This document shows positions 1 through 34,716 of a stretch of DNA of 34,716 nt, piece after piece. Source of the stretch: Dietzia cinnamea NBRC 102147 (GTDB taxonomy: Bacteria > Actinomycetota > Actinomycetes > Mycobacteriales > Mycobacteriaceae); the NCBI RefSeq assembly GCF_001571065.1, contig NZ_BCSW01000031.1:1-34716 (forward strand), given 5' to 3'. Every line of letters starts with the position of its first letter. Position 1 is the stretch's first letter. Below the pieces are notes generated by a model, which did not search any database, was not told where the DNA came from, and saw only the letters and a list, made by a program, of their open reading frames with translations. The position numbers and the translations under genes are program-made.

Positions 1-10
1 GATAGAAGCC

Positions 11-43
11 GGAACCCCCGACCCCACCAGGGCCGGGGGTTCC
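11..43 (-). terminator. Hairpin downstream of malQ
   Basis: A perfect 10-bp inverted repeat (GGAACCCCCG at 11-20, CGGGGGTTCC at 34-43) with a 13-nt loop lies just past the malQ stop codon. There is no T-run, as is common in high-GC actinobacteria. It could also serve a convergent gene left of the window. Confidence 0.6.
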
Positions 44-50
44 CGCCATT

Positions 51-2198
51 TCACCCACCCGACGCCGCGTGCATCACCCGGCGGGCCGACGTCGAGCCGA
101 GCAGATCCTCGAGGCTGACGAGCCGTCCGGTGGCATCCGTCAGCGGCACCCGCCAGTTCGGATACTCATCCGACGTACCCGGCATGTTAACCGGGCGCCG
201 ATCACCCACCAGATCCGACACCGACACCGCCACGAGCAACGACGGCGCGGCAGCCACGAAACGGTGCAACGCCACGACCAGGTCAGCCGGCGAGTCACCC
301 TCGAGAAGGTCCCGCTCGCGCACCGCCTCGCGGAACGCCTCGATCTCCGCCTCCGCGGACCGGCGCTCCTCGTCGACGTCACCGGTGAGCTGCCCGAGCT
401 CCTCGCGAACATCCACGTGTACGAGATCGACGTAGCCGGCCGTCGGGGGAAGATCATGCGTCGTCACCGACGCCATACACAGGCGGCGATACTCCTCCGG
501 CGGAACCGGCTCGTCGTCACGCTTCTCGAACCACATCACCGACGTACCCAACACCCCGAGATCGGACAACGTCTCCCGCCCCCCCGGAGCCACCGTGCCC
601 AGGTCTTCACCGACCACCACGGCGCCGGCCCGCGTGGCCTCCAACGCGAGGACACCGAGCATGGCCTCGTGGTCATACCGGACATACGTCCCCTCGGTGG
701 GCGGAGCGCCCTCAGGAATCCACCACAGGCGGAAGAGCCCGAGGATGTGATCGATACGCACCCCACCGGAATCCCGGAGCGCGGCGCGAACGATGTCGCG
801 GAATGGCGCGTAACCCTCCTCCGCCAGAGCATCCGGTCGCAGCGGCGGCTGCGACCAGTCCTGACCCAGCTGGTTGTACGCATCCGGCGGCGCGCCCACC
901 GAGACGCCGCGGGCGAGCGACCGGTTCAGAGACCACGCATCCGCCCCGGTCGGATGGACGCCGACCGCCAGATCGTGGAGGACGCCCAGCCGCATACCGG
1001 CTCCGACCGCCTCGCTCTGCGCAAGCCCCCGCTGCTGCGAGACCTGCCACTGCAACCACTCATGGAAACGGACCTCCTCCGCGTGCTCGGTGGCAAAGCG
1101 CGCGACGGACTCCGAGTCCGGATCCCTCAGCTCCTCCGGCCACTCGCTCCAGTCAGGCCCGTGCTCGCCGGCCAGTGCGCACCACGTGGCGAACCCCCTC
1201 AGCCCCGGCTGTTCGACGGCGAACCGGTCGAACGACTCAGAGCGTCGCGGCGAGAGCGGAACGGCGAAGAGGAGGCGCAGTGCCTCCAACTTCGCGGACC
1301 ACGACGCGTCCCGGTCGATGGTGTCCTTCTCATTGGATTCCGCTGCCTCCCGCGCGAGCGCATCGACCCGCGCGCGATCAGCGGCGGGTAGCTCCGCGTA
1401 CTCGGGCACCAGCTCCGGACGTAGGTACAGGGGAGAGGCGAAACGGCGGGTCGTCGGCAGGTACGGCGACGGACCGACCGGCGGGTACGGCTCGCCGGCA
1501 TGCATCGGATTGACCAACACGAAATCCGCGCCCGTCTCCCGGCCGGCCCAGCCGCAGAGGTCGCCGAGGTCGGCGAGATCCCCGACGCCCCACGACTGCC
1601 GCGAACGCACCTGATAAATCTGCGCGGCCAGGCCGACGGCCCTGCGCTCTTTCAGGCCGCGGGGGACCGGGATCGTCGGCGGGTAGACGAGCAGGGTGCA
1701 CTCACTCGACTCGGGTTCGCGGTCCGGAACCTCCACCACGGCGGAGACGCGATGCCATCCCGCGGGCAGCGCGGCCGGCACCTGGAGCGTCACCCGTTCG
1801 ACTGTGACGCCGTCGACCTCACGGGCTGCCCGCGGCTCATCGAGGGGGAGCAGGGTCACCGGGACATCCGTGTCCTCGAGCAGGACCGACACGGTCACCT
1901 TCGCGCCGTGCGGGACATGGACCGGGCACCCTATGGCGGTGCCCTGACGTGCCACCAGAGACGGCGGCAGAACACGCCGCCAGGGGCGCACGCGAACGGC
2001 CGCCAGGGCCTCGTGTTCCGAAACGCCGAGCTCGTCGTCGTCGACAGCAACCGGTACGCCCATCGCGGCGAGCACCGCGCGCACAGTGCGGGCGGGGATC
2101 TCCCGGTGCACGCCCTGCGCGTCGTCATAACTCGTGGCGACCCCGCACACCTCGGCGAGCTCGGCCAGGACAGGGGAGACGATGTCATTCGCAGTCAC
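51..2198 (-). CDS. malQ: 4-alpha-glucanotransferase (amylomaltase, GH77)
   Basis: Cytoplasmic GH77 enzyme that transfers alpha-1,4-glucan segments between maltooligosaccharides in glycogen and maltodextrin metabolism. From the GTG start it is 715 residues, near the usual actinobacterial length, and begins with an all-beta N-terminal extension. The three catalytic acids are visible: nucleophile D483 in RIDHILGL, acid/base E531 in GEDLG, and transition-state D582 in TTHDLPP. The 48-residue gap between the first two equals that in E. coli MalQ (D448/E496). A substrate-loop motif with PVGPSPYLP is also present. I chose the GTG at 2198 because conserved-looking sequence ([16 protein letters not shown]) begins there; residues further upstream in this frame are basic and low in complexity. 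No clear Shine-Dalgarno sequence precedes it, and GTG 2207 is an alternative. It is divergent from fadA. Confidence 0.93.
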
Positions 2199-2334
2199 GC
2201 GGTCCACTGTGCCACCGGCCGCGCAGTCGACGCGCCGGTCGACGGAAACGGACCACACTCCGCGAAGCGCGGCCGCACCACGTAGCCTGACGGAACACGA
2301 ACCTGTTCGCCCAGAGAAAGAGCGTGGCCCACCC

Positions 2335-3546
<1,212 letters not shown>

Positions 3547-3583
3547 CCCACCGACACCACAGCGATACAGGAGTACAGAACCA

Positions 3584-5773
3584 GTGAGCGACAACATGTT
3601 CCGGTGGGAGCAGGACGGCGACGGCATCGTCACCCTCACCATGGACGACCCCGACCACGGCGCCAACACGATGAACACCCGCTTCATCGACGACTTCTCC
3701 GCCACGGTCGACCGCATCGTGGCCGAGAAGGACTCCATCAAGGGAGTCGTCCTCACCTCCGCCAAGAAGAGCTTCTTCGGCGGCGGCGACCTCAAGTCCA
3801 TGATCAAGGCCGGCCCCGAGCAGGCCGAGGAGCTCTACGAGCGGTCGATGGGTATCAAGGGCCGCATGCGTGCCCTCGAGACCTGCGGCGTGCCCGTCGT
3901 GGCCGCGATCAACGGCGCCGCCCTCGGCGGCGGCCTCGAACTCGCGCTCGCGTGCCACCATCGCGTCATGGCCGACGCCCGCGGCGCCAAGGTCGGACTG
4001 CCCGAGGTCACCCTCGGCCTGCTGCCCGGCGGCGGCGGCATCGTCCGCACCGTCCGGATGTTCGGCCTCGCCCAGGCCGTGCCCAACATCCTCATGTCCG
4101 GCCGTTCCTTCGCGCCCGACAAGGCCCTCAAGGCCGGGCTGGTCGACGAGGTCGTCGAGCCCGAGAAGCTCATCGACGCCGCCAAGGCATGGCTCGCCAC
4201 CGACCCCGAGCCCACCCAGCCGTGGGACCGCAAGGGCTGGACTCTGCCCGGCGGCACGATCGACGACCCCGCGCTGGCGGGCGTCCTGCCGTCTTTCCCC
4301 GCCAACATGCGCAAGCAGACCAAGGGCGCGCCCGCCCCTGCGCCGCGCGCCATCATGGCCGCCGCCGTCGAGGGCTCCCAGGTCGACTTCGCCACCGCCG
4401 AGAAGATCGAGGCGCGCTACTTCGTCTCCCTCGTCACCGGCCCCATCGCGAAGAACATGATCCAGGCGTTCTTCTTCGACATGCAGCACTGCTCCTCCGG
4501 CGGCGCCCGCCCGAAGGCGGCCGACGGCTCCGAGATCCCGCGCACCCGGTTCACCAAGGTCGGCGTCCTCGGCGCGGGCATGATGGGCGCCGGCATCGCC
4601 TACGTCTGCGCCAAGGCCGGCATCGAGGTCGTCCTCAAGGACGTCGAGCAGGCCTCCGCCGACAAGGGGAAGGCGTACTCCGAGAAGCTCGAGGCCAAGG
4701 CCCTCGAGCGGGGCCGAACCACGCAGGAGAAGTCCGACGCGCTGCTGGCCCGCATCACCCCGACCACAGACCCGCAGGCGCTCGCCGGCTGCGATCTGGT
4801 GATCGAGGCGGTGTTCGAGTCGCCCGATCTCAAGAAGAAGGTCTTCCAGGAGATCGAGGACATCGTCGCGCCCGACGCGCTGCTCGGCTCCAACACCTCG
4901 ACCCTGCCGATCACCGACCTGGCCACCGGCGTCAAGCGGCCGGAGGACTTCATCGGCCTGCACTTCTTCTCGCCCGTCGACAAGATGCAGCTCGTCGAGA
5001 TCATCTGCGGGGAGAAGACCACGCCGGAGACGCTGGCCAAGGCCATCGACCTGACGCTGCAGATCCGCAAGATCCCGATCGTCGTCAACGACTCGCGAGG
5101 CTTCTACACCTCCCGCGTCATCGGCACCTTCGTCAACGAGGCGATCGGCATGCTCGACGAGGGCATCGAACCGTCCACCATCGAGCAGGCCGGCCGGATC
5201 GCCGGCTACCCGGCGGCGCCGCTGCAGCTCTCCGACGAGCTGAACCTCAACCTCATGGTCAAGATTCGTCAGGCCACCCGCGAGGCCGAGGAGGCCGCGG
5301 GCAGGGAGTACGTGCCCACCTCCTCCGACCGCGTCGTCCTCAAGATGGTCGAGGAGCTCCAGCGGTCCGGGCGCGCCGCCGGCGCCGGATTCTACGAGTA
5401 CGCCGACGGCAAGCGCGGCGGACTGTGGCCGGGCCTGCGGGAGGCGTTCAACACCTCTCCCGACAACGCCCCGCCGCTGCAGGACCTGATCGACCGCATG
5501 ATCTTCGCCGAGGTGCTCGAGACGCAGAAGTGCGTTGACGAGGGCGTGATCACCGACGACGCCGACGCCAACATCGGCTCGATCATCGGCATCGGGTTCC
5601 CGGCGTGGACCGGCGGCACCCGCCAGTACGCCAAGAACTACTCGGAGCCGGGCGCCAAGGAGGCCTCGGGCTACAAGGGTTTCGTCGCTCGCGCGGAGGA
5701 GCTGGCCGCGAAGTACGGCGAGCGCTTCGCTCCGACCGAGTCGCTGAGGAAGCTGGCGGCAGACCAGGGCTGA
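3584..5773 (+). CDS. fadB: Multifunctional fatty-acid oxidation protein FadB (enoyl-CoA hydratase / 3-hydroxyacyl-CoA dehydrogenase)
   Basis: Bifunctional beta-oxidation enzyme of 729 residues. The N-terminal crotonase domain (about 1-200) has the oxyanion-hole segment INGAALGGGLE and acid residues E119 and E141 (GLPE), close to E119/E139 of E. coli FadB. The central NAD-binding domain starts at GVLGAGMMGAG (about 327-337). The dehydrogenase catalytic histidine is H460 in GLHFFSPVDKMQ. C-terminal helical 3HCDH domains follow. The GTG at 3584 is preceded 10 nt upstream by AGGAG (3569-3573), which decides the start. It forms an operon with fadA (37-nt gap), and a strong hairpin follows. It hydrates enoyl-CoA and oxidises the 3-hydroxyacyl-CoA, which passes to FadA. 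Confidence 0.96.
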   Translation: MSDNMFRWEQDGDGIVTLTMDDPDHGANTMNTRFIDDFSATVDRIVAEKDSIKGVVLTSAKKSFFGGGDLKSMIKAGPEQAEELYERSMGIKGRMRALETCGVPVVAAINGAALGGGLELALACHHRVMADARGAKVGLPEVTLGLLPGGGGIVRTVRMFGLAQAVPNILMSGRSFAPDKALKAGLVDEVVEPEKLIDAAKAWLATDPEPTQPWDRKGWTLPGGTIDDPALAGVLPSFPANMRKQTKGAPAPAPRAIMAAAVEGSQVDFATAEKIEARYFVSLVTGPIAKNMIQAFFFDMQHCSSGGARPKAADGSEIPRTRFTKVGVLGAGMMGAGIAYVCAKAGIEVVLKDVEQASADKGKAYSEKLEAKALERGRTTQEKSDALLARITPTTDPQALAGCDLVIEAVFESPDLKKKVFQEIEDIVAPDALLGSNTSTLPITDLATGVKRPEDFIGLHFFSPVDKMQLVEIICGEKTTPETLAKAIDLTLQIRKIPIVVNDSRGFYTSRVIGTFVNEAIGMLDEGIEPSTIEQAGRIAGYPAAPLQLSDELNLNLMVKIRQATREAEEAAGREYVPTSSDRVVLKMVEELQRSGRAAGAGFYEYADGKRGGLWPGLREAFNTSPDNAPPLQDLIDRMIFAEVLETQKCVDEGVITDDADANIGSIIGIGFPAWTGGTRQYAKNYSEPGAKEASGYKGFVARAEELAAKYGERFAPTESLRKLAADQG

Positions 5774-5804
5774 CGCCCGCATCCCACCGGCTCAGGCTGT
5801 CGTC

Positions 5805-5849
5805 CACCCCCGTTCGCCGTCCCCTCGAAGGGCACGGCGGGCGGGGGTG
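5805..5849 (+). terminator. Terminator hairpin of the fadAB operon
   Basis: A two-part stem: CACCCCCG (5805-5812) with CGGGGGTG (5842-5849), and inside it CGCCGT (5815-5820) with ACGGCG (5834-5839), separated by a symmetric 2x2 internal loop. It lies 32 nt after the fadB stop. No T-tract follows. It separates fadB from the truncated phosphoesterase. Confidence 0.7.
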
Positions 5850-5884
5850 TCGCGCATGCACCTAGACCCTCTGCCCGCCGCGGC

Positions 5885-7411
5885 GTGAAACGCGAGCAGG
5901 GGCGCTACGAACTGCCGGCCACCGACAACTTCACCGCCTTCATCACCCAGCCCGCAGGCTGGCAGGTGCCAGTCGACGAGCAGAAGGTCGCCCAGTTCAG
6001 CTACAACCACCTGCCCGAGGGCTCGCCGGAGCTGCGCTTCGGCGGGCTGAAGCCGACCGGCGATCTACCCGCGGCGGTGAACTTCCCGCTCGCGAAGTCG
6101 GCCGCGACCGCCGATCCGAGGCAGTCCTGCCCGATCGCCTCCGACACCCAGACCTACGACATGGAGGAGGTCGGGTACGCGAGCCGCGGCGTGCCCGCCG
6201 ACCTCGCGGCCCGCGACGACTACGCGGGCTGCGGCATCCTGCTCCTGGGCGACAACGTCGGCGACGACCTGAGCCTGAACCAGCCCGTCAAGGACCTCTA
6301 CGCCGACGCGAACGGTCCCGTGCGTGCCATCCCCGGTAACCACGACATGGACTTCGACGCGGCCGACGCCACCCACTCCGTCGACACCTATCGCCGCGAC
6401 TTCGGCGCGCCGTACTACTCCTACGAAGTGGGCGACACCCACTTCGTGGGTCTGTTCAACATCGTCTACAACGGTCAGAAGGCCGACGGGTCCAACGGCG
6501 GCTACGCCGAGGCCCTCACGCAGGAGCAGCTCGACTGGCTGCGTAACGACCTGCAGCACGTGGAGCGTCAGAAGAACATCGTCGTGGCCGCGCACGCGCC
6601 GATCGTGGACTACCGCGGTGTCACGACCGACAACGCGAGTGCGCTGTACGAGATCCTGGCCGATTATCCCAACGCGGTGACGGTGGGCGGTCACACCCAC
6701 ACGCTGGAGCATCTGTTGGCGGGTGACTCCAGGCAAGAGTGGATCGATGCCGGGATCCCCGAGTTGACCCACGACCAGCTCGTGGCCGGCGCGGTCTCCG
6801 GCTCGTGGTACTCCGGCGAGCTCAATGAGAACGGCGTCCCCTACTCGTACACGTCCGACGCCGCCGAGCCCGGTGTCTTGACCATCGAGTTCGACGGACA
6901 CGAGCGCTCCGAGTACTACACCGTGCGTAACGAGTCGGCCGACCGCCAGTTCTTGACAGGGATCAACAGCCCCGCGTGGCGGGAGTGGGCCGAGGCCTAC
7001 CAGCAGTGGAAGGACGACGGGGAGCAGGGTGAGGCTCCGGCTCCCGTGGCGACCGACTCCGTCAGCACCGCGGACGTGAGCACGGGCGCGGCGTGGCTGG
7101 CGGCCAGCTTCTTCGGCGGATCCACGGACGCCAGCGTCCGGGTGTCCGTCGACGGGGGCGAGCCCGTCGCCGCCGAGCACACCCAGCCGGCGGCCGGCGA
7201 GGCCCTCAACGTGGGCTGGGAGTACACCGAGACCGTCTCGGGGACCCACAACCTCATCGCCGACGCCGCACTGGGCCGGTCGAGCTCGCACCTGTGGCGG
7301 ATCGCGCTGCCCTCCGATCTCGAGCCGGGCGAGCACACCGCCCGGGTCTCGGCGACGGACCGGTACGGACGTGAGCACAGGACGTCGTTCGCCTTCACGG
7401 TGACGGGCTGA
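5885..7411 (+). CDS. Calcineurin-like metallophosphoesterase, N-terminally truncated
   Basis: 508 residues in the only open frame. Metallophosphoesterase motifs run in order: D87 (SDTQ), G122-D123 (LLLGDN), GNHD at 151-154, the histidine of VVAAHAP and GGHTHT. A MetallophosC-like beta-rich C-terminal domain follows. Family members I recall are exported proteins with a signal peptide and a MetallophosN domain ahead of this core. Here the reading begins inside that N-terminal domain (GRYELPATDNF), with no signal peptide and no Shine-Dalgarno sequence before the GTG at 5885. The frame is open back to the fadB stop at 5771-5773 with no earlier start codon. The gene therefore looks 5'-deleted, with fadB and its terminator where the missing part should be. 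It is either a remnant or a rarely translated cytosolic form. The substrate is unknown. Confidence 0.75.
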   Translation: MKREQGRYELPATDNFTAFITQPAGWQVPVDEQKVAQFSYNHLPEGSPELRFGGLKPTGDLPAAVNFPLAKSAATADPRQSCPIASDTQTYDMEEVGYASRGVPADLAARDDYAGCGILLLGDNVGDDLSLNQPVKDLYADANGPVRAIPGNHDMDFDAADATHSVDTYRRDFGAPYYSYEVGDTHFVGLFNIVYNGQKADGSNGGYAEALTQEQLDWLRNDLQHVERQKNIVVAAHAPIVDYRGVTTDNASALYEILADYPNAVTVGGHTHTLEHLLAGDSRQEWIDAGIPELTHDQLVAGAVSGSWYSGELNENGVPYSYTSDAAEPGVLTIEFDGHERSEYYTVRNESADRQFLTGINSPAWREWAEAYQQWKDDGEQGEAPAPVATDSVSTADVSTGAAWLAASFFGGSTDASVRVSVDGGEPVAAEHTQPAAGEALNVGWEYTETVSGTHNLIADAALGRSSSHLWRIALPSDLEPGEHTARVSATDRYGREHRTSFAFTVTG

Positions 7412-7433
7412 ACGTTCGGTGGAGTTCTCCTCT

Positions 7434-7459
7434 GGCGGCGAGGCCACGGCCCCGCCGCC
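7434..7459. terminator. Hairpin between convergent genes
   Basis: GGCGGCG (7434-7440) pairs with CGCCGCC (7453-7459) around a 12-nt loop that can itself pair GGCC with GGCC. It lies between the phosphoesterase and the aminotransferase, which converge, so it may end both transcripts. Confidence 0.5.
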
Positions 7460-7498
7460 GAGGGGTGCGGATCCGCTGACACCGCGCCTGGGCGGACC

Positions 7499-8650
7499 TC
7501 AGCCGCGCTCGGACGCGATCCGCCCCATCCGTGAGAATGCCTCGGAGAGAAGTTCGTCGGAGCAGGCGAAGTTCACGCGGGCGAAGCCCTTGCCCTGAGG
7601 TCCGAACGCCGGGCCCGGGCTCAGCGCGACCCGACCCTCGTCCAGGAACGCGGCGGCAGGGTCGTCGCCGAGGCCCGGGTACCCGCGCAGATCGATCCAC
7701 GCGACGAACCCCGCGTCAGGCCGCCGCCACCGCGCGCGGGGCAGATGCTCGGCCAGCAACCGCTCCATGAGGTCGAGATTCGACGCGAGGGCGGCCCGCA
7801 TGTGGTCGAGCCAGTCGAGTGACTCGGTGAGCGCGGCCTCGGCGGCGAGGGCGCCGAAGTGCCCCACCGCGCCGGACAGCGCCGAACGGGGAACCGCGAA
7901 CTTCTCCGGATTGCCGTTGACCACGAACGCGCACTTCAACCCGGCGAGGTTGAACGCCTTGGACGCCGATGAGATCGCCAGCCCCACCTCGCGCGCGGTC
8001 TGCGAGACCGCCAGGAACGAGACGAAGTCCACGCCGGGCATGGCCAGGGGCGCCCAGATCTCGTCCGAGACCACCACCGCGTCGTGCCGGGCGGCGATCC
8101 GGGCTAGCTCGGCCAACTCCGCACGCGAGTGGAGGACGCCCGTGGGATTGTGCGGGTGACTGAGCAGAACGGCCCGGGCTCCACCCGCCAACGCCTGCTC
8201 GATTCCCGCCAGATCCAGTTGCGGGTCCTCGCCGTCGTGACCGATCAACGGCACCGCGACCGGTGACATCCCCACGCGCCGAATCCACGGCCCGAACGGC
8301 ATGTACACCGGCGGCGTGTACACGACACCGCTCCCGGCCGGCAGGATGCGCGCCAGCGACTCGCGAACGCCGACCCCCACATCGTTGACCGGGATCACGG
8401 CGTCCTCCGGCACGTCGTACCCGAAACGCGAGTAGTACCGGGCGCACACCCCGGCCAGCCGCTCGATCTCCGTGAAGTACCCGGTGTCCCCGTCGGCGAC
8501 GGCGGCCGCGAGTCGATCCCGGATCGCGGGGGCCAGCAGGACGTCGGTCTCGGCGACGAACAGCGGCAGCACGTCCTCCGGGTACGCCTGCCACTTCTGG
8601 CTGCGGCGCCTGCGCAGGACGGACTCGGGGACATCCAGAGGGAACGGCAC
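7499..8650 (-). CDS. MalY/PatB-type PLP-dependent aminotransferase / cystathionine beta-lyase family
   Basis: Fold-type I PLP enzyme of 383 residues, close to the MalY/PatB C-S lyase family, which releases homocysteine, pyruvate and ammonia from cystathionine or acts on related cysteine S-conjugates. The family N-terminus SQKWQAYPEDVLPLFVAETD is present. The PLP lysine is K231 in SSASKAFNLAGLK, the cofactor aspartate lies in VVSDEIWAPL, and HPHNPTG precedes it. GTG 8650 is chosen because AGAAGG lies 9 nt upstream; ATG 8659 sits directly on that ribosome site, and ATG 8668 has none. M. tuberculosis has another aminotransferase gene (dapC, Rv0858c) beside fadA, but this protein is of the MalY type, so it is not simply that gene moved. 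The exact substrate is not predictable from sequence alone. Confidence 0.87.
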   Translation of the reverse strand: MPFPLDVPESVLRRRRSQKWQAYPEDVLPLFVAETDVLLAPAIRDRLAAAVADGDTGYFTEIERLAGVCARYYSRFGYDVPEDAVIPVNDVGVGVRESLARILPAGSGVVYTPPVYMPFGPWIRRVGMSPVAVPLIGHDGEDPQLDLAGIEQALAGGARAVLLSHPHNPTGVLHSRAELAELARIAARHDAVVVSDEIWAPLAMPGVDFVSFLAVSQTAREVGLAISSASKAFNLAGLKCAFVVNGNPEKFAVPRSALSGAVGHFGALAAEAALTESLDWLDHMRAALASNLDLMERLLAEHLPRARWRRPDAGFVAWIDLRGYPGLGDDPAAAFLDEGRVALSPGPAFGPQGKGFARVNFACSDELLSEAFSRMGRIASERG

Positions 8651-8718
8651 GTGGGGCATCCTTCTCATCCGGGGGCACGCGGAACCACCAGGCTACTCAG
8701 CCGTCGCGGCCGCGATCG

Positions 8719-9306
8719 TCAGCTCCCGGGAAGGATCCCCGGCGCCACCCATACGTCGGCATCCGGGGACTGCCTGCCGAGCGGCATCATCGTGGAGTAG
8801 GCGGTCCCGGATCCGGTGGGGATGACGATGCCGCCGGAGGTGTAGTCCCAGCCCATCTCGTAGGCGACGCGGTAGCCGGCCTGATAGGCGGCCCCGGCCC
8901 AGGGGTCCGACGAGCCGTGCCACATGTCGGTGAGGAGGGAGAACCGGCGAAGTTCGGCGACGGATCCATCCGGGGCCACCTGCCAACACCGCACACCCGC
9001 CAGGTTCCAGTAACCGTCGCACCAGGTGGGGGAGTCCGCCGGGGCCCGCGAGACCACACGCATGACATTCGGTCCCGGCTCCCAGAACCCCGGCTGGTCC
9101 GGGCCGGTCGTGGACTGGGTGTCAACGTACCGCGCGTCGGCCGGGATCGGCGCGGGCGGCGGAAAGGGCGCCCGCCATGTGTCCAGGGGATGGGCCCCGG
9201 TCTGCTGCGCCGAGGCTGCGGGCACCAGACCCGTCATGAGGGCGAGCGCGGCGGTCATCACCGCGATGAGGCGGGCGGTGACGCGGAATGTGACGCGGCA
9301 GGACAT
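8719..9306 (-). CDS. Small secreted protein of unknown function
   Basis: 195 residues. A basic N-terminus (MSCRVTFRVTARL), a hydrophobic core and PAASA followed by QQ give a convincing Sec signal peptide cut near residue 34. The mature part is Pro-rich at first (FPPPAPIPAD), then aromatic and Trp-rich with two cysteines (TWCDGYW, GVRCWQV) that could form a disulfide outside the membrane. I do not recognise a family. ATG 9306 has a GGA about 8 nt upstream; GTG 9312 is possible. It lies on the minus strand between the aminotransferase and the narK operator, apparently as a separate unit. Confidence 0.72.
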   Translation of the reverse strand: MSCRVTFRVTARLIAVMTAALALMTGLVPAASAQQTGAHPLDTWRAPFPPPAPIPADARYVDTQSTTGPDQPGFWEPGPNVMRVVSRAPADSPTWCDGYWNLAGVRCWQVAPDGSVAELRRFSLLTDMWHGSSDPWAGAAYQAGYRVAYEMGWDYTSGGIVIPTGSGTAYSTMMPLGRQSPDADVWVAPGILPGS

Positions 9307-9356
9307 GCGCACAGTCCATCACGGCCGAGGCGCCCTCACAGGTCGAACGCCTGCAC

Positions 9357-9420
9357 GTGAGTACACCGTGACGGGACCGTCACCGCGAATAGCACAGGGG
9401 AAACAGCCCGTTCCTACGGT
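9357..9420 (+). promoter_or_regulatory. narK operator and promoter (three 11-bp-spaced half-sites plus -10)
   Basis: Half-sites GTGAG (9357-9361), GTGAC (9368-9372) and GTCAC (9379-9383) are each separated by six bases; the second spacer is GGGACC. The last two form a 7-bp inverted repeat around GA. After 27 nt comes TTCCTACGGT, whose TACGGT (9415-9420) fits an actinobacterial -10. There is no good -35, as expected of an activator-dependent promoter. The same layout precedes nirB. GlnR boxes also use GTNAC-type half-sites at 11-bp spacing, so NnaR and/or GlnR are the likely binders. Confidence 0.65.
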
Positions 9421-9430
9421 TGCCGTCACG

Positions 9431-9451
9431 GGGCTCCGAACGAGGGAGCCC
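9431..9451 (+). other. narK leader hairpin
   Basis: GGGCTCC (9431-9437) pairs with GGAGCCC (9445-9451) around a 7-nt loop in the predicted 5' UTR, ending 6 nt before the ribosome site GGGGAGGGG (9458-9466). It may only space the ribosome site, or it may modulate translation. The loop is not the hexaloop expected of ANTAR targets. Confidence 0.35.
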
Positions 9452-9474
9452 ACCGGCGGGGAGGGGCCACGCAC

Positions 9475-10941
9475 ATGACGCGCTCACGCACGATCGAGAA
9501 CTGGGATCCGGAGGACCGGCACCAGTGGGAGTCCGGCGGTCGCCGCATCGCCGTGCGCAACCTGTACTGGTCGGTGTTCGCCGAGCACGTGGGGTTCTCG
9601 GTGTGGACCCTCTTCGCGGTGATGGTGCTGTTCATGCCGGAGGACGTCTATGGACTCGACGCCCCGGACAAGTTCCTCGTCTCCGCGGTCGTGACCCTCA
9701 CCGGCGCGTTCCTGCGCATCCCCTACACGCTGGCCACGGCCACGTTCGGCGGTCGCAACTGGACGATGTTCTCCGCGTTCGTCCTGCTCATCCCGGCGGG
9801 CGCGATGCTATGGATCATGGCCAACCCGGGCCAGCCGCTGTGGCTGTACCTGGTGGTAGGCGCGCTCGCCGGCCTGGGCGGGGCCAACTTCGCCTCCTCC
9901 ATGACCAACATCAACGCCTTCTTCCCGCAGCGGATGAAGGGCTGGGCCCTGGGCCTCAACGCGGGCGGCGGCAACCTCGGTGTGGCCACCATTCAGGTGG
10001 TGGGCCTACTGGTGATCGCCGCCGCGGGTAACCGCTCGCCGCACTGGGTGATCGCGGTCTACCTCGTGCTGCTGGTCGTGGCCGGGATCGGGGCCGCGCT
10101 GAAGATGGACAACCTCGGCCACCAGACCGTCGACGTGGCGAGCATGCGCGACGTGGCCACCGACCGCGACGGCTGGGTCCTGTCGCTGCTCTACATCGGT
10201 ACCTTCGGCTCGTTCATCGGCTTCAGCTTCGCGTTCGGCCAGATGCTCACCATGACGTTCACCGGCAACGGGCAGTCACCGGCCGACGCCGCGCTCCACG
10301 CCGCACAGATCACGTTCCTCGGCCCGCTGCTCGGTTCGCTGACCCGCATGCTCGGCGGGCGCCTGGCCGACCGGTTCGGCGGTGCGCGCGTGACGCTGGT
10401 GACGTTCCTCGGAATGGCGGCCACGACGGTCGCGCTGATCGTCACCTCGAGCATGCAGGCCTCGAACGGCGGCAGGCTCTCCGGCGGCGCGCTCGTCCTG
10501 TTCTTCGCGGCGTTCCTCACCCTGTTCGCGCTCACGGGGATGGGCAACGCGTCCGTCTACAAGATGATCCCCACCGTCTACGAGGCCCGCAGCAGGGGCC
10601 TGGACCTGCCGGAGGCGGCGCGGGCGGCGTGGTCGCGGGCCCACTCGGGGGCGTTGATCGGAGTGGCCGGCGCCGTCGGGGCCTTCGGCGGCTTCCTCAT
10701 CAACATGACCCTGCGCAGCTCATACCAGTCATCGGGATCGGCGACGGCGGCGTTCGTGGTGTTCACCGTCTTCTACGTGGTGGCGGCCGTGATCACCCGG
10801 GCCGTGTACCTGCGCCGCCCGGCCGCCGCGCCCGCGCCGGTGGCCACCGGGACGTCGCCTGTCGGGGCGGCCGGGTCGTCGCGGGTTGGCACGGCCGGCG
10901 CCGCGCCGGGTGGGGCTGAGCCGGTGCCCGCCGCGCGCTGA
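9475..10941 (+). CDS. narK: Nitrate/nitrite transporter, NarK family
   Basis: Major-facilitator protein of the nitrate/nitrite porter family, 488 residues with about 12 membrane segments. Both family signatures are seen: AGGGNLGVATIQ in the first half and GMGNASVYKMIP in the second. The MFS loop motif GGRLADRFGG is also present. A cytoplasmic N-terminus of about 30 residues precedes helix 1, and an Ala/Gly/Pro-rich tail of about 40 residues ends the protein. The ATG at 9475 has GGGGAGGGG 8 nt upstream. It is the first gene of narK-nasA-nasB-nnaR, so it most likely imports nitrate (or exports nitrite) for assimilation. Confidence 0.95.
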   Translation: MTRSRTIENWDPEDRHQWESGGRRIAVRNLYWSVFAEHVGFSVWTLFAVMVLFMPEDVYGLDAPDKFLVSAVVTLTGAFLRIPYTLATATFGGRNWTMFSAFVLLIPAGAMLWIMANPGQPLWLYLVVGALAGLGGANFASSMTNINAFFPQRMKGWALGLNAGGGNLGVATIQVVGLLVIAAAGNRSPHWVIAVYLVLLVVAGIGAALKMDNLGHQTVDVASMRDVATDRDGWVLSLLYIGTFGSFIGFSFAFGQMLTMTFTGNGQSPADAALHAAQITFLGPLLGSLTRMLGGRLADRFGGARVTLVTFLGMAATTVALIVTSSMQASNGGRLSGGALVLFFAAFLTLFALTGMGNASVYKMIPTVYEARSRGLDLPEAARAAWSRAHSGALIGVAGAVGAFGGFLINMTLRSSYQSSGSATAAFVVFTVFYVVAAVITRAVYLRRPAAAPAPVATGTSPVGAAGSSRVGTAGAAPGGAEPVPAAR

Positions 10942-10942
10942 T

Positions 10943-10980
10943 CGCCGCGCGTGTGTCCCCGCCCCCGCCGGGGCGCGGCG
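10943..10980 (+). terminator. Hairpin between narK and nasA (attenuating?)
   Basis: CGCCGCGC (10943-10950) pairs with GCGCGGCG (10973-10980); inner C and G runs can extend the stem. It sits 2 nt after the narK stop. I see no convincing promoter before nasA, so this may be a partial terminator or an mRNA-stabilising stem that lowers expression of the reductase genes relative to narK. Confidence 0.5.
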
Positions 10981-11106
10981 AGTGGTCACAAGTGCCGGTC
11001 TGCGCGTGTGCCGACCTGGGACGACGTGGTCGGGTTCGACCACTCGCCGGCAGGCCGCGGGGGCGGGGCGACGAGAAACGACGAGGACGACGACGAGGAG
11101 AACACC

Positions 11107-13247
<2,141 letters not shown>

Positions 13248-13251
<4 letters not shown>

Positions 13252-14792
13252 GCGCGGAGGTGGGGCCGGGACGCACGGTGCCGGGCACGCCGCCCGGTCC
13301 GACGGGGCCGCAGGTGCGGCGCCACGTGGTGATCGTCGGCGCGGGGATGGCCGCCGCGCGCCTCGCCGAGGAACTGCGCGCGGGCGAGCCCGACCCGACG
13401 CGCCTGTCGATCACCGTGATCGGCGCCGAGGCGGAGGAGCCGTACAACCGCATCATGCTCTCCCACGCCGCCGCGGCGTCCGGGGCTGCCGGGGCGTCCG
13501 GGGCTGCCGGTGGCGCGACCCCGGTCGCGCGGCTCAAGCCCGCCGGGTGGTGGGAACGCCACCACATCGCCCTGCACACCTCCACACATGTCACGGCGAT
13601 CGACCGCGTCACGTGCGAGGTCGAGCTCGCGGGCGGTGCGAGGACCGGCTACGACCACCTCGTCCTGGCCACCGGCGCCGCGCCCCGCATCCCGCCCGTC
13701 GACGGCATCCGCTCATCGGACGGCGGTCTCGCGCCCGGTGTGTTCACTCTCCGGGACGCCGCGGGTCAGAGAAAGCTGACTGCCCATCTCGCCGCCCACC
13801 CGGGGCCCGTCGCGATCGTCGGTGCGGGCTTCATCGGCCTCGAGGTCGCCTGCGCACTGGCCGCGGCCGGGCACGACGTCGTCGTCGTCCACCCCCGCGC
13901 CTGGCCCATGAACGGCTGCCTCGACGCCGGCGCCGGCGCCGTCCTGGTCCGTGCCCTCGCCGCGCTCGGCGTGCGGACGGTGACCGGCGCGCGCGCCACG
14001 AGCTGGGACGGGTCGACGTTACGACTCGACGACGGCGAGGTGCACTGCCGCACCGTCGTCCTCACCGCCGGGTCCGCGCCCCGGACGGACCTCGCGCGCG
14101 ACGCCGGCCTGGAGGTGGGCCACGGCGTGGTCGTCGACGACGAGCTCGCGACCAGCGATCCCGCCATCAGCGCAATCGGCGACTGCGCCCAGCACCGGGG
14201 CGTCGTCAGCGGCCTGGTGGCCCCGGCGTGGGACCAGGCCGTCGTGCTGGCCGCGCGGCTCGCCGGCACCGATCCGCACGCCCGGTACGTCGGCGGTACG
14301 CAGGTCACCAGACTCAAGGCGCACGGGCTCGACGTGGTCGCGCTGGGCGAGCTCGCGGAGGACGTGTACGGCTCGGCGGGCGGCGACGACGAGCCCACCG
14401 AGGTCACGACGCTGAGCGAACCCGCGCGCGGCCGCTACGCCCGCGTCGACGTGGTGGCCGGCCGCGTGGTGGGAGCCGCACTGATCGGCCACCCGGAACC
14501 GGTCGGCACTCTCACACAGTTGTACGAGAACGCCCTACCCGTGCCGGACGACGTCGTGTCGGTGATCCTGGGGCGCGCGGAGGCGGTGGCCGCGCAGACG
14601 CCGTCCACCATGCCCGCCGCCGCGGTGGTGTGCCGGTGCAACGGCGTCAGCAAGGGCGACCTCGTCGCGGCATGGACCGACGGCGCCCGTGACCGCGACG
14701 CGCTGGCCGAGAGCACCCGCGCCGGGACGGGCTGCGGCGGGTGTTCGGCCGCGGTCGAGGGGATCTGCGGATGGCTCGCGGCGGCCGGGTAG
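13248..14792 (+). CDS. nasB: FAD-dependent nitrate reductase electron-transfer subunit with BFD-like [2Fe-2S] domain
   Basis: 514-residue flavoprotein that should pass electrons from NAD(P)H to NasA. The first Rossmann motif is VIVGAGMAAARLAEE and the second VAIVGAGFIGLEVACAL; the FAD-proximal motif is SAIGDCAQ. The C-terminal BFD-like domain carries C462-X-C464 (VCRCNGVS) and C496-X2-C499 (GCGGC), ligands for a [2Fe-2S] cluster. The fold equals the N-terminal half of NirB without the sirohaem domains. It starts at GTG 13248, overlapping the nasA stop. An Ala/Ser/Gly loop after MLSHAAA is encoded by an 18-bp tandem duplication. Confidence 0.85.
13476..13510 (+). repeat. 18-bp in-frame tandem duplication in nasB
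   Basis: Two copies, 13476-13493 and 13494-13510 (17 of 18 bases visible in the second before divergence), encode ASGAAG twice. Other NasB/NirB-like proteins I recall have an ordinary loop here between the EPYNRI motif and the KPAGWW segment. It is in frame and probably neutral. Confidence 0.85.
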
Positions 14793-14834
14793 GGCGCGGC
14801 GGAGAACTCCCCGGATCAGAAGAGGAGAACTGGG

Positions 14835-16037
14835 ATGAACCCAGCGACCGGCGGGCGGCGAAACACCCCGGCAACAGAGATCGGCCATGATGAGGGAGTG
14901 ACCGATTCCGACGTGACCTCCGCCGGCCCCGATCTCCCGCTCCTCGGGCGTACGGTCGCCGTCACCGCCGCCCGGCGTGCCTCTGAGCAGCGCACCCTGC
15001 TCGAGCGTCGCGGCGCGACCGTCCTGCACGCGCCGGCCATGCACATGATTCCCATCGCCGAGGACACCGTGGTGCGTGAGGCCACCGAGCGACTGCTGGC
15101 CGCGCCCGCCGACCTCATGGTGCTCACCACCGCCGCCGGGGTGCGTTGGTGGTTGCAGGTGTGCGAGGAGTGGGGCCTGGCCGGGGAACTGCTCGAGCTG
15201 ATGGCACGGATCCCGCTGTACTCGCGCGGTCCCAAGACGACCGGGGCGATCCGGGCCGCCGGCCTGCGTGAGCACGCCTCCGCCGTCAGCGAGGCCAGCC
15301 CGGAGCTGCTGGAGATGCTGCTCGAGCGGGGAGTCGCGGGTCTGACGATCGGCGTGCAGGTGCAGGGTGCGGGTTCCGGCTGGAACCCCATGGCCCCCCT
15401 GCTCGACGGCCTGCGGGACGCGGGCGCCGACGTGATCGAGGTGCCCGTCTACCGCTGGGAGCTACCCGAGGATCTCGCGGCGCTCGACGAGCTGGTCACG
15501 ACAATCGCCCGTCACGGAGTCGACGGCGTGACGTTCACCGCGGCGCCGGCGGTCGTGGCCGTGCTCGCGCGGGCGGACGCGCTCGGGCTGTTCGACGACC
15601 TGCTCGACGCGCTGCGCGGCCCGGTCGCCGCCCTGTGCGTGGGCCAGGTGACCGCGGCCCCGCTGGCCGACCTGGACGTGCCGTTCACCTGCCCTGATCG
15701 GATGCGCCTGGGTTCGCTCATGCGGCACACCACCGACGAGCTCGCCGCCCGGACGGCGCCGATCGGCGTGGCCGGGCACGAGCTGACCGTGTGCGCGGCG
15801 GCGGTGCTGGTCGACGGCCGACCGGTCGAGGTGACGCCGGCCCAGCTCGCGCTGGTGCGCGCGCTCGCGCGTCGGCCGGGGGCGTGCGTGAGCCGGGACG
15901 AGCTTCTCGCGGCTCTGCCCGGAGACGGCACGGACCCGCACGCGGTGGAGACCGCGATGGGTCGACTCCGCCGGGCGCTCGGTGTGCCGGACCTGGTGAC
16001 GACCGTCGTCAAGCGCGGTTACCGACTCACCATCTGA
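14835..16037 (+). CDS. nnaR: NnaR-type regulator: uroporphyrinogen-III synthase-like domain plus winged-helix DNA-binding domain
   Basis: 400 residues in two parts. About 30-285 is HemD-like (LLGRTVAVTAARRASEQ at its start). About 305-400 is a response-regulator-type winged helix ending in VVKRGYRLTI. This architecture is that of the nitrate assimilation regulator NnaR of Streptomyces and mycobacteria (M. tuberculosis Rv0260c type), which acts with GlnR on nitrate and nitrite genes. Position after nasB and facing nirBD supports that role. AGGAG at 14823-14827 lies 7 nt before ATG 14835, so I chose it; GTG 14898 gives a form starting at the conserved part. Whether the HemD part makes uroporphyrinogen III or only senses a tetrapyrrole is unknown. 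Confidence 0.87.
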   Translation: MNPATGGRRNTPATEIGHDEGVTDSDVTSAGPDLPLLGRTVAVTAARRASEQRTLLERRGATVLHAPAMHMIPIAEDTVVREATERLLAAPADLMVLTTAAGVRWWLQVCEEWGLAGELLELMARIPLYSRGPKTTGAIRAAGLREHASAVSEASPELLEMLLERGVAGLTIGVQVQGAGSGWNPMAPLLDGLRDAGADVIEVPVYRWELPEDLAALDELVTTIARHGVDGVTFTAAPAVVAVLARADALGLFDDLLDALRGPVAALCVGQVTAAPLADLDVPFTCPDRMRLGSLMRHTTDELAARTAPIGVAGHELTVCAAAVLVDGRPVEVTPAQLALVRALARRPGACVSRDELLAALPGDGTDPHAVETAMGRLRRALGVPDLVTTVVKRGYRLTI

Positions 16038-16097
16038 GCGAACGCGGCGGGCGGGCCCGGGCGAGGCGGCGGCGCGCGGGCGGCCGGCAGCGGGGGT

Positions 16098-16163
16098 GGT
16101 TTGGCTCGGCGGGCGGCCTTCGGCGGGCGCGGTTTGGCTCGGCGGGCGGCCTTCGGCGGGCGC
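16098..16163. repeat. Perfect 33-bp tandem duplication
   Basis: 16098-16130 and 16131-16163 are identical, each beginning GGTTTGGCTCGGCGGG. It lies in the nnaR-nirD spacer, has no coding role, and the identity suggests a recent duplication. Confidence 0.9.
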
Positions 16164-16286
16164 GCGTGGGCGATCTCGCAGCGTGAGTCCCGCCAGGTGT
16201 GCTGGCTCTTCGGCTTGTGATGGCTGAATGGTCCATCCGGCCAGCGCACCCGGGCTGTGTTCGAGCATTCCGGCAGCGTAAGCCGA

Positions 16287-16322
16287 AGAGGCAGCGCGAC
16301 CGGGAGGGGTCGCGCTGCCTCT
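16287..16322. terminator. Strong bidirectional terminator between nnaR and nirD
   Basis: A perfect 15-bp stem (16287-16301 with 16308-16322) closes a 6-nt GGGAGG loop. It is centred between the convergent nnaR and nirBD units and should end both transcripts. Confidence 0.85.
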
Positions 16323-16334
16323 GTGTCGGGTGCC

Positions 16335-16418
16335 GGGCGATCCCGCAGCGCATCCGCTGGGTTGCGGGCTTCCGGCGGGCGATCCCGCAGCGCATCCGCT
16401 GGGTTGCGGGCCTCCGGC
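16335..16418. repeat. 42-bp tandem duplication with internal dyad
   Basis: 16335-16376 and 16377-16418 differ at one base (T/C at 16370/16412). Each unit contains CAGCG-CATC-CGCTG flanked by CCCG and CGGG, an imperfect stem-loop, so the pair resembles small palindromic intergenic elements. It lies on the nirD 3' side of the terminator. Confidence 0.88.
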
Positions 16419-16462
16419 GAGCAGGCGCGCAGCGGTGGCGCAGGCGTGCCCCCTGCCGGTGC

Positions 16463-16882
16463 CTACGCAGCGGTGGCGCGGGTGTGGCGAACCGCGGGCT
16501 CGGTCGCCACGTAGACCGTGCCGTCGCCGGCGACCCGGGCGGGGAACACCGAGATCCCGCGGGACGGGTCGTCGAGACCGCGACCGTCCTCGAGCGCGTA
16601 CGCCTGCTTGCCGATGGGCGAGATCACGGCGGGGACGCCGCCGCGGTCGCCCACCAGCCCGCGGCTCATCACGGCCGCCCGGGCGACGGGATCGATGTTG
16701 CAGACGGCGTGCACCTCGCCGTCGTCGAGCGTGTACACCGCCACCTGCCGCCCGTCTGGCAGCAGGGCGGCGACCCCGCGCCCGACGATGAGGCGGTCGA
16801 CAGGGCAGACGGCGACCTCGGCGGCGGCTGCCGCGGTGGAAGCGGCGCCGGTACGGGCGGGGCGGGACAGGGTGGCGGTCAT
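16463..16882 (-). CDS. nirD: Nitrite reductase (NAD(P)H) small subunit NirD
   Basis: 139-residue Rieske-fold small subunit of the assimilatory nitrite reductase. An Ala-rich N-terminus of about 20 residues precedes the conserved part (VCPVDRLIVGRGVAALL). GEVHAVCNIDPVARAAVMSRGLVGD fills the region that in true Rieske proteins carries the Cys-X-His ligands. Those ligand pairs are absent, as in most NirD proteins, so it is structural and not a redox centre. The ATG at 16882 has GAGGAG 7 nt upstream. The nirB stop lies 122 nt upstream; that spacer holds a 14-bp-period repeat (16921-16946) but no evident promoter, so it is probably co-transcribed with nirB. Confidence 0.92.
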   Translation of the reverse strand: MTATLSRPARTGAASTAAAAAEVAVCPVDRLIVGRGVAALLPDGRQVAVYTLDDGEVHAVCNIDPVARAAVMSRGLVGDRGGVPAVISPIGKQAYALEDGRGLDDPSRGISVFPARVAGDGTVYVATEPAVRHTRATAA

Positions 16883-16920
16883 GGTGAACTCCTCGGATTG
16901 AAGGCGGGGCAGGTGAAGCC

Positions 16921-16946
16921 GGGGCGGTTGTGAAGGGGCGGTTGTG
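16921..16946. repeat. Short direct repeat in the nirB-nirD spacer
   Basis: GGGGCGGTTGTG occurs at 16921-16932 and 16935-16946 (14-bp period), about 40-60 nt upstream of the nirD start on the opposite strand. It resembles the other GC-rich slippage repeats in this block. Confidence 0.7.
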
Positions 16947-17004
16947 GGAGGGCGGATATCGGGTCGACGATGGGGACTGGGCCCGGCGCGTCGGGCGCGC
17001 GAGC

Positions 17005-19608
17005 TCAGCTGCGGACGGGCATGGCGGGGGAGCCGAGCAGGACGGGCACCTTGCGGCCGTCGCGCTGCTCGAACCGGACGGTGGGGTCCGGCGCCTCGGG
17101 GGCGTTGACGAACGAGACGAACCGGGCGAGCTTGTCGGGATCGTCGAGTACGGCCGCCCACTCGTCCACGTAGCCGGCGACGTGCGCCTCCATCCGGCCC
17201 TCGAGCTCGGCGGCCAGGCCGAGGGAGTCGTCGCACACCACCTCGCGCAGGTGGTCGAGCCCGCCCTCGAGCGCCTCGAGCCACGGCGCCATGCGCTGCA
17301 GCCGCTCGGCCGTGCGGACGTAGAACATCACGGTGCGGTCGATGTATCGGATGAGCTGGTCGTCGGTGAGGTCGCCGGCCAGCAGCTGGGCGTGCCGCGG
17401 GGTCGCGCCGCCGTTGCCCCCCACGTAGAGGTTCCAACCGTTCTCGGTGGCGATCACGCCGACGTCCTTGCCGCGGGCCTCCGCGCACTCGCGCGCACAC
17501 CCGGAGACGGCCATCTTGATCTTGTGCGGCGCTCGCAGTCCGCGGTAGCGGGTCTCCAGCAGCACCGCCATCGCGACCGAGTCCTGCTGCCCGTACCGGC
17601 ACCACGACGTGCCCACGCAGCTCTTGACCGTGCGCAGCGACTTGCCGTACGCGTGCCCGGACTCCATGCCCGCCTCCACCAGCCGCCGCCAGATGGCGGG
17701 GAGTTCCTCGACGCGCGCGCCGAACAGGTCGATGCGCTGGCCGCCGGTGACCTTGACGTACAGGTCGTGGTCGCGGGCGATCTCGCCGATCACGATGAGC
17801 TGCTCCGCCGTCACCTCGCCGCCGGGCATCCGCGGCACCACCGAGTAGGTGCCGTTCTTCTGGATGTTGGCCAGGAAGTGGTCGTTGGTGTCCTGCAGCG
17901 CCGCCTGCTCGCCGTCGAGGACGTGGTCCGAGCTGGTCGAGGCGAGGATCGACGCGACCGTCGGCTTGCAGATGTCGCAGCCCGTGCCGCGCCCGAAGCG
18001 CCCGATCAGACCGGAGAACGTGCGGATGCCGGTGACGGTGACGATCTCGAAAAGCTCCGAGCGGGACTGGTCGAAGTGCTCGCACAGCGCGGTGGACTGC
18101 TCGACGCCCTCGGCCTCGAGGACCTGACGCATGAGCGGAAGGCACGAGCCGCACGACGTGCCGGCCCGGGTGCACGCCTTGAGGGCGGGCACGTCGCACG
18201 CCCCCTCGCAGATCGCCTCGCGCAGATCGCCCTTGGTGACGGCGTTGCACGAGCAGATCTGCGCGTCGTCGGGAAGTGAGTCCACGCCGACGCCGGAGTC
18301 GGCCGCCGCACCCGGGGTGATGAGGGCCAGGGGAGTGGACGACGGCAAGGTGCGGCCCAGCAGCGGCTTGAGCAACTGGTAGGGGCCGGCGTCGCCGACG
18401 AACACGCCGCCCAGCAGGGTCAGGGCGTCGTCGCTGAGGACGAGTTTGCTGTAGGTGCGGGCGACCGGGTCGTCCACCACCACCTCGAGACAGTCGGGCG
18501 TACGACCGTGGGCGTCGCCGAAGCTGGCCACGTCGACCCCCATGAGCTTGAGCTTGGTGGCGAGGTCGGCCCCGGTGAACTCGGTGCCGGCGTCGCCGGT
18601 GATCTGGCCGGCCGCCACCTCGGCGGAGGTGTATCCGGGCCCGACCAGGCCGTAGCAGGTGCCCTCGATGGCCGCGCACTCGCCGATCGCGTAGACGTGC
18701 GGGTCCGAGGTGCGGCAGGCTCTGTCGGTCAGCACGCCGCCACGCTCGGCCACGGCGATTCCCGCCGCGCGGGCGAGTTCGTCGCGGGGCCGGACACCGA
18801 CGGAGAACACGACGAGGGCCGCGTCGACGACATCCGTCTCGCCGTCGTCGGAGGTCAGGGCGACCCGGAGTCCGGCGTCACCGGACGCCGACCCGGCGCC
18901 ACCCCCGGCGGCGTCCGCGGTGTCACCCCCCGCGTCGTCCGCGCCGCCGGCGGCACTCTCCTCGATGACCGTGTCGGTCACGCTGAGGTGCACGTCGATG
19001 CCGCGGTCGCGGATGAGGTCCCCCAGCAGGGCGCCGCCGCGGCCGTCGACCTGCACGGGCATGAGCCGGTCGTTGCGTTCCACGACGTGCGGGACCAGGC
19101 CGAGCAGGCTCAGCGCGTTGGCGGCCTCGATGCCCAGCAGCCCGCCGCCGATCACCACGCCGTGCGCGCCCGCCCCGGCCCGCTCGGCGGCCGCGCGGAT
19201 CGCGTCGAGGTCGTCGAGCGTGCGGTATACATGGCAGCCGGGCAGGTCGTGGCCGGGGACGGGCGGGACGAACGCGCGCGAACCGGTCGCCAACACCAGC
19301 GTGTCGTAGTCGACGTACTCGCCCGAGTCGAGTTCCACGCGTCGGGCGCCGGTGTCGATCGCGGTGACGAGCCGGCCGGAACGCACGGTGACGCGGGGGT
19401 CGGCGGAGTGCCGCGCATCGTCGAGGTGCAGCGCGTCGCGCTCCCACGCGCCGACGTAGGCGGACAGTCCGACGCGGTCGTAGGCGGGATCGGCTTCCTC
19501 GCCGATCACCGTGACGGCCACGTCGGCGTCGGCGTAGCGCGTGCCGAGGGTGGAGACGAAGCGGTGGGATACCATCCCGTGCCCGACGACGACGATGTGC
19601 TCAGTCAT
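17005..19608 (-). CDS. nirB: Assimilatory nitrite reductase (NAD(P)H) large subunit NirB
   Basis: 867-residue cytoplasmic enzyme reducing nitrite to ammonium with six electrons. Order of domains: FAD and NAD Rossmann domains (IVVVGHGMVSHRF; HGVVIGGGLLGIEAA), a BFD-like [2Fe-2S] domain (ICSCNAVT and GTSCGSC), the ferredoxin-like half (NGTYSVVPRMPGG), and the sirohaem/[4Fe-4S] centre with C664-X5-C670 and C704-X3-C708. A roughly 25-residue Ala/Gly/Asp-rich insertion sits in the FAD/NAD part after TDTVIEES. The ATG at 19608 has a near-perfect AAGGAGGT (19615-19622) 6 nt upstream. It is first in nirB-nirD, convergent with nnaR, and its promoter carries the same operator as narK. Confidence 0.96.
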   Translation of the reverse strand: MTEHIVVVGHGMVSHRFVSTLGTRYADADVAVTVIGEEADPAYDRVGLSAYVGAWERDALHLDDARHSADPRVTVRSGRLVTAIDTGARRVELDSGEYVDYDTLVLATGSRAFVPPVPGHDLPGCHVYRTLDDLDAIRAAAERAGAGAHGVVIGGGLLGIEAANALSLLGLVPHVVERNDRLMPVQVDGRGGALLGDLIRDRGIDVHLSVTDTVIEESAAGGADDAGGDTADAAGGGAGSASGDAGLRVALTSDDGETDVVDAALVVFSVGVRPRDELARAAGIAVAERGGVLTDRACRTSDPHVYAIGECAAIEGTCYGLVGPGYTSAEVAAGQITGDAGTEFTGADLATKLKLMGVDVASFGDAHGRTPDCLEVVVDDPVARTYSKLVLSDDALTLLGGVFVGDAGPYQLLKPLLGRTLPSSTPLALITPGAAADSGVGVDSLPDDAQICSCNAVTKGDLREAICEGACDVPALKACTRAGTSCGSCLPLMRQVLEAEGVEQSTALCEHFDQSRSELFEIVTVTGIRTFSGLIGRFGRGTGCDICKPTVASILASTSSDHVLDGEQAALQDTNDHFLANIQKNGTYSVVPRMPGGEVTAEQLIVIGEIARDHDLYVKVTGGQRIDLFGARVEELPAIWRRLVEAGMESGHAYGKSLRTVKSCVGTSWCRYGQQDSVAMAVLLETRYRGLRAPHKIKMAVSGCARECAEARGKDVGVIATENGWNLYVGGNGGATPRHAQLLAGDLTDDQLIRYIDRTVMFYVRTAERLQRMAPWLEALEGGLDHLREVVCDDSLGLAAELEGRMEAHVAGYVDEWAAVLDDPDKLARFVSFVNAPEAPDPTVRFEQRDGRKVPVLLGSPAMPVRS

Positions 19609-19640
19609 TCCTGGACCTCCTTGGCGTGCCTGTGGGGGAC

Positions 19641-19704
19641 AGCCTAGGAAGGCGGTGTTGCGGTGCTGTGGCGTCGGATCACGGTCCCGTGACGCTTACT
19701 TCAC
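19641..19704 (-). promoter_or_regulatory. nirB operator and promoter, matching that of narK
   Basis: Read on the minus strand: GTGAA (19704-19700), six bases, GTCAC (19693-19689), GGGACC, GTGAT (19682-19678), then 27 nt, then TTCCTAGGCT with the -10 TAGGCT at 19646-19641. Spacing is identical to the narK promoter, base for base, and GGGACC and TTCCTA are shared. No -35 is seen. Confidence 0.65.
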
Positions 19705-19777
19705 ATCGGTCCGGGGGCCGGGTGAGGGACCGGTCCGCGGGCGTGTGGCGGCGGGATGCGGGCGCCGGAGCGGCGGC

Positions 19778-20464
19778 TCAGTCCAGGGGTAGCAGGCTCG
19801 TCGGCACGGCCTGGACCTCGGCCACGCGGTCGATGTTCTGGCGCAGCCGCTCCCACTCGCCCGAGGGGATCTCCTTCTCCAGCCGGCGCAGCGCAGCCTT
19901 GTCGGAGGTGGCCCATGCGACGGGCATCGGGGAGATGAACTGGTAGAGGTTGTCGCGGCCGCGGGCGCTCCGGTTGCCCACCACGGCGACGCAGGGCACG
20001 CGCTCGCCGACCTTCGACTCGTGGCCCGCGACAGGTCCGCAGTTGCGGGCCACGAGGGCGGGCAGCTTCCCGGCGGAGCGGTCGACGGCGCGGTCGACCA
20101 GTGCCAACAGGGTCACGCCGCGCGGGCGGACCTCGGCGATGACGGCCGGGACGAGCTCGGAGGTCGAGTAGGTGTGCTGCATCGACCCCATCTTGCGGGG
20201 GATATAGCCGATCATGGCGAGGCAGCCGATCGCGAACGCGCCGGCCACCACCGCGATGATCCAGCCCCACGCCGCGAACTCCGCGAAGACGAGCATGCCG
20301 ATGCCGGCGGCGAGCACGATGACGCCGAGGATGCCCGCCGACCACTGCAGGCGGCGCACCTCGGCGAGGCTCTCGTTGTTCTTGCGGACCCAGGCATCGT
20401 CGACGGGGATGTCGGCGAGGCGGTACTGCTCGTGCGGGTTGCGGGGGGAGCGATCGGCGGCCAT
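19778..20464 (-). CDS. Membrane protein of unknown function (DUF3239-like)
   Basis: 228 residues. The start ATG 20464 opens MAADRSPRNPHEQYR. Two closely spaced membrane helices (ILGVIVLAAGIGMLVFAEF and WIIAVVAGAFAIGCLAMIG) follow at about 45-85, and a soluble domain of about 140 residues makes up the rest. The VDDAWVRKNNE segment before the helices resembles DUF3239 proteins of corynebacteria, an assignment from memory. No function is known to me. No good ribosome site is visible. It sits between nirB and the XPB helicase on the same strand. A 25-bp tandem repeat lies directly upstream. Confidence 0.75.
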   Translation of the reverse strand: MAADRSPRNPHEQYRLADIPVDDAWVRKNNESLAEVRRLQWSAGILGVIVLAAGIGMLVFAEFAAWGWIIAVVAGAFAIGCLAMIGYIPRKMGSMQHTYSTSELVPAVIAEVRPRGVTLLALVDRAVDRSAGKLPALVARNCGPVAGHESKVGERVPCVAVVGNRSARGRDNLYQFISPMPVAWATSDKAALRRLEKEIPSGEWERLRQNIDRVAEVQAVPTSLLPLD

Positions 20465-20485
20465 GGCGCCCAGTATCCCAGCACC

Positions 20486-20543
20486 CGCGGCGGCCTGGCC
20501 CGCGGGTGACCGCGGCGGCTTGGCCCGCGGGTGACCGCGGCGG
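20486..20543. repeat. 25-bp tandem repeat, about 2.3 copies
   Basis: 20486-20510 and 20511-20535 differ at one base (C/T), and a third partial copy runs to 20543. It lies between the XPB gene and the DUF3239-like gene, both on the minus strand. Each unit contains CCCGCGGG, which can form small hairpins. Confidence 0.87.
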
Positions 20544-20590
20544 AGCCGGGTCGCCCCCGGGACCGGGCCGGCATCGGGCCTCAACGCACC

Positions 20591-22258
20591 TCAGCCCACC
20601 TCGGGGATGGACGGGCCGAGCAGGTCGTCGGCGTCGACGATCCGGTACGCGTACCCCTGCTCGGCGAGGAACCGCTGGCGGTGCGCGGCGTACTCGGCGT
20701 CGAGGGTGTCGCGGGCGACGACCGAGTAGAAGTGCGCCTGCCCGCCGTCGTGCTTGGGCCGCAGCAGTCGACCGAGCCGCTGCGCCTCCTCCTGACGCGA
20801 GCCGAACGTGCCCGACACCTGCACCGCGACGCTGGCCTCGGGCAGGTCGATCGAGAAGTTGGCGACCTTGGACACCACGAGCGTGGAGATCTCACCGTTG
20901 CGGAACTGGTCGAACAGTTTCTCGCGCTCCTTGTTGGAGGTCGACCCCTGGATGACGGGCGCGTCGAGCTCGGCGCCGAGCTCCTCGAGCTGGTCGAGGT
21001 AGGCGCCGATCACCAGGGTGGGGGCGCCGGCATGGCGCGCGAGGATCTTCCTGACCACCGGGATCTTGGTGCGGGCGGTCGAGCACAGCTTGTACTTGTC
21101 CTCGGCCTCGGCGGTCGCGTACAGCATCCGCTCGTTCTCGGTGAGCGTCACGCGCACCTCGATGCAGTCGGCGGGCGCGATCCACCCCTGCGCCTCGATG
21201 TCCTTCCACGGGGCGTCGTAGCGCTTGGGCCCGATGAGGGAGAACACGTCGCCCTCGCGGCCGTCCTCGCGCACGAGCGTCGCGGTCAGGCCGAGGCGGC
21301 GGCGCGACTGCAGGTCGGCGGTCATGCGGAACACGGGCGCGGGCAGCAGGTGGACCTCGTCGTAGATCATCAGGCCCCAGTCGCGGGAGTCGAACAGCTC
21401 CAGCGCCCGGTGCACGCCCTTGGTCTTGCGCGTGACCACCTGGTATGTGGCGATGGTGACTGGCCGGATCTCCTTGCGCTCACCGGAGTACTCGCCGATC
21501 TCGTCCTCGGTGAGGGTGGTGCGGGCCAGCAGTTCCCGCTTCCACTGGCGCCCGGCGACGGTGTTGGTCACCAGGATGAGCGTGGTGGCCTTGGCCTTGG
21601 CCATCGCGGCCGCGCCGACCATCGTCTTGCCGGCGCCGCAGGGCAGCACGACCACGCCGGAGCCGCCCGCCCAGAACGAGTCGGCGGCCATCTGCTGGTA
21701 GTCGCGCAGCTCCCACTGCTCCTCCTCGGTGGACAGCGCGATCTCGTGGGCCTCGCCGTCCACGTAGCCGGCGAGGTCCTCGGCGGGCCAGCCCACCTTG
21801 AGCAGCTCCTGCTTGAGCCGACCGCGCTCGGAGGGGTGCACGATCACCGTGTCCGCGTCGATGTCGGCGCCGAGCATGGGGGCGATCTTCTTGTGCCGCT
21901 TGACCTCGGCGAGCACGGCGGAGTCGAGGGAGACGAGCGTCAGGCCGTGCACCGGGCTCTTGACCAGCTGCAGCCGGCCGTAGCGCGCCATGGTCTCCGC
22001 GATGTCCACGAGCAGCGGTTGCGGCACGGGGAAGCGCGAGTAGGAGACCAGGACGTCGACCACCTGCTCGGCGTCGTGCCCGGCGGCCCGGGCGTTCCAC
22101 AGGGCCAGCGGCGTGATCCGGTAGGTGTGGACGTGCTCGGGCGCGCGCTCGAGCTCGGCGAAGGGGGCCAGCGCCTGTCGGGCGTCGGCGGCCTGCTCGT
22201 GGTCGATCTCCAGCAGCACTGTCTTGTCCGACTGGACGATCAGCGGTCCACCGCTCAC
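20591..22258 (-). CDS. ercc3: XPB/ERCC3-type DNA repair helicase
   Basis: 555-residue superfamily 2 helicase, the bacterial XPB counterpart (M. tuberculosis Rv0861c), expected to unwind DNA 3' to 5' in repair. The N-terminal 100 residues form the Helicase_C_3/XPB N-terminal module (LIVQSDKTVLLE to ARYGRLQLV). Walker A has K211 (CGAGKT), DEVH is at 300-303, LTATLVRED includes the XPB RED motif, and QRLGRLLRP is motif VI. The GTG at 22258 is preceded by GAGGAGG 6 nt upstream, which decides the start. The helicase-associated gene ends 67 nt upstream on the same strand, so they form an operon. Confidence 0.94.
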   Translation of the reverse strand: MSGGPLIVQSDKTVLLEIDHEQAADARQALAPFAELERAPEHVHTYRITPLALWNARAAGHDAEQVVDVLVSYSRFPVPQPLLVDIAETMARYGRLQLVKSPVHGLTLVSLDSAVLAEVKRHKKIAPMLGADIDADTVIVHPSERGRLKQELLKVGWPAEDLAGYVDGEAHEIALSTEEEQWELRDYQQMAADSFWAGGSGVVVLPCGAGKTMVGAAAMAKAKATTLILVTNTVAGRQWKRELLARTTLTEDEIGEYSGERKEIRPVTIATYQVVTRKTKGVHRALELFDSRDWGLMIYDEVHLLPAPVFRMTADLQSRRRLGLTATLVREDGREGDVFSLIGPKRYDAPWKDIEAQGWIAPADCIEVRVTLTENERMLYATAEAEDKYKLCSTARTKIPVVRKILARHAGAPTLVIGAYLDQLEELGAELDAPVIQGSTSNKEREKLFDQFRNGEISTLVVSKVANFSIDLPEASVAVQVSGTFGSRQEEAQRLGRLLRPKHDGGQAHFYSVVARDTLDAEYAAHRQRFLAEQGYAYRIVDADDLLGPSIPEVG

Positions 22259-22325
22259 TTCGGGCCTCCTCGGGTCTCTCGCCGGGCCCGCGTAGGCCCG
22301 ACCCTCCATTGTCCAGAAATCCGCG

Positions 22326-24725
22326 TCAGCGCGTGGGTTCGACGTCGGAGACGGAGATCACCCGGTGCAGCGGCAGGACGACGGGCTCGGCCGAGTCCGG
22401 CTCGATGCCCTCGATCCTGCCGCCGCCGACGGAGGCGGGGACGACCAGCCGGGCGGAGGAGCGGCCCGCGGCGTCGACCACGGAGACGGTGACGGCGGTG
22501 CCGGTGCCCGCGGCCTCATGCAGTCGGGCGATGGCGGCCTCGCCCGTGTACGCGCCCGAGGAGGCACCGCGCGCCGAGCGCACGCGGTCTGCGGAGCGCA
22601 TCGCCGCGACCGCCGCCCGCAGTTCGGAGGTCGTGGGCGCGCGGGTCGGGACGCGGGGCGCCCGGGTGGTGCGGGACTCGCGGACGCGGGCGGCCGGCCG
22701 GGACAGCGCGACGACCGCGCCGGACGTGTCCTCGACGACGGGAGCGAACCCGTGAGCGCGCAGCGCCTCGACCAGGTCGAGCGGTCGGGCCTGGGAGACC
22801 AGGACGGTGGGCGCCACCGAGCGCAGCGCGGCGCTCTCCGCCACCGGCGAGCCGAGGACCTGCGCGACGAGGGACGGATCGTCGCAGCGGATGAACGACA
22901 GGGCGGTGCCCACCCGCAGGCGCCCGTGGCGGCGGGCGACGTCCTCGATCAGGTAGTCCAGCGACTGCGGGACAGGGGTGACGGACGTGCGGGCGAGCAT
23001 CTCGCGGATGCCTGCGGCCGTGCGTCCTGCGTCGAGCGCGCGGCGCAGGGACGTCTCGGTGACGCGGTAGGTGGTGGCGGCGCCGGCGGACTCGACGTCG
23101 GCGAGGAGGGCGAACTCCGCCGCCAGCTCCGGGGTGAGGGGGCCGGGGGCGAGGATCGTCAGGTCAGCCTGGACGATGACCTCCGACACCGGGTCGGGCA
23201 ACGCGGCGGTGAGGATCGGTTCGAGGTCCTCGACGACCGCGCCGCCGGAACCGCCGGAGACACCCGCGCCGGAGCCCCCCGCGCCGGAGCCCCCCGCGCC
23301 GTGGGACGCGCCGTGGGTGGCGTCGACCAGGTGGCGGGCGGCCGAGGTCGCCACGGTCCCGACGACGAGTCCCATCCGTCGTGCCTCGGCCACGGTCTCC
23401 GAGACGGGCCGCGCACCCGCGCGTGAGAACCACACCGGCGCCGACCAGCGCACCACCTCGGGCAGCAGGGCGTCGGCGGGTTCGGCCGCGGGGTCCAGGG
23501 CGGCCAGCGCCTTCAGGACGCGACCGCGTTCCGTCGGTCCGGGCGGGCCGACGGGCTCGCCCAGTGCGGGCAGGGTCCCGCCGCCCTCGAGCTCGGAGCC
23601 GACGCGCCACGGGGTGCGCGGCATCGACCACCACGCCACGACCAGCTCGGCCCAGCGGCGGGCGGGCTCGCGCGCCGACCACACGTCCGCGGCCTCGGTG
23701 GGCGCCCACACCGAGTCGTAGTCGACGTCCCCGACCTCGGCGTCGCCGACCGCGATGAGGCCGGCGGCCGCGAGGACCTCGAGCAACAGGGGCAGCTCGG
23801 ACTCCTCGAGCGCGGCCGCCCGCGCCACCCGGCGCAACTCGCGGACCCCCACGCCGCCGGCCTTGAGGGTGGCCGCCGGGGCGGTCGAGAGCGCCGCCAG
23901 CACCGAGTCGCAGCGGTGGAGCAGGTCGAGGGCCGCCACGCCGCCGGAGGCGTCCACCTCGCGGGCCCGCCCGGCACCCGCCCCGACGCGGGGCGTCGCC
24001 CAGGCCGGGGGGTGGAGCAGGGACGAGCCGTCCGCGCGGGCCCCGTGGCGAGCCCGGTCGAGGGCGTGGGCGCGGGGCACCACCCGCTCGGCGTCGTCGT
24101 CGCCGGTGAGCTCCGCCAACCCCGCCTGGGCGAGTTCGACCGCGGCCGCGCGCACGGACTCCGACGCCCCGGCCCCGAGCGCACCGGCCGGGATGCGCCC
24201 GCGGGCGATGGCCTCGAGGACCCCCGCCGCAGCCGAGGACAGGCCGCCCCACGCCGCCTCGAGATCGGCCCCGGCGGGCTCGCCCGGATGAGGGGCCACC
24301 ACGGGAGCCGACCGGATCGCCACCGCCGTGACGGGCACCATCCGCGCCGAGTCCTCCTCGCCCCAGATCAACGCGAGTTCGCGGAGACGGGCCACGGCGG
24401 CGTGGAAGACGGGCTCGTCGTCGTCGACACCCAGTCTCCCCGACACCGCGCCGAGCGGTACGGCCCCGGAATCGGCACCGACCGCGGCGGCTGCGGCCGC
24501 CACGAGCAGCTCCGGCCACGACAACGTCCCCACCGCCCGCGCGGTGGACGCCGGCAGGCGCAGGCGCGAGGCCAACACGTCCAGCGAGGCGGGCGGGGGA
24601 GTGGCCACGTCCGGGCGCAGCTCGCACACGCGCACGAGGGCGTCGTCGGACAACCCGGCGAGCCAGGCGGGGAAGTCCGGCGCGTCGGCGGTGGCGCCGC
24701 GGGAGGTGGCTCGGGAGCTCGGCAT
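22326..24725 (-). CDS. Helicase-associated domain protein (XPB partner, Rv0862c-like)
   Basis: 799-residue protein encoded just upstream of the XPB helicase; the pair is conserved in mycobacteria as Rv0862c-Rv0861c. It lacks Walker motifs. The N-terminal half is Ala-rich and helical with winged-helix-like stretches. A Gly/Ser linker encoded by a 15-bp repeat (23266-23300) precedes a Helicase_C_3-type module (VIVQADLTILAPG to RRHGRLRVG, about 22910-23185) resembling the N-terminus of the helicase. The C-terminus is a small beta-rich segment. The ATG at 24725 begins MPSSRATSRG; TAGGCT (24741-24736 on the minus strand) lies 10 nt upstream and could be a -10 giving a very short leader. Probably a DNA- or helicase-binding partner; function inferred from context. 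Confidence 0.87.
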   Translation of the reverse strand: MPSSRATSRGATADAPDFPAWLAGLSDDALVRVCELRPDVATPPPASLDVLASRLRLPASTARAVGTLSWPELLVAAAAAAVGADSGAVPLGAVSGRLGVDDDEPVFHAAVARLRELALIWGEEDSARMVPVTAVAIRSAPVVAPHPGEPAGADLEAAWGGLSSAAAGVLEAIARGRIPAGALGAGASESVRAAAVELAQAGLAELTGDDDAERVVPRAHALDRARHGARADGSSLLHPPAWATPRVGAGAGRAREVDASGGVAALDLLHRCDSVLAALSTAPAATLKAGGVGVRELRRVARAAALEESELPLLLEVLAAAGLIAVGDAEVGDVDYDSVWAPTEAADVWSAREPARRWAELVVAWWSMPRTPWRVGSELEGGGTLPALGEPVGPPGPTERGRVLKALAALDPAAEPADALLPEVVRWSAPVWFSRAGARPVSETVAEARRMGLVVGTVATSAARHLVDATHGASHGAGGSGAGGSGAGVSGGSGGAVVEDLEPILTAALPDPVSEVIVQADLTILAPGPLTPELAAEFALLADVESAGAATTYRVTETSLRRALDAGRTAAGIREMLARTSVTPVPQSLDYLIEDVARRHGRLRVGTALSFIRCDDPSLVAQVLGSPVAESAALRSVAPTVLVSQARPLDLVEALRAHGFAPVVEDTSGAVVALSRPAARVRESRTTRAPRVPTRAPTTSELRAAVAAMRSADRVRSARGASSGAYTGEAAIARLHEAAGTGTAVTVSVVDAAGRSSARLVVPASVGGGRIEGIEPDSAEPVVLPLHRVISVSDVEPTR
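23266..23300. repeat. 15-bp tandem repeat encoding a Gly/Ala/Ser linker
   Basis: GCGCCGGAGCCCCCC occurs at 23266-23280 and 23281-23295 with a partial third copy. On the coding strand it gives the linker GAGGSGAGGSGAG between two domains of the helicase-associated protein. Confidence 0.85.
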
Positions 24726-24828
24726 GATCCGTCCCAGCCTAGTGAGACCGCGGCGGCCGTGAGAACCGGTCCGCGTGGGAATCGACCCACCTGCTGCCGA
24801 ATCGGGTCGGAGGTGAGAGACTACAGGG

Positions 24829-25029
24829 GTGGCTGCCAAGAAGAATCTGACCTATGACAACCCGGGTTGGCCCGACGCCTCGTACGGCGAGCACCCGGTC
24901 ACCGAGCTCGCCGCGCTGGTCGCGGGAGGCCTGTCGCCGTTCGGGCAGGAGACCTTCCCGCTCCCGCAGGAGCGACTCGGTTACATCCACCCGTACACCA
25001 AGATCAACGGCGCGCCCTGGGTCGCCTGA
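24829..25029 (+). CDS. Small conserved protein (Rv0863-like)
   Basis: 66 residues from GTG 24829, starting VAAKKNLTYDNPGWPDASYG. It is hydrophilic, with no signal or membrane segment. A similar small gene (Rv0863) diverges from Rv0862c in M. tuberculosis, and the same divergence here supports a real gene. GGAGG at 24809-24813 lies 15 nt upstream, rather far; CAGGGG is adjacent to the start. Function unknown. A strong hairpin follows. Confidence 0.78.
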   Translation: MAAKKNLTYDNPGWPDASYGEHPVTELAALVAGGLSPFGQETFPLPQERLGYIHPYTKINGAPWVA

Positions 25030-25064
25030 GATCCGACCTCCGGCGCGGCGCCGGGGAACGCGAG

Positions 25065-25100
25065 AAGGGCCGCCACTCCCTGTAGGGGGTGGCGGCCCTT
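25065..25100. terminator. Strong bidirectional terminator
   Basis: A 16-bp stem (25065-25080 with 25085-25100, one G-T pair) closes a TGTA loop, and the outer bases are AAGGG and CCCTT. It lies between the small conserved gene and the convergent rpf gene. Confidence 0.87.
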
Positions 25101-25139
25101 CCTCGTGGCCCGGGTACCGCTCGGCGGGTGTCGCCGGTG

Positions 25140-25985
<846 letters not shown>

Positions 25986-26012
25986 CCGACTCGCTGACGA
26001 GTCTGCTACGGA

Positions 26013-26040
26013 ACAGTAGCGGTTCGATGCCGGATCGTCA
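26013..26040 (-). promoter_or_regulatory. Putative rpf promoter
   Basis: On the minus strand TGACGA (26040-26035) and TACTGT (26018-26013) are 16 nt apart, fitting a sigma-A-like promoter. A start near 26005 would begin the transcript just ahead of the riboswitch. Confidence 0.45.
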
Positions 26041-26095
26041 CCATTCTGAAATAAAAAGAGCTCGCCCGGGCGGAGATAGCGCGCTGTTATCCGCT

Positions 26096-26114
26096 CGTTA
26101 CCTGGGTCGTTACC
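26096..26114 (-). promoter_or_regulatory. GTAACG direct repeat upstream of rpf
   Basis: CGTTACC occurs at 26096-26102 and 26108-26114 (GGTAACG twice on the rpf strand, 12-bp period). MtrA, a regulator of cell-wall hydrolase genes in Actinobacteria, binds GTAAC-type direct repeats, though usually with slightly different spacing. It lies about 55 bp upstream of the putative -35. Confidence 0.4.
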
Positions 26115-26130
26115 GGGCGGGTGGGGTTGG

Positions 26131-26418
26131 TCACACCCTGGGCGGGCGCGAGCCGAGAATGGCGTACGCGAGGCCCAGCAGGAAGCCCACCGGAGTGAAG
26201 AACATCGCGCCGAGGTACAGGATCGTCGGCGCGTCGCGGTCGAGCACGAACGGCGTCAGCGCGGCGACGATCGTGAAGACGACCCCGATCGCGAAGATGA
26301 TCAGCGCGGCCACGAACAGCCCGCGGCGACGTGGCCGCGCGGGCGCGTGCGCGTCACCGGAGGCGGACGCGTCGGGTGTCCAGGGGTCGTCGGCCGGGCG
26401 TCGATCGTCGGAGGTCAC
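26131..26418 (-). CDS. Small two-helix membrane protein (Rv0870c-like)
   Basis: 95 residues: a charged, Pro/Asp-rich cytosolic N-terminus of about 45 residues, then two hydrophobic helices (GLFVAALIIFAIGVVFTIVAAL and TILYLGAMFFTPVGFLLGLAYAIL, given here only to mark their ends) and a short basic tail. The place, divergent from a CspB-like gene, matches Rv0870c in M. tuberculosis. GTG 26418 is chosen because TACCCT (26431-26426 on the minus strand) lies 7 nt upstream, the spacing of a -10 for a leaderless mRNA, and no ribosome site exists. GTG 26463 is the longer alternative. Function unknown. Confidence 0.75.
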   Translation of the reverse strand: MTSDDRRPADDPWTPDASASGDAHAPARPRRRGLFVAALIIFAIGVVFTIVAALTPFVLDRDAPTILYLGAMFFTPVGFLLGLAYAILGSRPPRV

Positions 26419-26468
26419 AGAGGGGAGGGTACCGCTCGCCTCGCGGCCGTCACCAACGCGCACGAGGG

Positions 26469-26474
26469 TAGTCT
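26469..26474 (+). promoter_or_regulatory. Putative -10 of the cold-shock-like gene
   Basis: TAGTCT fits the TANNNT -10 pattern and would give a leader of roughly 55 nt before the GTG at 26536. No clear -35 is seen. Confidence 0.35.
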
Positions 26475-26535
26475 CTGATCGTCAGTGGAGTTGTCGGTCG
26501 CGCCCGTGCGCGCCCGGGACGGAAGGTGGTTCGCG

Positions 26536-26937
26536 GTGCCCAGCGGCAAGGTCAAGTGGTACGACGCGGAGAAGGGGTTCGGCTTCCTGTCCCAGGAGGG
26601 CGGCGAGGACGTCTACGTACGCGCGGACGCGCTCCCCGCCGGCGTGGAGACCCTGCGCCCCCGTCAGCGTGTGGAGTTCGACATGGTCTCCGGCCGCCGC
26701 GGTCCGCAGGCGCTGCGCGTGGTGGTCCACGACGAGCCGACCGTCGCCGAGGAGCGCGCCCCGCGCGGCGGGCCCAGGCGCTCGCCCGATGAGCTGCACG
26801 GGATGGTCGAGGACATGATCAAGGTGCTCGAGTCGACCGTCCAGCCGGAGTTGCGGCGCGGTCACCGACCGGACCACAAGATCTCGAGCCGGGTTGCCTC
26901 GGTCCTGCGCGCGGTAGCGCGCGAGCTGGACGCCTGA
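26536..26937 (+). CDS. cspB: CspB-like cold-shock domain protein with C-terminal extension
   Basis: 133 residues. An N-terminal cold-shock domain of about 65 residues ([23 protein letters not shown]1 at KGFGF) binds single-stranded nucleic acid. RNP2 reads DVYVRADAL in place of the usual VFVH, the same variant I recall for M. tuberculosis CspB (Rv0871, about 135 residues). The C-terminal half is charged and helical ([17 protein letters not shown] onward), absent from classical 67-residue Csps. GTG 26536 has GGAAGG (26521-26526) 9 nt upstream. It is divergent from the small membrane protein gene. Confidence 0.9.
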
Positions 26938-26952
26938 TCCCGTCACGGCGCA

Positions 26953-26975
26953 GGGCCGGGGCGAGGGCCCGGCTC
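26953..26975. terminator. Hairpin between cspB and the DUF2771 gene
   Basis: GGGCCGGG (26953-26960) pairs with CCCGGCTC (26968-26975, one G-T pair) around a 7-nt loop, between convergent genes. Confidence 0.5.
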
Positions 26976-26991
26976 CAGTGCGTTCGGTGGG

Positions 26992-27501
26992 TCAGTCCTC
27001 GTAGGTGAAGCCGACCGACCACTCGCCGTTGAGGATCGACTCCGAGCCGTCCGCCGCGTAGACGATCGCCACTGCCCGGATGGCCAGGCCCTCGATCCGG
27101 CCCTCCTCCGGGGTGGTCACGGGCACGAGGAGCTGGCCGGGTCCGTCCGCCTCGACCGTGTAGTCGCGCACCCCGTCGGCGCGGACCTCGTAGACGTCCA
27201 TCGTCGCGGACCGCAGCTCGCCGGGTAGCCGGACCGTCAACGTGTGCTCGTCCTGCACGTGGAATTCGCCGACCGGGTTGGTGTACGTGTTGCCGTCCAG
27301 GTCGGTCGCGGTGAACGGCAGGCCCCTCTCCTCCCCGCGGTCGGTGGCGACGGTGATCTCGGGCAGCGCCCCGTAGCGGGACTCCGACCCCTGCCACGCG
27401 CCGACGATCGCCGCGATCATGATGATCATCCACGCCAGGATCGCCCAGGTGACGGGGCGGACGCGGGGGCCGGTCGACGGGGTATCGCTGAGGGAACTCA
27501 C
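26992..27501 (-). CDS. DUF2771 family membrane-anchored protein (Rv0875c-like)
   Basis: 169 residues. A short N-terminus and one hydrophobic helix (AILAWMIIMIAAIVGAW, about 20-36) anchor a beta-rich extracytoplasmic domain (ITVATDRGEERG... VGFTYED). This fits DUF2771, one per genome in mycobacteria and relatives. The GTG start overlaps the stop of the MFS gene by 4 nt (GTGA at 27501-27498), which implies translational coupling. Its function is unknown; coupling to a transporter suggests an accessory role at the membrane. Confidence 0.82.
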   Translation of the reverse strand: MSSLSDTPSTGPRVRPVTWAILAWMIIMIAAIVGAWQGSESRYGALPEITVATDRGEERGLPFTATDLDGNTYTNPVGEFHVQDEHTLTVRLPGELRSATMDVYEVRADGVRDYTVEADGPGQLLVPVTTPEEGRIEGLAIRAVAIVYAADGSESILNGEWSVGFTYED

Positions 27502-28889
27502 CCCTTCATTCTGCCGAGCAGGTGGCCGTCGAGCGCACCCGGGTCACGTCGCCCACCCGGGAACCGCGGCCGGTTGCCGCCCAATCCGGGTACGAGGGTG
27601 GAGCCGCGGGCGGTGAGTAGTGACTGCGCGAACAGCAGGGCGCCGACCGAGGCGATCACCGAGAACCCGATCGTGAAGTCCGGGGGCAACAGCACGCCCA
27701 ACGCCCCGCCCGCGACCCACGCCAGCTGCAACGCGGTCTCGGACCGGCCGAACGCCGACGAGCGGGCGGCGTCGGGGATGTCGGTCTGGATGGACGCGTC
27801 CAGCGCCACCTTGCCCAGTGCGCTGCACACCGCGGCCACCAGCGCCAGGACGGCCGCGCCCAAGAGCGTGCCCAGGAATGCCGCGACGACGGCCGTGGCC
27901 AGCGCGGCACCTGCCGCCGTGCTCGTGATCCGGCCCGGGCGCCCCAGCGGCAGGCGGGCGCCGACCGCGTTGCCGGCGAAAGTGCCCAGCCCGCCGGCCG
28001 CGCCGGCGATCGCGAGCAGGCCCGCCTGTTCGAGGGCGGACGCGTCCTCCTGCGCCTTGGCGACGAACGCCAGATAGAGGGTGAGGAACCCCGTCATGAA
28101 CCGCACCAGCGCGACCGCCCAGAGATTCGCCAGGACGTTCCTGCCGAGCGGCCGGGTGAGCACGGCGCGCAGCCCACTTCTCACCGACCCTCCGTGTCCC
28201 GACCACAGGGAGGCGGATTCGTCGTCCTCCGACGCCTCGGCGTGCGCGGGGATCGTCATGGACACGTAGGCGGCCACCAGGGCGACAGCGGCGAGCAGCC
28301 ACAGCGCGGTGGAGGAGTCCCAGATCCACGCCACGGCGCCGGCGGCGGCCCCGGCTACCACGCTGCCGCCGACATGCCCCAGCACCGTCAGGCGGGAGTT
28401 GGTCCGGACAAGGTCCAGCGCCGGCGGCAACACGTGCGGGGTGATGGAGGCCTTGACCACGCCGAACGTCTTGGACAGCACGAGCATGCCCAGGGCGAGC
28501 GGGTAGAGCAGCCACGTGTCGAAGTTCAGGCCGAGGACCACCGCGAGCACCGCGCGCAGGGTGAACGTCAGCGAGACGGTGAGCCGACGGCCACTGCGCA
28601 GGCGGTCGAGGGCCGGGCCGATGACAGGCGCGATCAGCGCGAACGGGGCGACCGTCACCAAGAGGTACAACGCGACGTTGCCGCGCGACTCCGCGGTCGC
28701 CGCCGAGAAGAACAGGGTGTTGGCGAGGGCGACCGCGAGGATGGCGTCACACGCGAAGTTCGCCACGGTGACGTAGCTCAGCGGTGCCAGCCCCGAGCGG
28801 GCCGCGCCGTCGGCGTGGAAGACCCGGCGCATCCCCCGCCCGGCGGAGGCGGCGGCCCGCCTGGCTGCTCCCCGGGGGCGCTCACCCAA
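27498..28889 (-). CDS. Major facilitator superfamily transporter (Rv0876c-like)
   Basis: 463 residues with about 10-12 hydrophobic helices and a cytosolic central loop rich in acidic and basic residues (AHAEASEDDESASLW). The fold is MFS, but I see no substrate-specific motif. The TTG at 28889 overlaps the glutaminyl cyclase gene by 8 nt and has GAGG 9 nt upstream; ATG 28832 with a G-rich upstream is the other choice. It is the middle gene of a three-gene operon (cyclase lipoprotein, MFS, DUF2771) with overlapping ends. Order and neighbours match Rv0875c-Rv0877 in M. tuberculosis. Confidence 0.87.
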   Translation of the reverse strand: MGERPRGAARRAAASAGRGMRRVFHADGAARSGLAPLSYVTVANFACDAILAVALANTLFFSAATAESRGNVALYLLVTVAPFALIAPVIGPALDRLRSGRRLTVSLTFTLRAVLAVVLGLNFDTWLLYPLALGMLVLSKTFGVVKASITPHVLPPALDLVRTNSRLTVLGHVGGSVVAGAAAGAVAWIWDSSTALWLLAAVALVAAYVSMTIPAHAEASEDDESASLWSGHGGSVRSGLRAVLTRPLGRNVLANLWAVALVRFMTGFLTLYLAFVAKAQEDASALEQAGLLAIAGAAGGLGTFAGNAVGARLPLGRPGRITSTAAGAALATAVVAAFLGTLLGAAVLALVAAVCSALGKVALDASIQTDIPDAARSSAFGRSETALQLAWVAGGALGVLLPPDFTIGFSVIASVGALLFAQSLLTARGSTLVPGLGGNRPRFPGGRRDPGALDGHLLGRMKG

Positions 28890-29775
28890 CGAGTCGCACC
28901 TCGTACATCTGCGGCCACAGCTTGCCGGTGACCAGGAGGTTCTCCGAGCCCGGCAACGACGCGATCCCGTTGAGCACGGCGTCCGGGTCAGCGGGCCGGG
29001 GCCGGCCGAGCTGCGCGGCGTCGTAGATAGCCGTGACCTCGCCGGTGCCGGGATCGATCCGGACGATCTCGTCGGTCATCCACACGTTCGCCAGGACGGC
29101 GCCGTCCACACACTCCAACTCGTTGAGCTGTCGCACCGGCGTGCCGCCCGAGGTGACGGCGACGGTGCCGGTCGGTTCGAACGTGGCCGGGTCCCGGAAG
29201 GTCAAGGTGTCCGAGCCGTCGGTCATCACCAGACCGGAGCCGTCGAAGCACAAGCCCCAGCCCTCGCCCTGGTACTGGGCCTCCGACCGGATCTCGAGGG
29301 TCTGCGGGTCACGGTTGTGGGCGACCCCCTTCCTCCACGTCAGCGTCCACAGCGTGTCGGGGGTGACGGCCAGGCCCTCGCCGAACTCGTCATCCGCCAT
29401 CTCCACGGTCACCGCGTCCCCACCCTCGAGCGGCCGACGCTGCACCACCGAGTCGCCGTACCGGCCCGTCGACTCGTAGACCTCGTCGCCGACCACCTGC
29501 AGGCCCTGGGTGAATAGGGCGGGATCGTGCTCCAGCGTGCGCATGACCTCGACCGAACCGCGGACCGGCTGCGGCTCCGACGGGCCGACCGGGACGCGCG
29601 GGGCGGTGGACCCGGTGGACGACGAACCGGCGGGCGCGCTGGAGGACGCCAGCGAGGTCCCGGCCGCGGTGGTGGGGCTCGGTTCGCTCCCGTCCCCGGT
29701 CGAGCACGCCGTCAGCGCGGCGATCAGGCTCAGGGACACGACGAGGGGGCCGACCGGGCGGCGGACACTGCTCAT
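28882..29775 (-). CDS. Glutaminyl-peptide cyclotransferase-like lipoprotein
   Basis: 297 residues. The signal peptide ends in a lipobox (LTACS, cysteine near residue 24), so the protein is anchored outside the membrane, followed by a Ser/Thr/Pro linker of about 40 residues. The rest is the plant-type glutaminyl cyclase beta-propeller (Glu_cyclase_2). Conserved words in order: FTQGL, YESTGRYG, FGEGLA, WTLTWR, GEGWGLC, LNELE, ANVW, VLNGIA and TGKLWP. Such enzymes cyclise N-terminal glutamine to pyroglutamate in exported proteins. ATG 29775 is preferred because the lipoprotein signal starts there, with a GGGGG just upstream. It is first in the operon with the MFS and DUF2771 genes. Confidence 0.88.
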   Translation of the reverse strand: MSSVRRPVGPLVVSLSLIAALTACSTGDGSEPSPTTAAGTSLASSSAPAGSSSTGSTAPRVPVGPSEPQPVRGSVEVMRTLEHDPALFTQGLQVVGDEVYESTGRYGDSVVQRRPLEGGDAVTVEMADDEFGEGLAVTPDTLWTLTWRKGVAHNRDPQTLEIRSEAQYQGEGWGLCFDGSGLVMTDGSDTLTFRDPATFEPTGTVAVTSGGTPVRQLNELECVDGAVLANVWMTDEIVRIDPGTGEVTAIYDAAQLGRPRPADPDAVLNGIASLPGSENLLVTGKLWPQMYEVRLVG

Positions 29776-29829
29776 GCCCCCAAGGATGCCGCACGACGGG
29801 CCGGACCGCGCCCTCCCCGCGATGATGCG

Positions 29830-29835
29830 CATAAT
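29830..29835 (+). promoter_or_regulatory. -10 element for the leaderless DUF3027 gene
   Basis: CATAAT lies 7 nt before the GTG at 29843, the distance at which transcription would begin on the start codon itself. No ribosome site is present. Confidence 0.5.
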
Positions 29836-29842
29836 GGGGGAC

Positions 29843-30745
29843 GTGAACACCGAGGTAGGCACGGATCAGGGGGCGACCGTCGCGGGCACCGATGAAGAAC
29901 CGGGCTTCGACGCTGAGCTGCGTGAGCGGCTGGCCTCGGCCGTGGACGTGGCGCGGGCGGCGACCGAGGAGTTCGCCATCACCGGCGTGGGCGAGCACCT
30001 CGGGACCACCGTCGAGGCCGCGTACACCACCACGCACCGTTTCGCCTCCGAATTGCCCGGGTACCGCGGGTGGTACTGGGCCTGCGTGCTCGCCCTCGTC
30101 CCGGGCGGTGAGGTGACGGTCGACGAGATCGCGCTGCTGCCAGGGGACGACGCGCTGGTCGCGCCCGAGTGGGTGCCGTGGGAGAAGCGGATCCGGCCCG
30201 GGGACCTCGGCGCGGGCGATCTGTTGCCACCCGCGGAGGACGACGAGCGGCTCGTCCCCGGGTACGTCTCCAGTGGAGACGAGGCGCTCGACGAGGCCGC
30301 CGGTCCCATCGGGCTCGGACGTCCCCGTCATCTCAGCCGGCAGGGCCGGTCGGCCGCCGCCGAACGTTGGACCGCCGAGCGGGGGCCCGACACCGAGATC
30401 GCCCGCAGCGCCAAACACCACTGCGGCACGTGCGGGTTCCTGGTCCCCCTCGCCGGCTCGCTCGGCACGATGTTCGGGATCTGCGCCAACGAGTACTCCG
30501 CGGACGGTCAGACCGTGCACCTCGAGTACGGCTGTGGCGCGCACAGCGAGACCGAGGTGCCGAAGGACACGACGCCGCCGGTACCCGATGCGTACGACGA
30601 CGCGGCCGTCGACGTGGTGGTCCTGCCGCAGCAGCTCGCCGCTTCGGCCCGCGCCCGCTCAGCGGGGGACACCTCGGCCGGGGAGGCCGGGACCGGAGAG
30701 ACCGCGTCGGGGGCCGAGGGGTCGACGCCCGCGGACGAGGCCTAG
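29843..30745 (+). CDS. DUF3027 family protein (Rv0877-like)
   Basis: 300 residues, soluble, acidic. The core (about 20-235) includes THRFASELPGYRGWYW and VPWEKRIRPGDLGAGD, then a cysteine-containing segment (KHHCGTCGFLVPL, FGICANEYS, EYGCGAHSE) that could bind zinc. An Ala/Gly/Glu-rich low-complexity tail follows. It corresponds to Rv0877 by position and family. The GTG at 29843 is chosen because of the -10-like CATAAT 7 nt upstream; ATG 29834 overlaps that element. It is divergent from the cyclase operon and meets DUF2530 after 6 nt. Function unknown. Confidence 0.84.
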   Translation: MNTEVGTDQGATVAGTDEEPGFDAELRERLASAVDVARAATEEFAITGVGEHLGTTVEAAYTTTHRFASELPGYRGWYWACVLALVPGGEVTVDEIALLPGDDALVAPEWVPWEKRIRPGDLGAGDLLPPAEDDERLVPGYVSSGDEALDEAAGPIGLGRPRHLSRQGRSAAAERWTAERGPDTEIARSAKHHCGTCGFLVPLAGSLGTMFGICANEYSADGQTVHLEYGCGAHSETEVPKDTTPPVPDAYDDAAVDVVVLPQQLAASARARSAGDTSAGEAGTGETASGAEGSTPADEA

Positions 30746-30751
30746 CGCCGC

Positions 30752-31021
30752 TCAGTCGCGGTCGAAGTCCAGCCCTCGCTGGGCACCCGCGCTGCCCCGC
30801 AGGACCGCGCGCCGCTGCAGCGCGTAGACGAGCGAACCGACCGCGCCGACACCGATCCCCACCGCGCACAGCACCACGGTGCGCATGTCGACGTCGGTCA
30901 TGAGCGTGTGGGCCAGCAGTGCCAGGGTCCACGCCAGCGTCCCGAGGATCACCACGGGACGCGGGTCCAACAAGTAGGTCGGGATCGGCGGTACCCGCGT
31001 GTCCTTCGCCTCATCCGTCAT
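30752..31021 (-). CDS. DUF2530 family small membrane protein (Rv0879c-like)
   Basis: 89 residues with two membrane helices (VVILGTLAWTLALLAHTL and TVVLCAVGIGVGAVGSLVYAL) and a charged C-terminus (LRGSAGAQRGLDFDRD). Length and position match Rv0879c. It ends 6 nt from the convergent DUF3027 gene and diverges from the purine permease gene. Function unknown. Confidence 0.84.
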   Translation of the reverse strand: MTDEAKDTRVPPIPTYLLDPRPVVILGTLAWTLALLAHTLMTDVDMRTVVLCAVGIGVGAVGSLVYALQRRAVLRGSAGAQRGLDFDRD

Positions 31022-31053
31022 GCCCGCGACGCTACCGCAGGTACGTGGCCGGT

Positions 31054-31059
31054 TACTCT
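31054..31059 (+). promoter_or_regulatory. Putative -10 of the NCS2 permease gene
   Basis: TACTCT fits TANNNT and would give a leader of roughly 30 nt before ATG 31097. No strong -35 is seen, and no purine riboswitch is recognisable in the 75-bp gap. Confidence 0.35.
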
Positions 31060-31096
31060 ATGACGATTCCCCACCCATAGCCAGGAAGGTCGCCAG

Positions 31097-32566
31097 ATGT
31101 CGCAGAGCACCGGGGCCGCGTCGCAGCCCCCCGCCGGGATCGGGGCGGTCGACCGCTACTTCAAGATCAGCGAGCGGGGCTCCACCGTCGCGCGTGAGGT
31201 CCGCGGCGGGCTCGTCAGCTTCTTCGCGATGGCCTACATCATCATCCTCAACCCGCTGATCCTCGGCTCGGGTGTGGATGTCGAGGGCAACCAGCTGTCG
31301 ATCGTCGAGATCGCCGCCGTCACCGCCTTCACGGCCGGCGTGATGACCATCGCGTTCGGCGCCATCGCCCGGTACCCGTTCGCGTTCGCGACAGGCCTCG
31401 GCATCAACTCGCTCGTCGCGGTGACGATCGCCCAGCAGGTGACCTGGGCAGAGGCCATGGGCCTCATCGTAATCGAGGGCGTCATCATCGTGATCCTCGC
31501 GATCACCGGGTTCCGCACCGCCGTGTTCAACGCGGTCCCCGCCGATCTCAAGGCCGCGATCGCGGTCGGTATCGGCCTGTTCATCGCCATGGTCGGCGTG
31601 GTCGACTCCGGGTTCGTGCGCCGCCTGCCGGACGCCGCCAACACCACCGTCCCGGTCGGCCTCGGTATCGGCGGCTCGATCGCGTCCTGGCCGACCTTCG
31701 TCTTCGTCGTCGGCCTCCTGCTCTGCGGCGTGCTCGTCGCCCGGAGGATCCGCGGCGGTCTGTTCATCGGCATCGTCGTCACCGCGGTGTTCGCGGTCAT
31801 CGTCGAGGGCTTCGCGAACGCCGGTCCGTCCGTCGTCGACGGCGAGCCCAACCCCACCGGCTGGAGCCTCGCGGTGCCGGTCATCCCGGACTCCCTGGGC
31901 GGCATCCCCAACCTCTCGCTCATCGGCAACGTCGACCTCATCGGCGCGTTCACCCGCATCGGCCCGCTGGCCGCCGGACTGTTCGTCTTCACCCTTCTGC
32001 TCGCCAACTTCTTCGACGCCATGGGCACGTTCACCGGCCTCGGCAAGGAGGCCGAGCTCATGGACGACAAGGGCAACCTGCCCAGCATGAAGAGCGCCCT
32101 GGTGGTCGAGGGCTTCGGCGCCGTCGCCGGCGGTCTGACCTCGTCGTCGTCGAACACGGTCTTCCTCGAGTCGGCCTCCGGCATCGCCGAGGGCGCGCGC
32201 ACCGGCCTGGCCAACGTCGTCACCGGCGTGCTGTTCCTGCTCGCGATGTTCTTCACCCCGCTCTACGAGGTGGTCCCGGTGGAGGCCGCCGCCCCCGCCC
32301 TCGTGATCGTGGGCGCGCTGATGATCGCCCAGATCAAGCAGATCGACCTCAGCGACTTCTCCATCGCCCTGCCCGCGTTCCTCACGATCGTGGCGATGCC
32401 GTTCACCTACTCGATCGCCAACGGTATCGGCATCGGCTTCATCGCGTGGGTCGTCATGGCGACCGCGACCGGCAAGGCCCGCACCGTGCACCCGATCCTG
32501 TGGATCGTCGCGGCCGCGTTCGTCCTCTACTTCGCCATCGGCCCCATCACCGACGCGCTGGCCTGA
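31097..32566 (+). CDS. NCS2/AzgA-type purine permease
   Basis: 489 residues, about 12-14 membrane segments. The AzgA-like branch of the NCS2 (adenine, guanine, hypoxanthine permease) family is shown by VDRYFKISERGST at the N-terminus, FFAMAYIIILNP, FATGLGINS and NFFDAMGTFTGL, which carries the conserved acidic substrate-binding region. It should import purine bases by proton symport. ATG 31097 has AGGAAGG (31083-31089) 7 nt upstream. The SpoU methyltransferase gene begins 27 nt downstream, probably in the same transcript. The exact base is not predictable here. Confidence 0.92.
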   Translation: MSQSTGAASQPPAGIGAVDRYFKISERGSTVAREVRGGLVSFFAMAYIIILNPLILGSGVDVEGNQLSIVEIAAVTAFTAGVMTIAFGAIARYPFAFATGLGINSLVAVTIAQQVTWAEAMGLIVIEGVIIVILAITGFRTAVFNAVPADLKAAIAVGIGLFIAMVGVVDSGFVRRLPDAANTTVPVGLGIGGSIASWPTFVFVVGLLLCGVLVARRIRGGLFIGIVVTAVFAVIVEGFANAGPSVVDGEPNPTGWSLAVPVIPDSLGGIPNLSLIGNVDLIGAFTRIGPLAAGLFVFTLLLANFFDAMGTFTGLGKEAELMDDKGNLPSMKSALVVEGFGAVAGGLTSSSSNTVFLESASGIAEGARTGLANVVTGVLFLLAMFFTPLYEVVPVEAAAPALVIVGALMIAQIKQIDLSDFSIALPAFLTIVAMPFTYSIANGIGIGFIAWVVMATATGKARTVHPILWIVAAAFVLYFAIGPITDALA

Positions 32567-32593
32567 CCGGCCGGCGGGAGGAGCGACCGTACC

Positions 32594-33430
32594 GTGCACG
32601 TCGTCGACGTCTCCGATCCCGCCGACCCCCGGTTGGACGACCTCCGCGACCTCAACAACTCCGACCGCCGGCCCGACCTGCCCGGCGGTCGGGGACTGGT
32701 GATCGCCGAGGGCACCTACGTGGTGGGCCGCATGCTGCTGTCCCGATTCCGGCCCCACGTCCTGCTCGGCACGGACTCGCGCCTGCAGCAGCTGCGACGC
32801 GAGGCCACCGCCGAGGGGTGGGACGCCGACGAGCGGGCCGGCGACGCGGTCTACCTGCGCACCACGAAGGACGTCCTCAGCGAGGTGATCGGCTTCCGCT
32901 CGAGCCGTGACATCCTCGCCGCCGCCGACCGGCCCGAGCCGCTGGCGGTGGACGAGGTCGTCGACGGGGCCCGCACCCTCGTCGTGCTCGAGGGCGTCAA
33001 CGACCCGGAGAACCTCGGCGCGATCTTCCGTAACTGCGCGGCGCTCGGCGTGGACGGGGTCCTGTTCGGCGCCGCCACCGGGGACCCGCTGTACCGGCGC
33101 GTCGTGCGCGTGTCGATGGGGCACGTGCTGCGGCTGCCGTTCGCGCACCTGCCCGGCACGCCGACCACGTGGCAGCGGAGCCTCGACGACCTCCGCGAGC
33201 GCGGTTTCCGCACCGTCGCACTGACCCCGGCCGCCGAGGCACCCCTCTCCCGCGCCGTCGACGCCGAGAAGGTCGCGTTCGTGCTGGGTGCCGAGGGACC
33301 GGGCCTGACCGAGCACGCCATGCGCGCCTGCGACGTGCGCGCCGCCATCCCCATGACCGACGGCACGGACTCGCTCAACGTGGCCACCGCCGCCGCGGTC
33401 GCGTTCTACGAGCGGGCCCGGCGCGACTGA
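32594..33430 (+). CDS. SpoU/TrmH-family RNA 2'-O-methyltransferase (Rv0881-like)
   Basis: 278 residues. An N-terminal substrate-binding part is followed by the SPOUT knot domain: motif 1 NDPENLGAIFRNCAALG, motif 2 FVLGAEGPGL and motif 3 IPMTDGTDSLNVATAAAV. It should transfer a methyl group from S-adenosylmethionine to a ribose 2'-OH in rRNA or tRNA. GTG 32594 has GGAGGAG about 11 nt upstream. It lies 27 nt after the permease gene. Position matches Rv0881. The target nucleotide cannot be read from the sequence. Confidence 0.92.
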   Translation: MHVVDVSDPADPRLDDLRDLNNSDRRPDLPGGRGLVIAEGTYVVGRMLLSRFRPHVLLGTDSRLQQLRREATAEGWDADERAGDAVYLRTTKDVLSEVIGFRSSRDILAAADRPEPLAVDEVVDGARTLVVLEGVNDPENLGAIFRNCAALGVDGVLFGAATGDPLYRRVVRVSMGHVLRLPFAHLPGTPTTWQRSLDDLRERGFRTVALTPAAEAPLSRAVDAEKVAFVLGAEGPGLTEHAMRACDVRAAIPMTDGTDSLNVATAAAVAFYERARRD

Positions 33431-33462
33431 ACCCCCCGCGCGACCGATCCCCGGCGCGACGA

Positions 33463-34395
33463 CTACCGCGAGCGGCGGCGCGCTCGGCGGGACACCTCGT
33501 CGACGCCCCGGCGGACCGCGTCCCCGACCAGCCCGGCGAGCCCGCGGATGCGCTCGACGCCCGCGGCCCGACGCGGGCCGGCGCCGGAGGGCAGGCGTTC
33601 GTAGTCGTCGTCCTCGTACGGGGACGAGGCACCCGCCGCGCGACCGCCGTCGGCGCCGGTCCCGTCGTCGCCGTCCTCCGCGGCCGCGCGCGACGAGGCG
33701 CGACGCGAGGCGGCGTGGAGCTCCGCGCGCCCCGGCATCCCCACCACGTGCAGTGCTGGACCGGCCGGTGGGGTGTGCTGCCGGACCTCGCGGCGGCCGT
33801 CGGTGGCGAAACCGTGGACCGGCACGTCCAGGCCGCCCGGCTCGAGGTCGAAGCCGAGCCAGTCACGGTGCGCGGCGTGGAGGAGTGACGACGGCGAGAA
33901 CGGCAACGCCAGGGGGTTGTCGGCCGCCCCGTCGGGCGGGAACTCGCCGGCCCAGTACGGGCGCTCGAACGGCAGGGGCATCCCCTCGTCCTCGACGATG
34001 CGGTCGTCCGCGCCGGCGAACGCCCGGATCAGGCGCCCGGACTCCCAGCGGGCGAACCCGCTGACCCCGTCCTCGGGATCCTGCGCGAACAACAGGACGA
34101 CCGGTGCCTCGACCAGCCGGAGCCACGCGTCCGCCGCGGCCGACGGCACGACCGGGCCCTCGACGGGGGTCTGCACCACCGTCAGGCCGGGGTAGGAACC
34201 CACGTAGATCTCACCCTGGCCGGCCGACGCCGACCGGTTGAGCGGGAACGCGCCCAGCGACGCAACGGTCACGGTGGGGAACAGCCGGGACAGCAGGCGG
34301 CGGGCGAAGCCGGGGTCCGACGGATGCCCCGCCCGGATGGGGGCGGCGGGATCGTCGGTCGCCAGGTACCAGAAGGTCGCGACGTGGTGGCCCAT
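33463..34395 (-). CDS. Conserved actinobacterial protein (DUF6928-like)
   Basis: 310 residues. The N-terminal 230 are a conserved globular part (GHHVATFWYLATDDPA, YVGSYPGLTVVQTPV, VVLLFAQDPEDGVSGFARWESG), with no signal or membrane segment. The last 80 or so are low complexity, rich in Arg, Ala and Asp, ending RRARRRSR. The family, as I recall it, is DUF6928, with no known function. ATG 34395 lies 9 nt after the sepH stop on the same strand and has only AAGGA well upstream, so it is probably translated by coupling with sepH. Confidence 0.72.
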   Translation of the reverse strand: MGHHVATFWYLATDDPAAPIRAGHPSDPGFARRLLSRLFPTVTVASLGAFPLNRSASAGQGEIYVGSYPGLTVVQTPVEGPVVPSAAADAWLRLVEAPVVLLFAQDPEDGVSGFARWESGRLIRAFAGADDRIVEDEGMPLPFERPYWAGEFPPDGAADNPLALPFSPSSLLHAAHRDWLGFDLEPGGLDVPVHGFATDGRREVRQHTPPAGPALHVVGMPGRAELHAASRRASSRAAAEDGDDGTGADGGRAAGASSPYEDDDYERLPSGAGPRRAAGVERIRGLAGLVGDAVRRGVDEVSRRARRRSR

Positions 34396-34404
34396 GTCCG
34401 TGAC

Positions 34405-34716
34405 TCAGTCGTCCTTACCGCGGACCCCGAGGAGGACGTCCTCCCACGACGGCATCGTGGGATGACGGCGTGAGGGGCGTCGTTCGGGTTCGGTCGGCGT
34501 CGGCTGGAGGAAGTCCTCGTCGTCGTCGCCACCACCCGCGCCACCACCGCCACCGGCCGCGGCACCGGCACCACGGCCGGCCGGCGCGGCGGACGGGGGC
34601 GCGTCAGGGGCCGACGGCGGCTCGGCGGCGGGGCGCGTCGGGTCGGCCGAAGGCGTCGGGCCGGCGGGGGGCGTCACCGACGCGGGCGGCGGCACCGCCC
34701 GGATCGGCGGGGGGCC
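34405..34716 (-). CDS. sepH: Septation protein SepH, C-terminal part (runs off the window)
   Basis: Only the last 103 residues are in the window, and the frame is open to the edge. Most is a Pro/Ala/Gly-rich disordered linker. The end, RRHPTMPSWEDVLLGVRGKDD, matches the conserved C-terminal tail of SepH (DUF3071; Rv0883c), which binds FtsZ and promotes its assembly. Position next to Rv0881-like genes supports this. The N-terminal helix-turn-helix region, which would confirm it, lies outside. Confidence 0.8.
   Translation of the reverse strand, partial: GPPPIRAVPPPASVTPPAGPTPSADPTRPAAEPPSAPDAPPSAAPAGRGAGAAAGGGGGAGGGDDDEDFLQPTPTEPERRPSRRHPTMPSWEDVLLGVRGKDD

Follow-up and report, generated by a model that had tools for sequence, protein, structure and literature searches.

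The systems closest to the one reported here are nitrate genes under NnaR and GlnR. In M. smegmatis, NnaR acts together with GlnR and binds the promoters of nirB and narK; its published motif is ctCAC[a/c]-N16-[t/g]GTGag (PMC6277429). There, neither msmeg_4008, whose palindrome is one base short and was termed uneven, nor msmeg_5360, which has the motif, shifted with NnaR alone, and both were affected by NnaR and GlnR together (PMC6277429). In ChIP experiments, GlnR peaks were located upstream of nirB, nnaR and narK3, both in M. smegmatis (PMC3662644) and in M. tuberculosis (PMC4950008). In S. coelicolor, where nirB, narK and nasA are under NnaR and GlnR, GlnR activates nnaR and the two proteins bind nirB cooperatively (PMC10704036); the same paper quotes the S. 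venezuelae GlnR box, GTnAC-n6-GTnAC, and, like PMC3662644, gives glnA as a GlnR target.

Here, we analyzed a 34,716-nt stretch of DNA from Dietzia cinnamea NBRC 102147 (the window). Judged from its sequence, narK and nirB in this stretch appear to be under an already known kind of NnaR/GlnR switch, found in a new genus and with its finer anatomy resolved. The likeness to M. smegmatis extends to the same genes and regulators, a ctCAC...GTGag palindrome near a GlnR motif at similar spacing, and a start—predicted in Dietzia—downstream of the GlnR motif. The difference lies in the palindrome arms, which have a spacing of 22 bp (N17) at both promoters of the window, as in 9/9 named Dietzia narK loci, but of 23 bp (N18) in M. 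smegmatis; N17 is within the range searched in PMC11162112. With S. coelicolor, the Dietzia proposal shares the action of GlnR on nnaR and cooperative NnaR/GlnR at nirB, whereas nasA, itself under NnaR/GlnR there, lies here behind narK without a site of its own. Both regulators are encoded in the genome, GlnR by L180 (PF21695, 126.8 bits) and NnaR by a gene in which HemD is fused to an OmpR-type DNA-binding domain.

Table 1. Features of the narK, nnaR and nirB loci in the window
Feature	Positions	Strand	Details
NnaR-type palindrome before narK	9335..9361	+	CTCAC (9335-9339)-N17-GTGAG (9357-9361); one base shorter than published M. smegmatis NnaR motif
narK upstream box (half-sites 2 and 3)	9368..9383	+	GTGAC-n6-GTCAC; most likely upstream GlnR box (a1-b1)
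narK promoter-proximal GlnR-type box	9389..9405	+	ATAGC-n6-GAAACA; motif Gn2AC-n6-GnAACA
narK -10 element	9415..9420	+	TACGGT; predicted start near 9427; TANNNT in 12/12 genus narK sites
narK, nitrate/nitrite transporter	9475..10941	+	488 aa; Pfam MFS_1; TIGR00886 251.7 bits, below cut-off of 311.7
nasA-type assimilatory nitrate reductase ORF	10951..13251	+	NF047855 691.8 bits, below cut-off; 9 bp after narK
nnaR GlnR-type promoter	14860..14891	+	GAAAC-n6-GCAACA (14860-14876), 9 nt, CATGAT (14886-14891); GTG 6 nt later (14898)
nnaR (likely start)	14898..16037	+	HemD domain PF02602 100.7 bits fused to Trans_reg_C PF00486 49.3 bits
nirB, nitrite reductase large subunit	17005..19608	-	867 aa; TIGR02374 1033.4 bits, above cut-off
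nirB -10 element	19641..19646	-	TAGGCT (19646-19641); predicted start near 19634; TANNNT in 12/12 genus nirB sites
nirB promoter-proximal GlnR box	19656..19672	-	GCCAC-n6-GCAACA; exact Gn2AC-n6-GnAACA match; 9 bp from -10
nirB upstream box (half-sites 2 and 3)	19678..19693	-	GTCAC-n6-GTGAT; most likely upstream GlnR box
NnaR-type palindrome before nirB	19700..19726	-	CTCAC (19726-19722)-N17-GTGAA (19704-19700)

Anatomy of the narK and nirB promoters

The main outcome of this study is that one composite activator promoter, present in two copies and used by NnaR and GlnR, very probably drives both narK and nirB. An earlier note on this DNA had described three GTSA half-sites in 11-bp steps, at an equal distance from a TANNNT -10 in both promoters, and this is confirmed: the half-sites start at 9357 (GTGAG), 9368 (GTGAC) and 9379 (GTCAC) before narK and, on the minus strand, at 19704 (GTGAA), 19693 (GTCAC) and 19682 (GTGAT) before nirB, and each set is followed by 27 nt and then TTCCTA, as also noted. 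What had been missed is an inverted CTCAC arm 22 bp upstream of half-site 1 in both promoters; half-site 1 thus forms the right half of a longer palindrome of the NnaR type, and the operator extends beyond the three half-sites. Nor are the 27 nt blank, since they hold a GlnR-type half-site, GMAACA, 9 bp before the -10. With this extra arm and this extra half-site, the single activator footprint previously proposed, centred 45 bp upstream of the -10, no longer fits, as the sites span about -92 to -22.

The palindrome is exact as CTCAC-N17-GTGA at both genes, the right arm at nirB being GTGAA rather than GTGAG. The narK upstream box is an exact GTnAC-n6-GTnAC and the narK proximal box departs from the motif in its a-site; at nirB the proximal box is exact and the upstream box is one base off (GTGAT). 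Because its a-site ATAGC is weak, the narK proximal box effectively amounts to a single good half-site, the well-conserved b-site GAAACA (9400-9405). Among the spaced narK/nirB sites elsewhere, the commonest proximal a-site is GCAGC. A TTGACA-like -35 is absent from both promoters.

Two G+C-rich promoters might resemble each other by chance, and the triplet alone would be expected about 0.9 times per genome under a composition model using the G+C of the window. The same model gives 4e-5 for the triplet followed by TTCCTA at the correct distance and 4e-4 for four half-sites including CTCAC, against two observed: CTCAC plus the three half-sites has exactly two exact matches in the 3.6-Mb genome, at the narK and nirB promoters. 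Allowing mismatches added none at one, one at two and 17 at three, and a backward-pattern control gave three matches in all. Conservation of the exact spacing in relatives, described below, refutes the chance reading, to which we give practically no credence. Looser searches were of less use. A loose triplet search of the genome returned 57 matches, mostly with other spacings, and is uninformative; the loose GlnR motif at one mismatch gave 16 matches in the window versus 14.8 expected, so only the two exact GlnR matches, each backed by conservation, were used.

Conservation of the layout in relatives

Further evidence comes from 71 narK/nirB upstream regions chosen without use of the pattern. 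The distance from GTGA[AG] to GNAAY+9+YANNNT—the one closest to 43 bp where there were several pairs—is 43 bp in 47 of these regions, 44 bp in six and 45 bp in one; the spaced pair is absent from 17/71, and the reverse-strand control found it in 0/71. Of the 47 regions with the 43-bp distance, 43 also have an exact CTCAC 22-24 bp upstream. In most promoters GTGAG stands 58 bp from the -10, and the spacing of the outer NnaR arm may be 22 or 23 bp. A weight matrix trained on 40 sites, in which the search pattern had fixed some positions of columns 0-48 and none of columns 65-85, placed 51/71 regions above the 99% null, including three low scorers (L167, L115 and L160), and 20/71 below it. Left out of its training rows were L056 (the same site as L041), L064 (a nitrate-reductase-like site) and seven matches without a nitrate gene (L031, L044, L055, L065, L070, L072 and the reverse-strand match in L041/L056). 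Among distinct exact sites with locus context, 33/34 lie before narK or nirB, downstream genes being assigned only where the locus sequence was obtained, which one wider search provided for part of its matches. A phylum-wide pattern scan of 396 genomes yielded five matches in four genomes and was of little use because few of the sampled genomes were near relatives.

Within the genus, all 24 sites (12 narK, 12 nirB) have arms 22 bp apart, a uniformity partly built in because the search pattern required N17; in Dietzia genome G400, whose nirB was found otherwise, the arms are 23 bp apart, so the genus is not uniform in this respect. The nirB of genome G415 has TGCAC in place of CTCAC, and the layout is absent from genome G417. 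Two details of the earlier description hold in the window promoters and less widely in the genus: the GGGACC spacer, common to both promoters, is not a conserved element, with 5/12 narK and 5/12 nirB sites having it, and neither are the letters TTCC, since TANNNT is kept in 24/24 sites but TTCCTA in 5/12 narK and 9/12 nirB sites. The composite NnaR/GlnR site itself, which the earlier note had put forward, stands in register with the -10; it is shared by many related promoters of narK and nirB, is rare genome-wide, and draws its support from the palindrome, the GMAACA half-site and the conserved spacing. Lack of conservation and many random genomic matches had been named as findings that would overturn it; instead, the layout recurs in relatives and the four-site pattern has its two exact matches only.

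Proposed proteins at the half-sites

We infer which protein would occupy each half-site, and that the effect would be activation, from the observed sequence, spacing and conservation, the presence of both regulator genes and the downstream genes. Half-sites 2 and 3 look like both NnaR arms and GlnR a-sites. OmpR-type DNA-binding domains usually read direct repeats, and NnaR has such a domain; an unlikely reading is that NnaR owns both half-sites, as a palindrome plus two direct repeats, and that GlnR sits only on the proximal box. The step is 11 bp among half-sites 1-3 versus 10 bp to the proximal box in the 47 spaced sites, as if two units were joined, GTSAC resembles GTGAG, and half-site 3 is GTGAY in all 12 genus nirB sites, whereas GNMAY is usual elsewhere. 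However, across the 47 spaced sites half-site 2 is mostly KTSAY (TTGAC, GTGAC, TTCAC or GTGAT) and half-site 3 mostly GTCAY, GACAY or GCAAC, that is, GNMAY, forms that are more like GlnR a/b sites than like GTGAG. The spelling GTSA is a local one. Moreover, GlnR-type sites occur at almost identical positions before the organism's own glnA and amtB. These are two-box GlnR promoters (gTnAc-n6-GaAAc repeated) with four 5-bp half-sites in 11-bp steps, and in glnA (GTAAC-GAAAC-TTGAC-GCAACA, then TATCGT) the last half-site ends 9 bp before the -10, as in narK and nirB. The latter differ in the 10-bp rather than 11-bp step between GlnR boxes, in a second half-site that is a-type and not GaAAc, and in the NnaR palindrome joined upstream.

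The shape of the upstream box also brings other regulators to mind. The CRP-type consensus is TGTGA-N6-TCACA, with arms 6 bp apart, and narK has GTGACGGGACCGTCAC, which a CRP/GlxR-type regulator might read as GTGA...TCAC. The narK arms are, however, 8 bp apart, the order is reversed in nirB (GTCAC...GTGAT) and the pair is mostly KTSAY...GNMAY across the family, and we therefore rejected this extremely improbable candidate. Another candidate is MtrA: PMC6277429 states that its motif is very similar to the GlnR motif and cites its binding to mycobacterial nirB. It could sit on the GTSAC-n6-GTSAC box and, for instance, compete with GlnR as a repressor, and the genome has a response regulator (L183, Response_reg plus Trans_reg_C) that we read from its sequence as MtrA-like. 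Such occupancy would explain neither the NnaR palindrome nor why the composite is confined to nitrate genes, and we consider it quite unlikely as the explanation, although it may coexist with GlnR control.

The proposed NnaR/GlnR switch

In the favored composite model, an NnaR-type palindrome, CTCAC-N17-GTGAR, would lie at roughly -92 to -66 relative to the predicted start. Half-sites 2 and 3, as the upstream GlnR-type box, would continue from it in 11-bp steps, and a linker of 5 bp would separate them from the proximal GlnR-type box GNNNC-n6-GMAACA, which ends 9 bp before the TANNNT -10. Nitrogen starvation would lead GlnR to turn on nnaR from the site of nnaR itself, and NnaR and GlnR would jointly activate nirB as well as narK and the nitrate reductase genes behind it, as a coherent feed-forward AND gate in which GlnR at the -35 position would recruit RNA polymerase as a class II activator. 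The ORF downstream of nirB (16463-18679) has a nirD domain (TIGR02378, 75.4 bits).

The likely start of nnaR, judging by the layout of the Dietzia loci with nnaR, is GTG 14898, inside the longest ORF (14835-16037), and the GlnR-type site lies directly before it (14860-14900). Such a site with a -10-like hexamer precedes nnaR in 7/7 Dietzia loci with nnaR, two having GACACA instead of GnAAYA. The idea that nnaR depends on read-through from narK thus probably fails. The absence of a composite site before nasA, in contrast, is borne out by the pattern search of the window, and reliance of nasA and its reductase gene on narK read-through stands as a candidate reading.

A search of 23 genus genomes for the proximal box plus -10 alone gave 24 matches (14 nirB, four ureG, one glnA and five others) and none in its control. 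Urease genes are known GlnR targets. That nirB, nnaR, ureG and glnA all have a GlnR-type half-site 9 bp ahead of the -10 argues for a single class II activation mode. A bolder view, which we think improbable, is that NnaR and GlnR form one continuous phased nucleoprotein, with a pair of NnaR molecules on the palindrome and its right arm as the first member of a near-11-bp array common to NnaR and up to four GlnR subunits. If so, the HemD domain of NnaR would inform the promoter of nirB, which encodes a siroheme enzyme, about the supply of siroheme or heme precursors.

The composite reading extends the NnaR/GlnR nitrate switch to Dietzia. It also suggests that a one-base-shorter NnaR palindrome, termed uneven in M. 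smegmatis, is a normal form elsewhere, and the promoter layout, nearly rigid in much of the family, provides a base-by-base map for testing.

Anatomy and conservation of the narK and nirB operators

The operator preceding narK and nirB is real and conserved and, judging from sequence, looks functional. It is another member of the known type of nitrate operator that combines NnaR, the nitrate regulator, with GlnR, the nitrogen-starvation regulator, here with a 22-bp arm spacing. Direct reading of both promoters matches the earlier note's description (three half-sites in 11-bp steps, a 27-nt gap and a -10), which nevertheless overlooked a CTCAC upstream and a GMAACA downstream. The composite NnaR/GlnR reading proposed there was therefore correct in kind but incomplete in its anatomy. 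CTCAC and half-site 1 (GTGAG or GTGAA) form the two arms of a palindrome, while GMAACA ends a promoter-proximal GlnR-type box. Of the 29 core positions, the two 86-bp blocks share 24, and of the 57 others, 23.

Promoter elements in the window, with start positions unless a range is given
Promoter	Strand	Elements
narK	plus	CTCAC 9335, GTGAG 9357, GTGAC 9368, GTCAC 9379, GAAACA 9400, TACGGT 9415
nirB	minus	CTCAC 19726, GTGAA 19704, GTCAC 19693, GTGAT 19682, GCCAC 19672, GCAACA 19661, TAGGCT 19646
nnaR (GlnR-type)	plus	GAAAC-n6-GCAACA-n9-CATGAT-n6-GTG, 14860-14900

In the 3.6-Mb genome, CTCAC-N17-GTGA-N7-GTSA-N7-GTSA is matched exactly twice, against 4e-4 exact matches expected from a composition model; there are no further matches at one mismatch, one at two and 17 at three, and the same pattern backward gave three matches overall. 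Both exact matches are nitrate promoters, which argues against the many random genomic matches whose prospect had been raised earlier. With at most one mismatch, the pattern occurs in 13 of 23 Dietzia genomes and 63 of 201 genomes of the family. Exact matches precede both genes in 11 Dietzia genomes, narK only in G400 and nirB only in G396, and four of 396 genomes sampled across the phylum carry the exact pattern. Among 34 distinct exact sites with a retrieved locus, all except one (L031) have narK or nirB downstream; of the 14 distinct one-mismatch sites, eight are followed by one of these genes or by a nitrate-reductase-like gene, and six are not.

Conservation in related promoters was borne out in regions selected without the pattern. 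The 201 family genomes encode NirB in 173, NnaR in 176 and NarK in 173 cases, and 71 narK/nirB upstream regions were chosen by hand for genus coverage, most already-found sites being omitted. With a weight matrix built on 40 sites, 51 of the 71 scored higher than the 99% level obtained from shuffled regions. A matrix-free test, which measured the distance from GTGA[AG] to a GNAAY followed, 9 nt past its sixth base, by YANNNT, found the spaced pair in 54 regions (43 bp in 47, 44 bp in six, 45 bp in one), not in the other 17, and on none of the 71 reverse strands. In the 80 named narK loci, the GTGA[AG]-to-GNAAY distance is 43 bp in 61, 44 bp in two and 45 bp in one, with no pair found in 16.

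Arm spacing is more variable. An exact CTCAC lies 23 bp before GTGA in 39 of the 47 regions with the 43-bp distance, 22 bp in three and 24 bp in one, and is missing at such spacing from four. The 22-bp arm is found, among the named narK loci, in 9/9 Dietzia, four Mycolicibacter, one Mycobacterium (L224) and one Terrabacter (L251), and exact 22-bp sites also precede narK in eight genomes of a related genus (g5). Dietzia itself is not uniform, since the nirB arms are 23 bp apart in G400 and TGCAC replaces CTCAC in G415. In the published NnaR work examined, a 22-bp spacing counts as uneven.

Probable assignment of NnaR and GlnR to the sites

CTCAC-N17/18-GTGAG matches the NnaR palindrome published by Antczak et al. 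(PMC6277429) and also used in M. abscessus (PMC11162112). The nirB proximal box exactly matches the M. smegmatis GlnR motif, Gn2AC-n6-GnAACA (PMC3662644), and the genome has a GlnR gene. The GlnR position deduced here agrees with M. tuberculosis data (PMC4950008), in which a ChIP peak precedes nirB (302811-302851, start at 302853) and glnA1 has a GlnR site at -37. We favour half-sites 2-3 as an upstream GlnR box because, in 47 spaced sites, they are mostly spelled KTSAY and GNMAY, a better fit to GlnR a- and b-sites than to GTGAG. It is nonetheless possible that NnaR occupies them instead, as half-site 3 is GTGAY in 12 Dietzia nirB sites and the proximal box follows after a 10-bp step, versus one of 11 bp in the organism's own glnA and amtB.

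GlnR would activate nnaR, and NnaR and GlnR would jointly activate narK and nirB, binding and activation at these promoters being inferred from orthologues. Between the end of the proximal box and the -10 lie 9 bp, and the -35 columns of the 40-site matrix show no conserved TTGACA-like element, so GlnR at this box probably stands in for the -35 element.

Transcription of nasA and nnaR

A pattern search of the window found no composite site before nasA, as the earlier note had stated. Since the nasA ORF begins 9 bp past narK, the two are likely co-transcribed. The same note's view that nnaR probably depends on narK read-through probably does not hold: nnaR is preceded by a GlnR-type site and hexamer whose layout recurs in 7/7 Dietzia loci with nnaR, the window included (GnAAYA in five and GACACA in two; hexamers CATGAT in four, CAGGAT in two and AAGGAT in one). 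GlnR ChIP peaks also precede nnaR in two mycobacteria (PMC3662644, PMC4950008), and together these points make it very likely that Dietzia nnaR has its own GlnR promoter and starts at GTG 14898. Read-through may add to its expression. The longest ORF opens at ATG 14835, but 21 codons at its beginning overlap the conserved GlnR-type promoter, which makes the GTG the likelier start; the transcript is probably leaderless. Outside Dietzia, a GlnR-type box lies within 230 bp upstream of nnaR in 24 of 55 loci (reverse-strand control, 0/62), only three of which loci combine it with a hexamer at the Dietzia distance.

Reach of the layout beyond narK and nirB

The proximal box and -10 alone (GNNA-n7-GMAACA-n9-TANNNT) gave 24 matches in 17 of the 23 Dietzia genomes and none backward. 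Fourteen belong to nirB (13 assigned by coordinates, L096 by reading), four to ureG (L077 by TIGR00101, three by similar start), one to glnA (L097, TIGR00653) and five to other genes. Two of these five, in G402 (L080, by similar start) and G409 (L086, by Pfam), precede genes that apparently encode one and the same MauE-type membrane protein. The organism's own glnA has four GlnR-type sites in 11-bp steps, the last ending 9 bp before TATCGT; its amtB has four such sites and no clear TANNNT. The exact pattern before ureG, seen in 4/23 genomes, includes a GlnR-type box and TAGCGT 7 nt before the ATG in L077 (G000:C19:5461-5492), which suggests a leaderless, GlnR-driven urease accessory transcript.

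Four genomes encode a close relative of the HemD half of NnaR, 64-75% identical and lacking the DNA-binding domain: it is divergent beside nirB in G400 (L277) and G396 (L280) and present in G401 (L278) and G411 (L279), where no narK or nirB was found at the thresholds used. Pfam scans of L277-L279 returned HEM4 only; the protein may act as an enzyme on its own or represent an NnaR that has lost its DNA-reading head. In the genus outlier G417, NarK and NirB share only 62-64% identity with those of the window, the NnaR match is weak and the upstream regions (L132, L164) have no composite; its nitrate cluster may have been acquired separately.

Seven loci from a related genus (g260; L269-L275) have the composite upstream of a nitrate-reductase-like gene; GMAACA keeps its usual distance, and TANNNT is replaced by CAGCAT, a hexamer of the same type as in the Dietzia nnaR promoter. 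The L269 protein hits NasA/NasC and formate dehydrogenase models with scores below their cut-offs, and the other six were assigned by similar starts. With the composite also present at these genes, the layout appears to be a feature of the nitrate regulon and not just of narK and nirB.
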